A stretch of DNA of 59,421 nt, taken from the NCBI GenBank assembly GCA_028376765.1, contig JAONBD010000009.1, positions 1 through 59,421 of the forward strand, given 5' to 3'. A program made the translations under genes and the position numbers. The notes below the pieces were generated by a model. That model saw only the letters and a program-made list of their open reading frames with translations. It had not been told where the DNA came from and made no database searches. This stretch comes from Candidatus Kapaibacterium sp. Lineage in GTDB: Bacteria; Bacteroidota; Ignavibacteria; Kapaibacteriales; UBA2268. Positions 1-59,421 of the stretch are shown piece after piece. Numbering within the stretch: the stretch's first letter is position 1; the number at the start of each line of letters is the position of its first letter.

Positions 1-3000
1 TCAGAAGACCTATATATGTTACAGCAACTGGTCTTAAACCAGAATATAAAATAACTCCCATAGATACATTAGATTTTGGTGATGTTTTTATTGGTCAATC
101 TACAAAGATGAGTATTGATATTGAAAATATTGGATTGACACAAACTCAATACAGAAATGATTTGTTCCAAGGCGACGTTTTTGAAATTACTACAAATACG
201 ATAAATGGAATAGCAAATGGTAGCACTAGAAAACTAGAAATTGAATTTAAACCGATAGAAGCAATTAACTATTTTGACAATGTTAGGGTTTGGGATATTC
301 CTTGTTCAGAATCTTATGTAGTTGCAATAAAGGGTAGAGGAGTGATTGATGCTTTTGATTACTCACCATCGGAAGTGCGAATTGATAATATTACAGCTTG
401 TAAAGATTCAATTATAAATTTTAAGATTATTAATTCATATTCAACTCAATTAGATTTATCGAATTTTGTTCTGAACGACCCTTCAAATAAATTCTCAATA
501 ATAAGCCCTTCTAATTTACTAAATAGAAATATACAACTAGATCCAAGTGATGAATTAGAAATACTTTTGCGATACGACCCAAGTGATTTATCTGGCGATA
601 GATCCGATATTGCCTTCATAGAATACGAGGCATTAAATCAAGATTGGAGTCTTGAAATAACAGGCACTTCAATAGTACCAAGATTGTATATGACAGATGA
701 AGTTAGCTATGGAGGTTTAGAGGTTACTACCTCCAAACAAGACACCGTGACTATTGAAAATATAACTGGTGTTGATGTGGCAATAAATGGCTTTGTTTTA
801 AAAGATGGAGTGAATTTTAAAATAATTAAGCCATTAGCTCCATTCGATACCATTTTGAAACCTAGAGATGACATGAAAGTTGTTGTCGAATTTTCACCTG
901 ATAACCCGATTAATTATAACGACTCTCTGTTTGTACTTATAGAAGAGCCGTGTGAAGTTCCAACTGAATTTGCTGTTGGATCACATCTGAGAGGTATTGG
1001 AGAGTTGATTCCTCTCGATATAAGTCAGTTAGAATTATCATTTGGGCAAGTTAGCCCTTGTGATTGTGAAACAAAGGTGATACCTCTGAGAAATAGATCT
1101 AGGAACAATTCGATTCAAATTGATAGTGTTATTATAGGGAACTCTCTTAATTCGGCTACAATAAACAATGCTAGTGAAGAGTATTTTACATGGAAGATAG
1201 GGAGCTTAGAACAATTACCAGTGCAGATTGCAAATGCCTATGTGGATTCATTATATCTAACTTATTGTCCCAGAGCAAGTTTTGAACGAGATTCTTTGCT
1301 ACATAATGCCGTAATACAAATTTTGGCTTCTGGTCCTGGGTGGAGTACATCAGATGAAATTTATATGTCGGGCAGACAGATGCTTCTGTATGAAACTATT
1401 CCTCCTAAAATTGATTTTTCTCCGACAAGAGTTGATATTTTTGCTGGTGTTAAAAGCTCCATCACAACAATTCCATCATCAACATTTAATGAAGCTCAAG
1501 CCCCAATAACAGTTGATAGTATTACTTTTGTTCCAGATGAGAAAGTGTTTACTTATTCAAGTACCTTCTCGAATGGATTCCCTTTAACTTTCACAAATAT
1601 TGATAGTTTGTTCATAGATGTAGACTTTAAGCCAAGATCTCCAAGAGAGTATAAATCAAAAATGTTCATTCACATTAGTAGCCCATGTGCTTTAGTTGAC
1701 TCCACCGTCGAAATATCTGGTAGTGGCTATGCACCTGCATTCGGTTTAGATTTTATATTCAAAGATACTATTACAAAACAAGTAAATGAAATATTTGAGC
1801 TAGCAAATTGCGATACTTTAAAATTGCCCGTATTTACATCTAGGAATATTCCAGGGGAACTTGTTAATATTTATCAGAAGATTAAATATGATACCCTGAA
1901 TTTTAAATTTGAAGGGATTTCTTCAAAGTATTTATATGATAGTTGTTTAGAATATATTCCGAGTTATGAGTTTGAATTGGATAACAAAAATTATGTAGAT
2001 TTAAGTATTTTCAATTTTTGTAATGTTACTACAGAAAATCCAATATACATAGCTAACTTTACAATGATAAATGGGTTTGACCAAGGGTCCAGAAGTTTTT
2101 CTGTGGATAGTATATTCTTTGATACCGAAGAAGTAATATTATTTGATATTGCTGCCACACCAGCTTTATCTACAGCATTAATTTCTAAAGCTGATTTTCA
2201 AATAATAAATAATGTAGATTTTGGTGGAGTTAACATACTAGATTGCACGCAAGATTCCTTAATATTAATAAACAATGGTGATATTTCATTGTTTGTTGAT
2301 GATTTATTAGAGAGCTTAAACGATGTTAAAGTTATTGATGTTTTTCCACCTTACGGATCAAAAATTGACCCACTGGATTCAGTGAAAATATTATTAGAAT
2401 TTTGTCCGACTTCTAAAAACCCTTTCGAATCGAACGCTTTTGCAAGGGTATCTAATCCTTGCCTGTTGATTGACTCAACATTGCTAAAAGGATTTGGAAC
2501 CACACCTCCATACGAAGTATCTGTAGATATAAGTGAAAGCTATCTAACAGTTGATACTATTGGTGGAAATTTAAAGGATATTATTAATGTACCTATATAT
2601 TTTGAAAAAAATATGTCAGTTACTTACAATCAAACTGAATATTGGATTGAGAATTTTGATTTTTCAATAAATTTTGAATATAACCCAAGAGCATTAAAAT
2701 ACTTGAGCTTTTCGTCTGATTTATCAAATAATAATATTTTTCCTAACCTTGGGTTAATCAATATCAATTATTTTGATATTGATTCTCTTAGCTCAGGAAA
2801 AATTGGAGAAATGCAATTCGAAGTCACTTTGGCGGATTCACTTTATTCAGAAATCAATATTATTCCAGAGGACTTTGATGCAGAAATTATGTTTTATGAT
2901 ATTATTCCTATACTTCAGAAATCAATAGTAAATTCGGTTGGAGCTTGTAATCTCACTTTTTTAAATTATAGTGATAATCCAACTACTTTGAATGCTCCAT

Positions 3001-3245
3001 TCCCAAATCCAGTTAATTCAAAGTCTACTATCTATTTCACAACTCTCGAAAAAGCAGAAATTTCACTGGAGATATACGATTTAAGCGGAAACTTAATTAA
3101 AAGGTATTTTAATCAAAATCAAATATATGATAGTGGTGAATATTTTGTTGATGTTGATGCAAATGATTTTAGTCCAGGAGTTTACTACTATATTCTAAAA
3201 TCAGGTAATTTTTTTAAAACTCAAAAAATGGTTATTTCTAAATAA
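1..3245 (+). CDS. T9SS-sorted choice-of-anchor D repeat protein, 5' end outside the window
   Basis: The reading frame is open from the first full codon (base 3) to the stop at 3245, so the gene starts upstream of the window. The first visible ATG at 108 is internal: the residues before it (LDFGDVFIGQST) are a typical start of a choice-of-anchor D (ASPM/SPD-2/Hydin-like) module. Similar modules recur, for example YGGLEVTTSKQDTVTIEN and LELSFGQVSPCDCETKVIPL, each ending in a Cys-containing stretch such as PCEVPTEF or PCALVDSTVEISGSG. The last 80 or so residues form a type A T9SS sorting domain (APFPNPVNSKSTIYF ... GVYYYILKSG ... KMVISK). This implies Sec export, then T9SS secretion or surface anchoring. 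It lies 16 bases before the DUF1800 gene on the same strand, so co-transcription is likely. The substrate or partner cannot be read from sequence. Confidence 0.9.
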   Translation, partial: RRPIYVTATGLKPEYKITPIDTLDFGDVFIGQSTKMSIDIENIGLTQTQYRNDLFQGDVFEITTNTINGIANGSTRKLEIEFKPIEAINYFDNVRVWDIPCSESYVVAIKGRGVIDAFDYSPSEVRIDNITACKDSIINFKIINSYSTQLDLSNFVLNDPSNKFSIISPSNLLNRNIQLDPSDELEILLRYDPSDLSGDRSDIAFIEYEALNQDWSLEITGTSIVPRLYMTDEVSYGGLEVTTSKQDTVTIENITGVDVAINGFVLKDGVNFKIIKPLAPFDTILKPRDDMKVVVEFSPDNPINYNDSLFVLIEEPCEVPTEFAVGSHLRGIGELIPLDISQLELSFGQVSPCDCETKVIPLRNRSRNNSIQIDSVIIGNSLNSATINNASEEYFTWKIGSLEQLPVQIANAYVDSLYLTYCPRASFERDSLLHNAVIQILASGPGWSTSDEIYMSGRQMLLYETIPPKIDFSPTRVDIFAGVKSSITTIPSSTFNEAQAPITVDSITFVPDEKVFTYSSTFSNGFPLTFTNIDSLFIDVDFKPRSPREYKSKMFIHISSPCALVDSTVEISGSGYAPAFGLDFIFKDTITKQVNEIFELANCDTLKLPVFTSRNIPGELVNIYQKIKYDTLNFKFEGISSKYLYDSCLEYIPSYEFELDNKNYVDLSIFNFCNVTTENPIYIANFTMINGFDQGSRSFSVDSIFFDTEEVILFDIAATPALSTALISKADFQIINNVDFGGVNILDCTQDSLILINNGDISLFVDDLLESLNDVKVIDVFPPYGSKIDPLDSVKILLEFCPTSKNPFESNAFARVSNPCLLIDSTLLKGFGTTPPYEVSVDISESYLTVDTIGGNLKDIINVPIYFEKNMSVTYNQTEYWIENFDFSINFEYNPRALKYLSFSSDLSNNNIFPNLGLININYFDIDSLSSGKIGEMQFEVTLADSLYSEINIIPEDFDAEIMFYDIIPILQKSIVNSVGACNLTFLNYSDNPTTLNAPFPNPVNSKSTIYFTTLEKAEISLEIYDLSGNLIKRYFNQNQIYDSGEYFVDVDANDFSPGVYYYILKSGNFFKTQKMVISK

Positions 3246-3261
3246 TCAGGGTATTGGCAAT

Positions 3262-4908
3262 ATGGAAAGAAGAGAATTAATTAGTTCAAACTCGATAAGA
3301 GAGTTCTTTAATGAAATATTTATTGATCATAAAAATGTTGAATTCACTAGTAGTTTGTCTCCAAAATCTGGTACTTTAGACCGAAGAAATGCCTTGCATT
3401 TGCTTAGAAGAATTAGCTTTCAGCCAACTATCAAAGAACTTGAATATTTTGATGGTATGGAAATTACAGAAGCTGTTAATTTATTACTAGGTGATGGTAA
3501 TGATGACTTGCCAGAAAATGCTTCCAGATTACCTAACCCAGATGACTATTCTGAAACCAAAAGTTGGTATCAAAATGCAATACAAAGTCCATCAAGTGCT
3601 GGTGCTCTTGAATTAAAATTTGAGCTTGAGGGAATCCTAAAATCAAGGTTTCGTAAGACACAAGATTGGATTATAAGGCTTGCAAAAGAGGAAGACTTGA
3701 CAGAAAATCCAGCTAGAGAAAAATTAACTTACTTTCTTAATTCGATTTGGAATATTGAGTTTACCTATGACACTAGATCATTTAATCCGCCAAACCTATT
3801 ACTTAAAAATAATAACACTCTACGAAAATTAAGATTAGGCAGTTATAAAGATATAGCTAAAGAAATGACATTAGATGGTGCTTTTTTACTTTATCAGAGC
3901 TTGCAACTAAGTAATAAAGAGGCACCCAATGAAAATTTTGCTCGGGAATTATTAGAACTTTTTACAATGGGTATCGGAAACTATACCGAAGGTAATATAA
4001 AAGAAGCTTCAAGGATATTAACTGGCTGGAGAACTGCACCATTTTTCAATTCTAAAAAACCAAATGGAGAGTTTTCAACTTGGTTTGATCCAGGCGCTCA
4101 CGATAAGACGTCTAAACAATTTATGGGGTCAATATTTTCTGGAATTAACGAAAGTGAAAATAATGAATTTAAAGTTAGAGATAACGAGGTATACAAACTA
4201 ATTGATGTGATCTTTGATGTCGGTAGAGATGCAATAGCCAAATTTATAGCAACTAAAATTGTTAAATTCTTTGTTTATGCAAATGAAAAAGATATTGATT
4301 CAAATCTAGTTAATAGCACATCTCAATCATTAATAGATAACGATTTCAATTTACGAAGTGTATATTTTGAATTGTTCACGAGCGAGGAGTTTTTTGATTC
4401 CAAATATTATGGAGTTCAATATAAATCTCCATTTGAATTAATTGTAGGTACAAGTCGCTCCTTTGATTTAAGTCTTGAAACAACAGAGGAAAGGAATACC
4501 ATGTACAACATGGAACAAGTGCTTTATGATCCACCAGATGTTAGTGGTTGGGAGCAATACCGAACTTGGATAAGCACAACAACTTATCCGTATAGGAATT
4601 CTTACCTTTGGGGTCTTGTAAATAAGTTTGATAATCAAAGCATCCAACAATTTATAAAAGATGTTCCGCAATGGGAAAACCCTGATTTGTTTTTTAGATA
4701 CTTGTTCGATTATCTAACTCCAATAAACTTTATTGATGAAAGAGAGACTTATGTAGTTGATGGAATAGTCTTTAATAATACATCGAACTCAAATATGACA
4801 AAAGCTAATTGGCAAAATTTGGTTGATTCGAGTGACCCCGAGATTTTAGATAGAGTAAAGTCTGCTATTAGTGTAATAATTGTTTCACCTGATTTTCAAT
4901 TAACATAA
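3262..4908 (+). CDS. DUF1800 family protein
   Basis: A 548-residue protein with the DUF1800 signature: LHLLRRISFQPTIKELEYF near residue 45, then the conserved block NFARELLELFTMGIGNYTEG and ILTGWR near residues 226-257, and a C-terminal PPDVSGWEQYRTWI block. Members are widespread in Bacteroidota and Planctomycetota and are almost always encoded next to a DUF1501 protein, as here (11 bases apart). The biochemical function is not established. There is no clear signal peptide at this start (MERRELISSNSIREFF), although DUF1800 proteins are usually thought to be exported. I saw no better upstream ATG between the preceding stop at 3245 and this one. Confidence 0.9.
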   Translation: MERRELISSNSIREFFNEIFIDHKNVEFTSSLSPKSGTLDRRNALHLLRRISFQPTIKELEYFDGMEITEAVNLLLGDGNDDLPENASRLPNPDDYSETKSWYQNAIQSPSSAGALELKFELEGILKSRFRKTQDWIIRLAKEEDLTENPAREKLTYFLNSIWNIEFTYDTRSFNPPNLLLKNNNTLRKLRLGSYKDIAKEMTLDGAFLLYQSLQLSNKEAPNENFARELLELFTMGIGNYTEGNIKEASRILTGWRTAPFFNSKKPNGEFSTWFDPGAHDKTSKQFMGSIFSGINESENNEFKVRDNEVYKLIDVIFDVGRDAIAKFIATKIVKFFVYANEKDIDSNLVNSTSQSLIDNDFNLRSVYFELFTSEEFFDSKYYGVQYKSPFELIVGTSRSFDLSLETTEERNTMYNMEQVLYDPPDVSGWEQYRTWISTTTYPYRNSYLWGLVNKFDNQSIQQFIKDVPQWENPDLFFRYLFDYLTPINFIDERETYVVDGIVFNNTSNSNMTKANWQNLVDSSDPEILDRVKSAISVIIVSPDFQLT

Positions 4909-4919
4909 GAGCAAAAAAA

Positions 4920-6512
4920 ATGGAAAGAAGAAAGTTTTTAAAAAATACTGCGATTGCTGGTTCTGCGTTAATGGCTGCTCCATATATTAGCAAGGGTAAA
5001 GAGCTAATTAAATTTGCACCTAATGGGAAATTAGGATTACCTGATGATGATAATATTATGATAATAGTTGAGTTGTTTGGTGGCAATGATGGTCTAAATA
5101 CTGTAATACCTGTAAACGACAGCGAATATTATAATTTGAGACCAAACATAGCAATCAGAGGGGAAGATGCAATCCAGTGGGGTGATTCTAATCTATATTT
5201 GCACCCAGCTTTGGTTTCTAATATTGATAATAATGGAATGATTGGCATGTTAGATAGCGGCCAGTTATCTATTGTTGAGGGAGTGGGTTACCAAAATCCT
5301 AATCTATCTCACTTTAGATCTAGGGATATATGGCATTCTGGTATAATTTCTAATGACCCTAATGAGAAACTATTGGAGGGTTGGATTGGGAGATACCTTT
5401 CTTCTAAACTCGATAATTTCCCATTTGAAATTCCTGAACATCCTATTGCAATTTCTACAACTGGAACCATGCCATTACTTATGAAAAGTAATATTGGACA
5501 CATGGGAATTACCTTGCAAAACCCAAGTCAGCAATCATTGTTGAGCCAGAATATTAAACCAATTTTCCCCCTTGCTCAAGGGAATTCTTTTTTTGAGCAG
5601 GAATATAATTTCGTACATGTTATTGCATCTCAGGCGGCAGAATATTCAAAGGTAATTAGTGAAGCCTATGATAAAGGTACTAATGCTATTGAATATTCAA
5701 ATGGAAGAATTGCTCAAAGTTTTAGCGAAATTTCTAAATTAATTTCTGGTGGATTAAAAACCAAAATCTTTTATCTAGGTTTAAGTAGTTTTGATTCGCA
5801 CGTTCAGCAAAGAAACCCAGACGATCCACTTGATGGTCAGCATCCAGATTTGTTAAACGTTCTATCGTCTGGGATATCCGAATTTATGAGAGATATGTCT
5901 GCACAAGGGCATGCAGAGCGAATTGTTGGGCTCACTATTTCTGAATTTGGTAGGAGAGCTTATGATAATGGTAGCCGAGGTTCTGACCACGGTGCAGGAT
6001 CAATGATGTTTGTTTTTGGACATAACGACAATTTAAGAGGCGGTCGTTTTGGGAATCCACCAAATTTATCTGATTTAGAAAATAGTAATCTTCGTTCAAG
6101 ACCCGAAGAAGATTTCAGAAGAGTATATGCCGACTTTTTAGCCTATTGGTTGGGAGCCACACAAGATGAAATTGATAATTTATTTGGAGAAGCGGTTGAC
6201 CCAATAGATGTACTTATACCTAGGCAAGCATCAGTTAAAGAGTATATTGTTGGGGGCAAAGAAGATGGGTTGAAAATATCTCCTAATCCTTGTAATGGAA
6301 CTGGCGTGATTGAATTCACTTTAATACAGAGGTCAAAAGTAGAATTAATTATTTATTCACTTGATGGAAAAACAAATTTAAAATTAATTAATGATAGGTT
6401 GAACCCAGGAAAATATACTAGTAACTTTATTTTAAATAAATCTGGACAGTTTACTGCAACAGCAATTATTAATGGAAGAAGATACTCTAAAAACTTAATT
6501 GTCCTTAAGTAA
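4920..6512 (+). CDS. DUF1501 family protein with Tat-like signal and T9SS sorting domain
   Basis: A 530-residue DUF1501 (sulfatase-like fold) protein. The N-terminus MERRKFLKNTAIAGSALMAA carries a twin-arginine motif (RRKFLK) followed by a hydrophobic stretch. The DUF1501 core begins IMIIVELFGGNDGLNTVIPV and includes the conserved SEFGRRAYDNGSRGSDHGAG block near residue 340, with Asp and His positions expected for a metal site. The C-terminus (LKISPNPCNGTGVIEFTL ... NLIVLK) is a T9SS type A sorting domain. It pairs with the DUF1800 gene 11 bases upstream. The last 18 bases overlap convergently with the channel gene on the other strand. The reaction is unknown for the family. Confidence 0.9.
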   Translation: MERRKFLKNTAIAGSALMAAPYISKGKELIKFAPNGKLGLPDDDNIMIIVELFGGNDGLNTVIPVNDSEYYNLRPNIAIRGEDAIQWGDSNLYLHPALVSNIDNNGMIGMLDSGQLSIVEGVGYQNPNLSHFRSRDIWHSGIISNDPNEKLLEGWIGRYLSSKLDNFPFEIPEHPIAISTTGTMPLLMKSNIGHMGITLQNPSQQSLLSQNIKPIFPLAQGNSFFEQEYNFVHVIASQAAEYSKVISEAYDKGTNAIEYSNGRIAQSFSEISKLISGGLKTKIFYLGLSSFDSHVQQRNPDDPLDGQHPDLLNVLSSGISEFMRDMSAQGHAERIVGLTISEFGRRAYDNGSRGSDHGAGSMMFVFGHNDNLRGGRFGNPPNLSDLENSNLRSRPEEDFRRVYADFLAYWLGATQDEIDNLFGEAVDPIDVLIPRQASVKEYIVGGKEDGLKISPNPCNGTGVIEFTLIQRSKVELIIYSLDGKTNLKLINDRLNPGKYTSNFILNKSGQFTATAIINGRRYSKNLIVLK

Positions 6513-7310
6513 TTTTGTGCCACATCTTTTACAATAATTAGCATCTATTGTATTATGTTCTTCGCCACAGGTCTTACAAGTGGGGCTGTCCTCAATTTGT
6601 TTGTCTTTTACAGCTTTTGCGATTCCAGCTGTAACAATACCTGTGGGAACAGCAATTATCCCATAACCTAAGATCATAATTACTGAAGATAAGAATTGTC
6701 CTAGTGGTGTTCTGGGAGATATATCTCCATAGCCTACTGTTGTTAATGTAACTATTGACCAGTAAATACTAGTTGGAATCGAAGTAAACCCATTTTCTGG
6801 ACCTTCTACCAGATACATCATACAACCAACAATTATAGCTATTGTTACAACTCCAATAATAAAAACAAAAATCTTTTTTTGACTAGCAATCAGAGCATCT
6901 ACTATTACTTTAGCTTCACCAATATATTGCCCCAGCTTAAGTATTCTAAAAATCCTTAGTACTCTTAATATTCTAATAATTAGTAAGTATTGAGTTCCTG
7001 GTAAAAAGTAGGAGATATAAGTTGGTATTATTGAAAAAAAATCAATTAGCCCAAAAAATGAAAATAAATATTTCTTTTTGTCTTCTACTGTATAGATTCT
7101 TAAAATGTATTCTATTGTAAATGCTACCGTGAATATCCATTCAGAGACTGAAATTATGGTTTCATATTTATTATGGATAGAAATAACACTATCGAGCATT
7201 ACAAGCAAAACAGATAGTGCGATTAGAATTATTAATATAATATCAAACCATTTTGCTGTACCACTCTCGTGAGTAAAAATTATATGTCCAATTTTCTTTT
7301 TTAAATTCAT
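6495..7310 (-). CDS. Voltage-gated potassium channel (ion transporter) with C-terminal zinc ribbon
   Basis: A 271-residue six-transmembrane cation channel. Segments S1-S3 lie at about residues 22-105. S4 is a classical voltage sensor with Arg every third residue (R113, R116, R119, R122). The pore has the selectivity filter TVGYGD (191-196), predicting K+ selectivity, and S6 follows (about 206-232). After S6 comes a short tail with CKTCG (Cys245, Cys248) and CKRCG (Cys260, Cys263), a four-cysteine zinc ribbon. It is the last gene of the tadA-rsmI-tmk-lipoprotein operon, 2 bases after the preceding gene, and its stop lies inside the convergent DUF1501 gene. The zinc ribbon suggests a cytoplasmic regulatory or assembly function, which is an inference. 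Confidence 0.9.
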   Translation of the reverse strand: MNLKKKIGHIIFTHESGTAKWFDIILIILIALSVLLVMLDSVISIHNKYETIISVSEWIFTVAFTIEYILRIYTVEDKKKYLFSFFGLIDFFSIIPTYISYFLPGTQYLLIIRILRVLRIFRILKLGQYIGEAKVIVDALIASQKKIFVFIIGVVTIAIIVGCMMYLVEGPENGFTSIPTSIYWSIVTLTTVGYGDISPRTPLGQFLSSVIMILGYGIIAVPTGIVTAGIAKAVKDKQIEDSPTCKTCGEEHNTIDANYCKRCGTKLLKDN

Positions 7311-7312
7311 AT

Positions 7313-7822
7313 TTAAAAATTAGTTTCGTCCGACCATTCTAGTATTTTCCAATTCTCTAGTTCGTTTTTTCTAACAAGTTTTACATTAGCACGGCCAGAA
7401 AGAGTAACAATATCATTATCTGAAAAAGTAATCTGGAGATAAAATTGCCTTGATGCATTCCAATTAAGTGAGTCTCCCTCGGATAGTAAATATTCATTCC
7501 AAACTAGGTCAATATATTGGCTTGTTTCAAAAAGCCCATGTGTTTTTCTTATATCGGTCTCTCTATCCCAAGATTGATCAATTCCTAAATCAAAATTTCT
7601 ATAATAAAAAGTAAAATCGTCAGATAATACTCTAGCATAGATTAGGGTGTCTCTGTAATTATAAGCTAAACTCCAATTTTCAAAAACACCTTCTGGATTT
7701 GTTTGATCTGCTAAAAAAGTATCACCAACTAAGTTGTTATCTTTTGATGGTGCAAATGGATTGCAAGCACTCAAAATAAGAATGCAAGCTATCAATAAAT
7801 ATATTTTTTTACTATCTACCAA
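7313..7822 (-). CDS. Small lipoprotein, SnoaL/NTF2-like in appearance
   Basis: A 169-residue protein with a lipoprotein signal (YLLIACILILSAC, lipobox LSAC), so it is probably anchored to a membrane in the envelope. The mature part has a pattern common in bacterial NTF2-like or SnoaL-like folds: a helix with NWSLAYNYRDTLIYARVLSDDF followed by alternating strands and ending ENWKILEWSDET. No catalytic residues are evident and I do not recognise a named family. It overlaps the next upstream lipoprotein gene by 11 bases and precedes the potassium channel by 2 bases, so it is translated from the same mRNA as both. It resembles that upstream lipoprotein in length and layout and may be its paralogue. 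Confidence 0.75.
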   Translation of the reverse strand: MVDSKKIYLLIACILILSACNPFAPSKDNNLVGDTFLADQTNPEGVFENWSLAYNYRDTLIYARVLSDDFTFYYRNFDLGIDQSWDRETDIRKTHGLFETSQYIDLVWNEYLLSEGDSLNWNASRQFYLQITFSDNDIVTLSGRANVKLVRKNELENWKILEWSDETNF

Positions 7823-8393
7823 AATTAAACTTTAAATTGCTCCATGATTCTGTGATGGTTGAGCTACTGGAATTAAAATCAATCCATTTGCTTATATACC
7901 AATAGTCGTTAGTTTCGGATATAATATTAAACTGAACAGTACCAGTGTATTCTTTTTCAAAATCCTTGCCATGGTTAACCAATATATAATAATCTGCCTG
8001 AACTATTGATTTTAAAGGGTTTTGCTGTTGCTCAATATTTATAAACGATAGAAAGGGTATGGCATTTGGATCTAAAGAATTAAAAAGATTATTCATAATA
8101 ATTTCTTCATTTTTCAATTCCCAATTATCAAAGAAAAAAGCGTTGTTTACCAGTGCTGATTGGCTTGGTGTAAATTCCAGTACCGATTCAAAATTTGCAT
8201 CTTGAAAGCACCTTAGAAAATTAACAATATTTTTATTAGTAAATGAACTTTGCAGGTTTGATAGCACTATATCAGGGGAGTCAGGCGTACTAAAATTAGA
8301 CCTACCTGTTTCTGGATCTTCTGGAGATCTTGTTGAAAAAAAATCACAAGCAACAAGATTAATCAGAATTGATATAATTAGTAATCTTTTCAC
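7812..8393 (-). CDS. Small lipoprotein, possible paralogue of its downstream neighbour
   Basis: A 193-residue protein starting MKRLLIISILINLVACDFF, with lipobox LVAC. After a Pro/Ser-rich linker there is a helix-rich start (VLSNLQSSFTNKNIVNFLRC) and a strand-rich end containing YWYISKWIDF, the same arrangement as the following lipoprotein. This suggests a tandem duplication of an NTF2-like envelope protein. The start codon overlaps the tmk stop by 4 bases (ATGA type), giving translational coupling to thymidylate kinase. Function unknown. Confidence 0.75.
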   Translation of the reverse strand: MKRLLIISILINLVACDFFSTRSPEDPETGRSNFSTPDSPDIVLSNLQSSFTNKNIVNFLRCFQDANFESVLEFTPSQSALVNNAFFFDNWELKNEEIIMNNLFNSLDPNAIPFLSFINIEQQQNPLKSIVQADYYILVNHGKDFEKEYTGTVQFNIISETNDYWYISKWIDFNSSSSTITESWSNLKFNFGR

Positions 8394-8986
8394 AGTTTTA
8401 ACTCATTTAAAATATTTTCGTGTATGTTTTTGATGCTATCATTAGCGTTTATCATTTTTATTCTATTAGGATATTTTTTTACTAATTCTTGGAATCCATT
8501 ATATACCTTTTTAAAAAACTCATCACCAGATTGTTCCATCCTGTCTTTTCTTTTGGACCTTATCCTACGAGCTGATTCTTCTAAACTAATATTAAGAAAA
8601 ATTGTTTTATCTGGGTGAATGTTATTAACTGTAAATTCGTGTAAATCCAATGTTTTCTCAAAATCTATGCCCCTACCGTAAGATTGGTACGCTGTTGTTG
8701 AATCATAAAATCTATCGCAGATTACAATCTTTCCCTTTTCTAAATTTGGTTTAATAACTTTATCAATCAAATCTGCTCTTGCCGCTTCAAAAAGGAGTAA
8801 TTCAGCTCTATCTGGCATACTGATTTCAGGATCCAGCAATATTGTTCTAATCTTCTCTGCCAGGAGAGTTCCACCAGGCTCTCTGATAGAAATAAACTCG
8901 ACACCCATTTTAAATAAATAATTTTTAAGAAGTTCTATTTGAGTAGTTTTACCTGCTCCGTCTATACCTTCAAAGCTAATGAACAT
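8390..8986 (-). CDS. tmk: Thymidylate kinase
   Basis: Phosphorylates dTMP to dTDP with ATP, the last specific step to dTTP, in the cytoplasm. At 198 residues it has the family's usual length. The P-loop GIDGAGKTT is at residues 7-15, the substrate-binding REPGGT at about 37-42, the DRFYDSTTAYQ block near 92, and a lid region with Arg/Lys (ARRIRSKRKDRME). It overlaps rsmI by 11 bases upstream and the lipoprotein gene by 4 bases downstream, so it sits in the middle of a tightly coupled operon. Confidence 0.97.
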   Translation of the reverse strand: MFISFEGIDGAGKTTQIELLKNYLFKMGVEFISIREPGGTLLAEKIRTILLDPEISMPDRAELLLFEAARADLIDKVIKPNLEKGKIVICDRFYDSTTAYQSYGRGIDFEKTLDLHEFTVNNIHPDKTIFLNISLEESARRIRSKRKDRMEQSGDEFFKKVYNGFQELVKKYPNRIKMINANDSIKNIHENILNELKL

Positions 8987-9662
8987 TTTTTATTCTCTCA
9001 ATTACAATTACAAATTCACCTTTTATGGTGTTATTTTGAAGATAATTTAAGCAATCTATTGCATTACCTCTAATTACTTCTTCGTGAACTTTAGAAATTT
9101 CTCGGGAAATACTTATTTTTCTATTTGAATCTATGTTGTTTATTTGGTCGAGCAGTTTTTCAATCTTATGAACACTTTCAAAAATAACTACTGTTTCTTT
9201 CCTGTTAAGTACATCATTAATAAATGTTTGCCTCCCTTTTTTAGCAGGCGGAAAACCTAAAAAGGTAAAGTTATTAGTTTCAAAACCAGAGCAGACTAAA
9301 GCTGGTAAAATTGAACTAGTTCCTGGCAGAGCTATAATTTCTATTTTATTATTAATAGATTCGTTAACCAAACGATACCCTGGGTCTGATATACATGGAT
9401 AACCAGCATCTGAAATCAATCCGATGTTATTACCTTCAAGTATTAATTTTACAATGCCCTTTGCAGATTCAATTTCGTTATGATCGTGATAGGATAAAAA
9501 TCTTTTTTTTGTTAGCGATAGTCTTTCGAACAATAAGCCTGCTTTTCTCGAATCTTCACAAGCAATAATATCAACATCTTCTAAAAGAAATTTAGCTCTT
9601 TCGCTTATATCTTTTAAATTTCCAATTGGAGTTGGGATAATATATAATTTACCTTTTTGCAT
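8976..9662 (-). CDS. rsmI: 16S rRNA (cytidine1402-2'-O)-methyltransferase
   Basis: RsmI uses SAM to methylate the 2'-O of C1402 in the decoding centre of 16S rRNA. The N-terminal LYIIPTPIGNLKDISERA and ACEDSRKAGLL are diagnostic, followed by SYHDHNE and the glycine-rich SDAGYPCISDPGYRLV and PGTSSILPALVCSGF blocks. The 228-residue length matches the shorter Bacteroidota-type members. It overlaps tadA by 14 bases and tmk by 11 bases within the operon. Confidence 0.96.
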   Translation of the reverse strand: MQKGKLYIIPTPIGNLKDISERAKFLLEDVDIIACEDSRKAGLLFERLSLTKKRFLSYHDHNEIESAKGIVKLILEGNNIGLISDAGYPCISDPGYRLVNESINNKIEIIALPGTSSILPALVCSGFETNNFTFLGFPPAKKGRQTFINDVLNRKETVVIFESVHKIEKLLDQINNIDSNRKISISREISKVHEEVIRGNAIDCLNYLQNNTIKGEFVIVIERIKNVH

Positions 9663-10095
9663 TAAAAAACTTTTTTAATAATTCTGAGCACTCAAGTTCT
9701 AATATACCACCATAAACCTCTATTTTATGATTTAGATTTCTTGAGTTTAAAATTTGAAATTTACTACCTGCAGCACCTGTCTTTGTATCGTATGCCCCGA
9801 AATAGACTCTTCCAATTTTCGATAATACTAGCCCTCCCGAACACATAGAACATGGCTCTAATGTAACAAAGGCTTCGCAATCTAATAAAAATTTAGAATT
9901 TAATTTATTAGATGCCTCTCTAATTGCAAGTATTTCGGCATGTGCGGTTGGGTCCTTTCTTTTTTCAATTTGATTGTAAGCTTTTGCAATTATCTTTTTT
10001 TTTGATGTAATAACACAACCAACTGGAACTTCATTGTTATTGGCTGCAATACTTGCTTGTTCAAGGGCAAGTTTCATATAATCTTGGATATTCAA
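9649..10095 (-). CDS. tadA: tRNA-specific adenosine deaminase
   Basis: Deaminates A34 to inosine in the anticodon of tRNA-Arg(ACG). The 148-residue protein has the cytidine deaminase-type zinc site: HAE (His52, catalytic Glu54) and PCSMC (Cys82, Cys85). The conserved NEVPVGCVIT start and GRVYFGAYDTKTGAAGS block separate TadA from plain nucleoside deaminases. It is the first gene of the six-gene operon running down to the potassium channel; a 63-base divergent spacer separates it from the NifX-like gene. Confidence 0.95.
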   Translation of the reverse strand: MNIQDYMKLALEQASIAANNNEVPVGCVITSKKKIIAKAYNQIEKRKDPTAHAEILAIREASNKLNSKFLLDCEAFVTLEPCSMCSGGLVLSKIGRVYFGAYDTKTGAAGSKFQILNSRNLNHKIEVYGGILELECSELLKKFFNAKR

Positions 10096-10158
10096 ATTCT
10101 AATTGCTAAATTAATTGACAATATAAATCGTCTTAGTTAAAAACTTAAGTAGGAAAAT

Positions 10159-10581
10159 ATGCAAAAAAAATTAAAAGTAGCTTTTGTTAGCAACGATTCC
10201 AAAAATATAGTTGGAGCTTTTGGATCTTCAAAGTACTTTAATATTTATACTTTAGAAGATAATAAGATAGTGGATACTGAAATTAGGGAAGTATATAAAG
10301 ATACAGTTGATGATGAGCTTAATACTCTAGTTGGTAAAAATATGGGATTAGGTATTGGTAAAATTAGCCTAAGTGTTATGGATCCTGCAAAACAGAAACA
10401 CATGAAAATGGCAAAAACTATTGCTGATTGCGATGTCGTTGTAGCTAGAAAAATGTGTGAAAATGCTTGGGATAGTGTCCTTCAATTTAAAATGAAACCT
10501 ATAAGAACAAAAAATAAGAATTTTGAAGAAAGCATTCAGCAATTTATAGATGGAAACTTAGAAAGTTACTCTGTTAATTAA
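10159..10581 (+). CDS. NifX/NifB-associated (dinitrogenase FeMo-cofactor) domain protein
   Basis: A 140-residue protein made of one dinitrogenase iron-molybdenum cofactor biosynthesis domain (RNase H-like fold). Visible features are the opening KVAFVSNDSKNIVGAFGSS, the stretch KMAKTIADCDVVVARKMCE, and the ending ESIQQFIDGNLES, which matches the EEAVEAYLEG-type helix of the family. Such stand-alone proteins bind or sense metal clusters in some organisms, but many occur outside nitrogen-fixing bacteria. No nif genes are nearby, so a nitrogenase role should not be assumed. It is followed by its own terminator at 10611. Confidence 0.75.
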   Translation: MQKKLKVAFVSNDSKNIVGAFGSSKYFNIYTLEDNKIVDTEIREVYKDTVDDELNTLVGKNMGLGIGKISLSVMDPAKQKHMKMAKTIADCDVVVARKMCENAWDSVLQFKMKPIRTKNKNFEESIQQFIDGNLESYSVN

Positions 10582-10610
10582 TTACTCAATTTTTAAGTAT
10601 TTATACCGAT

Positions 10611-10647
10611 AACCCTTTAGTGTAACTCTGCATTGAAGGGTTTTTAT
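10611..10647 (+). terminator. Rho-independent terminator after the NifX-like gene
   Basis: AACCCTT (10611-10617) pairs with AAGGGTT (10636-10642) around an 18-base loop, followed by a run of T. It lies 30 bases after the stop at 10581, and just before the probable start of the SBBP gene. Confidence 0.7.
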
Positions 10648-10666
10648 TTAAAAGGAATGAAAAAAC

Positions 10667-13600
10667 ATTAAATACATACTATTAATATTACTTCTTGCTA
10701 CAGAAATATATTCTTCTCACTTTTTTGAGAATAGAGGGGCTTATCCCGATTCTGTATTATTTTATTCAAATAATACAAATGTAGATTACTTTGTATGTAC
10801 CAATTCAATTGTAGTTAATCAATTTACAACAGAATTATCTAGTGATACAACAAAATTGATTAAATCAAATGCATCATCATTATTTTTTAATAATTCTAAG
10901 TCACTTGTTAATTTTAACAAAAAGAAAGATTTAAAGGTAAACTTTATTTCTGAAAGACAAACACACTTTGCTTATTCAGAAATTCTATCTACTAATATTT
11001 ATGAAGGAATAGATATTAGATTTTATTTTAAAGGTAGCAGGTTAAGATTTGATTTTATAGTAAGCCCAGGTGCAAATCCAGATCAAATAGAGCTGGAGAG
11101 TTCCGAAAAACTTGAGTCAATCAAAAACTTTCAAGCAATTTCTAAAATATGGGGGTTGGATTCTTTATATACTTATCAAAATTCTAAAGAGAACAGAAAA
11201 TATTCAGAATTTGCTGTAAATGATAATAAAATCAAATTTTTAATTGGTGAATATGACCCGACTCAACCCTTGGTAATTGATCCATTGTTGTACTCCAGCT
11301 ATATTGGTGGATTGCAAATTGATTCTGGAGAGGATATTGTAGTTGATTCGGAAGGTTCAATAATAATTGTTGGAGAAACAGCTTCAAATAATTTCCCTAC
11401 TACTTTAGGAACTTATCAGCGTGAAATATCAGTTGGTAACGGAATAAAATCTGATATTTTTGTCACAAAAGTTGATTTAAATTACAACCATATATTTACC
11501 ACATATATTGGTTCAGAAATGGAAGATTTTGGTAGGGGAGTAGATGTTGATGGAGCAGGTAATATTTATATTACTGGTTATACTTACAATTCTAATAATT
11601 TCCCAACAACGCCCAATTCATTTGATGTAACACATAATGGACTTTATGATGCTTTTGTAATCAAGCTGAGTAAAGATGGAAGAGATTTATTAAACTCTAC
11701 TTTTCTAGGTAGTAATAGGGACGATTTTGGACTTTCAATAAAAGTGATGGCAGATACTACAGTTGTCGTTACTGGATACACAACACAAGCTCCAGATTCT
11801 GCAGCTTTCCCATCAACAAGTGATGCTTTTAATGAAATTTATCTTGGAAAAATAGATGGTTTTGTAACTAAAATATCGAAAGATTTTGATCAAATATTAT
11901 GGTCTGGGTTTTTAGGTGGACTAGGAGATGACTTCCCCCAAGACCTAGCTATAGGGACTGATAGTACTATTTATGTTGCTGGTTTAACTCGATCTGAAAA
12001 TTTTATAACTACTGATGGAGTGCTTTTTAGAGAGTATAATGACAATAATAATTCTCCCCAACATTCAGATGCATTTTTTACGAAGATTAGTAATGACGGT
12101 ACTGAGATAATATTGTCATCTGTTTTTGGTGGAAATAATGGTGATATTGCCTATGGTATGCGATTAGATGCAGATAACAATATATATATTGCAGGGGAGA
12201 CTCGCTCATCAAACTTACCTACCACGGAACTAGCACCATTTCGTGAAATAAATAGGGGGAATGATCAAGTGTTTACATCCGACGCATTTGTTTCCAAATT
12301 TAATCCTGATGGAAGTGAGATGCTGTTTTCAACTTATCTTGGTGGCGAGTCTACCGATAGAGCATTTGATATTGGACTAGATGGATTTCAAAATATGTAT
12401 CTAGTAGGGACAACAAGTTCACAGAATTTTCCAATTACAGAGTTTGCTTACGACAAAGAGCTAAATGATTCTGTTAAATATTCAGATATATTTATTGCTA
12501 AATTTAATAATAATGGCGAAGAATTGGACTATTCGACATATTATGGAGCGGATAGATCAGATCTAGCGAAGGCTTTGCAAGTAAGATCTGAAAATAGGAT
12601 AGTATTTACTGGAAATACATCATCAACATTTTTAGAAACAACACTAGATGCAATACAAGTAGCTTATCAGGATAGCTCAAAGGCGGACGCTCATTTTGCG
12701 GATTTCTTCCTTGATGATTTTATTGATGCAGATATTTATGTATGTAGTGGCTCTTCATCAACACTAAGTTCTGATATAACTTCTACAACTACAACATTAT
12801 TTTATAATTGGTCGCCGGAAGAATCCCTTGATGACCCAAACAAGGAATTTCCAATTGCATCTCCAGAAATTTCAACATTATACACTTGTGTTGTCTCTAA
12901 TACTTTTGGAGAAAAATTTGTTGCACAGGTTTTAGTAGCTGTCCTGCCAAAATTTGAAACATCAATAAATGGTGAAATTGATGTGGATAATACTAGCGAA
13001 TATCTGTATTCAACAGACTTAAATAGTGGGTCAATATATCAATGGATAATTAATAATGGTACAATTAATAGTGGACAGGGTACTAATAATGTTTTTGTAA
13101 CGTGGCAAAATGCTGAATTTGGATCTTTAAGATTAATTGAAACAAACGATTTTGGATGTAAAGACACAGCAACGTTGTTTACAAATTTTTCTGAGCCTTT
13201 AAGGTGGGAAGTTTATCCATTTGGTCCTCTTGTCTTTTGCGAAGGAGATACAATTTTACTTGATTCAGGTCCAACATTTACAAATGTTATTTGGCAAGAT
13301 GGAGTTGGTGGTAGATATGATACAGTTTTTGTAAGTGGTAATTATTCATTTACGGCAAGAAATCCAGATGGTTCAATTTATAATTCCAATCAAGTATTTA
13401 TAGAATTTAGAGAAAGACCAAGAAAACCAACAATAATAAAATCTAATACTAGCAATCAACTTGTTTGTATTTCATTTGCATCTAATTACTATTGGTATAA
13501 AGATAATGTTTTAATAAATGGAAATAACACAAGATTTTTGGAGCCCCTAGGTTTTGGGTGTTACCAAGTTTCTATTGAAAATTTAGATAAATGCACGAAC

Positions 13601-13876
13601 CTATCTGACGAGTTTTGTGTTAATGATACTACAAGTGTGAATTATGAATTTGATTCAAAAATATTTCCAAACCCAGCAAGCGGTATGGTGCATATTAATG
13701 TTGAATCAATAACTATGGATAATAGCTTTCGATTAATAAATAATTTAGGTCAAGAACTTTTCAGAAAAGAATTTCAATTCCAACTCGATGAGAAATTAAA
13801 TATACGAAGCTTTTCACCTGGCGTTTATTTTGTATCGGTTAATGGTAAAATAATTGAAAAACTAATTATTTATTAA
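10667..13876 (+). CDS. SBBP-repeat (DUF7948-type) T9SS secreted protein, start displaced
   Basis: The frame is open from 10661. Before the first common start codon in frame (TTG 10856) it already encodes a signal peptide (YILLILLLATEIYS) and the expected N-terminus of a DUF7948 domain (FFENRGAYPDSVLFYS), so the true start is upstream. The only ATG, at 10657, is out of frame by one base at a run of six A; ATT at 10667 is in frame and 10 bases after AAAGGA. I give the ATT coordinate. The DUF7948 domain (YEGIDIRFYFKGS) is followed by at least five SBBP beta-propeller repeats (DAFVIKLSKDG, DGFVTKISKD, DAFFTKISNDG, DAFVSKFNPDGS, DIFIAKFNNNG), Ig-like domains, and a T9SS sorting domain (SKIFPNPASGMVHINVES). 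It is probably a surface or released protein; ligand unknown. Confidence 0.85.
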   Translation: MKYILLILLLATEIYSSHFFENRGAYPDSVLFYSNNTNVDYFVCTNSIVVNQFTTELSSDTTKLIKSNASSLFFNNSKSLVNFNKKKDLKVNFISERQTHFAYSEILSTNIYEGIDIRFYFKGSRLRFDFIVSPGANPDQIELESSEKLESIKNFQAISKIWGLDSLYTYQNSKENRKYSEFAVNDNKIKFLIGEYDPTQPLVIDPLLYSSYIGGLQIDSGEDIVVDSEGSIIIVGETASNNFPTTLGTYQREISVGNGIKSDIFVTKVDLNYNHIFTTYIGSEMEDFGRGVDVDGAGNIYITGYTYNSNNFPTTPNSFDVTHNGLYDAFVIKLSKDGRDLLNSTFLGSNRDDFGLSIKVMADTTVVVTGYTTQAPDSAAFPSTSDAFNEIYLGKIDGFVTKISKDFDQILWSGFLGGLGDDFPQDLAIGTDSTIYVAGLTRSENFITTDGVLFREYNDNNNSPQHSDAFFTKISNDGTEIILSSVFGGNNGDIAYGMRLDADNNIYIAGETRSSNLPTTELAPFREINRGNDQVFTSDAFVSKFNPDGSEMLFSTYLGGESTDRAFDIGLDGFQNMYLVGTTSSQNFPITEFAYDKELNDSVKYSDIFIAKFNNNGEELDYSTYYGADRSDLAKALQVRSENRIVFTGNTSSTFLETTLDAIQVAYQDSSKADAHFADFFLDDFIDADIYVCSGSSSTLSSDITSTTTTLFYNWSPEESLDDPNKEFPIASPEISTLYTCVVSNTFGEKFVAQVLVAVLPKFETSINGEIDVDNTSEYLYSTDLNSGSIYQWIINNGTINSGQGTNNVFVTWQNAEFGSLRLIETNDFGCKDTATLFTNFSEPLRWEVYPFGPLVFCEGDTILLDSGPTFTNVIWQDGVGGRYDTVFVSGNYSFTARNPDGSIYNSNQVFIEFRERPRKPTIIKSNTSNQLVCISFASNYYWYKDNVLINGNNTRFLEPLGFGCYQVSIENLDKCTNLSDEFCVNDTTSVNYEFDSKIFPNPASGMVHINVESITMDNSFRLINNLGQELFRKEFQFQLDEKLNIRSFSPGVYFVSVNGKIIEKLIIY

Positions 13877-14771
13877 CTAAAGAGATACAAACTAATAAAG
13901 CATGAAAAAATGCAAATCCAATAGATAGATTTACTACTTTTTCTAGCTCAGATCCATATTTAGAAAATAATTTTAGAATAATATGGGCAGCGAGAGTACC
14001 ACTAAAAAGTGGAATAAAATACCAAACATTTAATGAGCTAACAACTAAGATAATTTGAATAATATAAAGAATAATAAATAATGATATTAATATTATTCTG
14101 AAATTAATAAAACCCAATGTATTTGCTAAGGTAGTTTTATCATCTTTAAAATCAGTATTGATTTTTTGTAAATCCTCGATTGCAGGTGGCAAAAACGCTA
14201 ATATACCAAGGCTAATCGAACTAAATATTACATTTGTATCAATAGGTATTTTCCCTAAACTAATAGCGGCAATAAATAATCCAGTCCCAAGAAAAAGACC
14301 TACATAAACAGATCCAAATATCTTATAATATAATCTTGTAAATTTTAAAAATGCAAGAAAACTAAAAACAACACTAGTAATACCAATAACAAATAAATAA
14401 ATATCTGATTTTACAGCAAGATAAAAGCCTGTAGATAAACCTAAAAATAAAAATATAGTAAGAAATATTACAAGGGGGAGAATGTCAAAATCTTCGTCAT
14501 TCGATTCAATGTTAGAATTGTGTAGCATTTGTTTTAATGCACCAAATCTCTGAATATTATTAATTTTTTGTAGAAGGAGCGATACACTAAGAATTGAAAA
14601 AGCACTTACTAAAAAAACAAAAAACAAACTAATATTTTGATATTGAGAAATATTAAAATTAAAAATAAAAGCTACTAATATTGAAGGTAATATTAGTAGC
14701 TGTTTTCTGCTAAAAATTATTTTGAAATACTTCAAGCTATTTTGTACCGATATAAATATATGATGAACCAA
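13866..14771 (-). CDS. UbiA-like membrane protein lacking the first Asp motif
   Basis: A 301-residue, very hydrophobic protein with about eight or nine membrane segments. Residues 125-170 align by eye with MenA/UbiA prenyltransferases (FTRLYYKIFGSVYVGLFLG against the MenA pattern AYKGLGDIFVLIFFG). Residues 198-216 (IEDLQKINTDFKDDKTTLA) match the second, Asp-containing UbiA motif. The first motif (N-D-x-x-D in active enzymes) is replaced around residues 66-80 by LLQKINNIQRFGALK with no Asp, so prenyl-diphosphate binding through Mg2+ is probably impaired. It starts inside the 3' end of menG (35-base overlap) and its stop overlaps the convergent SBBP gene by 11 bases. It could be a divergent enzyme or a non-catalytic partner in quinone synthesis. 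Confidence 0.7.
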   Translation of the reverse strand: MVHHIFISVQNSLKYFKIIFSRKQLLILPSILVAFIFNFNISQYQNISLFFVFLVSAFSILSVSLLLQKINNIQRFGALKQMLHNSNIESNDEDFDILPLVIFLTIFLFLGLSTGFYLAVKSDIYLFVIGITSVVFSFLAFLKFTRLYYKIFGSVYVGLFLGTGLFIAAISLGKIPIDTNVIFSSISLGILAFLPPAIEDLQKINTDFKDDKTTLANTLGFINFRIILISLFIILYIIQIILVVSSLNVWYFIPLFSGTLAAHIILKLFSKYGSELEKVVNLSIGFAFFHALLVCISLVNK

Positions 14772-15411
14772 AAAAGAGCCTTTTACTTTCTACCTTTTGG
14801 AAATTTGCAGAGTTTTTAAATATATCAACAAACTTTTTACCGAAAGGGTAATTATTGGCAGTTTCGGCAAGATATTTATACGAAGCCTTATCTTTAGTAA
14901 GGAACTTACCCAAAAGAGGCAAACCGAACCTTGTATATAGTCTGTAAAAGAAATAAACTATCCCAGTTGGGGTTCCAGTTTCTAGAATAACAATTTTACC
15001 ATTTGGTTTTAATATTCTATAAATTTCCTTTAAGCATTTTTCGGTAGAATCAACATTTCTAATTCCATAAGAAATAAAGCACTTATTGATTGAGTTATCA
15101 TCAAAAGGTAAATCTAAAGCATCTCCCTCAATAAATTCAATAGAATTATCGGTTCTTTTTCTGGCAACATCAAGCATTCCGCTAGAAAAATCAAGACCAA
15201 TTACTTCAGATTTGGGGTGTGATTTAGAAATTTCTATAGCAAGATCGCCTGTGCCTGTTGCTATATCGAGTACTCGTTCATTCTCTTTAATTTCGGCGTA
15301 TTTGATAGCTTTAGTTTTCCAAGATCTATGCATACCAAATGAAAAAATATCATTTGTTAAATCATAGTTGTTAGCAAGATTAGTGAACATATCTCTTACT
15401 GCTTCACTCAT
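14737..15411 (-). CDS. menG: Demethylmenaquinone methyltransferase
   Basis: UbiE/MenG class I SAM-dependent methyltransferase, converting demethylmenaquinone to menaquinone. In its 224 residues are the SAM-binding VLDIATGTGDLAIEI (about 47-61), IGLDFSSGMLDVARKR, and the family blocks FISYGIRNV and KPNGKIVILETGTPTG. Because menA is present in this window at 40292 and no ubiquinone-specific gene is visible, the menaquinone role is preferred over ubiquinone. The start overlaps the pdxJ stop by 4 bases, and the UbiA-like gene overlaps its 3' end. Confidence 0.93.
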   Translation of the reverse strand: MSEAVRDMFTNLANNYDLTNDIFSFGMHRSWKTKAIKYAEIKENERVLDIATGTGDLAIEISKSHPKSEVIGLDFSSGMLDVARKRTDNSIEFIEGDALDLPFDDNSINKCFISYGIRNVDSTEKCLKEIYRILKPNGKIVILETGTPTGIVYFFYRLYTRFGLPLLGKFLTKDKASYKYLAETANNYPFGKKFVDIFKNSANFQKVESKRLFFGSSYIYIGTK

Positions 15412-16136
15412 AAATTGGTGCTCTTTTTTATTAGTTGAATCATATCTTTTGTAGCTTTTGATATTCCATGAAAAATAGAATAGGATATAAGAGAATGTCC
15501 AATACTAAGTTCATCAATTTCATTTATTTCTGCAATCTCTTGAGTGTTATGATAGTTTAAACCGTGTCCTGCTGCTACCTTTAGACCTAAATCTTTAGCA
15601 AGGATTGCAGCCTGTCGGATATCATTTAATAAATCATTTTTTTGATTGGTAGAAAATAAGTTAGCATATTTACCAGTGTGAAGTTCTACAAGGTCTGCAC
15701 CTAACTTTTTAGACGTTTTTACAGACTCCAAATCAGGTTCGATGAAAAGACTAACTTTAATACCCTTTCTTTGCATTCTAGAAACAACATCTCCAATTTC
15801 AGAATAATATTTAGAAATATTAAGTCCACCTTCTGTAGTCAATTCTTCTCTTTTTTCGGGTACAAGTGTTATCAAATCTGGTTTAATATCAAGTGCAAGA
15901 CTAACTATATCATCAGCGAGTGCCATCTCTAAATCGAATTGTCCTTTTACAACTTTTTTTAGGTTATAAACATCAGCATCTTTAATATGTCTTCTATCTT
16001 CTCTAAGGTGACAAACAATACCAGTTGCACCAGCTTTTTCTGCTAATTGGGCTGCTAAGATAGGTGAAGGTTCATCTTCACCTCTAGCATTTCGTAAAGT
16101 AGCTACGTGATCGATATTAATATTTAAATCTTTCAA
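15408..16136 (-). CDS. pdxJ: Pyridoxine 5'-phosphate synthase
   Basis: Condenses 3-amino-2-oxopropyl phosphate with deoxyxylulose 5-phosphate to form pyridoxine 5'-phosphate (vitamin B6). The protein has 242 residues, the usual length. Signature blocks are LNINIDHVATLRNARG at the start (His for catalysis), HLREDRRHI, LVPEKREELTTEGGL, SLFIEPD, ELHTGKYA and AGHGLNYHN. The start is 4 bases after the stop of the upstream outer membrane gene, and the stop overlaps menG by 4 bases. Confidence 0.97.
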   Translation of the reverse strand: MKDLNINIDHVATLRNARGEDEPSPILAAQLAEKAGATGIVCHLREDRRHIKDADVYNLKKVVKGQFDLEMALADDIVSLALDIKPDLITLVPEKREELTTEGGLNISKYYSEIGDVVSRMQRKGIKVSLFIEPDLESVKTSKKLGADLVELHTGKYANLFSTNQKNDLLNDIRQAAILAKDLGLKVAAGHGLNYHNTQEIAEINEIDELSIGHSLISYSIFHGISKATKDMIQLIKKSTNL

Positions 16137-16140
16137 TAAT

Positions 16141-17535
16141 TTACCAAATTTTCCATCTTATATTTAAGCTTACAGACGCTCTTTTACCACCCGAAATTGT
16201 AGCAAGAAAATCCCTTGAGCCTATGTATACATCAAATATTTTAATAGAATAACCTAATCCTAGACTAAATCGAGTATTGTTAAATCTATCATTTCCAACA
16301 CCTGCCATTAGCGATGGAAGAGATTGAAATGGAAGCCACTCAGCACCAATAGCAAATCTAGTGTTAGTACTATTTGCGAAGTTGTCATTAAACCCTTGAG
16401 ATACATCAACTGAAGCATTTAAAATACCCAACATAGGGATGAATTTTTGAACTGGAACTGTAATTCCAAACCTTAAAGCTGTTGGTAAGTCAATGTCAAA
16501 TTCATTTGCCATTGCAGTGATTTTGTTTGTGCCATCTGCAATTGAATCAATTTCTTTTTCAGTTAAATCCTCTACTAGGGTAACAAGTGAGTGGTTGCTA
16601 ATATCTACGTTCTGATCAAATTTAATTGTCCCAATATCTGTTATTGAAAGCCCAAGCTGCAATCCATTTCTAAGCTGAGCTATACCACCAATATCAAAAC
16701 CAATTCCGCTTCCACCTGCTGATGGAAAAGGTGAGGAAAATCCATCTCCTTCATTATCGTTAAACTCGTTAAATAATTCATCGCCTGCGGCACTCCTGCC
16801 TTGACCTGAAAAGTTCAATCCCAATTTAGCAGAAGAATCAGTAAATAAAGATGCGTAATCAGTATTAAAATCAGCATATCCAAAAGATTGCACAAATTTA
16901 ACACCTACACCAATATTTAAATTTTTAATGAATCCTTTGCTATCAGAAATGATTGGTCTTGCATAGTTAAGTGAATATGAGCGTAGAACAGAAGCTTGAT
17001 ATTCAAAATTTGAGAAGTTGTACTCTCGTCCAATTGTATTTCCTCGAAAAGCAAGCTCCATTAATTCCTTAGGTAAAGTAGATTTTACTGCTACATTATC
17101 ATCGATAGAAACTGTAAATGCTCCTATTTTGGGGCTTATCATTATACCAGCTCTAAATAAATTCAATCTAAGTTGAATAAATGATTCTGCATTTCCATCA
17201 ATTAAATTTAAAAAATCATCTTCATCTTGCACGCTAAGTATTTTTGAGCTTCCATTTTCAGCATTAAAGTATTTTTCAATATCTCCACCTTCAAACGAAG
17301 AATTATTAAACCCTAAACTTACATTAGGGAAAGCAACATTAAATTGTAAATAAGAAGAATCTCCTATCATCATTGTTCCAGCTGGATTTAATCCAACTGA
17401 ATATATTCTATCTGGATTTGCAACTCCTACCCCTGATTGAGATACATATCGTGAGCTAGTCAAACCAAAAGAGCCAAAACCTGCAAAAAGTTCAGAAGCA
17501 AACAAAAGTATAGCTATTATTAATAAATTTTTCAT
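16141..17535 (-). CDS. Outer membrane beta-barrel protein, DUF5723/PorV-like
   Basis: A 464-residue protein with a signal peptide (MKNLLIIAILLFASELFA) and a mature start GFGSFGLTSSRYVSQSGVGVANPDRIYSVGLNPAG, split here into its two typical halves: an early Gly/Ser turn and the NPAG motif seen in FadL/PorV-type barrels. The rest alternates strands ending SVSLNIRWKIW with a terminal aromatic, as expected for BAM recognition. I chose ATG 17535 over the earlier ATG at 17553 because it gives a proper signal peptide and has AGGA 8 bases upstream. The gene overlaps the end of the upstream lipoprotein gene region and is probably co-transcribed with it. Cargo unknown. Confidence 0.8.
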   Translation of the reverse strand: MKNLLIIAILLFASELFAGFGSFGLTSSRYVSQSGVGVANPDRIYSVGLNPAGTMMIGDSSYLQFNVAFPNVSLGFNNSSFEGGDIEKYFNAENGSSKILSVQDEDDFLNLIDGNAESFIQLRLNLFRAGIMISPKIGAFTVSIDDNVAVKSTLPKELMELAFRGNTIGREYNFSNFEYQASVLRSYSLNYARPIISDSKGFIKNLNIGVGVKFVQSFGYADFNTDYASLFTDSSAKLGLNFSGQGRSAAGDELFNEFNDNEGDGFSSPFPSAGGSGIGFDIGGIAQLRNGLQLGLSITDIGTIKFDQNVDISNHSLVTLVEDLTEKEIDSIADGTNKITAMANEFDIDLPTALRFGITVPVQKFIPMLGILNASVDVSQGFNDNFANSTNTRFAIGAEWLPFQSLPSLMAGVGNDRFNNTRFSLGLGYSIKIFDVYIGSRDFLATISGGKRASVSLNIRWKIW

Positions 17536-17545
17536 TTTCAAATTC

Positions 17546-19069
17546 CTATTCATTATTATTATCTATGAAAAAATCTATTTCTGCCCAGCTGAGTATGTCT
17601 ATCGAAAGTTTTGGTCCAAACCAAGCTGTAAAGTTTTCTTGATTTGTATAAATGAAAATATTTAGATCTACAAATTCTGCTTGGTTCAGTAAATCAATTT
17701 CATTTTCATTAAAAACAATTTCGTCATCTATATCAATAGGTTCTACCGTATAGTTATCGCTTGTTACATTTGACCCCTGAAGCTTTTTTGTTTTAGTAAA
17801 TAATGTATCTTTATTGACATCAAGGAAGCTAAAATTAATATCTACTTCAGCTGGGAGTTCACTTTTTAACTGGTATCTTAATCGAGCTAATTCAATATCA
17901 CTAATATCTTCATCACCAATATCAAACTCTTCTTCTGTATTAATAACTACTGTATCTATCACCATTTCTGCTTTAGCTTCAATTAAATATTCAACAATTA
18001 TTGAATCTGTATCTCTTGCAATGCCTCTGTTACTTGCGGCAATAGAAGGGTTCATTATTATAACTGATTCTAGAATCACACTATCAGGAACTATACTGAA
18101 TAAATCAGACAATGTATGTTCTGTAGTGTTGTATTGCTTAATAAATGATCCATCTTCTACAAGTTGGTCATCAAGTTTAGAACCATCAATCTTTTTTAAT
18201 TCCTCAAAATCACCATCTAAAGTACTTGCAGAAAGTGTAATATCTTTAAAAAGAGCGGGGAAAAGTGGTGTTTCATCTGATTGATATATAGCTTTTATAT
18301 CCATTTTAGCATCTGTGAAAGTTATTTTATTTCTAAAATCTTCAACATCAGAAGTTATTGGTAATGATATAGTTTCCCTGATAGATTTAATTTCAGTTTC
18401 AACTAAAGTACCATCTATATAATAAAAATCAGAGTTTGTAATAATTATCTCTATTTGCATTTGTTCCGCTGAAGTAGCCTGAGTAGTTAGTTCTACATCT
18501 AGCACTAGTTCATTAGAGTTCTCTTGGAATCTTGATGTGTAGGTGTAGTTTGCCAAATCTCTTTCAAGAGACTTTGTGGAGTTTGCATCAATATTTGTAG
18601 ATAATTGGATTGGATCGCCATTTTCATCTAAAATACCAATTGCAGTAATAATAACGTTATCTGCTATATTTGGAGTATTATTGATGATGTTAATTGTGAT
18701 TTGTCCAGATTTTATCCAAGCAGAATCTATCTTTGCTCCAGATGAAAATTCAATCCCAAGTTGATCTTTACCAGTTACAAATGGGACATCGTATCCTGAA
18801 TAATTACCATCAATCTGACCTTTTACGTATTCATTAACTGAAAAAACTTCTCGGTAAACATCAGAACTAACCTTGTATATTAGTGTGTTAGAGCTTGAAT
18901 CTACCTTGATATATTGATCTGTTTTTATTTGATCTTCAAGAAAGTAAATTGTGTCTTTAATCGGGATATTTAATTTGGTATCCCAAGAGGGAGCCATTGG
19001 GTCGTCTAGCTTAATACAGCTTGATATGAAAATCAAACTTAAAATAAATAGATAGTATGCAATTTTCAT
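17546..19069 (-). CDS. Large lipoprotein of unknown function
   Basis: A 507-residue protein beginning MKIAYYLFILSLIFISSCIK with lipobox ISSC. The mature start, DDPMAPSWDTKLNIPIKDTIYF, is a phrase I associate with uncharacterised FCB lipoproteins encoded next to PorV-like barrels, but I cannot name a family. The sequence is rich in beta strands and Asp/Asn/Ser, with no enzyme motif. It sits between a TonB-receptor-like gene (39-base gap) and the barrel gene, so an outer membrane complex of the three is plausible, by inference from context only. Confidence 0.75.
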   Translation of the reverse strand: MKIAYYLFILSLIFISSCIKLDDPMAPSWDTKLNIPIKDTIYFLEDQIKTDQYIKVDSSSNTLIYKVSSDVYREVFSVNEYVKGQIDGNYSGYDVPFVTGKDQLGIEFSSGAKIDSAWIKSGQITINIINNTPNIADNVIITAIGILDENGDPIQLSTNIDANSTKSLERDLANYTYTSRFQENSNELVLDVELTTQATSAEQMQIEIIITNSDFYYIDGTLVETEIKSIRETISLPITSDVEDFRNKITFTDAKMDIKAIYQSDETPLFPALFKDITLSASTLDGDFEELKKIDGSKLDDQLVEDGSFIKQYNTTEHTLSDLFSIVPDSVILESVIIMNPSIAASNRGIARDTDSIIVEYLIEAKAEMVIDTVVINTEEEFDIGDEDISDIELARLRYQLKSELPAEVDINFSFLDVNKDTLFTKTKKLQGSNVTSDNYTVEPIDIDDEIVFNENEIDLLNQAEFVDLNIFIYTNQENFTAWFGPKLSIDILSWAEIDFFIDNNNE

Positions 19070-19108
19070 ATATTACCATATTATTGAAAAAAAGCAAACT
19101 AATAATAA

Positions 19109-21064
19109 TTATCTAATTGTCCAATTAAAACTCATCTTAAAGAATTGATTAAATGCTCTATGGTGAGCTAGGTAATAAATATCAGTTCCTAATGGATTGC
19201 AGAACGATACTTTTAACCAAGCGTGGTTTAGTCTAAATCGTGCAAATATTTCAATATTATCAAACATAGGTTCTATAGATTGATAAGGATTTACATAGTA
19301 TGAATCATAAAAATCATTATAACCATATCCATTCATCCTACTAGCTAATTTCCAATTGAAACCAATATTAGCTTCACTTTTACCACGTGGAATATTTATA
19401 TAGGTCTCAATTTCAGAATAAATCATAGGAAAAGGAGATCTGCCTTGGACAGCAGGATTTGTAATCAAAGTTAAGTCAACATAAATGTTGTCAGTATTGA
19501 ATATTAAATTTTCAGAAGCTTTAAATTGTAAATTAACCGAAGCTCCACTTATAGTTAGGTTTTGATTTTGTAAATATTTGAAACCTGCTAGTTTATCACT
19601 AGTATTTATTATACCGTAAATTATCTGATCTGTAATTATTCTATTCCAAAGATTAATTTCAAGTTTTGCGTTGCTAATATTAAATTCAGTTTTTAATAGG
19701 ATAAGGCTATGTTTTTCAACTTCTGCTGTATTCTGATATAAATTTGGAGCAACATTATTTAATGAATAATCTAATTTGAAAGGTAATCCTTTTATCTTAA
19801 ATTCAATTCCACCACCAAAATCAAGAAGATTATTTGAAATATAATTTGAATATTTAAATGAAAAATATGGTTTGAAGTTATAATTTAATAAAGCAGAATA
19901 AACGCCTATAGAATTGTTTAGATAGCTAATTTTATTAAACGAATAGTTGTTTTCAAAACCAATAAAATCAATACTTGCATTTGTTTTTAGAAATATATTA
20001 TTTATGTGTTTTTCAAAAGAAATATTACTTCCCAATTTGTAGTTTGAATATGTTTCTATTCCTGATCCAACATTAAAAAATAGATTTCCAAAATCTTCAT
20101 GATTTATCGTATAATTGCTGTAAGCACTAACACTTAGAGCTTGCTTTTTTGTAGAATCGGAAAAATGGGTGTAGTTTGCTATAAAATCATGTGACTTATT
20201 TCTTCTGTTCAAACTTTCAAAATTGACAATTGAATTAACTGGCGAATCGGTAAAATCACCATTTATATCTAAGGAGTTTAGGGGGTCAATCCCAGAATTA
20301 GATCCAACCAAATTATTAGAGTGTAAATAACTAAAACTAATTTGAGAGTTAGAATCTATTGTTTTTCTAAAACCTATTCTTAGATTTCTAGATCTCACAT
20401 CTGTATTATCATATCTTGAATTACCAGCCAAAGATCTATATCCTCCATAGAAATTCCAATTTGGAGCGAAGTTCTGAGACCAAGTACCATCAAAGGATAA
20501 TAAATCATCATTAACATCAGAACCCCAAAGCCTTATAAAAGGGGTTGATGTATTGTAAGCAATTTCTTGAAAATTAATTAAAGTTCCGCCAGTATTATTA
20601 GCAAAAGGGATTGCTTCTGCACCTTCAAAAATTTCTATATTTTCATTAGCATCAGCAGATCTAGTCCAGAAGCTAAAGGCAGAATTACCAGCACCAAATT
20701 GCTGAACGCCATTAATGCTAGTAGCATTATGATAATAACCATTTAACCCTAGTTTGTCTCTTTTTCCAAAGGCATTTGAAAAGAATGGTTGGCTTGTAGT
20801 TTTTTGATTTATTACTTCTAGAACTGAAATATAGTTAAGCTTTTCAATTTCTGATTTATGAATATTATAAGATTCATTGCGAGTATTAAAAATAGATCCA
20901 TGAGATTTTAGAAGCGGGAACAACTCAGCCGATTCTATATTATTTTCAGGTTCAATGGAAGTAGAATCTAAGCTTTGCATTGGTTGTGCATCACATAAAT
21001 AAAAAAAGCTGCTCATAAGTATAGGTAAATGAGCAGCTAATAGTATCTTAAAAAACTTATTCAT
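19109..21064 (-). CDS. TonB-dependent receptor-like outer membrane protein
   Basis: A 651-residue protein with a signal peptide (FFKILLAAHLPILMSSFF) and a plug-like segment (ISVLEVINQKTTSQPFF ... NGVQQFGAGNSAFSFWTRS ... IEIFEGAEAIPFANNTGGTL). This resembles the TonB receptor plug, where the NxxIEVLEGPAS-type motif occurs. The remainder is a long series of amphipathic strands ending FFKMSFNWTIR. No clear TonB box was recognised, and it is at the short end for TonB receptors. Its ATG overlaps the gyrA stop by one base, an unusual coupling of an envelope gene to gyrase. Confidence 0.75.
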   Translation of the reverse strand: MNKFFKILLAAHLPILMSSFFYLCDAQPMQSLDSTSIEPENNIESAELFPLLKSHGSIFNTRNESYNIHKSEIEKLNYISVLEVINQKTTSQPFFSNAFGKRDKLGLNGYYHNATSINGVQQFGAGNSAFSFWTRSADANENIEIFEGAEAIPFANNTGGTLINFQEIAYNTSTPFIRLWGSDVNDDLLSFDGTWSQNFAPNWNFYGGYRSLAGNSRYDNTDVRSRNLRIGFRKTIDSNSQISFSYLHSNNLVGSNSGIDPLNSLDINGDFTDSPVNSIVNFESLNRRNKSHDFIANYTHFSDSTKKQALSVSAYSNYTINHEDFGNLFFNVGSGIETYSNYKLGSNISFEKHINNIFLKTNASIDFIGFENNYSFNKISYLNNSIGVYSALLNYNFKPYFSFKYSNYISNNLLDFGGGIEFKIKGLPFKLDYSLNNVAPNLYQNTAEVEKHSLILLKTEFNISNAKLEINLWNRIITDQIIYGIINTSDKLAGFKYLQNQNLTISGASVNLQFKASENLIFNTDNIYVDLTLITNPAVQGRSPFPMIYSEIETYINIPRGKSEANIGFNWKLASRMNGYGYNDFYDSYYVNPYQSIEPMFDNIEIFARFRLNHAWLKVSFCNPLGTDIYYLAHHRAFNQFFKMSFNWTIR

Positions 21065-23562
21065 TATAGAAGAGTTTCTTGTAATCCTTCATTTCCAATT
21101 TCATTTTGGTTGTCATCATTATCATCGTCTTCATTAGGTTCACTAGTAACAGAGGCAATATCTGCAATACTATCGCTAGAACCAAGTTTTATTAAGCGAA
21201 CACCTTGAGTGTTTCTACCAATTGTTCTAATAGCAGACATTGTTTGTCTTATAATAATTCCATTTGTAGTCATTACTACTAAGTCTTGCGTATCAAAAGC
21301 ACTTAATAAACCAACTACTTTACCAGTTTTATCAGTAATGTTCATTGCAATTACACCCTTAGCACCACGTTTTGTTAGCCTAAAGTCTTCGTAATTTGTT
21401 CTTTTACCATAGCCATTTTCACCAACAACTAATATTTGTGTATCTGGTCTTTTAATTACTACCATGGATTTAACAATATCACCTTTGCCAAGTGAGATAC
21501 CTCTTACGCCTGCAGCAGTTCTACCCATTGATCTAACATCAGATTCTCTGAACCTACATGCGATACCATTTTCCGTACCCAATAAGATATCGGCAGAGCC
21601 ATCGGTGATTTCTGCTTCTATCATTTGGTCATCATCATTTAAGTTTATTGCAATGATACCATTTTGTCTAACGTTGGAAAAAGCAGAAAGTTGAGTTTTC
21701 TTGATTGTACCATTCTGAGTACACATCACAACATACTTATCATCGCTGAAATCGTCAACAGCTTGGTAAGCAGTTACAACTTCATCTTTGTCCTTCATTA
21801 TAACATTAGCTAAAGATCTACCTTTAGAATTTCTACTTCCTTCTGGTAGGTCGTAAACTTTTACTTTAAAAACTCTACCTTTACCAGTAAAGAATAACAA
21901 ATTATGGTGTGTTGGTGCTTGGAATACATGCTCAATAAAATCATCATCATGAGTTTTGGCACCGCTCGATCCACGACCGCCTTTATTTTGTCTTCTATAA
22001 TTTGATAGCTTAGTTCTTTTAATAAAACCTTGCTTGGTAATTGATACAATCACATCTTCGTTTGCAATCATATCTTCAATAGAAAACTCTCTAGAATCGT
22101 GAATAATTTCAGTTCTTCTTTCATCACCATATTTTTCGGCAACTTGTTGAAGTTCATCAGAAATGATATTTAGTTGTAATTCCTTACTTGCTAAAATTGC
22201 TTTCAATTCTTTAATAGTCTCTAAAAGTTCGTTATATTCTTTTTCAATTTTATCTCGTTCAAGTCCAGTAAGTCTCTGAAGTCTCATATCAAGGATAGCT
22301 TTTGCCTGAATTTCAGACAATTCAAATCTATCTTGAAGTTTTAACGAAGCTTCAGGTCCATCTTTTGAACCTCTAATTATTTTTATTACTTCATCTATAT
22401 TGTTTAAAGCAATTAAAAAACCTTCTAATATGTGAGCCCTTTTTTCAGCTGCTTCCAAATCAAATTTGGTTCTTCTGATTACTACATCATTTCGGTGTTC
22501 AATGAAATGATACATTAGTTCTTTAAGAGTTAGCTCTTTAGGTCTACCATTTACTAAGGCCAGATTAATGACTCCAAAAGTAACTTGCATTTGGGTTTGC
22601 TTGTACAGGTTATTAAGGACAACCATTGGTACAGCATCTCGTTTCAAATCGATTACAATTCTTTGACCATCTCTACCAGATTCATCACCAACATAGCTAA
22701 TTCCTTCAATTGCTTTATTTTTAGACAAATCAGCAATTTTTTCAATTAGACCAGCCTTATTTACTTGATAAGGCAAATCGTCAATAACAATTCTTTCTTT
22801 ATTCCCTACTTCTTCAATAGCAGCTCTTGCTCTTACTATAATTTTCCCACGACCAGTTAAGTAAGCATCTTTAACACCTTGGTAACCATAGATTATACCA
22901 CCTGTTGGGAAATCTGGAGCTGGCACGTACTGCATTAGCTCTTCAATAGTTAGCTCAGGGTTATCAATTAATGCTATTATTCCTTTGACCACTTCACGTA
23001 GATTATGTGGAGGCATATTGGTAGCCATACCAACTGCAATACCGCTTGAACCATTAACCAGTAATGTTGGTAGATTCGATGGTAATACTATTGGCTCTTC
23101 AAGTGAGTCATCAAAGTTAGGTCTAAAATCAACCGTATTTTTCTGTAAATCTTCAAGCAATGATGTCGCTACATGCGAAAGTCTTGTTTCTGTATAACGC
23201 ATCGCAGCTGGAGGGTCGTTATCAACAGACCCATAATTACCCTGACCATCGAATAGTGGGTATCTAACATTCCAACTTTGAGCAAGCCTTACCATCGCAT
23301 CATATACAGATGAATCACCGTGTGGGTGATACTTCCCTAATACCTCTCCAACTAATCTTGCTGATTTTTTGTGAGGCCTGTTTGGTGCTAAACCTAGCTC
23401 TTGTGCTGCGTATAAAATTCTTCTGTGAACAGGCTTTAGTCCATCTCTTACATCTGGAAGTGCTCTTGATACAATTACCGACATGGAATAATCCAAGTAG
23501 GAATTTTGCATCTCATCTTCAAGTAATGTCTGAATTATCTGTTCTTTACCTAATAATGCCAT
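21064..23562 (-). CDS. gyrA: DNA gyrase subunit A
   Basis: Subunit A of gyrase, which cuts and rejoins DNA to introduce negative supercoils with GyrB. The protein has 832 residues. The catalytic tyrosine is Tyr123 ([10 protein letters not shown]). The quinolone region reads [12 protein letters not shown] with Ser84 and Asp88 (E. coli S83/D87 equivalents) unaltered. The C-terminal pinwheel begins around 500 with a GyrA box-like QNKGGRG and repeats of the IKRT/GKRT type; this favours gyrase over topoisomerase IV. It ends in an acidic tail ([11 protein letters not shown]). A possible -7 element (CAAAAATA on the plus strand, 23595-23602) lies upstream, but I found no partner -33 at the right spacing. 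Confidence 0.96.
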
Positions 23563-23707
23563 ATATTTTTATTATTCTATTTAACTTAACCTTACAAAAA
23601 TAGCTAATTAAGGAGACTTTTCTTCCATTAGTTTTTCACAAATTCTGATAAAAAAGGTAAAAAGGTTTTAAATGTTTTTAGACTTAGGTTTAATGTAAAT
23701 TTATTCC

Positions 23708-23737
23708 AAAAAAAGCCCCACATTAAGTGAGGCTTTT
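23708..23737 (-). terminator. Rho-independent terminator after the cyclophilin gene
   Basis: AAAGCCCCAC (23712-23721) pairs with GTGAGGCTTT (23727-23736) apart from one C-A mismatch. Read on the minus strand the hairpin is followed by seven T, so it terminates transcription coming from the cyclophilin gene at 23765. Confidence 0.8.
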
Positions 23738-23764
23738 GAAATTTAATTATTAATTTTTAGAGTA

Positions 23765-24379
23765 TTACTTTATAATTGTAGCACTCAAAATATAATCTAG
23801 TTTAGGGAACTTTTCTTTTAAGAAGCTATTACCTTTTGTTGTAATCTCGCCTTGAGCACCAGAAGGTTTTTCACCGTATTTGTTATAAAAATCATCTACA
23901 ACATCCATACCATCTGTGACTTCTGCAATAGGAGGGTATCCAACTACACCACCAGCATTGTAATTATCTAGGTTAGTGTTGTTGCTAAAATTAATAAATA
24001 ATTGAGATGATCTTGTTTTAGCTCCAGCTCTTGCAAAAGAGATGGTACCCCTTTTGTTTGAGTGTTTTACTGGCTCATCATCAATAGAATTTTTCTTCCA
24101 GAATTCTGTTACTTCTTGTTTGTCGTGGATACCAAATTGAGCAACAAAACCATCTACTACTCTAAATACACAAATATTGTCGTAAAAACCTGATTCGATT
24201 AATTGATAAAGCCTATCTACTCCTAAAGGTGACCACTCTCTGTGAGCTGTGATAGTAAAATCGCCTTTAGTTGTAACAAACTTTGCTTTGAAAGTTTCAG
24301 GTGCAGTTTTTTCTAGAATCTCATTTGATGGGACACTTGATGCCATCATCATCATAATAAGCGATATAATTATTTTCAT
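23765..24379 (-). CDS. Cyclophilin-type peptidyl-prolyl cis-trans isomerase, exported
   Basis: Catalyses proline isomerisation in protein folding. In its 204 residues a short signal peptide (IIISLIMMMMASSVPS) precedes a cyclophilin domain: FVTTKGDFTITAHREWSPLG, then FYDNICVFRVVDGFVAQFGI, RGTISFARAG, SQLFINFSNNTNLD and the closing FPKLDYILSATI. The usual catalytic Arg (FRVVDGFVAQ) and the Gln of the FxAQ block are present. It probably acts in the periplasm. A GGAG motif lies 7 bases before the ATG, and the gene ends at a terminator, so it may be a single-gene unit or follow serC. Confidence 0.92.
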   Translation of the reverse strand: MKIIISLIMMMMASSVPSNEILEKTAPETFKAKFVTTKGDFTITAHREWSPLGVDRLYQLIESGFYDNICVFRVVDGFVAQFGIHDKQEVTEFWKKNSIDDEPVKHSNKRGTISFARAGAKTRSSQLFINFSNNTNLDNYNAGGVVGYPPIAEVTDGMDVVDDFYNKYGEKPSGAQGEITTKGNSFLKEKFPKLDYILSATIIK

Positions 24380-24444
24380 TTGTTTTCTCCGATTTTATAA
24401 AATTATTAATATTCTATTTTACGTAATATTTTTAATATTGTTAT

Positions 24445-25521
24445 TTAATTGTTTTCTTTCATAAATTTAGTCATGAAGCTAACAAGAGCGTCAACACTAG
24501 TTTCTGGGCAAGCATTATATATTGAAGCTCTAATTCCGCCAACTGATCTATGACCTTTTAAACCATCTAAATTATTGGCGGTTGCTTCCTTTATAAATTT
24601 AGCATTTAGTTCTTCATTCTTCAAATTAAAAGTAACATTCATTAAAGATCTATCGATTGGATCAGTAACACTTCCTACATAAAAACCATTACTTGAATCA
24701 ATCAAATTATAAATTTTGTTTGCTTTTCTAATGTTGGTTTCTTCAATATTTTTTAAGCCAGTATTAAGTATCCATTTAAATGTTTCGTTCATTATGAAAA
24801 CAGGTAATACTGGAGGCGTATTAAACATTGAATCTTTATCATGATGAGTTTTATAGGACATCATTGTCATCAAACCAGATTTACCTTTTTCTTCTAAAAA
24901 TGATTTTTTAACTACAACAAGAGTTGCACCAGCTGGACCTACATTTTTTTGAGCTCCTGCATATATCAAATCGAATTTAGAATAATCTAGCTCTCTGCTC
25001 AAGAAATCTGAACTCATATCACAGATTAATGGAGATTTAGTCTCAGGTAAATTATCAAATCTAGTACCGAAAATAGTATTATTAGATGTGAAATGAAGAT
25101 AATCTGCATCATCTGATAACTTTAATTCTTTTGGTATAAAGTTAAAATTAGATTCTTTGCTAGAACCAGCAACATTAACATTTCCCACCATCTTAGCTTC
25201 TTTGATTGCTTTATCAGCCCAAGAGCCAGTATTGATATAATCTGCATTGTTAGAAAGAAAATTAAGAGCGACCATTGCAAATTGTGTAGATGCACCACCT
25301 TGAAGAAAAAGTACTGAATAGTTGTCAGAACTTAGGTTCATTATTTTTAAAAGGTTAGAACTAGCTTCATCAAATATTGCAACAATTGGTTTTGAGCGGT
25401 GGCTCATTTCCATCACACTCATTCCAAAGTTTTGATATTCGACAACAGCTTTGCTTGTTGCTTCCAAAACTTCTGTTGGGAGTATTGCAGGACCAGCACT
25501 AAAATTGTGGATTCTATTCAT
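24445..25521 (-). CDS. serC: Phosphoserine aminotransferase
   Basis: Transfers the amino group of glutamate to 3-phosphohydroxypyruvate in serine synthesis and also serves vitamin B6 synthesis in some bacteria (compare pdxJ in this window). The 358-residue protein opens with HNFSAGPAILPTEVLE and has FLQGGASTQFAMV, CDMSSDFLSR and the PLP lysine context YAGAQKNVGPAGATLVVVKK (Lys in AGAQKN). The C-terminus GLKGHRSVGGIRASIYNA carries the phosphate-binding residues. Confidence 0.97.
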   Translation of the reverse strand: MNRIHNFSAGPAILPTEVLEATSKAVVEYQNFGMSVMEMSHRSKPIVAIFDEASSNLLKIMNLSSDNYSVLFLQGGASTQFAMVALNFLSNNADYINTGSWADKAIKEAKMVGNVNVAGSSKESNFNFIPKELKLSDDADYLHFTSNNTIFGTRFDNLPETKSPLICDMSSDFLSRELDYSKFDLIYAGAQKNVGPAGATLVVVKKSFLEEKGKSGLMTMMSYKTHHDKDSMFNTPPVLPVFIMNETFKWILNTGLKNIEETNIRKANKIYNLIDSSNGFYVGSVTDPIDRSLMNVTFNLKNEELNAKFIKEATANNLDGLKGHRSVGGIRASIYNACPETSVDALVSFMTKFMKENN

Positions 25522-25718
25522 TTTAGAAAACCTATTTTTTTATGATAAAATTACCAAATGCAATTTAAAAATATTATTATTGAATTTAAACTAAATTACT
25601 TCCATAAAAATAATTAGGAATTAATTTTAACTTAGATTTTTGTTCAATCAGTAGTAATTAGATATGATATATAATGTGTTGGGGGGAGTATTTATCTGTT
25701 TGTTTGATAAAAAAAGAG

Positions 25719-25793
25719 TCGGAGTAGCAGGATTCGAACCTGCGACCCCCTGCTCCCAAAGCAGGTGCGCTAACCGGGCTGCGCTATACTCCG
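25719..25793 (-). tRNA. tRNA-Pro(UGG)
   Basis: A 75-base cloverleaf on the minus strand: acceptor CGGAGTA/TACTCCG, D arm GCGC-loop-GCGC, anticodon arm CCTGC-TTTGGGA-GCAGG giving anticodon TGG, and T arm GCAGG-TTCGAAT-CCTGC, with discriminator A. The 3' CCA is not encoded (the following bases are CTC), so it must be added by the CCA enzyme. No integrase or att-like duplication was seen next to it. Confidence 0.97.
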
Positions 25794-25851
25794 TAAAAAA
25801 TTAGAGTGCGAAAATACAATGAAAGATTTAAAAATACAAGAAAAAAAATAT

Positions 25852-26871
25852 TTATTTGCGAGAAATTCGATTATCTCTTTTTCTTTTAGCAAGTTCTCTT
25901 AAATCCATTTCTTGATCTGCTTCATCTACTATTTCAACACCAATGATAGTCTCTAGAACATCTTCCATTGTAATTAAACCTTCAAATCCACCGTAATCAT
26001 CAACTACTGCCATAATATGTTGTTGTCTTGTAAGGAATTTTTCTAGGGTTAAATCGAGCGGACTAGATTCTGCTATTAGATAAATTTCTTTAGTAAGGTC
26101 TTTTAGCTGTGAGTCGCCTTTTCCAACTAAAGCAGCATATAATACTTCTCTAGTCATTACATATCCTCTAAGACCTTTATCAATATTATCTCCATCCCAA
26201 ATTGGAAAACGAGAGTAATTTTTGAGTTCGGGCATATTAATAGTTTCGTTAATTGTTTGGTCGGCTCTGCAAGAAAAAACAACAGTTCTTGGTGTCATAA
26301 CATCTTCTACTTTAACATCAGAAAACTTGATAATTGATTTTAAAATTCGATATTCATCTCTATCGATTGCTCCATCTTCGAGAGCAGTTTCAACTATTGC
26401 GTTAATTTCATCTTTAGTTTCTTCTTCGGTGTATTGCCCACCAGAGATGGTATTAAGCTTTTCAATGATAAATGGAAAAAATGAACCGACTCTAATCAAA
26501 ATTGATATTATCGGAACACATTTTAAAGCTAATGTATTTGCAAACCTTACACCTAAGAAATAAAAGACAATCCTAAGTGATATTATTAAGACAAGAATAT
26601 ATACAATATCAAGAATTTTACCTTGAAAATCTGATACATGAACTGTGAATATTGCTCCCATTAGATAGAAAAGCAATTCTATGATCAATAGAGAGTTAAG
26701 GCTTTCTTCGTATCTGTTTCTAAATTTATTTAGCAGTGTAGCGTTTTCATCGCCATGCTTTATGGCTTCTTTTATTTTCTGCTGAGAGACATAAGAGAGG
26801 GTTGCAGTTAGGAACGATAAAAACGAACCTATTACAATTAAAAATATAGATAAATAACCTTCGGGGTCCAT
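25852..26871 (-). CDS. CNNM-transmembrane/CBS-domain protein, CorC/HlyC-like, short form
   Basis: A 339-residue membrane protein. The N-terminal 140 or so residues form a CNNM (DUF21) domain with several membrane segments (IFLIVIGSFLSFLTATLSYVS ...). A linker IDRDEYRILKSIIKFSDVKVEDVMTPR leads into a CBS pair (about 190-310) with the typical DDYGGFEGLITMEDVLETIIG. The C-terminal CorC/HlyC domain found in longer relatives is missing: the protein stops about 30 residues after the second CBS. Relatives are implicated in Mg2+ or Co2+ export; the substrate here is unknown. It follows a lipoprotein gene by 25 bases. Confidence 0.9.
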   Translation of the reverse strand: MDPEGYLSIFLIVIGSFLSFLTATLSYVSQQKIKEAIKHGDENATLLNKFRNRYEESLNSLLIIELLFYLMGAIFTVHVSDFQGKILDIVYILVLIISLRIVFYFLGVRFANTLALKCVPIISILIRVGSFFPFIIEKLNTISGGQYTEEETKDEINAIVETALEDGAIDRDEYRILKSIIKFSDVKVEDVMTPRTVVFSCRADQTINETINMPELKNYSRFPIWDGDNIDKGLRGYVMTREVLYAALVGKGDSQLKDLTKEIYLIAESSPLDLTLEKFLTRQQHIMAVVDDYGGFEGLITMEDVLETIIGVEIVDEADQEMDLRELAKRKRDNRISRK

Positions 26872-26896
26872 TATTTTTGATTTATCTCCAAAGTGA

Positions 26897-27511
26897 TTAA
26901 TTCAACTTTTTATTTAGAATAGTAATTTTCCCTGGGTTTAAGGGACCAATTGATGTGCTGATTTTTGGAATTGCAATTACTTTAAGTTTTGTTTGGTCAG
27001 TCTTGAATCCAGCTAAATTCATAGCTAATTTTGCCATTTTTTGATAACCACCCGAACCAAACATGTCGAACATCTCAAACCCTACACTTACTGGAAAGAC
27101 TGTTACTCCAGCTTCAGGTACTTTTACATTGCTTGAAATATTTCCAGAAATTGTTTTAGTGTTGTCGATGAATAAATCAAATGGAAAATCTGTAATGGTT
27201 GCCATACTAGAATTATTCCCGCCAGTGGAAGTGCTATTAGGATTTTCAGCTTTAACTAGTAGATTAAATGATATAGGCATATTTTTAGATGCTGCCGCTG
27301 CTGTTAACTTCAATATACTTGATGTAGAAAGATCATTCAATGATGTATTTTTAGAAATATTAACACCAGCTAAATCCAAACTTTCAATTCTTTCAAGACT
27401 AAATTGCAGATTCTTGAGATTTGCAATAGAGTTAGCTAATTGTTTCAGTTGGCTGCAAGATGAAAGCAAAACGATAAGTGATAAAGCACTTAAAAACAAT
27501 TTAGTTTTCAT
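26897..27511 (-). CDS. Lipoprotein with LEA2-like domain
   Basis: A 204-residue protein with lipobox LSSC (LFLSALSLIVLLSSC). The mature part (LERIESLDLAGVNISKN ... NLLVKAENPNSTS ... FPFDLFIDNTKTISGNIS) has the strand pattern and ENPN-type turn of the late embryogenesis abundant type 2 fold seen in many bacterial envelope lipoproteins. Function unknown. The start shares one base with the stop of the receiver-domain gene upstream (TAATG), so the two are co-translated. Confidence 0.75.
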   Translation of the reverse strand: MKTKLFLSALSLIVLLSSCSQLKQLANSIANLKNLQFSLERIESLDLAGVNISKNTSLNDLSTSSILKLTAAAASKNMPISFNLLVKAENPNSTSTGGNNSSMATITDFPFDLFIDNTKTISGNISSNVKVPEAGVTVFPVSVGFEMFDMFGSGGYQKMAKLAMNLAGFKTDQTKLKVIAIPKISTSIGPLNPGKITILNKKLN

Positions 27512-27978
27512 TATTGGGTCAGCTCTTCGTAAGATTTTGAATAAGAAGTTTCAGAAATTACATTTTTAAGAATGTCTTCTAGCTTATCAGCTTTTTGTTC
27601 AAATAATCTTAGTGAAGAAAGTAACTGAACTTTTGCAATTAATAATTTTTCTTCAATTGGTTTGCTTAAAAAGTCGTCCGACCCAGCTTCAATAGATTTT
27701 AATTGGTTAGCAACATCATTCAATGCAGTAACAATTACAACTGGTATATTTTTAGTTTCAGGATCTTCTTTCAGTTTTTTTACAGTTTCGTATCCATCCA
27801 TTCTTGGCATCATTACATCAAGTACAATTGCATGAGGCTTTCTTTCTGCAACTTTTTCCAAACAGTCGATACCATCATAAGCTTCAGTAGCTTCGTAGCC
27901 GTTACCTTCGAGATATCTTCTTAAAAGTTTGGTTGTGATTTTATTATCATCAACTACAAGTATAAATGGTTTGCTCAT
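27511..27978 (-). CDS. Single-domain response regulator (receiver protein)
   Basis: A 155-residue CheY-like receiver without an output domain. It shows FILVVDDNKITTKLLRR with the acidic pair, the phospho-acceptor Asp in HAIVLDVMMPRMDGYETV (about residue 54), the Thr of VVIVTALND, and Lys in FLSKPIEEK. A C-terminal tail of about 35 residues is helical (LRLFEQKADKLEDILKNVI). No kinase gene is adjacent. It is coupled to the LEA2-like lipoprotein. Confidence 0.92.
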   Translation of the reverse strand: MSKPFILVVDDNKITTKLLRRYLEGNGYEATEAYDGIDCLEKVAERKPHAIVLDVMMPRMDGYETVKKLKEDPETKNIPVVIVTALNDVANQLKSIEAGSDDFLSKPIEEKLLIAKVQLLSSLRLFEQKADKLEDILKNVISETSYSKSYEELTQ

Positions 27979-28058
27979 TTTTTATAATAATTTTAATTGT
28001 TAAATATTAAATCGCAAAATAAGGAAACAAATTCACAATATGAAAATTTATTTTTATA

Positions 28059-28424
28059 CTATCCATTTGATACTTTTTTGTACTCAATAATTTTATCAAT
28101 TAGCTTGTGGTCTATAACATTTGCTTTAGCTAAAATCTTATTTCTGAGTTCTTTACCAGTTGGAGTATCTGTAAAAATATCCCCTTCGCCAGTGATAATA
28201 TAAGAAGGGTTAATTCCTCTTTCGTATAATTTTTTTAGAATATCAATGGATATAGAAGTTCTACCCAATTCACAATTTCTAATCCTATCTGCAGATTCAT
28301 CAAGTAAAAAGGCAAATTGATTTGCCGAAAGTTTGCTTCCTTCGTTGAAAATTTCTCTGATATTTTTTAATCTGTTTCCAGATAATTTCTGTAATTGATT
28401 CATGAATGTAATTACCGCTTGCAT
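28059..28424 (-). CDS. XRE-family helix-turn-helix regulator, phage-repressor-like
   Basis: A 121-residue DNA-binding protein. Residues 15-60 form an XRE helix-turn-helix (LKNIREIFNEGSKLSANQFA followed by LLDESADRIRNCELGRTSIS). It continues with KKLYERGINPSYIITGEGDI, a signature of small repressors in Bacteroidota phages and mobile elements. The start could be Met8 (28403), since that gives the usual short lead into the helix-turn-helix. It is divergent from the two-gene Mor-like cassette and shares a 103-base spacer with an inverted repeat, so it may repress that cassette. Confidence 0.85.
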   Translation of the reverse strand: MQAVITFMNQLQKLSGNRLKNIREIFNEGSKLSANQFAFLLDESADRIRNCELGRTSISIDILKKLYERGINPSYIITGEGDIFTDTPTGKELRNKILAKANVIDHKLIDKIIEYKKVSNG

Positions 28425-28456
28425 TATATGTAATAATTGCGTAAATTTGTAGTAAA

Positions 28457-28484
28457 TATAGCGTGCATTGTTTGTACCGCTAAT
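28457..28484. promoter_or_regulatory. Operator-like inverted repeat between the XRE and Mor-like genes
   Basis: TAGCG (28459-28463) is the reverse complement of CGCTA (28478-28482). The flanks extend the symmetry imperfectly (TATAGCG against CGCTAATATA, and inside TGCA against TGTA). The centre spacing suits a dimeric helix-turn-helix protein. It lies 44 bases before the ATG of the 71-residue ORF, where it could cover the promoter. Binding by the adjacent XRE protein is an inference. Confidence 0.45.
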
Positions 28485-28527
28485 ATAAGAAATATAATTA
28501 TTAATTACAAATAAAGGACTTAGCGTT

Positions 28528-28743
28528 ATGGCGAATCAAGTAAATAATTTCAATCAAACTAATAGCGAATTGGAGGATTTAAACCTAGATGAAGTCAAAA
28601 GACAATTTCATAAACTAGGGTTTAAAATGAAGAAAGGAATTACCGATTCATCATTGATTATAGATGATATACTATTTATAATTGATGATTACCTCGAAAA
28701 TTTCATTTTTGAGAAAAATTCGGATGGTGGTAGATTATTATGA
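28528..28743 (+). CDS. Small acidic protein of the Mor-like cassette
   Basis: A 71-residue ORF with an AAAGGA motif 11 bases before its ATG. The sequence is acidic and helical (LEDLNLDEVKRQFHKLGFK ... IDDILFIIDDYLENFIF), with no recognised domain. Its stop overlaps the next ORF's ATG (ATGA, bases 28740-28743), so the two are translationally coupled. That coupling and the motif make it likely to be a real gene. It may be a partner or antagonist of the Mor-like protein. Confidence 0.6.
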   Translation: MANQVNNFNQTNSELEDLNLDEVKRQFHKLGFKMKKGITDSSLIIDDILFIIDDYLENFIFEKNSDGGRLL

Positions 28744-28994
28744 AATTAAAACCGACTTACTCAGAATTGACTCCAGACTTACAAATTATGAGCGATGTAA
28801 TTGGGGTAGATAATGTTCAAAGGCTAATTGAAGAATTAGGGGGTACAAATTTTTACATACCAAAATATTCTAAATTAGATACATTTGTAAAAAGATATAT
28901 TACTTTAAATAAAGGGCTATCTAACAAAAAACTATGTATAGATCTTAGGGTTTCGGAACAATATATAAGGAATGTAAAAAAGATTTTTTTCTAA
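28740..28994 (+). CDS. Mor-like transcription activator, orphan
   Basis: An 84-residue protein that fits the Mor (phage Mu middle operon regulator) family. The dimerisation part reads DLQIMSDVIGVDNVQRLIEE followed by LGGTNFYIPK (about 35-42), matching the GG-T-x-x-Y-I/V-P turn of Mor. A C-terminal helix-turn-helix follows (LSNKKLCIDLRVSEQYIRNV). It is shorter than Mu Mor (129 residues), with little N-terminal extension. No Mu transposase or head genes are nearby. It overlaps the upstream 71-residue ORF by 4 bases. Confidence 0.65.
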   Translation: MKLKPTYSELTPDLQIMSDVIGVDNVQRLIEELGGTNFYIPKYSKLDTFVKRYITLNKGLSNKKLCIDLRVSEQYIRNVKKIFF

Positions 28995-28997
28995 AGT

Positions 28998-29028
28998 TTT
29001 GTTATTTAAAAAAAGTGTTGTATTTTTG
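28998..29028 (+). promoter_or_regulatory. Bacteroidota-type promoter of rplU-rpmA
   Basis: TTTG at 28998-29001 and TATTTTTG at 29021-29028, separated by exactly 19 bases. This matches the Bacteroidota housekeeping sigma consensus TTTG-N19-TAnnTTTG. It sits 34 bases before the proposed rplU ATG and directly after the Mor-like gene stop. Confidence 0.75.
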
Positions 29029-29061
29029 TTTCTTGTATAAAATCAAATGTTAAAAACAATA

Positions 29062-29373
29062 ATGAAAGCAGTAGTAGAAATTTCAGGTCAGCAGTATAAT
29101 GTAGCGGAAGGCGACGTTATAAAGGCTCCATTACAGGATGCTGAACCAGGTCAAGAACTTGAATTCAGTAAAATATTTATGACTACAAATGGTGAAGAAG
29201 TTACCCTTGGTGCTCCAACACTTGATGGAAACGTAAAAGTTGAAGTTGTAGAGCATGGACGTGATCCTAAAATCTTAATTTTCCATAAGAAGAGAAGAAA
29301 AGGATATCGTAAGTTAAATGGACATCGTCAACATTTTTCTGTTGTTAAAATTAAAAGTATATCTATAAATTAA
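29062..29373 (+). CDS. rplU: 50S ribosomal protein L21
   Basis: Structural protein of the large ribosomal subunit that binds 23S rRNA. From ATG 29062 the protein has 103 residues, the standard length, starting MKAVVEISGQQYNVAEGD; the earlier ATG at 29047 would only add five residues. The basic C-terminal block FHKKRRKGYRKLNGHRQHFS is diagnostic. It is 9 bases from rpmA in the usual L21-L27 operon. Confidence 0.97.
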   Translation: MKAVVEISGQQYNVAEGDVIKAPLQDAEPGQELEFSKIFMTTNGEEVTLGAPTLDGNVKVEVVEHGRDPKILIFHKKRRKGYRKLNGHRQHFSVVKIKSISIN

Positions 29374-29382
29374 GGAATTGAA

Positions 29383-29646
29383 ATGGCACACAAGAAAGGT
29401 CAAGGTTCGATAAAAAATGGTAGAGACTCCAACGCACAGCGTAGAGGAGTTAAAATCATGGGTGGTCAATTTGTTAACGCTGGGAATATCTTAGTGCGTC
29501 AACTTGGTACTGTTTACAAACCAGGTAAAAATGTTGGTCTTGGGAAAGATTATACAATATTTTCTTTAATTGACGGCGTAGTAAAATTTGATAAAAAAGG
29601 TAGAAAGAAAACTAGCATTTCTGTTCAACCTCTCGATTTAAATTAA
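29383..29646 (+). CDS. rpmA: 50S ribosomal protein L27
   Basis: Large-subunit protein whose N-terminal tail reaches the peptidyl transferase centre. The 87 residues include [37 protein letters not shown] and [16 protein letters not shown]. The N-terminus starts directly with MAHKKG, so no cleaved extension as in Firmicutes. AAGGA lies 6 bases before the ATG, and a strong terminator follows at 29682. Confidence 0.98.
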
Positions 29647-29681
29647 GCTATTGCAAAATAATTAAATTGCAAAAATTTTAA

Positions 29682-29711
29682 AGGCTCCTATTTTTAATAG
29701 GAGCTTTTTTT
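29682..29711 (+). terminator. Rho-independent terminator of rplU-rpmA
   Basis: GCTCCTATT pairs perfectly with AATAGGAGC (stem 29684-29704) and is followed by seven T. It is 36 bases after the rpmA stop. Confidence 0.93.
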
Positions 29712-29761
29712 ATGATTAATTTATAGAAAGTAAAATACTTTAAATAAATCTACTTGAAAAT

Positions 29762-29797
29762 AAAAAAAGTTCAATCGTTTCCGATTGAACTTTTAAA
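29762..29797 (-). terminator. Rho-independent terminator of the ffh-rpsP operon
   Basis: AAAAGTTCAATCG (29765-29777) pairs perfectly with CGATTGAACTTTT (29782-29794) around the loop TTTC. Read on the minus strand it ends in a run of seven T, just after the rpsP stop at 29835. On the plus strand only four T follow, so its main direction is minus. Confidence 0.9.
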
Positions 29798-29834
29798 TGC
29801 TTTTACTAGAATTATAAAAATCTAAAATTTGATT

Positions 29835-30284
29835 TTAAGCTTCTGCAGTTTCTTCTGTTGGTGTTGCAGCTTCTTCAGCAGCAGGTGCAGTTTCCTCTTC
29901 TGCCACTGGCTCATCTACTTTCTTAGATTTTTCAATTCTGTGTTCTTTTCTTCTAAAAAATCTAGCTTTAACTACTTCTTTATGTTTTGCAATTTGCTCA
30001 TCGATTTCTTCAGTAGATTTTTCTTTAAAACCTAATGCTCTTCTTAGAAGAATACCATCGTAACTCAATAAATTTCTTACAGTTTTAGTTGGTTGAGCAC
30101 CATTATTTAACCAGTAGATAGCTCTATCATGATTGATTTTTATAGTAGAAGGAGTCTGATTAGGATCAAAATATCCCAATCTCTCAATATACTTACCATC
30201 TCTTTTTTTTCTTTCGTCTACAGCTACTACATCGTAAACTGGAAGGTGAATTCTACCTTTTCTTCTTAGTCTTAGTTTTACCAT
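29835..30284 (-). CDS. rpsP: 30S ribosomal protein S16
   Basis: Small-subunit protein S16. The conserved core is the first 80 residues (VKLRLRRKGRIHLPVYDVVA, ERLGYFDPNQ, RAIYWLNNGAQPTKTVRNLL). At 149 residues it is much longer than the 82 or so of E. coli, because of a charged tail rich in Ala and Glu (EPVAEEETAPAAEEAATPTE), common in Bacteroidota S16. It follows ffh by 43 bases. Confidence 0.97.
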   Translation of the reverse strand: MVKLRLRRKGRIHLPVYDVVAVDERKKRDGKYIERLGYFDPNQTPSTIKINHDRAIYWLNNGAQPTKTVRNLLSYDGILLRRALGFKEKSTEEIDEQIAKHKEVVKARFFRRKEHRIEKSKKVDEPVAEEETAPAAEEAATPTEETAEA

Positions 30285-30327
30285 TAAATTACCTAAATAT
30301 TTAAATTATTTTAGTTTTCTTTTTAAA

Positions 30328-31668
30328 TTAAGAGCCGCCCATTCCTTTAGGGAGACCTAAGCCACGCATCATTCTAGATTTTTTACCAGAATTTAGCCCT
30401 TTCATCATTTTCTTCATATCTTCAAACTGCTTTAGCAGGCGGTTTACATCTTTGATTTCAGATCCACTACCATTTGCAATTCTTCTTCTTCTTGAACCAT
30501 TAATTAATTTTGGATTGAATCTTTCACCTTTAGTCATAGATAGAATAATAGCTTCTACTTTGCTAAACGCTTTATCATCAATATTTACATTCTTTAAAGC
30601 TTTGTCCATACCTGGAATCATACCAATAAGGTCTTTTAAAGAACCCATTTTTTTGATAGTCTTTAACTGATCTAAAAAATCATCGAATGTAAACTGATTT
30701 TTTCTGATCTTATCTTCTAAAATTTTAGCTTCGTTTTTATCAATTTGGGCTTCAGCTCTTTCAACTAAAGTAAGAATATCACCCATACCCAATATCCGAG
30801 AGGCAATTCTTTCGGGGTGGAATGGTTCTAAATCTTCTGGCTTTTCTCCAGTACCAACAAATTTAACAGGCTTACCTACTACCGATAAAACAGATAAAGC
30901 GGCTCCACCTCTTGTATCACCATCTAGTTTTGTAAGAACAACACCAGTCAATTCTAATTTTTCGTGAAAAGCTTTAGCAGTAGTAACAGCATCTTGACCT
31001 ATCATTGCATCGCAAACAAATAAAGTTTCAGTTGGTTTTATAGTATTACTAATTTCAACTGCTTCTTTCATCATTGCTTGGTCTACAGTAGTTCTACCTG
31101 CGGTATCCACAATAATAATGTCTCTTCCAAACTTCTTTGCATATTCAATTGAATTAGCAGCGATTTCTACTGGATTTTCGTTTATTTCGGTAAAAACTGG
31201 AACTTTTACAGTCTTACCAACTGTTTTTAATTGCTCAACGGCAGCAGGACGATATACATCACAAGCTACAAGTAAAGGTTGACGCCCTTTTTTTCTTAAA
31301 TTCCTAGCTAACTTACCACAAAATGTTGTTTTACCAGAACCTTGCAGACCAGCAACTAATATTACAGTTGGTGGTGAAGGAGACATAATTAAATCGCTTT
31401 TCTTGTTTCCCATAAGCTCTACAAGCTCATCTTTAACAATCTTTACAATTAATTGATGCGGTAGTAATTTTCCTTTAACCTCTGTCCCAACAGCTTTTTC
31501 TTGGACATCAGAAATGAATTTTTTTGCTACGTTAATATTTACATCAGCTTCTAACAATGCACGGCGTACTTCTTGCATTGCTTCGCTAACATTTTCTTCT
31601 GTTATCTTAGATTGCCCTCTAAATCGCTTTAGAGCTCCTTCTAATTTTTCCTGTAGACTTTCGAACAT
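30328..31668 (-). CDS. ffh: Signal recognition particle protein Ffh
   Basis: GTPase of the signal recognition particle that delivers nascent membrane proteins to FtsY and SecYEG. The 446-residue protein has an N domain, a G domain with P-loop GLQGSGKTTFCGKL (about 110), DTAGR (about 191), TKLDGDTRGG, and a methionine-rich M domain from about 300 with the RNA-binding SRRRRIANGSG. The C-terminal glycine/methionine tail (MMRGLGLPKGMGGS) is typical. It lies in the conserved ffh-rpsP order. Confidence 0.98.
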   Translation of the reverse strand: MFESLQEKLEGALKRFRGQSKITEENVSEAMQEVRRALLEADVNINVAKKFISDVQEKAVGTEVKGKLLPHQLIVKIVKDELVELMGNKKSDLIMSPSPPTVILVAGLQGSGKTTFCGKLARNLRKKGRQPLLVACDVYRPAAVEQLKTVGKTVKVPVFTEINENPVEIAANSIEYAKKFGRDIIIVDTAGRTTVDQAMMKEAVEISNTIKPTETLFVCDAMIGQDAVTTAKAFHEKLELTGVVLTKLDGDTRGGAALSVLSVVGKPVKFVGTGEKPEDLEPFHPERIASRILGMGDILTLVERAEAQIDKNEAKILEDKIRKNQFTFDDFLDQLKTIKKMGSLKDLIGMIPGMDKALKNVNIDDKAFSKVEAIILSMTKGERFNPKLINGSRRRRIANGSGSEIKDVNRLLKQFEDMKKMMKGLNSGKKSRMMRGLGLPKGMGGS

Positions 31669-31709
31669 AGATTAAATTACTTTTTTCATTATGTAAAATT
31701 AGCAGACTA

Positions 31710-31741
31710 CAAAACTACTATAATTATTCAACTCCGCCAAA
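31710..31741 (-). promoter_or_regulatory. Probable Bacteroidota-type promoter of ffh
   Basis: On the minus strand TTTG (31741-31738), a 20-base spacer, then TAGTTTTG (31717-31710) match TTTG-N19/20-TAnnTTTG. The -7 element is 42 bases before the ffh ATG at 31668. Confidence 0.55.
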
Positions 31742-31747
31742 TAAAAA

Positions 31748-33937
31748 TCAAATATCTTCAACTTTTAAATTGAAACTTACTTTTGTTCCATTTCTTTTAT
31801 TAGAATTTATTTCAAATGTGGAGCCTATTCTACTAACAAAATCTTTACAAATTGTAAGACCTATTCCCATCCCAGATTCATTGAATGTGCCTAATCGACT
31901 TATTATTTTTTGATTGTTATTTAGATTATTCATTGTTTCCTTTGGTATTCCCTTGCCATTATCAGAAATAGTATATGTCAGTTGATTGTTTACTACTTTG
32001 GTATATATTTTTATTTTACCATTTTTCGGTGTATATTTTATTGAGTTAGAAACAAGATTTCTTATAATTATCTCTAACATGAATTTATCTGTACGAACTA
32101 TAACTTCGTCAATATTTGCGGTAATAGCTATGGATTTTTGGATAGAATTAAGCTTGTGGTGCTTTATAACATTAAGGGTGAAGTCCACTATGTCAATGTA
32201 TTCGGGATTATAGCTTAATTTATCACTTGTTTGTTTTACCCAATTATTTTGATCTGAAATAAGCTTAGTGCTATAATCTGATAATTCCTCTATTCTTTTT
32301 ATTATCGACTCTTTTTCTTTTTGAGCTAGCTTGTCGTTATAACTCAATAATGTTTTTGCAGAAAGTGCGATTGAACTTAATGGTGTATTTAAATCATGAA
32401 TTAAAATTTTTAGCATATTTTCTTGAACATCACTAAAGTCTGTTAATGCTTTTTGGTTGCTCAAAATTTCATTGTTTAATTGAATCAGTTCTTTATTTTC
32501 GGCGTCAAGGTTAGTGTTTTCAAAAATCACTCTTTTTTCTTTTTTCGACTTTGTAATATAAAGATTGATAAAATATCCTAGAGTGGCTAGGCTAAGTAAA
32601 AGAATGATTATTAGAGTTGCAAATCTTAATAGATTTTTATCTCGCTGTATTATTTTTTCTGCTCTTAATAGCTTTCCTTCAAATGAATCTCTAATTTCTG
32701 CAAATTTTGATTTCTTATTCCAGTTGTTAAGTTTAGAATGAACTTTTAAAAACTTTTTCATGTAGGCAATCGATGAATCAAGATTACCAGTTTTTTCATA
32801 AAATAAATAATTTAATTCTAGTGATTTTAATATGTGAATTTTAGAATTTAAAGTATTGGTATATTCTGAAAATAACTTGATATATTTATAAGCAGAATCT
32901 AATTGGTTGGTTTTCAAGAAAAGATTAGAGTAGGTAGCATAAGTCATAGGTTTGTAAGATTCTTGGAATTGATTTAGGGCTGAATCCAAGTATTTATTAC
33001 ACAAATTTAATGAATCTGTTTCAAGATATATTTCTGCAATTTTGTTATAGATATTAGCCTTGCTTATTTCTGATAAACTGGGATGAAAGTATTCTGAATA
33101 GCTCAATGCTTCGAAAAAAAGAGTTTTAGCTTTCATATTTCTTTTCCTAGCAAATGATAGAATAGCTTTATAATATTTGTATTCTGCTTCTTGAAGTTTA
33201 CTACCAATGTGCTTTTCTGACTTAAAGAGTTCAGCTTCCGCAAATTCATATTCTTTCATTTCAAAAAAAATTAAAAATACATTAGAATAGTATTCAAAGT
33301 ATTCAAAGTAATCATCTTTAAGGCGATACTCAAATAGACCCTGCGAATAATCCATCGACTTTTTAAAATCACCAATTAATCGAAATTCAACACTCATCAT
33401 TAAGTAATGTTCATGGGTTAATTCCAAGTTCAAAGTATTTGTAAGACTATCAACCTGATAAAGTGCATTTTCGATGTTCCCTGTTAGCTGGGCACTGACT
33501 AAATAGTTGTTAAAGGTTAAATTACGATGCCTAATATTGTCACTCTTAATATTTAAGTAGTTGTCAAATATTTGCTTATAAAAATAATAGGATTTATTTG
33601 CTTGATTAGAAATGCCATAAATGTTTCCTAAGTATTCAAAAATATGATGTTTAATGATAGGGTTTTTCAATAGAACCCACTCATTATAATTTATTGAATC
33701 TAGTAATTTTGAAGCGATTATATCATGGGAATTTTTGTGATATAAGTAAGCGTTTAAAAATAATTCTAATTCATTTTTACCATCAAAACTAACTCTTTCA
33801 AGCTCATTTTTAAATGTCAAAACCTCCTCTTTAGATGCTGGAAAAAAAGTTTCTAACTTTTTTTCTATTGAAGTGGGAACCTCTCCAAATCCAAAGGATA
33901 CAATGAATAGGAGCAATATGTAATGAAGATATTTCAA
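31748..33937 (-). CDS. TPR-containing sensor histidine kinase
   Basis: A 729-residue protein. A signal peptide or first membrane segment (YLHYILLLFIVSFGFG) precedes a periplasmic region of about 400 residues with helical TPR-like repeats (SKANIYNKIAEIYLETDSL, YSNLFLKTNQLDSAYKYIKL). A transmembrane segment follows (FATLIIILLLSLATLGYFI, about 439-457), then a short coiled coil, HisKA with the phospho-acceptor His in LIHDLNTPLSSIAL (about 514) and an HATPase domain with NLVSNSIKYTP, ISDNGKGIPKE and GMGIGLTICKDFV. This is the usual tetratricopeptide-kinase architecture of Bacteroidota; the signal is unknown. There is no adjacent response regulator. Confidence 0.93.
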   Translation of the reverse strand: MKYLHYILLLFIVSFGFGEVPTSIEKKLETFFPASKEEVLTFKNELERVSFDGKNELELFLNAYLYHKNSHDIIASKLLDSINYNEWVLLKNPIIKHHIFEYLGNIYGISNQANKSYYFYKQIFDNYLNIKSDNIRHRNLTFNNYLVSAQLTGNIENALYQVDSLTNTLNLELTHEHYLMMSVEFRLIGDFKKSMDYSQGLFEYRLKDDYFEYFEYYSNVFLIFFEMKEYEFAEAELFKSEKHIGSKLQEAEYKYYKAILSFARKRNMKAKTLFFEALSYSEYFHPSLSEISKANIYNKIAEIYLETDSLNLCNKYLDSALNQFQESYKPMTYATYSNLFLKTNQLDSAYKYIKLFSEYTNTLNSKIHILKSLELNYLFYEKTGNLDSSIAYMKKFLKVHSKLNNWNKKSKFAEIRDSFEGKLLRAEKIIQRDKNLLRFATLIIILLLSLATLGYFINLYITKSKKEKRVIFENTNLDAENKELIQLNNEILSNQKALTDFSDVQENMLKILIHDLNTPLSSIALSAKTLLSYNDKLAQKEKESIIKRIEELSDYSTKLISDQNNWVKQTSDKLSYNPEYIDIVDFTLNVIKHHKLNSIQKSIAITANIDEVIVRTDKFMLEIIIRNLVSNSIKYTPKNGKIKIYTKVVNNQLTYTISDNGKGIPKETMNNLNNNQKIISRLGTFNESGMGIGLTICKDFVSRIGSTFEINSNKRNGTKVSFNLKVEDI

Positions 33938-33996
33938 AGATATTTTCGGGATCAGTTGCTATTATTTTTAATCTACAATATAAGGAGAAATTCTTT

Positions 33997-34248
33997 ATGA
34001 CTGAAATGCTAGTAGTCGCAATGATATGGTTGGGTTTAATGACACCCGAAACATCATATACCGAAGCTCAAGCTGAGATGATCTATCAAAATAATGTTTG
34101 TAATGTTAACGAGGTAGTTGACTCGCCAAGCCTTTATAGTAATGCTTTCAGCAGCTAAACTAGTAATGGTTACAACACATACACTATTCAAATGATAGAT
34201 ACATGGGACTTAACCTATCAGAAATTAGATACTGTACCTTGTAATTAG
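33997..34248 (+). pseudogene. Small gene with an in-frame TAA (53 residues, or 83 codons if read through)
   Basis: AAGGAG at 33982-33987 sits 9 bases before ATG 33997. The frame runs 53 residues with a hydrophobic start (MLVVAMIWLGLM) and one Cys (NNVCNVNEV), then meets TAA at 34156. The same frame stays open for another 29 codons (GYNTYTIQMIDTWDLTYQKL, then DTVPCN) to TAG at 34246. A strong terminator follows 8 bases later. The motif, the continued frame and the terminator together suggest a real small gene; it could be a nonsense-mutated pseudogene, a 53-residue product, or a recoded one. No family is recognised. It lies divergent from the kinase gene and convergent with queC. Confidence 0.5.
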
Positions 34249-34256
34249 GGAATTGT

Positions 34257-34288
34257 GGGGTGATGGAAAAGTCACCCCTGTATTTTTA
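34257..34288 (+). terminator. Rho-independent terminator after the small gene
   Basis: GGGGTGA (34257-34263) pairs perfectly with TCACCCC (34272-34278) around an eight-base loop and is followed by TGTATTTTTAG. It lies 8 bases after the TAG at 34246-34248, which argues that the small ORF is transcribed. Confidence 0.8.
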
Positions 34289-34355
34289 GTTTTAAAAGAG
34301 TTTTGTATGTTAAGAATTAGCTAAAGTAAATATTATGAATTTAATTGAGGATTGA

Positions 34356-35039
34356 TTAATTATTTTCATATTTAATAGGGTCTATATTTCCAGACTCTTC
34401 CCACCCTCTTAATCTTATTAAGCATGAATCACATTCACCACAAGCTGCTAAATTTGATTTGTAACAAGACCAAGTTTTTTCAAATGGCACTCCGATTTTT
34501 AAACCTATTCCAATAATATCTTTCTTTGTGTTATGAATAATGGGGGTCTCAATCCGAATTTCAGTGTTTGGCTTTGTACCTAAGGATAAAGTCTGCTGAA
34601 AAGATTTAAAAAAATCTTCTCTACAATCAGGATACCCGCTCGAATCCTCTTCCATTGCTCCAATGTATATTTTATTTGCTTTAATTACTTCTGCCCAAGA
34701 AACAGCTATGGCTAAAATATTAGCATTACGAAAAGGGACATAGGAGCTAGGAATTTCCTCAGAATTAATATTGCCTTTGCTAATTTCAATACTTGAATCG
34801 GTAAGAGAAGAGCCACCAATTTTAGTTAAATATTCTATATCAACTATAAGCTTGTCTGTGAAATTATAATGTTCACAGATTAAATTAAAAGATTGTAATT
34901 CTTTTTCTTGGGTTTTTTGTCCATAGTTGATATGCAAACCATAGAGCTGATTTGTTTTAAGTGCAGCTAATCCAGCACAAACCGCAGAATCCATTCCCCC
35001 AGAAATTAGGATAATTGATTTTTCAATCTTATCAAGCAT
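34356..35039 (-). CDS. queC: 7-cyano-7-deazaguanine synthase
   Basis: Converts 7-carboxy-7-deazaguanine to preQ0 with ATP and ammonia, in the queuosine pathway. Its 227 residues have the PP-loop ISGGMDSAV (about 12-20), INYGQKT, VPFRNANILAIAVSWAEV, YPDCREDF and a zinc-binding CGECDSCLIRLRGW near the C-terminus. The start overlaps moxR by 8 bases. Other queuosine genes are not in the window. Confidence 0.96.
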   Translation of the reverse strand: MLDKIEKSIILISGGMDSAVCAGLAALKTNQLYGLHINYGQKTQEKELQSFNLICEHYNFTDKLIVDIEYLTKIGGSSLTDSSIEISKGNINSEEIPSSYVPFRNANILAIAVSWAEVIKANKIYIGAMEEDSSGYPDCREDFFKSFQQTLSLGTKPNTEIRIETPIIHNTKKDIIGIGLKIGVPFEKTWSCYKSNLAACGECDSCLIRLRGWEESGNIDPIKYENN

Positions 35040-36015
35040 TCTTAATTAAATTAGTTATTATTTCAGAAGAAGAAATATTTTCAGCTTCTGCATTAAAATT
35101 TGGTACTATACGGTGTCTTAAAACTGGAATCGAAACAGCTTTAACATCTTCAATATCTGGAGTAAATCTTCCATGTAGAGCTGCTCTAGATTTCGCGCCT
35201 AAAACCAAATACTGTGAAGCTCTTGGACCAGCTCCGTAATCCAAATATTTTTTAACATATTCATTATTAGAACTTGCAGGTCTAGTTTTTCTAACAAGGT
35301 TTACAGCAAATTCAATCACATTTTCTGATACTGGTACCCTACGCACTAAATTTTGAAAATCTATTATTTCAGATGATTGAAGAATTTTATCAATTGTAGC
35401 CTTACTTTCAGTTGTTGTAGATTTTACAATATTGATTTCTTCATCTAAAGCAGGATAATCTAACCATAAGTTGAACATAAACCTATCGAGCTGAGCTTCT
35501 GGAAGGGGGTAAGTACCCTCTTGCTCAATTGGATTTTGGGTGGCTAAAACAAAAAATGGTTTGTCTAGCTTATAATTAGTGCCAGCTGCAGTAACTTCAT
35601 GTTCTTGCATTGCTTCTAAAAGTGCTGCCTGAGTTTTTGGTGGTGTCCTGTTAATTTCATCTGCAAGAACAATATTAGAAAAAATTGGACCCTTTACAAA
35701 TCTAAAAGATTTTTTCCCTGTTGAAATATCATCTTCAATAATTTCAGAACCCGTAATATCGCCAGGCATAAGGTCTGGTGTAAATTGGATTCTGTTAAAT
35801 TTTAAATCCAAAACTTCAGAGAGTGTATTTATTAGTAAGGTTTTAGCAAGCCCTGGAACCCCTACTAAAAGGCAGTGTCCCTTGGCAAATAAGGAGATAA
35901 GAAGTTCTTCTATAACCTGATCTTGACCTATTATAACCTTTGAAAGTTCCTTCCGAACATCTTTAATCCGAGAGGAAAACTGTTTTAAAAGATCATTATC
36001 ATTAATTTTACTCAT
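35032..36015 (-). CDS. MoxR family AAA+ ATPase
   Basis: A 327-residue AAA+ ATPase used as a chaperone for metal or von Willebrand-domain proteins. Walker A is VPGLAKT (about 58), Walker B ADEIN (about 117), with the MoxR-specific RTPPKTQAALLEAMQEHEVT, ATQNPIEQEGTYPLPEAQLDRF and GPRASQYLVLGAKSRA. A DUF58 or VWA-domain partner normally follows moxR, but here the next gene is queC, so the client is not visible. Confidence 0.93.
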   Translation of the reverse strand: MSKINDNDLLKQFSSRIKDVRKELSKVIIGQDQVIEELLISLFAKGHCLLVGVPGLAKTLLINTLSEVLDLKFNRIQFTPDLMPGDITGSEIIEDDISTGKKSFRFVKGPIFSNIVLADEINRTPPKTQAALLEAMQEHEVTAAGTNYKLDKPFFVLATQNPIEQEGTYPLPEAQLDRFMFNLWLDYPALDEEINIVKSTTTESKATIDKILQSSEIIDFQNLVRRVPVSENVIEFAVNLVRKTRPASSNNEYVKKYLDYGAGPRASQYLVLGAKSRAALHGRFTPDIEDVKAVSIPVLRHRIVPNFNAEAENISSSEIITNLIKNA

Positions 36016-36180
36016 GCTTAAATCCGATTTTATATTATGTTAATAGTCTATAAAGTTTTAGAACCAATATTATTATTTATTACGAAAATAAAAAAATTGA
36101 GTTCTAAAAATTATTTACTTTGAAAAAAATTAATTAGATTGTTTCTAGGTGAATTGCTAAATAAAATTTTGGAATAGAAA

Positions 36181-37116
36181 ATGGCAAATAATACTAATAT
36201 ACTTCTTGAATCTGGAACAAATGAAGTCGAAGTTGTTGAATTTGAATTGAAATTTATAGGAATAAGCGGAAATGAAGTTACACAGTCTTTTGGAATCAAT
36301 GTAGCAAAAGTAAGGGAAATTATAAGATTACCTGAAATTACAGTAATTCCAAATATGCCTAAATCAGTTAGAGGAGTCTTTGAACTCAGAAAAAAAATTA
36401 TTCCTGCTCTTGATTTAAGTCAATATCTATACGGCAAGGAAAAATACTCTAAAGAAGATAAAATGATAATTACTGAATTTAATAAAATCCAAACAGGATT
36501 GATTGTTGATTCAGTATCCAGAATTCACAGAATTACTTGGAAAGATATAGTTTCTCCAGATATTGTTCAAGATTTTGAACCAGAAAAAAATACTGTTGTT
36601 GGTATTATTCAAATGGGAGAAAAACAAATCTTGATGCTCGATGTGGAAAAAATTGTTGCCGATATTGACCCTAACAATGCAATCGATAGCACAAAAGTTG
36701 TTGGTAAATTTTCAAAAACTATTAAAGTAATCACAGCCGAGGATTCATCGATAATCAGAAAAATGATAAGCTCTAGATTAAAAGATGCTGGAATAGAGTA
36801 TGAATCTTATAATAATGGTGCTGAAGCTTGGGACAGACTAAGAGAAATTGAACAAAAAGTAAAAGATGGCGAACAAATGAGTGATTATGTTGATTGTATA
36901 ATTACTGACATTGAAATGCCTAAAATGGATGGCTATACACTAACAAAAAGAGTTAAAGATAACAAGATATTAGGCAAACTGCCAGTAGTTATATTTTCAT
37001 CCTTAGTTAATCAAGATATAATTCATAAGGGACAATCAGTAGGAGCCGACGCACAATTATCCAAACCACAAATTGGCGAATTGTTAAATGCAATTAGAAG
37101 AATATTAAAGGTATAA
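36181..37116 (+). CDS. cheV: CheV-type coupling protein (CheW plus receiver)
   Basis: A 311-residue fusion. The N-terminal 165 or so residues form a CheW domain (FGINVAKVREIIRLPEITVI, GVFELRKKIIPALDL, GLIVDSVSRIHRI). The C-terminal 130 residues form a receiver with ITAEDSSIIRKMISSRL, the phospho-acceptor Asp in IITDIEMPKMDGY, the Ser of VVIFSSLVN and the Lys in LSKPQ. CheV couples chemoreceptors to CheA and is adjusted by phosphorylation. No other chemotaxis gene is in the window. The next gene, a secreted protease, begins 12 bases downstream. Confidence 0.92.
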   Translation: MANNTNILLESGTNEVEVVEFELKFIGISGNEVTQSFGINVAKVREIIRLPEITVIPNMPKSVRGVFELRKKIIPALDLSQYLYGKEKYSKEDKMIITEFNKIQTGLIVDSVSRIHRITWKDIVSPDIVQDFEPEKNTVVGIIQMGEKQILMLDVEKIVADIDPNNAIDSTKVVGKFSKTIKVITAEDSSIIRKMISSRLKDAGIEYESYNNGAEAWDRLREIEQKVKDGEQMSDYVDCIITDIEMPKMDGYTLTKRVKDNKILGKLPVVIFSSLVNQDIIHKGQSVGADAQLSKPQIGELLNAIRRILKV

Positions 37117-37128
37117 TTTGTAATTTAT

Positions 37129-39357
37129 ATGATTATACGATTAATATTTTTTGTGCTTACCATAAACTGTTTTAGCTTGAATAGTAATGACATTTATTCA
37201 AAACTATCCCCATTTGCTGAAACGATTTATGATAATTTAAATGAAAATAGACAATTTAATTATGATGAATATCTTATTAGAACTATAGATAGCACACATT
37301 ATGTTAGTTGCCTTCTTATTTCAAATACAAAACTGAATAATAATTTTTTTGATAAGTACAATCTTATAAAAGGTGCTTCAATAAAAAATTATTATTCCCT
37401 AAAAGTACCTTTAGAAAACTATTTAGATTTCTGTAAAGATAGAAGATTAAAATATATTCAGGCAGATGAACCAGTAAGCCTACTTCTTGATAATGCAAAT
37501 CAATCAACAAATTTTATAAGTGCTAATACACAATTAAGAAATTCTCAATTTTTTGAATCCTCTGGGGTTGTTGTTGGAGTTATTGATATTGGTTTTCAGC
37601 TGAATCACGTGATGTTTAAAAATTCCAATGGAAATACAAGAATAAGAAAAGCTTGGTTTCAAGGGACATCATCTCCGACAACACCATCTAAATTTAATTA
37701 TGGTACAGAAATCCTACCATCAGATATAGGTAGATTCTTATTTGATACTCAATATGATAGCCATGGCTCTCATGTAGCTGGTATTGCTGCTGGTTCAAAT
37801 TTCCCAAATTCTGATATTACTGGAGTGGCTAGCGAAGCTGATATAATATTAGTTTCGCCAAACTTTTACGATACGCAGCTGCAAGCAACATCTCAAACGG
37901 ATATTGTTGATGGTGTTGCCTATATTTTTGATGAAGCGTCAAGACTTGGTAAGCCTTGTGTAATTAATTTAAGTTTAGGTACACAATTAGGCCCTCATGA
38001 TGGATCTGCTCTTTTTGATGTTATGTGTGCAGAGCTTCAAAATTCAGTTGCTTATGGAAGATCTTTAGTTACTGCTGCTGGGAATGATGGAGAGAGGAAT
38101 ATAACAATTAAGAATAATTTTAGTTCTTCGAATGATACTCTTAAAACCGCCTTTTATTTATATAATTCTAATCTAACTCAATATATTGATATTTGGGGGA
38201 AAGAGAATTCCGAAATATGTGTTTCTTTGGGCTATTCACAAGGCTCAAATATTATTTGGGATTCTAATGTGTTTTGTACAAATAAATCTGGTACACAATC
38301 TGGAGTTATCACTAATTCTAATTCCAATCTATATAATTATACTATTAGCCAATCCCCAGAAGAAGCAATAAATGGAAAGTCAAGAATATTTTTACAGTTA
38401 AATTCTCGAAGAAATAGCGATCAGGTAGTGGCTTTAAAAATTACTTCAGATGATGAAGTTATTCTTTGGAATTCATTATTTGGTGGGAGTCAGGGAGATT
38501 ATTTTTATAGCTTTGGTAAGCTTGATTTTACAGGAGGTCAGAATGATTTCCAAATTGGAGAAATAGGCGGTAACAATGAAGATTTTATAACTGTTGCTTC
38601 TTACAATACAAAAAATTCCTTTAGATCTTTGAATAATAATTTAGTCTCTTTAGATCAGGATTTATTAGATTTATCCTTATTTTCATCGATTGGACCAAAT
38701 GCCGAATCCAAGATGAAACCCGATATTACTGCTCCTGGAAGTATTGTGATTTCTGCCTTAAATGGATTTGATCAATCTCTGGATTCAAATACAATTGCTG
38801 GCTTTGATAATTCATTTTCGACAAGTAGTTATATAGGGCCTCAAACTGGAACATCAATGTCTTCACCTATCGTAGCTGGAACCGTTGCCCTTATGTTGAG
38901 AGCAAACCCCTACTTGAACCAATCTGAAATAAAACAAATTTTAAAAGAAACTGCTTATCAAGATGAGTTCACCGGTATAATAAATGAAGCTGGTACAACC
39001 AATTGGGGAGCAGGCAAACTTGATTCATACAAAGCAGTGGAACGTGCGGAAGAGCTTTCTGATATGATAGATTTATTTCCAGAAATCCTTTACACAAATC
39101 CTTTTGATGAAAGACTTAAAGTAAAATTTAACTTAACTCCAACAACAAAAAATGAATACTATCTAGTTGATGCCATGGGTAAAATAAAATCTAATGGTAA
39201 CTTTGATATCGATGATGAAAATTTTCAACTAGAAGTAAATACAACATCATTAAAATCTGGTGTTTATTTTCTACGATTAGTAACTGATAGATTCGAGAGA
39301 ACTATCCCTCTAATAAAGCTAAATGATGCAATAAATAATAATTTTTACAAATTTTAA
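37129..39357 (+). CDS. Subtilisin-like (S8) T9SS-secreted protease
   Basis: A 742-residue serine protease with an N-terminal signal-like stretch (IIRLIFFVLTINCFSL). The catalytic triad is visible: Asp153 (VVGVIDIGFQLNH), His212 (YDSHGSHVAGIAAG) and Ser near 580 (GTSMSSPIVAG), with the oxyanion Asn in VTAAGNDGERN. About 110 residues precede the Asp block as a propeptide-like region. The C-terminus (YTNPFDERLKVKFNLTPT ... GVYFLRLVTDRFERTIPL) is a T9SS sorting domain with a slightly unusual extension (KLNDAINNNFYKF). It probably digests extracellular protein. Confidence 0.93.
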   Translation: MIIRLIFFVLTINCFSLNSNDIYSKLSPFAETIYDNLNENRQFNYDEYLIRTIDSTHYVSCLLISNTKLNNNFFDKYNLIKGASIKNYYSLKVPLENYLDFCKDRRLKYIQADEPVSLLLDNANQSTNFISANTQLRNSQFFESSGVVVGVIDIGFQLNHVMFKNSNGNTRIRKAWFQGTSSPTTPSKFNYGTEILPSDIGRFLFDTQYDSHGSHVAGIAAGSNFPNSDITGVASEADIILVSPNFYDTQLQATSQTDIVDGVAYIFDEASRLGKPCVINLSLGTQLGPHDGSALFDVMCAELQNSVAYGRSLVTAAGNDGERNITIKNNFSSSNDTLKTAFYLYNSNLTQYIDIWGKENSEICVSLGYSQGSNIIWDSNVFCTNKSGTQSGVITNSNSNLYNYTISQSPEEAINGKSRIFLQLNSRRNSDQVVALKITSDDEVILWNSLFGGSQGDYFYSFGKLDFTGGQNDFQIGEIGGNNEDFITVASYNTKNSFRSLNNNLVSLDQDLLDLSLFSSIGPNAESKMKPDITAPGSIVISALNGFDQSLDSNTIAGFDNSFSTSSYIGPQTGTSMSSPIVAGTVALMLRANPYLNQSEIKQILKETAYQDEFTGIINEAGTTNWGAGKLDSYKAVERAEELSDMIDLFPEILYTNPFDERLKVKFNLTPTTKNEYYLVDAMGKIKSNGNFDIDDENFQLEVNTTSLKSGVYFLRLVTDRFERTIPLIKLNDAINNNFYKF

Positions 39358-39370
39358 TAAAAAGGACATA

Positions 39371-40240
39371 ATGGCTAAAATACTAATTACAGGTGCAAAT
39401 GGTGGTTTCGGAAATCTTACCGTTGTTGAATTAATAAGTGCTGGACATGAAGTTGCTGCTTCAATGAGAGATATTTCAAATAGAAATAAAGCAAACGCAG
39501 ATCAATTAAGTAAATTGGGTGCTAAAGTTGTTGATTTAGATGTAACTGATGATTCAAGTGTTCAAAAAGGTGTTGAAGATGCTGTATCCAAATTAGGTGG
39601 TCTTGATATTGTAATTAATAATGCAGGGCTTGGTGTTATTGGAATGCAAGAGCAATTTACTGCTGATGATTGGCAGAAGGTTTTTGATATAAATGTATTT
39701 GGTGTGCAAAGAGTAACAAGAGCTTCTTTACCATACTTAAGAAAAAATGGTAAGGGTCTATTGATATATATTTCTAGCTTGTTAGGAAGATTTGTTATGC
39801 CTTTTTACGGTCCATACAATTCTTCAAAGTGGGCTCTAGAAGCAATGGCTGAAAATTACAGAGTAGAGCTAAGTGGTTTTGGAATTGAAACTTGCATCGT
39901 AGAACCAGGTGGTTTTGCGACATCATTCTTTAGCAGTCTATTAAAACCAAGTGATAATTCAAGAGATTCAGAATATGGTGAATATAACAATGCTCCTGAA
40001 GCAATGGCTGAAGGTTTTGGTCAAGCCTTGGCAAGCAACCCAGAGCAAAAACCAGAATTAGTAGCTCAGGCTATTTTAAATTTAGTGGAGACAGAGCATG
40101 GATCTAGAAAATTTAGAACCGAAGTTGATAAGATGGGAATGGGTGAAGCACTTTCTAATTATAATGATTCTTTAGAGTCAATTATGCAGAATATGTACAA
40201 AGCATATCAGATAGATAATATGCTCAAGGTAAAAAAGTAA
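39371..40240 (+). CDS. Short-chain dehydrogenase/reductase
   Basis: A 289-residue classical SDR. The NAD(P) motif TGANGGFG is at 7-14, NNAGLG at about 90, the catalytic Ser in YISSLLGRF, and Tyr-x-x-x-Lys in YNSSK (about 153-157). The substrate cannot be told. It is longer than the usual 250 residues by a C-terminal helical extension. AAAGGA lies 4 bases before the ATG. A terminator follows. Confidence 0.9.
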   Translation: MAKILITGANGGFGNLTVVELISAGHEVAASMRDISNRNKANADQLSKLGAKVVDLDVTDDSSVQKGVEDAVSKLGGLDIVINNAGLGVIGMQEQFTADDWQKVFDINVFGVQRVTRASLPYLRKNGKGLLIYISSLLGRFVMPFYGPYNSSKWALEAMAENYRVELSGFGIETCIVEPGGFATSFFSSLLKPSDNSRDSEYGEYNNAPEAMAEGFGQALASNPEQKPELVAQAILNLVETEHGSRKFRTEVDKMGMGEALSNYNDSLESIMQNMYKAYQIDNMLKVKK

Positions 40241-40258
40241 AAATATTTAAATAAATCT

Positions 40259-40293
40259 AGCTTCAAGGGTATTTTTCCTTGGAGCTTTTTTTT
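40259..40293 (+). terminator. Rho-independent terminator of the SDR gene
   Basis: AGCTTCAAGG (40259-40268) pairs with CCTTGGAGCT (40277-40286) with one G-T wobble and is followed by eight T. It reaches the last base of the convergent menA gene. Confidence 0.88.
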
Positions 40294-41161
40294 AAAGAAA
40301 TGAAAAGCTCGTAATCAACCCAAATAACATTAATTGAAGTCCAGTAAGTGCTAATACTTTATTTAGCTTTGCTCCAGTGATTTTAAAAACCATAATATTT
40401 ATTATTAGGTACAAAGGCAAAGTAGCAAAATTCCATAAAACAAAATCTATATTTGTTTTGGAATAAATAGTAAATATTACAAAGTATGTTGCAATGCTAA
40501 TCACCGAAAATAGCAAACGAGCTGGGGTTCTTCCTATTCTCACAGGTAATGTTTTTTTGTTTACTTTTATATCAGTATCAATATCTCTAATATTATTTAC
40601 AGCTAATATATTCATGGAGGTAAGCCCTGGTATTAGGGATAATAATAGAATTATTTCATTTATATCTTGATGAAAAGTGTAATATGTGCCAGCAGTAGCA
40701 ACGAATCCAAAAAAGATTAAAACAAAAATATCGCCCAAACCTTTATAGGCTAGTGGAAATGGGCCTCCAGTATAAAGCCAACTTAGAATTAGTGAACTAA
40801 GTCCGATAATTAAAATCGGTAATCCAGCTATTGTTACAAGATATAATCCAGCTACAAATGTTACGATAAGTGATAATATTGTTATTAACCACATTGATTT
40901 TAAACTAATGGCTCCAGTTGAGACGCCTCTAGCGGGACCTACTCTTTCTTCAGTATCTGCTCCCTTTTTAAAATCAAAAATCTCATTAAAAAAGTTAGTA
41001 ATTATTTGAATCATCACAGAGCAGAAAAGAATCACCCCAAAGCTTGTCCAGTTAAAATTACCTTGATAGTTGCTGTATGCAGAGCCAATACAAACAGGAA
41101 CAATACCTGCAGGTAGTGTTTTTGGTCTTATTGCTTCAATCCAATCTTTAGCTGTTGCCAT
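40292..41161 (-). CDS. menA: 1,4-dihydroxy-2-naphthoate polyprenyltransferase
   Basis: MenA attaches the polyprenyl tail to DHNA to give demethylmenaquinone, the substrate of MenG (found here at 14737). Its 289 residues have about eight or nine membrane segments. Both Asp-rich motifs are intact: NEIFDFKKGAD (59-69) and IRDIDTD (191-197). The N-terminal AIRPKTLPAGIVPV and GPARGVSTGAIS are typical of MenA over UbiA. No men-cluster genes adjoin it. Confidence 0.95.
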   Translation of the reverse strand: MATAKDWIEAIRPKTLPAGIVPVCIGSAYSNYQGNFNWTSFGVILFCSVMIQIITNFFNEIFDFKKGADTEERVGPARGVSTGAISLKSMWLITILSLIVTFVAGLYLVTIAGLPILIIGLSSLILSWLYTGGPFPLAYKGLGDIFVLIFFGFVATAGTYYTFHQDINEIILLLSLIPGLTSMNILAVNNIRDIDTDIKVNKKTLPVRIGRTPARLLFSVISIATYFVIFTIYSKTNIDFVLWNFATLPLYLIINIMVFKITGAKLNKVLALTGLQLMLFGLITSFSFL

Positions 41162-41173
41162 ATTGTTTATTAT

Positions 41174-41208
41174 AAAAAGCCGAACCTATTTGTATAAAAG
41201 GATCGGCT
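41174..41208 (-). terminator. Rho-independent terminator of rny
   Basis: AGCCGA-A-CC (41178-41186) and GG-A-TCGGCT (41200-41208) form an imperfect stem with one A-A mismatch. On the minus strand it ends in about five T. It lies 29 bases beyond the rny stop and near the menA start. Confidence 0.75.
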
Positions 41209-41236
41209 GTTAAAAAATGAGTTCTTATCAAAAAAG

Positions 41237-42796
41237 TTATTTTGCTACACCTAGGCTTCTTCTTTCTCTAATTACAGTTACTTGAATTTGTCCAGGATAT
41301 TCCATTTCAGTTTCAATTTTTTTAGCAATTCCAGATGCCATTGTATCAGCATCAGTATCGTTAATTTTATCAGGTTCAACGATAACTCTGATTTCTCTAC
41401 CTGCCTGAATACAATATGTTCTTTCAACACCATCCCATTCATTGGCGATAGCTTCAAGATTTTCAAGTCGTTTGATATAATTTTCTAATGATTCTCTTCT
41501 TGCACCTGGTCTTGCTCCACTAATTGAATCGGCTGCTTGTACAATCACTGCAATTGCAGTTTCCATTTCAACATCTTCGTGGTGAGCCCCTATTGCATTA
41601 ACGATTAATGGATGTTCTCCATATTTTTTTGCGAGTTCCATTCCAAGCAAAGCGTGAGGCCCTTCAAGGTCTTTATCAGCTACTTTTCCAACATCATGAA
41701 GCAATGCTGCCCTTCTGCAGAATTTCACATTCAAGCCAAGTTGGGAAGCAATAATACCAGCTAAGTTTGAAACCTCCACAGAGTGCTGAAGCAAGTTCTG
41801 CCCGTAGGAAGTCCTGTATTTCATTCTACCTATTAGCTTCATAAGTTCTGGATGGATATTATGAATATCAAGTTTCATACAGGTGTCTTCACCTTCTTTG
41901 ACCATGTCATCATTTAGTTCTTTGGTCATTTTTTCAACTACTTCTTCGATTCTAGTAGGGTGGATTCTACCATCAATCATCAATTGCTCTAATGAACGTT
42001 TTGCTACTTCTCTTCTAAAAGGATCAAATCCAGAAATCAGAACTGCATCTGGAGTATCATCAATTATTAAATCAATTCCGGTTGCTGATTCAAAAGCTCT
42101 AATATTTCGCCCTTCTTTCCCAATTATCCTACCTTTCATCTCGTCCGATTCTAAATCGACAGTAGAAATTGTAGATTCCATTGCATGATCGGAAGCTGTT
42201 CTTTGGATTGATGCAACGATTATATTTTGGGCTTCCCTAGCAGCTTTTTCTTTAGATTCTTGTCTGATTTTCTTTACTCTTTCCGCTGCATCTTTTTTGG
42301 CATCGTTTTCAAGCTCTTCAATCAACTGACTTTTGGCTTCTTCCCTTGTAAGTTGTGCAACATCTTCTAACTTTCTAAGCTGCTCATCAAACAGGTCTTT
42401 AGACTTATTATAGTTCTCGTCAATTTCGTCTTGCTTTCTTTTTAAATCTGATTCGAAATTATGTAGATTCTTCTCTTTGCTGAGTATAGTCTGAAGTTTT
42501 TTCTCGATATTTCCTTCTCTGGCTTTGATTTCCTTTTCTTGAACATCAAGCTTAGTTTTTTTAGAGCGAACATCCGATTCGAAATTTTGTTTTTTCTGAT
42601 ACCATTCATCTTTGGCTTCTCGAACTTTTTCTTTCTTAATATTTTCGCCTTCTTTTTCGGCATCAACAACGATACTTTTAGCTTTTAGTTCCGATTCTAA
42701 AATATTTCGTTTAGAAACACTATTTCCAATAAAATAGGTTACTGCGAAGCCAATAACAGCACCTACAATGGAAATAATAATTGAATTTTGATCCAT
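41237..42796 (-). CDS. rny: Ribonuclease Y
   Basis: Membrane-anchored endoribonuclease initiating mRNA decay. The 519-residue protein has an N-terminal transmembrane segment (IIISIVGAVIGFAVTYFI), a long coiled coil (about 30-200), a KH domain (DEMKGRIIGKEGRNIRAFES) and an HD domain (RAALLHDVGKVAD, GAHHEDVEMETAIAVIVQAAD), ending ERRSLGVAK. AGAGGA lies 5 bases before the ATG. It is downstream of zapA and the structured RNA, the usual Bacteroidota order. Confidence 0.97.
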   Translation of the reverse strand: MDQNSIIISIVGAVIGFAVTYFIGNSVSKRNILESELKAKSIVVDAEKEGENIKKEKVREAKDEWYQKKQNFESDVRSKKTKLDVQEKEIKAREGNIEKKLQTILSKEKNLHNFESDLKRKQDEIDENYNKSKDLFDEQLRKLEDVAQLTREEAKSQLIEELENDAKKDAAERVKKIRQESKEKAAREAQNIIVASIQRTASDHAMESTISTVDLESDEMKGRIIGKEGRNIRAFESATGIDLIIDDTPDAVLISGFDPFRREVAKRSLEQLMIDGRIHPTRIEEVVEKMTKELNDDMVKEGEDTCMKLDIHNIHPELMKLIGRMKYRTSYGQNLLQHSVEVSNLAGIIASQLGLNVKFCRRAALLHDVGKVADKDLEGPHALLGMELAKKYGEHPLIVNAIGAHHEDVEMETAIAVIVQAADSISGARPGARRESLENYIKRLENLEAIANEWDGVERTYCIQAGREIRVIVEPDKINDTDADTMASGIAKKIETEMEYPGQIQVTVIRERRSLGVAK

Positions 42797-42832
42797 TTTT
42801 TTCCTCTTTTCTCATGTTATATTGTATGTAGT

Positions 42833-43101
42833 AAAAAAGTCGCAACTCCGCACAAAAATTAAAGGAAAAATTGAATCCTCCAATGAAACACAGTGGGAAC
42901 GTGCCTTTTTATATCTAAAATCCTCTGGAAGTATATTAACTATATGTTTAGTTTATTTCACCTAAACCTAGGGAATTAATAACTCTTCGTCCTAAGCTTA
43001 AACAAGTTTAGGTTGAGGCCAGTTATCAATAAACAGAGCTTCACTCCCAAAAAGTAAGTTATAGATTCAATTTACGTAAGTGTTTTGCAACGGATTGCGA
43101 C
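42833..43101 (-). ncRNA. ssrS: 6S-like structured RNA between zapA and rny
   Basis: The minus strand of this 345-base gap folds into one long irregular rod with a terminal U run. The ends pair (GTCGCAA at 43101-43095 with TTGCGAC at 42845-42839, extended by CCG/CGG). Then come AAATTGAATC (43073-43064) with GATTCAATTT (42877-42868), GGGAGTG with CAC-GT-TCCC, CTCTG with CAGAG, and ACCTAAAC (43013-43006) with GTTTAGGT (42967-42960). Just after the closing stem comes TTTTTT. The rod shape, the zapA neighbour and the location before rny fit 6S RNA, which binds RNA polymerase in stationary phase. At about 265 bases it is longer than most 6S RNAs. It could be another rod-like RNA. Confidence 0.65.
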
Positions 43102-43141
43102 GTTTTTATTACATTTACAAAGAACGCTAGAAATGGTAGCT

Positions 43142-43417
43142 CTAGCTTTGTGATAGTATGTTCTGCAAATAGGAGGACATTTGGTTGATTTCTACATTAA
43201 TATGTTCTAAATTATTTTCGTAATCGTCTTTATTTAAAATACTGTTTTCGGCAAGATTTAATCCTGCCAAAATATATAATGTGTCACCCTTAATATTTCC
43301 ACTTTCTTCAAGTAGATTAACTGTTTTATTTAATTTATCGGCTGATGCATTTATTAAATTTGCATCACCTCTTAATTTTAATTGTCTTTTACCTATTTGT
43401 ACTTCTACCGAATTCAC
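43142..43417 (-). CDS. zapA: Cell division protein ZapA
   Basis: ZapA promotes bundling of FtsZ at the division site. The 91-residue protein starts VEVQIGKRQLKLRGDANLIN, continues with a helix SADKLNKTVNLLEESGNI, and has GDTLYILAGLNLAENSI, followed by a coiled-coil C-terminus, as in ZapA of other phyla. It lies 61 bases after the long coiled-coil gene and 40 bases before the structured RNA. Confidence 0.9.
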   Translation of the reverse strand: MNSVEVQIGKRQLKLRGDANLINASADKLNKTVNLLEESGNIKGDTLYILAGLNLAENSILNKDDYENNLEHINVEINQMSSYLQNILSQS

Positions 43418-43478
43418 AAATGTTTACCACTCTTTTACATTTTATTTTAGTAACAAATATAAAAATAATAAATTAAAT

Positions 43479-45062
43479 TTAAACAGCAAGTTTTTCAAGT
43501 TTGTCTATTAAGCTATCAACTTTAGTTGAAAGCACTTTTCTTTTTTCAACACTAAATAATTTATTGTAGGTTTCAAGTTTTTTCTGAAGAAAATCAATTT
43601 GCTCTAATCTGTTTTTTAGAACATTGTCCATATTCTTCCTAACACTCTCAGATTCAGTAAGTTGCTTTTCTAAATCGGAGTTGATTCTTGATAAATTACC
43701 TACTTGGTTTGTCTCTCTGTCAGATACTCCTACTTTTTCATTCAGCTCTTCGATTTCCTGTTCTTTATCTTTTAAAATTGCTTCGAGCCTAATAATTTTT
43801 ATTTTATCACTTTGGCTGTAATCATCAGTTTTGTAAGATTCTAATAATTTATCTTTTTCAGTGATTTGTTTAGTTAGCTCCCCAAGTATTTTTTCAGCAT
43901 TTTTTAATTTGTTATAGTATATTTCGCTTTCAGCTTTTAATTTTACAGAATCACTGTTTTCATTTGTATTCGATTTTTTCAATTCTTCTAGCTCATTTAG
44001 CATTGTTTTATGCTTATGAATATGTAACTCTTCAATTCTTTTTAGATCCGAAATTTGGCTGTCTTTGCTTTGTATAGTGTCGTTTGCTTCTTGAAGATGT
44101 TTTTCCTTAATGTTTGCCAGTTTTTTATACACATCCAGTTCGTGTAGTTTTTCTTCCAGCTCAAAGTTGCTTTGCCTTTGCTCTGTTAATTTTAAATTTA
44201 TTTTTTCATAATTAATTTTTGACTGTTCAATTTTTCTAATTAAATCAGTCTTTTCTTCGTTTCTTTCAATCAACTTTTTATTGAATTCTTGTATAGTAAA
44301 ATTTTGAACTTCAATTTCTTCTTCTAATTGTTCAATACTCAATTTAGATTTGTCTTTATCTTTATTGTACTTTGATTGAATATTTTCGAGATCATTTTCG
44401 TAATTCTGAACTTGTTTCTTAAGTCCTATTTTCTCATTTTCTAAGTCAATTATTTCTGTTACGGAATCTTGAAGGCTATTTTCTAAATCTTGAATTTTCT
44501 TGTTTAATACTTTTTCATCTTCATCTTTCTTATAAATTTTTCCATTGAGAGCTGCCTTTTCTTCTTTAAGATTAGCAATCTGATCGTTTAATGAATTAAT
44601 CTCAATATTTTTTCTACCAATTTCCTTTTTAATTATTGAGCTATCTTCAATAGATCTTTCATTTTGAACTAAATTGTTTTTTAACTTATCTATTGAATTT
44701 TTATTAGAGCCAAGCTGGGTCTCTAGGTCTTCAATTGTATTTAATGCTCGTGACTTTTCGTTGAACAAAATATCTATTTCAACATTTTTATTTTTTATTT
44801 TATTTTCAGCTTTTACATTTGATTCTTCAAGATCTAAAAGTTTTAATTCCAGTTCTTCAATAGTATTTTTTAATTTCGAATTGTTAGAATCAATATCCTG
44901 ATTGAATAATGAAATTTCATCTTCTAGCTGATTAACCTTAGTATTTAAACCTTTTATACTATTGTTCAGTTCTTTATTTTCATCTAATTTCTGACGTAAT
45001 TTTTCACCTGTTTGGTAAATTACATCTTTCAATAATTTTAAAGAGTCAGTTATGTTAGCCAT
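43479..45062 (-). CDS. Long coiled-coil protein next to zapA
   Basis: A 527-residue protein that is almost entirely heptad-like coiled coil, rich in Glu, Lys, Asn, Leu and Ile (for example LEDLETQLGSN and KKLETYNKLF). No signal peptide, membrane segment or globular domain is visible. In many Bacteroidota the gene before zapA encodes a coiled-coil protein of about 100 residues; this position and its character suggest a much enlarged analogue that could act in division-site structure. That role is an inference from context. Confidence 0.8.
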   Translation of the reverse strand: MANITDSLKLLKDVIYQTGEKLRQKLDENKELNNSIKGLNTKVNQLEDEISLFNQDIDSNNSKLKNTIEELELKLLDLEESNVKAENKIKNKNVEIDILFNEKSRALNTIEDLETQLGSNKNSIDKLKNNLVQNERSIEDSSIIKKEIGRKNIEINSLNDQIANLKEEKAALNGKIYKKDEDEKVLNKKIQDLENSLQDSVTEIIDLENEKIGLKKQVQNYENDLENIQSKYNKDKDKSKLSIEQLEEEIEVQNFTIQEFNKKLIERNEEKTDLIRKIEQSKINYEKINLKLTEQRQSNFELEEKLHELDVYKKLANIKEKHLQEANDTIQSKDSQISDLKRIEELHIHKHKTMLNELEELKKSNTNENSDSVKLKAESEIYYNKLKNAEKILGELTKQITEKDKLLESYKTDDYSQSDKIKIIRLEAILKDKEQEIEELNEKVGVSDRETNQVGNLSRINSDLEKQLTESESVRKNMDNVLKNRLEQIDFLQKKLETYNKLFSVEKRKVLSTKVDSLIDKLEKLAV

Positions 45063-45122
45063 TGTTTTTTAATTTTTTGTAGATTCGTAATAAATTCTGT
45101 TTCACAATTTAACAATTTCGAT

Positions 45123-45539
45123 ATGAATGAAAAAAGAAATTCTGATAAAGCACCTGAACCAGTAGGCTTGTACCCTCATGCAAGAAAAGTGGGGAATCTA
45201 TTATTTTTATCGGGTGTTGGTCCAAGAAAAAAAGGCACAAAAATAATACCTGGTGTTGAGCTTGATGAAGATGGTAAAATTTCAAAATATGACATTGCAG
45301 CTCAATGCAAATCTGTTTTTGATAATGTAAAAACTATTTTAGAAGATTCTGGATCTTCTTGGGACAGATTGGTAGATGTAACCGTATTTTTAACAAACAT
45401 GGATGATGATTTTAAAAAATACAATGAAATTTATGCAGATTATTTTAAGGATGTTCAGCCTTGCAGAACAACTGTTGAAATTAATAAATTGCCAACACCA
45501 ATTGCTATTGAATTAAAATGTATCGCAACTATCGATTAA
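45123..45539 (+). CDS. RidA family protein, 2-aminomuconate deaminase-like
   Basis: A 138-residue RidA/YjgF/UK114-fold protein. The opening KAPEPVGLYPHARKVGNLLF and LSGVGPRKKGT closely resembles 2-aminomuconate deaminases of the kynurenine-type tryptophan pathway, more than generic RidA. The conserved Arg is in CRTTVEINKLPTPIAIELKC. Its function may be 2-aminomuconate or enamine/imine hydrolysis. Other kynurenine genes are not in the window. It is 9 bases upstream of the sigma factor, and divergent from the coiled-coil gene. Confidence 0.85.
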   Translation: MNEKRNSDKAPEPVGLYPHARKVGNLLFLSGVGPRKKGTKIIPGVELDEDGKISKYDIAAQCKSVFDNVKTILEDSGSSWDRLVDVTVFLTNMDDDFKKYNEIYADYFKDVQPCRTTVEINKLPTPIAIELKCIATID

Positions 45540-45548
45540 CTGGCTAGT

Positions 45549-46076
45549 ATGAAAATGACTCATCAAGAGATTACAGAGCTATATGATAATTACATCATCA
45601 GAAATGATGAGGACAGTTTTGTAAAGTTATATTTCTATATACAAGATAATATTACCCCTAAGATCCAAAAAATAACTGGGAGAGCTGATATTGCTATAGA
45701 TATTATTCAACTCTCTTGGTCAAAAATTTTAAAATCTAGCTCTAGTTATAATTCAAGTGAGGGCTCGTTTTTTAGTTATTTTTATACGATTTCTAAAAAT
45801 GAAGCATTAAAATATTTACAAAAATCAAAAAATGAATTTGAACTAAAAGCTCAATACCATGAAGAAGAGATTACAAAAATTGAAAATTTAGAGCAAGATC
45901 AACTCGGAAAATATTTAATGAGCCTACCTGAAAATTATCGAGATGTAATAATGTTGCATTTTTATTACGAGGTTGAGCTAAAAGAAATTGGTAGGATGTT
46001 AAATGTTGCTCCAAATACAGTTAAAACAAGACTACTCAGAGGTAAAAAAGCTTTAAAAGAAAAAATAAAATTTTAA
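45549..46076 (+). CDS. ECF-family RNA polymerase sigma factor
   Basis: A 175-residue sigma-70 family protein with region 2 (AIDIIQLSWSKILKSSSSYN and FFSYFYTISKNEALKYLQKS) and region 4 (LPENYRDVIMLHFYYEVELK, then IGRMLNVAPNTVKTRLLRG). No anti-sigma factor is encoded beside it, which is unusual for ECF factors. The stop overlaps the relA/spoT stop by 3 bases on the opposite strand. Confidence 0.9.
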   Translation: MKMTHQEITELYDNYIIRNDEDSFVKLYFYIQDNITPKIQKITGRADIAIDIIQLSWSKILKSSSSYNSSEGSFFSYFYTISKNEALKYLQKSKNEFELKAQYHEEEITKIENLEQDQLGKYLMSLPENYRDVIMLHFYYEVELKEIGRMLNVAPNTVKTRLLRGKKALKEKIKF

Positions 46077-47851
46077 ATATTATCAGGTTTCAAATTTTCT
46101 ACTGATCTCATTCCTTCAATTTTAAAAAGTTCCAAAAATAGCAAATCCAACTTTTTTCGTTCTTGCATTTTTAAAGTAATTAGACCAGAAAACAATGTGC
46201 CAGTAGTATCTAACTGTATATGTAGCATATTGTTTTTTCCGATTGCCTCAGTTATCCTTTGAAGCATTTTCTCTTTATCTTCACCTGTAATTCTAATTTT
46301 GAAATCATCAATATTTGAATCCCTTTGATTGGTAATATCAAGCCCAGGATTTTCCTTGAAAAATTTATACAAACCAAGGAGTGCTTTGTTTGTAACAACA
46401 AATCTGTTCCAATCAGGTTTTGGTTGAGAATTTGGTGAAGTAATTATCTCAACTTGATCGCCTTCTTTTAGTTTATGACCTATATCGTGGGTAACTCCAT
46501 TTACCTTCCCAGCAATACAGGATATGCCATCTTGCTCAGAAAGGCTAAAAGCATAATCTAAAATTGAAGCTTCGTCTGGCAGAACTAAAGAAATACCATC
46601 TTTGGTGAAAACAGTAATAGCAGAATCAAATAAGTTAACTTTTACTGAATTCCAAATCATTTGAATTGCTTCTTCACCTCTCGATTTAATTATATCTTCT
46701 ACCCATTCTTCCCAATTTGTAATGTCTTCATCGCTTAGATCTAAGCCTCTAGCATTTCCTTTTTCAAAGGTGTAAACACTAAAAAAGCCTTCTTCTGCAA
46801 CTTTTTCCATTTCTTGGGTTCTAATAATAATTTCTACTCTTTTGCCATCAGGTCCATAAAGTTCTGAATTAAGAGAGCGATTCCAATCAATTTTTGGATT
46901 GGAGATGTAATCTAGTAAGTTTATTGTAGTGAAGGCTTTAGCTAGTATGCCATGAGCTGTGTAACATTCAGTAATGTTATTAGAATTAATAATTATTACG
47001 ATAGAATAAAAATTATCAATATCAGATAGGGACTTCCCATCCTGCATGATTTTATAAATTTCGTATTCGTGTTTATGTACAATTGATAAAGTATGATCTA
47101 TAAATTGCTCGTTTAATGACTGCTGAATTAAGTCAGTAAAAAGCTGTATGTACTTTAAAAATTCTTTTCTTTTATCAGTTAAAGCGTTCCGAATAGCTAC
47201 ATAGGTTTGTTTATCCAAAAAGTAAAATGAGAGGTTTTCTAATTCTTGTTTTATTCTGGATAGCCCAAGTTTATGGGCTATTGGAGTGTAGAAATTTAGT
47301 GTTTCGAGTGCAATTTCTTTTTGTTTGTGCTCTTTAAGGTAGTGTAGGGTTCTCATGTTATGGAGTCTATCTGCTAATTTTACAAGGATAATTCTAATAT
47401 CTTTTGCAAGAGCAGTGAAAATCTTTTTGTATGTGTAGGCTTTTCCAATCGATTTTGATGAATTTTCGAAGCTGATTTTGGTTACACCATCAACAATATC
47501 AGCTACCACCTTTCCAAAGCTATCTTTTACTTTAGAATAAGATACATCTTCTACATCTTCTATGGTATCATGCATTAGGCTTGCTGCAATTGTCTCATTA
47601 TCACAAATTGGAAAAATATTAATGAGTAGCAATGCTACTTTTAAAGGGTGGCTGTAATAAGGTTTACCCGATTTCCTTAGAACATCTTTATGGTTATTTA
47701 CACAAAACCAATAAGCACTGCTAAGCATCTCATCATTGAAATCATCTGCAAGTCTGGTTTTTGCTGATTTAATAAATAAAGAAAAGTCCTCATCGGCACT
47801 ATCGCCTATGGGCATTTTTTCTTCGTACTCTAATTCAAATAAAATTTCCAT
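46073..47851 (-). CDS. RelA/SpoT homologue with intact hydrolase and degenerate synthetase
   Basis: A 592-residue protein of the (p)ppGpp family, shorter than the 700-750 typical of SpoT/Rel. The HD hydrolase is intact: His68 (YYSHPLKV), His94-Asp95 (MHDTIED) and LADRLHNMRTL with Asp161. The synthetase region keeps YGPDGKRVEIIIRTQEM (332-348), but the G-loop expected as GYQSLHT reads WNRSLNS (323-329) and the AAHW block reads FSVYTF. A TGS domain (about 395-460, VLPDEASILDYAFSL) and a C-terminal ACT-like domain follow. It is probably a ppGpp hydrolase. The ATG is 45 bases from the divergent LD-carboxypeptidase gene. Confidence 0.9.
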   Translation of the reverse strand: MEILFELEYEEKMPIGDSADEDFSLFIKSAKTRLADDFNDEMLSSAYWFCVNNHKDVLRKSGKPYYSHPLKVALLLINIFPICDNETIAASLMHDTIEDVEDVSYSKVKDSFGKVVADIVDGVTKISFENSSKSIGKAYTYKKIFTALAKDIRIILVKLADRLHNMRTLHYLKEHKQKEIALETLNFYTPIAHKLGLSRIKQELENLSFYFLDKQTYVAIRNALTDKRKEFLKYIQLFTDLIQQSLNEQFIDHTLSIVHKHEYEIYKIMQDGKSLSDIDNFYSIVIIINSNNITECYTAHGILAKAFTTINLLDYISNPKIDWNRSLNSELYGPDGKRVEIIIRTQEMEKVAEEGFFSVYTFEKGNARGLDLSDEDITNWEEWVEDIIKSRGEEAIQMIWNSVKVNLFDSAITVFTKDGISLVLPDEASILDYAFSLSEQDGISCIAGKVNGVTHDIGHKLKEGDQVEIITSPNSQPKPDWNRFVVTNKALLGLYKFFKENPGLDITNQRDSNIDDFKIRITGEDKEKMLQRITEAIGKNNMLHIQLDTTGTLFSGLITLKMQERKKLDLLFLELFKIEGMRSVENLKPDNI

Positions 47852-47896
47852 ATTGCAATATTAAAAACTTGAAAATTAAAAACAAGAATAATAATT

Positions 47897-48940
47897 ATGG
47901 ATAGAAGAAATTTATTAAAGGCTATTGGAGGATTAACTCTGCTAGCTTCTAGCAATAAATCTTTTGCAATCAATAACAAACAGGCTCTTATAAAACCAAA
48001 AGTGTTATCTGAGGGTGACAAAGTAAGCATAATTGCTCCTGGTTCAGCAGTATCTTCTCCAGATGATCACAACCGAGCAATAGAAATATTAGATAAGCTA
48101 AATCTTAAACATGAATTTGCACCAAATGTAAAAATTGGTTCAGGTTACAAAACAAGATCTATAAAAGAGAGAGTGGAAGACTTACACTTTGCTTTTGAAA
48201 GTGATTCAAAAGCGGTTATAGCTATTAGGGGAGGATATGGTTCAGCCTCCATGCTGCCATATATAGATTTCAATTTGATAAAAAGGAATCCTAAAATATT
48301 TTGTGGGTATAGCGATGTTACTGCTTTGCATCTTGCGATAAACAAAGTAGTAAATATGGTAACATTTCATGGACCAGTATTGCTATCAAAATTTGATAAT
48401 TACACATTTGAAAATTTTAAAATGGCATTGTTTGGATATTCTAGCAACTATGCAATTTCTAATCCCAAAAGCAAATCATTGAGAGAAGCAAACCCAATAA
48501 CTATTATATCAGCTGGAAAAGCAAAAGGCAAACTTTTGGGTGGGAATTTATCATTGTTAACATCTTTATTGGGATCAGAATATTGTCCATCGTTACAAAA
48601 CAATAAAGATAGAATTTTATTTATAGAAGATGTTGGGGAAGCCCCCTATAAAATTCATCGAATGTTAACCCAATTAAAACTAGCTGGCTACTTTGATAGT
48701 AGCCATATAAGCGGATTAATAATAGGTAAGTGTGATGATTGCACAAGAAATTCTGCTTCAACTTGGGATCAATCAGAGATGGAAGTATATTATGAATTTT
48801 TTAATTCTGTAGATTTTCCAGTTATCCATGGTTTTTTAATTGGGCATACTAGCTCTCAAACAACTTTACCAATTGGTGTTGAAGTTGAGATTGATACTGA
48901 TAATAAGAGAGTGGTTTTATTAGAAAAACCACACTCATAA
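47897..48940 (+). CDS. LD-carboxypeptidase (peptidase S66)
   Basis: Cleaves the terminal D-Ala of murein tetrapeptides in cell-wall recycling. The 347-residue protein has a twin-arginine-like start (MDRRNLLKAIGGLTLL) suggesting export. The catalytic Ser is Ser139 in FCGYSDVTALHLA. The supporting Glu is in IEDVGEAPYKIHRML (about 248) and the His in IGHTSSQTTLPIGVEVEID (about 316). Many relatives are cytoplasmic, so a Tat signal, if real, places it in the periplasm. Confidence 0.92.
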   Translation: MDRRNLLKAIGGLTLLASSNKSFAINNKQALIKPKVLSEGDKVSIIAPGSAVSSPDDHNRAIEILDKLNLKHEFAPNVKIGSGYKTRSIKERVEDLHFAFESDSKAVIAIRGGYGSASMLPYIDFNLIKRNPKIFCGYSDVTALHLAINKVVNMVTFHGPVLLSKFDNYTFENFKMALFGYSSNYAISNPKSKSLREANPITIISAGKAKGKLLGGNLSLLTSLLGSEYCPSLQNNKDRILFIEDVGEAPYKIHRMLTQLKLAGYFDSSHISGLIIGKCDDCTRNSASTWDQSEMEVYYEFFNSVDFPVIHGFLIGHTSSQTTLPIGVEVEIDTDNKRVVLLEKPHS

Positions 48941-49087
48941 TTTTGATTTAAAGCCCCTTTTAATTATATTAAGATTTAATAGAGTAAAAAAAATAAAAAA
49001 GTGTGTGACCTTTTGGACATATAATTGTCAATTAGTTAATAAAGCAATAAAAAACAGAACATTAATAAATAATCAAAGGATTAATCA

Positions 49088-52000
49088 ATGAAAAAACTAC
49101 TACTACTATTTGCCGTGTTGGCATTATCAATAAGCGCATTCTCACAGAATGTGAAATTTTCTGAGGAGCTCAAAAATAGAGCAAATTCTGATATTCAGGC
49201 TGCAAAAGATGAAGTTAAAGTACCAGAATTTATTAGCAAAAAACTTTCTAACCAATTGATGAGTGGAGCAAACTCTCTAGGAAGAAAGTTTATCATTGCT
49301 TTTCCAATGAATGAAATACCTACTCACCCTACACAAGCATTAGATGTATACATAGCATCTTCTGAGGAAACACAAGTAAAAATATTTAACGAGCTAACTG
49401 GTTTTGAAAGAACATTAAATATCCAACCTGGAGATATTGGAGTTCTTTCTTCTGCTCTTGGCGATTTAGCTTGGGAATACGAAGTTCGTGAAGTAGATGA
49501 TGTAGTTGAAAAAGGATTCAGTATCATATCTGACAAACCAATTTCGGTTTATGTAATGAACTCTAAAAGAGTATCTACTGAAGGTTTTCTAGCGATTCCA
49601 GTTTCTGCTTGGGGTACTGAATACAGACACTGTTCATATTATGACTTTAATGAAAGTAGAGAATGGGCATCTGGGTTTATTGTTGTGGCATCCGAAAAAA
49701 ATACACGAGTAAATATTGACCTTAAAGGTGAAGGCGCTGTTATTCCTGCTGAAGGTGGAAAAAAGATTGGAGATAGCTTTAGCTTCAAAATGGATGAAGG
49801 TGAAGTATATATGTTACGTGGAACTGGTACTACTCGTGGACTATTTGATATGAGTGGTACTCACATTACTGCCGATAAACCTATTGGTGTTATTTCTTTC
49901 CACGAAAGGGTAATGATTCCAGCAACTGTTGTAAGAAATGGTAGAGATCACTTGTCTGCAATGATGCCTCCAGTGCAAGCTTGGGGTAGCCAATATACTT
50001 CGGTTGAACTTGATAGAAAAACTGACAAAGGTGATTTCTTTAGAGTAATGGCTGCAGAACCAAATACTGAATTTGTTGTTAGATGGTACGATAAAGCTAC
50101 TGGTGCTCAAATCGGTAACTGGGATGGAGTACTTGCTGAAGCTGGTGATTTTGCTGAATATCACCCAAATGCAGCTTCTGCTTGTGCTGGTAATAACTCT
50201 TTTACTTCGATTAGAGGAACTTCTATTTTCAAATCAATTAAAACTGTTGATGGAGAAGAAGTAGTAAACAAACAAAAGCCAATCTTTGTAATGCAATATT
50301 CATATTCTGCTTGTTGGGATAACGCAGGTGGTAATTATGATCCATTCATGTTCCCTGTTTCAACAGTTGAGCAGTTTACTAAAAGTACAATATTTATGAC
50401 TCCATCTAACAAATCTGGAAATGATTATGTAGATAACTTTATGAATCTAATTATCCAAGGTGATCCAAACGATCCAGTAAGAAATATTGAGCTTTTAAGT
50501 TCAGTGAAATATGATGGTGTTCCTATCATTGATATTCAAACTGATTTGCCAGGAAATGAGATTGCAGAAGGTCTTTATTGGGTTACAATAAGACCAGAAG
50601 TTGGCCCACATACTTTAGAAGGTGAAGCTAAATTTGGTGGTTACCTTTACGGTTTTGCTCAATTTGACTCTTATGGATGGCCTGCTGCAACTGCTTATGC
50701 TAACCTAGGCGAACAAGATACATTACCTCCAGTTATTATAAAAGAAAATGAATGCTATACCTATAAAATTCAAGCAACAGAAATTAGAGATGAGGAGCCT
50801 TTAGGCGAAGAGCCACCACAAGTGGATCAGCATATTGATAGAGATCCTCAAATTATATTTAATGATAACTTTAAAGATTGGGTTATTAATCCAGACTTAG
50901 AGACTGAAGACTGGTATCTAACACCTGGTGGAGATGAAGATTTTAACTTTATATTTGAAGTTGAAGACCCAACTCAAGACGCAATGGTAATCTATGAGGT
51001 TTTTGATAGAGCATTGAATCCTAAAACTTCAAGACCAAATAGTACTATTGATACAATCATTTACAAAGCTGATAAGCTAAGATTAGAACCAGAATTTATT
51101 GATTTTGAATTAGTAAGAATTTCAACAGAAAAATCAATTATGGTAAAAATTATTTCTTCTAAAGATGATCCAACAGAAATTACTGATTTAGGACTACGTG
51201 GAATCGAATCGCAAGCATTCACTTTTGGAGATGACTTCCCTGGATTGCCTTTCACATTAGAAGCTAATGGTGAAATTGAATTTTCTGTAGTATATACTCC
51301 TACACAAGAATGGTTAGATGTAACAGAATATCAAGATGGGCAGTATGATGCTGATGAAATGTTTTTCTCTACAGAATGTGTTGATTGGGAATATTCTTTA
51401 AAAGGTCAAGGTGGAGAAAACTATATGATAGTATCGCCATGGTCTAATAAAGCAATTGCAGTTCAACAAAACACGCAAATAAACTCGCAACAAAAAATTG
51501 TAATTTCAAACTGGAACTTAGCACTAAACAGACAAGCTACATGGCCTTTGGAAGTTTATGGTATTGATCTAGATGGTATTGTAGACGAAAATGGAACTGC
51601 TACTGCAATGGCTCCATTTACAGTAGAAGCTGGTAAGAGCAATTCAATTGATGCTGCAGGGAATTTCTTGACTCCAATGGCTGCAATTCCTGCAAGTGCT
51701 GATAGACCAGATGTTGTATTCAATACTGCTTTATTTGAATCTGCTGTTGATGGTCAATTTGTTAGAGATATTCCTTTCAATTCAAATGCAAAAATTTATG
51801 ATGGGGATTTAGCAGACGATACACTATCTCTTTGGGATGCTAGAGTGATTTCTTCTGATGCATTATTAACTAATGAAATTTGGTCTAAAACTAGAGTTCA
51901 AATGACTGTTGATTCTAGAAATGCAGAAGTAGCTAATGGATATATTAGCATATCAAACTTGTCTCAATCTGATGATGCAAATGCTTCAATCCAATTGGTA

Positions 52001-54073
52001 GAGCTAAGATTTGCTGATAATGAAAGAGTTGGAGATACAGGTGCTGATGCTTGGACTTCTTTAAATCCTGATAATGGTGTTACTGGCGAATTTGAAATTA
52101 GACAAACAGATCCTAATAACCCAAGATGGGCTCAGCATTATGATCAATTCCTTGTAAACGGTGCTACTAATAATGGTGTAGATATTTATCCATCTGTAGT
52201 TGATAATGTTCCTGCAAATGCTTATCAAGGTACAATCAATATTCCAGTTCAGTTTACTCCTAAAGGACAGTACGAAAATAATGGTGAGATTTATCAAAGT
52301 CGTGAGTTCACTATTGATGCACTTGTAATTGTAAATGGTAGCTTAGAAACAATTACTGGTACTGTAGTTGGATCGGCTTATTTACCTAAGCTTGAATTGA
52401 CAGATGCTGGTTATGACCAAGCTGATGCCGTTCTTGCTGGTGCAACATTTGGTGGGGATTTACTTGAAATACCAGTTACTAACTCAGGAACAAATGACGA
52501 CTTATACATTTACTCAATAGCAAATAGTGAGAATATTGATTGGACTGGTAATGGTAATAATGTTGATGACTTCATTTTTGACCCAGCTAATTCAACTTTT
52601 GATCCTAGAGATCCAGCAATGAACGAAGCTACTCCTTTTGCTATAGCTCAAGGTCAAACTGAATATTTAAGATTCATATTTAGCCCAAGTGATGATGAAC
52701 TTGTTGGTGAGAAAACTGCATTCTTTGAATTGAGTAACAGTGGTGATGTACTTGCAACTGAACCACAAGATACTGATACTAGAGATGGTGCAACAATTGA
52801 TAGATCTAACCTTTCTGGCTTTGTTAAGGCTGTCGGAATTAATGGTCTTGGAACTGATTTTGATGCTCTTATCGAATGTGATGCCTCTCCGTTACAATCA
52901 ATTATATTTGAAAATACTGGAACTGAACCATTTAGAATTGATCTAATAACAGATGATGCAGGTAATGATGTATCAGTTAATAACCCTTGGTTTGTATTCT
53001 ACGATGAAAATGGAATTGAAGTAGATATTAAGTATTACGAAGGAAAAGATGTTGCTCCAATCGATAACAATGGTAACCCTGGAACTTTAAATGTTCTTTG
53101 TAGATTTGATGCATCAAGAGCGGGTGGTTTAAAACCAATTCCTAATCTTACTATCCAATATACAGGTAACTTCTATGATGCTACTGGTGATATTGATGAA
53201 AAAACAAATGCTGATATTATTCTAACAGCGTCATATTTCAATAGTAAACTTGATTTCGATGTTAATTCAATTGATGGTGATCAAAGACTTATTAATCTTT
53301 CATTAACAAATGAAGGTGGTAAAAACTTTGGTGTTAACGTTGTGTTAGATGAAAATCATGAGACATTGTACGATGATAATTATGACAACATCAATGTTGA
53401 CTATATTGAATTTGTAGTTGAATACAGAGCTGACCAATTATTCCAAATGATCGATCAAAACGGAAATTTAGAATATACTCCATCTGATCTAGTAAATGGT
53501 TGGACAATAACTGCAGAAAAAATTGCTACAACAAATACTGAAGTTGAAAAATGTAGATCTACTGGTACTATTTTAGTAGATGTGGTTGAAGTGAAATATA
53601 CATTAACTGCTCCAAATGGTGATTACTTAAGAGGTAATGGCGATTTAATTTATCCTCATTATCAAGCCTTAATCTCTGAATGTCCTGATGTTGTTGTAAC
53701 TGTTAAAGATATTACACTTGGCGATAAAGATGCTTGTGTAGAAAACCAAGATGGTGAAGGAACAATGAACACTGACGAATGTATTGCAGAGTTTAGAGCT
53801 GTTGATCCTAATTTAGGTCCAGAATATAATACTGACGTTCAGATTACTACTTCAACAATGAAAATTAATTACTCTGTTGGTGTATCTAATTTAACTAAGG
53901 TAGAAGTTGTAGATGCTAATGGAAATGTTGTTGCAGTTCCAGTTAACCAACATACAGAAAAAGGTACTTACGAAGTTGAAATTCCATTGAATAACCTTTC
54001 AAGTGGTGCTCACTTTGTTAGAGTAACTTCTCTATCTTACCAAGAAACTAAAAAAGTTATGGTAGTAAAATAA
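49088..54073 (+). CDS. Giant T9SS-secreted IgGFc-binding-type protein
   Basis: A 1661-residue protein with a signal peptide (KKLLLLFAVLALSISAFSQ). From about residue 65 to 400 it matches the IgGFc-binding N-terminal domain (GRKFIIAFPMNE ... DKPISVYVMNSK ... PVSAWGTEYRHCSYYD). The central part has choice-of-anchor-like and Ig-like segments with a few Cys. The last 75 residues (VEVVDANGNVVAVPVNQHTE ... GAHFVRVTSLSYQETKKVMV) form a T9SS sorting domain. The family name reflects similarity to mammalian FCGBP and does not show IgG binding. AAAGGA lies 7 bases before the ATG, and a strong terminator follows. Confidence 0.88.
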   Translation: MKKLLLLFAVLALSISAFSQNVKFSEELKNRANSDIQAAKDEVKVPEFISKKLSNQLMSGANSLGRKFIIAFPMNEIPTHPTQALDVYIASSEETQVKIFNELTGFERTLNIQPGDIGVLSSALGDLAWEYEVREVDDVVEKGFSIISDKPISVYVMNSKRVSTEGFLAIPVSAWGTEYRHCSYYDFNESREWASGFIVVASEKNTRVNIDLKGEGAVIPAEGGKKIGDSFSFKMDEGEVYMLRGTGTTRGLFDMSGTHITADKPIGVISFHERVMIPATVVRNGRDHLSAMMPPVQAWGSQYTSVELDRKTDKGDFFRVMAAEPNTEFVVRWYDKATGAQIGNWDGVLAEAGDFAEYHPNAASACAGNNSFTSIRGTSIFKSIKTVDGEEVVNKQKPIFVMQYSYSACWDNAGGNYDPFMFPVSTVEQFTKSTIFMTPSNKSGNDYVDNFMNLIIQGDPNDPVRNIELLSSVKYDGVPIIDIQTDLPGNEIAEGLYWVTIRPEVGPHTLEGEAKFGGYLYGFAQFDSYGWPAATAYANLGEQDTLPPVIIKENECYTYKIQATEIRDEEPLGEEPPQVDQHIDRDPQIIFNDNFKDWVINPDLETEDWYLTPGGDEDFNFIFEVEDPTQDAMVIYEVFDRALNPKTSRPNSTIDTIIYKADKLRLEPEFIDFELVRISTEKSIMVKIISSKDDPTEITDLGLRGIESQAFTFGDDFPGLPFTLEANGEIEFSVVYTPTQEWLDVTEYQDGQYDADEMFFSTECVDWEYSLKGQGGENYMIVSPWSNKAIAVQQNTQINSQQKIVISNWNLALNRQATWPLEVYGIDLDGIVDENGTATAMAPFTVEAGKSNSIDAAGNFLTPMAAIPASADRPDVVFNTALFESAVDGQFVRDIPFNSNAKIYDGDLADDTLSLWDARVISSDALLTNEIWSKTRVQMTVDSRNAEVANGYISISNLSQSDDANASIQLVELRFADNERVGDTGADAWTSLNPDNGVTGEFEIRQTDPNNPRWAQHYDQFLVNGATNNGVDIYPSVVDNVPANAYQGTINIPVQFTPKGQYENNGEIYQSREFTIDALVIVNGSLETITGTVVGSAYLPKLELTDAGYDQADAVLAGATFGGDLLEIPVTNSGTNDDLYIYSIANSENIDWTGNGNNVDDFIFDPANSTFDPRDPAMNEATPFAIAQGQTEYLRFIFSPSDDELVGEKTAFFELSNSGDVLATEPQDTDTRDGATIDRSNLSGFVKAVGINGLGTDFDALIECDASPLQSIIFENTGTEPFRIDLITDDAGNDVSVNNPWFVFYDENGIEVDIKYYEGKDVAPIDNNGNPGTLNVLCRFDASRAGGLKPIPNLTIQYTGNFYDATGDIDEKTNADIILTASYFNSKLDFDVNSIDGDQRLINLSLTNEGGKNFGVNVVLDENHETLYDDNYDNINVDYIEFVVEYRADQLFQMIDQNGNLEYTPSDLVNGWTITAEKIATTNTEVEKCRSTGTILVDVVEVKYTLTAPNGDYLRGNGDLIYPHYQALISECPDVVVTVKDITLGDKDACVENQDGEGTMNTDECIAEFRAVDPNLGPEYNTDVQITTSTMKINYSVGVSNLTKVEVVDANGNVVAVPVNQHTEKGTYEVEIPLNNLSSGAHFVRVTSLSYQETKKVMVVK

Positions 54074-54106
54074 TACTCACAAAACTTTTAGTTTTTTAAA
54101 TATTAT

Positions 54107-54141
54107 AAAGGTGGAATCATTAATTTGATTCCACCTTTTTT
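54107..54141 (+). terminator. Rho-independent terminator of the giant secreted protein gene
   Basis: AAAGGTGGAATCA (54107-54119) pairs perfectly with TGATTCCACCTTT (54126-54138) and ends in a run of T. It lies two bases from the stop of the convergent MBL gene, and may serve both strands, though the minus-strand T run is weak. Confidence 0.92.
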
Positions 54142-54142
54142 A

Positions 54143-54919
54143 TTACATTATTTCCAAGCCGTCAAATGCTAGATTTATATTTTTGGGGAGAGTGGGGTCT
54201 ACAACAGAGTGCTTGATATTATGTGCTATATGAGTGAAATAGGTCTGTTTGGCACCAATGCGTTTAGCAATATCAATTGATTCTTCAATTGTAAAATGTG
54301 TTGGATGAGGCGTAAATCTAAGTGAATCTAATATCAAATAGTCTAACCCTTTTAGCTTCGATAATGATTCTTCCGAGATATAATTTGTATCGGTACAGTA
54401 AGCAAAATTCCCTATTCTAAATCCTAACACGGGTAGATTGCCATGCATTAATTTTATTATTTCAAACTCAATATCACCAATTATAAAATTATCTTCCTCA
54501 ATAATATTAACATCAATTTTAGGAATGCCGCCGCCTATTTGCTCTGCCTTCCCAAATGCGTAAGAGAAAATACTTTTAATAGATTCTAATGTTTTAGAAT
54601 TAAGATAAATTGGCATTTGTTTTTTTGATGTAAAGTTAAAAGCTCTTATATCATCAAATCCCGATATGTGATCAAAATGATGATGAGTGTAAACAACAGC
54701 GTCTAGTTTATCTACATTATATTTAAGCATCTGTTGTCGAAAGTCAGCAGAGCTATCAATGATTACTCTTGTAGTATCTGTTTCAATCATTACAGAACAT
54801 CTTAACCTTTTATCCCTAATGTCATTAGACACGCAGGTATCGCACTTACAGGAGATAGTAGGTACACCAGAGGAAGTTCCAGTTCCTAGAAGGGTAAATT
54901 TGATTTTTGGCTGATTCAT
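54143..54919 (-). CDS. MBL-fold metallo-hydrolase, PhnP-like
   Basis: A 258-residue metallo-beta-lactamase fold protein. The metal site is THHHFDHISG (about 79-88), with later His in KLMHGN and TDTNYISEES. The N-terminal GTGTSSGVPTISCKCDTC has Cys residues that may bind a structural zinc as in PhnP. Known relatives hydrolyse cyclic phosphodiesters or nucleotides. The exact substrate is unknown. No phn genes are nearby. Confidence 0.9.
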   Translation of the reverse strand: MNQPKIKFTLLGTGTSSGVPTISCKCDTCVSNDIRDKRLRCSVMIETDTTRVIIDSSADFRQQMLKYNVDKLDAVVYTHHHFDHISGFDDIRAFNFTSKKQMPIYLNSKTLESIKSIFSYAFGKAEQIGGGIPKIDVNIIEEDNFIIGDIEFEIIKLMHGNLPVLGFRIGNFAYCTDTNYISEESLSKLKGLDYLILDSLRFTPHPTHFTIEESIDIAKRIGAKQTYFTHIAHNIKHSVVDPTLPKNINLAFDGLEIM

Positions 54920-55019
54920 TTTAATAATTATTCTAAATTGCGATTATTCAATAAATGTAACGAAAGAAAGTCTCTTAGTGTCTATAAAATTAATCAATTC
55001 AACTACTAAACATAAAATT

Positions 55020-57128
55020 ATGAGTAAAATAATAATACTAATTACGATTCTAAGTTTAAATTTATTTTCAGAGATTCCTGAGTTTTTGAAACATCAAAAC
55101 CCTCATCAATTAGATTATGATGATTATTTATCAAAATCGCATGGACTTGGATGTGTTGGCAAGTTTCATTATAAGTTAGAAGCAAGTAGCTTATTAGAAG
55201 AATTTAACCCTATTGTAAAAAGAAATTATGATATAACTAACATCGACTTATTTTTAGATTGGTCAGAAACACTAGACTATGAATTAAGCAATTCGGCATG
55301 GAATGGCAAGGTCGAAATCATATTTGATTTGTTAGAAGAAAACTCTGAAAAAATAGAATTTGATGCTTTAGAATTAAGGTTAGATAAGGCTATTTTAAAT
55401 GGAGTTGATATTACAGATGAAGTTAATACAGAGAATGGTTTGTATTCAATTAATGATATGGAATTAGTAAATCAAGAATCTAATACTATAAGTTTTGAAT
55501 ATACTTATCAAGGAGCAACAGGGGATGGTTTCTATAGGTTTCTGTTAGAATCAAATAATGAAGATATAGCATACACGCAAAGCCAGCCAAATGATGCAAG
55601 AAGATGGTTTCCTTGTAACGATAACCCTTATGAAAAACAATTAACAACAATAGCCATCAAAGTTCCAGAAAATGATAGGTTTGGAAAAGGATTTATTACA
55701 GCATCAAACGGACAATTAGTTGATTCGCTAACAACAAGTTCAACAATTGGAGGTCAAGAAAAAATTTCTAAAACATATTATTGGAATCATGATTATCAAG
55801 TTCCATCATATTTGATGGTGGCAAATGCTTCAGCTTTTGTTAGGTGGGAAGAAAAAGTAGCAAGAATTGAAAACCAAGCTGATAGTGTTTTGCTTTCTTA
55901 TTATATCTGGGAGGAAGACCTTGATGGATATAACAATAACAGTCCTAATTATGATGTTAAAGAGCAAACATTTAATGTTATACCAAACATGGTTGATACT
56001 TTATCAAAATATTTTGGACCATATCCTTTTAAGAAATTTGGAACAGTAGCCGTTGAAAATTTCCCTGCAGGTGGAATGGAACATCAATCTATACAGACTA
56101 TAAGACGAAGCTGGATAAATGGTGCTGTTGGTGGTTTTTCCCACGAACTAGCACACATGTGGCTTGGTGACAAAGTTACATGCGAATCATGGAATGATAT
56201 ATGGATGAACGAAGGAGGAGCAGTTTTTGGTACTATTTTATACACCGAAAAAGCTTGGGGTGACACTTGGAAAAATTTGGAAAAATCAGCATCAAAAAAT
56301 AATTATATTAATTCGGGTGGATTATCACTAACCCCACTATACATTAGTGATGGTACAAATGTATTTTCGCAAAGTAGAATCCCTGTAATATATAGCAAAG
56401 CTGGGTGGGTATATCTTATGCTTCGCAACTTGATTGGCGAAGAAGACTTTTATGACATTTTGCAAGATTATTTTGAAGAATTTTCGTATTCAAGTGCAAA
56501 TACTGTCGATTTTACAAACTTCTTTAAATCTAAGACTGATAAAGATATTGATACATTTATGAAACAGTGGGTATATGGCTCTGGTCACCCTGTTTATGAT
56601 ATATATATAACCTTGCGTGATGAAGGTAATCCTAATAAAGCTAAAATAGAGCTAGAGCAAATTCAAGGAGATCTAAGCCCTAGGGATGATTGCGAGGAGT
56701 TGTTTGAAGTGCCTCTAAGAATCTTAATTGATTATGAAGACGGAACAGACTCTGTAGTTGTATTTAATGATGAGAAGATTTTCTCTATTGAAATTGAAAA
56801 AGAGAAAGAAATTTTAGGCTTAAGATTAGATGAGAATTTTACACTTTTTAATAGCTATTTTACTGAGATTTTAAGTATTAATCAAAATACCAATGAATCG
56901 TTTAAAGTTTACCCAAGCTTAATTAAAAATAATGAAAAACTACAAGTAGAGTCAAATCAAGTGTTTAAATCAATAATGGTTTTTGACCAGCTTGGAAGAA
57001 TTGTTTTGGAACTAGAAAATATGAATTCAAACAAAGTAAAATTTCCTATTAACTTAAATTCAGGTAAATATTTTCTTAAGGCATTTTCATCTGACAAAAT
57101 ATTTAATTCAAGTTTTATAGTTAATTAG
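55020..57128 (+). CDS. M1-family aminopeptidase with T9SS sorting domain
   Basis: A 702-residue gluzincin metallopeptidase. I start at ATG 55020, because the residues from there (SKIIILITILSLNLFSEI) form the signal peptide; the ATG at 54978 adds 14 polar residues. The GAMEN-type motif reads GGMEHQS (about residue 351). The zinc site is HELAH at about 375-379 with the third ligand in NEGG (about 398). The C-terminus (FKVYPSLIKNNEKLQVESNQ ... SGKYFLKAFSSDK) is a T9SS sorting domain. Secreted or cell-surface peptidase; substrate unknown. The stop overlaps the convergent membrane protein gene by 8 bases. Confidence 0.93.
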   Translation: MSKIIILITILSLNLFSEIPEFLKHQNPHQLDYDDYLSKSHGLGCVGKFHYKLEASSLLEEFNPIVKRNYDITNIDLFLDWSETLDYELSNSAWNGKVEIIFDLLEENSEKIEFDALELRLDKAILNGVDITDEVNTENGLYSINDMELVNQESNTISFEYTYQGATGDGFYRFLLESNNEDIAYTQSQPNDARRWFPCNDNPYEKQLTTIAIKVPENDRFGKGFITASNGQLVDSLTTSSTIGGQEKISKTYYWNHDYQVPSYLMVANASAFVRWEEKVARIENQADSVLLSYYIWEEDLDGYNNNSPNYDVKEQTFNVIPNMVDTLSKYFGPYPFKKFGTVAVENFPAGGMEHQSIQTIRRSWINGAVGGFSHELAHMWLGDKVTCESWNDIWMNEGGAVFGTILYTEKAWGDTWKNLEKSASKNNYINSGGLSLTPLYISDGTNVFSQSRIPVIYSKAGWVYLMLRNLIGEEDFYDILQDYFEEFSYSSANTVDFTNFFKSKTDKDIDTFMKQWVYGSGHPVYDIYITLRDEGNPNKAKIELEQIQGDLSPRDDCEELFEVPLRILIDYEDGTDSVVVFNDEKIFSIEIEKEKEILGLRLDENFTLFNSYFTEILSINQNTNESFKVYPSLIKNNEKLQVESNQVFKSIMVFDQLGRIVLELENMNSNKVKFPINLNSGKYFLKAFSSDKIFNSSFIVN

Positions 57129-57870
57129 TTGGATCAAGGGGAGATGAATTATCATTTAGGATAATCATTTTAAATGTTAACCCAAAAAAGAATCCCCGAG
57201 CAAACCAGTTATTTGAATTGTGTAGGCTTAGCAAATCAAATTGATAGGCTATGTTAGGTGAAACCTCATAATCATTATCAATTGAAATATTATAAGATAT
57301 AGAGCTTAGAAGTCTCAAGTTGAATTTACTTGTTAGGGTAGCAGTCTCATTATCAAAACTATTTCTTGTTCTTGTACCAAGCGAATCGAAAGAACCACCG
57401 GTAATAAGTGCTTCTCGCTGAGAGTATTGGGAGCTTAAAGGCATTATGTAATTGAATCCAGTTGTAAAATTAAACTTTTTTAGTTGATAACTAACACCAG
57501 TTGTTAACCCAAAAAGAAATCTATCAGAATTTAGACTATGAAGTACTTTTGCAACTCCTGATTCTACATCTATTTGCTCAATATAATCAAAGTCAACTGA
57601 TTCTAATTGTAAATTAACACCTGCTGTAAAATATATCTTGTTGCTTATTTGATAATAATAATTTATTGGTATATAAAGCCCATAACCCGCTCCAGGTTCA
57701 TATTCTTGAGGGCAACAATTAGGTGTGAGCCCCAGTGAAGTGAAGTTGTTAGAAGAGCTTAACGCTCCATAAAAAATACCAACTTCATATTCAGCTTTTG
57801 GAGTTTTCTCTTCCGAAAACAGGCTATTAGCTAAAAATAAAATGATAATTGATTGAAAAATTATTTGCAT
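57121..57870 (-). CDS. Outer membrane beta-barrel protein, small
   Basis: A 249-residue protein with a signal peptide (IIFQSIIILFLANSLFS). The mature part alternates amphipathic strands with turns (YEVGIFYGALSSSNNFTSLG, YGLYIPINYYYQISNKIYF, GFFFGLTFKMIIL), like PorT-type or OmpA-barrel-like proteins. No distinct family is recognised. The start is divergent from glutamate dehydrogenase (93-base spacer). Two adjacent Cys (NCCPQ) are unusual in the loop near residue 53. Confidence 0.75.
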   Translation of the reverse strand: MQIIFQSIIILFLANSLFSEEKTPKAEYEVGIFYGALSSSNNFTSLGLTPNCCPQEYEPGAGYGLYIPINYYYQISNKIYFTAGVNLQLESVDFDYIEQIDVESGVAKVLHSLNSDRFLFGLTTGVSYQLKKFNFTTGFNYIMPLSSQYSQREALITGGSFDSLGTRTRNSFDNETATLTSKFNLRLLSSISYNISIDNDYEVSPNIAYQFDLLSLHNSNNWFARGFFFGLTFKMIILNDNSSPLDPTN

Positions 57871-57963
57871 TTTTGTAAAATTAAGTAATAAAGTTTTTTA
57901 TTATCTACAATTTGTAATAAATTTACAGATTGCAATGGATATAAATTAATAAAAAAAATAATT

Positions 57964-59250
57964 ATGGCAGATAAAACTTTTAACGCATTCAAAATGGCAC
58001 AGAAGCAATTTGATGATGTTGCTGAAACTCTTGGTTTAGATCAAGCTACTAGAGATTTATTAAGAACACCAGATAGAGAGCATCATTTTAATATTCCTAT
58101 CAGAATGGATGATGGTTCTTACAAAGTATTTCGTGGATTTAGGTGTCAGCACAATGATGCCAGAGGCCCTGCTAAAGGTGGAATAAGATTCCATCCGCTT
58201 GAAACAATTGATACTGTTCGTGCCTTGTCGATGTGGATGACATGGAAAACAGCAGCTGTTGATATTCCTCTTGGTGGTGGAAAAGGTGGAGTTATTTGTG
58301 ATGTGCACCAGCTATCAGATAGAGAGCAAGAACTAATCTGCCGTGGCTGGATTCGTCAAGTATGGAAAAACATTGGTCCGCTCGAAGATGTTCCAGCTCC
58401 TGATGTAATGACAAATGGTCAACACATGATTTGGATGATGGATGAATATGAAAAAATCACAGGCAAAAAATACCCTGGAGTAATTACTGGTAAACCTGTT
58501 GGAAGTGGTGGCTCTCTTGGTAGAAAAGAAGCTACTGGTTATGGTGCTATCTATACTTTAAGGGAAGCTTTAAAAGAAATGGAAATAGATATTGGATCAA
58601 CTTCTGCTTCTTTCCAAGGTTTTGGTAATGTTGCTACCCACGCAATGGAATTATACGATTTCATGGGAGGGAAAATTACTGCTGTTTCTAGTTGGAGTAA
58701 CGAGCACAAAAAAGCATTTACATTCAAAAAAGAATCGGGCATAGATTTAGAGCAACTAAGATCTATCACAAGTAAATTTGGTGAAATTAACATTGATAAA
58801 GCTAAATCGCATGGATATGATATTATCGATGGAGATGCTTGGCTTACTCAAGATGTAGATATTTTATTCCCAGCTGCGCTTGAAAATCAAATCAATGCTT
58901 CAAATGTTGACTCAATATCTAGTCAGGTTAAAATATTGGTAGAAGGTGCTAATGGACCAACTACGCCAGATGCTGATAAAGTGATTGAAGAAAGAGGCAT
59001 TTGGCTTATTCCAGATTTTTTAGCTAATGCTGGCGGAGTTACCTGTTCTTATTTTGAGCAAGTGCAAAACAATATGAACTACTACTGGGAAAGAGAGGAA
59101 GTTTTCCAAAAGTTAGATCAGGCTATGACAAAAGCATACCATGCTGTTAGCGATTTAGCACGTTCAAGAAAAATTTATATGCGAGATGCCGCATATATGA
59201 TTTCAGTCCAGAAAGTAGCAGAAGCTTGTAAGCTTCGTGGATGGGTTTAA
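57964..59250 (+). CDS. gdhA: Glutamate dehydrogenase
   Basis: Interconverts glutamate and 2-oxoglutarate with ammonia. The 428-residue protein has the Glu/Leu/Phe/Val dehydrogenase motif VDIPLGGGKGGVICDV (catalytic Lys in GGGKGG) and ARGPAKGGIRFHP, PAPDVMTNGQHMIWMMDEYE, then a Rossmann domain (FQGFGNVATHAMEL). The length and CRxQHN opening resemble the NAD-dependent RocG/GudB-type enzymes. Coenzyme preference cannot be read with certainty. A terminator follows. Confidence 0.95.
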   Translation: MADKTFNAFKMAQKQFDDVAETLGLDQATRDLLRTPDREHHFNIPIRMDDGSYKVFRGFRCQHNDARGPAKGGIRFHPLETIDTVRALSMWMTWKTAAVDIPLGGGKGGVICDVHQLSDREQELICRGWIRQVWKNIGPLEDVPAPDVMTNGQHMIWMMDEYEKITGKKYPGVITGKPVGSGGSLGRKEATGYGAIYTLREALKEMEIDIGSTSASFQGFGNVATHAMELYDFMGGKITAVSSWSNEHKKAFTFKKESGIDLEQLRSITSKFGEINIDKAKSHGYDIIDGDAWLTQDVDILFPAALENQINASNVDSISSQVKILVEGANGPTTPDADKVIEERGIWLIPDFLANAGGVTCSYFEQVQNNMNYYWEREEVFQKLDQAMTKAYHAVSDLARSRKIYMRDAAYMISVQKVAEACKLRGWV

Positions 59251-59280
59251 ATCTAATCCTGCTTTTAAACACTATTAAAA

Positions 59281-59316
59281 AAGATGACTTCTGATACAAA
59301 GTCATCTTTTTTTTTG
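59281..59316 (+). terminator. Rho-independent terminator of the glutamate dehydrogenase gene
   Basis: AAGATGACTT (59281-59290) pairs with AAGTCATCTT (59299-59308), followed by eight T. It lies 30 bases after the stop and before the convergent cyclase tail. Confidence 0.92.
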
Positions 59317-59342
59317 CCTAGTTTATTTGAAAAATTTTATAA

Positions 59343-59421
59343 TTAAACACCCTTCTCATCAATAAAATAGGTTTTCATTTTGCCTTTGCCTTTTATTTCT
59401 ATTTCGCCACGTTCTGAATAG
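59343..59421 (-). CDS. C-terminal end of a class III adenylate/guanylate cyclase, cut by the window edge
   Basis: Only the last 25 residues are visible on the minus strand, reading YSERGEIEIKGKGKMKTYFI and ending DEKGV before a TAA (59345-59343). The phrase RGEIEIKGKGKMKTYF is the characteristic C-terminus of class III nucleotide cyclases, which make cAMP or cGMP. The catalytic domain lies outside the window, so substrate specificity and domain order are unknown. Confidence 0.85.
   Translation of the reverse strand, partial: YSERGEIEIKGKGKMKTYFIDEKGV

Follow-up and report, generated by a model that had tools for sequence, protein, structure and literature searches.

A small gene with an in-frame TAA and its divergent TPR partner in a genome of Kapabacteria-like Bacteroidota

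The small gene considered here, at positions 33997-34248 of the window (the whole stretch of DNA that was analysed, 59,421 nucleotides in length), is one half of a conserved two-gene module, the other half being a divergently oriented gene for a TPR protein. In the reading that we favor, with a probability of roughly 0.6, the C-terminal tail of the small protein is a ligand or regulator of the TPR partner, and the copy in the window has lost this tail by mutation or through an assembly error. There is probably nothing unusual about the stop codon; it is the conserved pair exposed by it that is of interest. The two-gene family appears to be undescribed: searches of the literature, incompletely covered, found no account of such a pair in Kapabacteria.

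The small gene and its family

The gene lies on the plus strand in a 418-base gap that runs from the start of a sensor histidine kinase gene (33937) to the end of queC (34356). A ribosome-binding site, AAGGAG (33982-33987, plus strand), can be read directly 9 bases ahead of the ATG at 33997, and is followed by 53 sense codons closed by a TAA at 34156-34158 (33997-34158 in all). The same frame then stays open for 29 codons up to a TAG at 34246-34248 (34159-34248, plus strand). A scan placed an intrinsic-terminator-like hairpin on the same strand at 34257-34278, with the stem GGGGTGA...TCACCCC and a T-rich tail, 8 nt past the TAG and 98 nt past the TAA. An earlier sequence-only reading of this DNA had described the gap and every one of these elements, and its description proved accurate throughout. 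The gene was found as a single copy in the source genome, which is 76% complete. In the whole window, Rfam matched a single feature, a minus-strand tRNA gene (25719-25793).

That reading had also allowed for a chance open reading frame, and the profile scores speak against it. The 53-codon half scored 38.6 bits against a family profile made from 67 relatives with the window excluded, while the best unrelated ORF of the window reached 12.4 bits and 20 shuffled windows yielded at most 12.1 bits. By these scores the small gene is a real gene, with a 53-codon part that exceeds chance. When the 83-residue translation, with an X at the stop, was compared with relatives, it gave weak matches to other small and mostly uninterrupted ORFs. 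The relatives were gathered by searching a five-sequence alignment over 123 genomes of the order (Kapabacteria-like Bacteroidota); they were present in 39 of these genomes, often in tandem, and dispersed copies numbered up to 13 in one genome. In a phylum sample of 395 genomes, members turned up in this order alone, apart from one genome that belongs to another order of the same class.

Members of the family are 61-108 residues long (65 of the 67 have no more than 100) and acidic, with a median net charge of -8 and a hydrophobic N-terminus. They start with M-E-[LI]-[LI]-x-[AS]-I-L-x-[YW]-L and continue with a P/G turn and then a YT motif; the strongest family-wide conservation falls in the first ~50 residues. 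The copy in the window departs from the uninterrupted frame of 61-108 codons by its TAA after codon 53, and on its profile match is a truncated member of this unnamed family. No credible family was found for the small protein in Pfam or NCBIfam, and the earlier statement that it belonged to no known family stands for these libraries as searched; what had escaped that reading was the two-gene pairing with the divergent kinase. The PHROG family phrog_26294, considered as an identity and set aside, matched weakly three other members over the PG-x-YT segment and did not match the window copy. An AlphaFold2 model of one relative (pLDDT 83, 10 sequences) predicts a compact fold of short helices, in which the tail is less certain, and a structure search with this model returned no PDB match. 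The proposed disulfide between the Cys before the stop and that after it is not supported by the family, in which 30 of the 67 members have any Cys and 7 have at least two.

In the relatives, the small gene is frequently located at the end of a contig (seven loci), and its copy number in these metagenome genomes is therefore probably higher than counted. In one genus, three arrays end with a diverged third gene (M-F-L-F-I-A-I-L-W-Y-L-Q-V-L...), which is without the EEW-DPPP motif and keeps PILD or PIFD as its last residues.

The divergent TPR partner

The partner in the window is a sensor histidine kinase of 729 aa (31748-33937, minus strand), apparently intact and divergent from the small gene at a distance of 59 bp. 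It consists, in order, of an N-terminal signal-like helix, TPR-like helix pairs at about residues 93-401, a transmembrane segment, HisKA and HATPase. In Pfam, HisKA and HATPase_c were above the cut-off and TPR_12 was weak; in the AlphaFold2 model, the helices of 93-401 are paired and are followed by a long helix holding the transmembrane segment, and then by the kinase core. The window thus has the divergent TPR neighbor of the family, with the TPR assigned by the model and weakly by Pfam.

Clustering of the neighbors brought out two recurrent genes beside the small gene. In other taxonomic families of the order, the partner is a soluble TPR protein of ~500 aa (about 470-580 aa), while in the window's own it is a TPR-transmembrane histidine kinase of 741-813 aa (729 aa for the window copy). 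The small gene and its TPR partner are divergent in 50 of 52 tabulated loci. In a reciprocal search from the ~500-aa partner, the small gene adjoined in 18 of the 30 best-per-genome loci, and it adjoins all four of the outside kinases closest to that of the window. Five loci in one other taxonomic family of the order carry a related subfamily of the ~500-aa TPR protein and have no recognizable small gene alongside. By profile, the ~500-aa partner is a TPR protein (consensus TPR of the PDB, E 3e-30), some of its members match Pfam TPR models, and its consensus has a conserved N-terminal segment; the family aligns weakly to the TPR region of the kinase (hhalign 69%). PADLOC gave no link of the ~500-aa partner to a defence system.

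The window kinase sits on a very long branch in the tree. Holding all paired kinases as one clade was not rejected (p-AU 0.574) and gave the better tree. Neither gene of the pair was found, at the thresholds used, in two genomes of the same genus; in both of them ffh and queC are on separate contigs, and no empty site can therefore be demonstrated in the genus. A mirror-tree comparison of 40 pairs was significant but is confounded by the species phylogeny, and among the paralogues of a single genome the correlation was not significant.

The C-terminal tail and the in-frame TAA

Comparison of the copies within each of five genomes that have several revealed a pattern of constraint along the small protein: identity is 98% in the last 15 residues, 92% in the first 20 and 63% in the middle. 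Thirty of the identical tail codons carry synonymous differences, so recent copying does not explain the identity of the tails. The tails differ, on the other hand, between genomes. In one genus, the closest cross-genome pairs share 32-34 of 45 residues in the middle and only 11 of 13 in the tail, and copies within a genome share just 15-17 of 45 in the middle and 13 of 13 in the tail. This pattern would be expected if every copy presented one genome-specific tail to one receptor.

It is this part of the protein that the TAA would cut off. All 67 relatives read through the TAA region; none is interrupted by a mid-gene stop, and the shortest has 61 aa. The TAA is probably ordinary gene damage (a nonsense mutation) or a sequence or assembly error, and the uniform lack of a mid-gene stop among the relatives speaks against recoding. 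A recent nonsense mutation, as the sequence-only reading had proposed, is the best among the options that it listed, but an assembly error fits equally well; its bicistronic option received no support. In seven relatives of the window's own taxonomic family, a hairpin lies 17-51 nt past the stop, a spacing matched in the window only if the TAG is the original stop, which favors a lost C-terminus. Without the TAA, the frame would have 82 sense codons, within the size range of that family.

The post-stop segment adds 2.9 bits to the score of the 53-codon half (38.6 to 41.5). Shuffled segments equalled this gain in 72 and 39 of 3000 trials (1.3-2.4%) with the family profile, and in 400 and 165 of 3000 (5.5-13%) with the profile of the window's own family; the similarity is weak (p 0.01-0.13) because the C-terminus varies in the family. 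Taken together, terminator position, length and profile gain lend modest support to the post-stop frame being probably the old C-terminus with its tail.

It could be argued that the gene is instead a genuine, functional short variant of 53 residues followed by a frame open by chance. The probability of 29 open codons is 0.07-0.08, which alone is not beyond chance, the post-stop match is weak, and family-wide conservation peaks in the very part that is retained. We consider this unlikely, however, given that the shortest relative in the set has 61 aa, that the terminator lies 98 nt beyond the TAA as against 17-51 nt in relatives, and that within genomes no part is as constrained as the tail. 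Far less probable still is programmed read-through or recoding of the TAA to give a product of 82-83 residues, an option raised in the sequence-only reading: the frame is indeed open to the TAG and encodes a plausible family C-terminus, but the mid-gene stop recurs in 0 of 67 relatives, the rest of the window consists of intact genes under the standard code, and an Rfam scan detected no RNA element at the small-gene site.

Possible function and relation to known signalling systems

In the mechanism that we propose, the small acidic protein, whose N-terminus is hydrophobic, would serve as the ligand or regulator of the TPR protein encoded back-to-back with it, which in the window is a TPR sensor histidine kinase. 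The C-terminal tail would be read by the TPR domain, and this reading would set the output of the kinase. Export of the small protein to the periplasm, the expected site of the kinase TPR domain, is putative, because the family has no basic N-region and its model is compact and helical. In the window copy, the TAA after codon 53 would remove about the last 29 residues, the tail included; the 53-residue product is thus unlikely to act as a ligand, and in this strain the kinase is probably without its cognate partner.

A different view of the function, which is independent of the stop codon question, makes the small protein the output of its partner, either an effector or a structural protein, with the partner regulating its gene across the shared promoter region. 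The divergent layout would suit a regulator paired with its target, the occurrence of both tandem and dispersed copies would suit an effector, the predicted fold of the small protein is compact, and the conserved N-terminal segment of the ~500-aa partner may bind DNA. We regard this as possible, though we would put it below even odds: tails that are the same within a genome but vary from one genome to another suggest that a single fixed partner recognizes them, and TPR domains commonly bind peptides.

Returning to the tail as a ligand or regulator, a family expanded to as many as 13 copies per genome and paired with TPR regulators makes a candidate ligand-receptor system in Bacteroidota. One could go further and imagine an undescribed, expanded form of signalling in the order, in which species-specific C-terminal tails are coded ligands for divergent TPR regulators or kinases, with an RRNPP-like logic of independent origin; this extension is more doubtful than either account of function above. 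Intact pairs exist in sequenced relatives, so the ligand-receptor idea can be tested there directly.

The closest known parallel, with a broadly similar mode of action, is offered by the RRNPP pairs, for which we compared Rap-Phr, Rgg-SHP, NprR-NprX, PlcR-PapR and PrgX. These are defined by a propeptide of 10-100 aa whose gene lies immediately next to that of the receptor and which has basic residues at its N-terminus, a hydrophobic region and export by Sec or PptAB, and by a receptor 250-500 aa long whose TPRs bind peptides (PMC10075063). The present pair resembles them in having a small gene directly beside the gene of a TPR protein (with the sizes given above, 65 of 67 relatives are within their limit) and in the constraint on a C-terminal segment. 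RRNPP systems, however, belong to Bacillota and the present pair to Bacteroidota; K or R occurs in the first 20 residues of only 3 of 67 relatives, and positions 2-4 hold D or E in 53 of 67. The partners are TPR proteins by profile, but their length is borderline or over (about 470-580 aa; kinases 729-813 aa), and the small protein is predicted to fold; no sequence relation of the two systems is shown. With the basic or Sec-type N-terminus absent and the receptor length borderline or exceeded, the pair would be RRNPP-like in logic at most and not a member.

A second parallel is found in two-component systems that sense peptides, among them ComX-ComP and CSP-ComD. There, as in the window's own taxonomic family, a small gene adjoins the gene of a membrane histidine kinase. 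The present sensor differs in being a TPR solenoid, the present genes are divergent, and the window has no adjoining gene for a response regulator or a processing enzyme.
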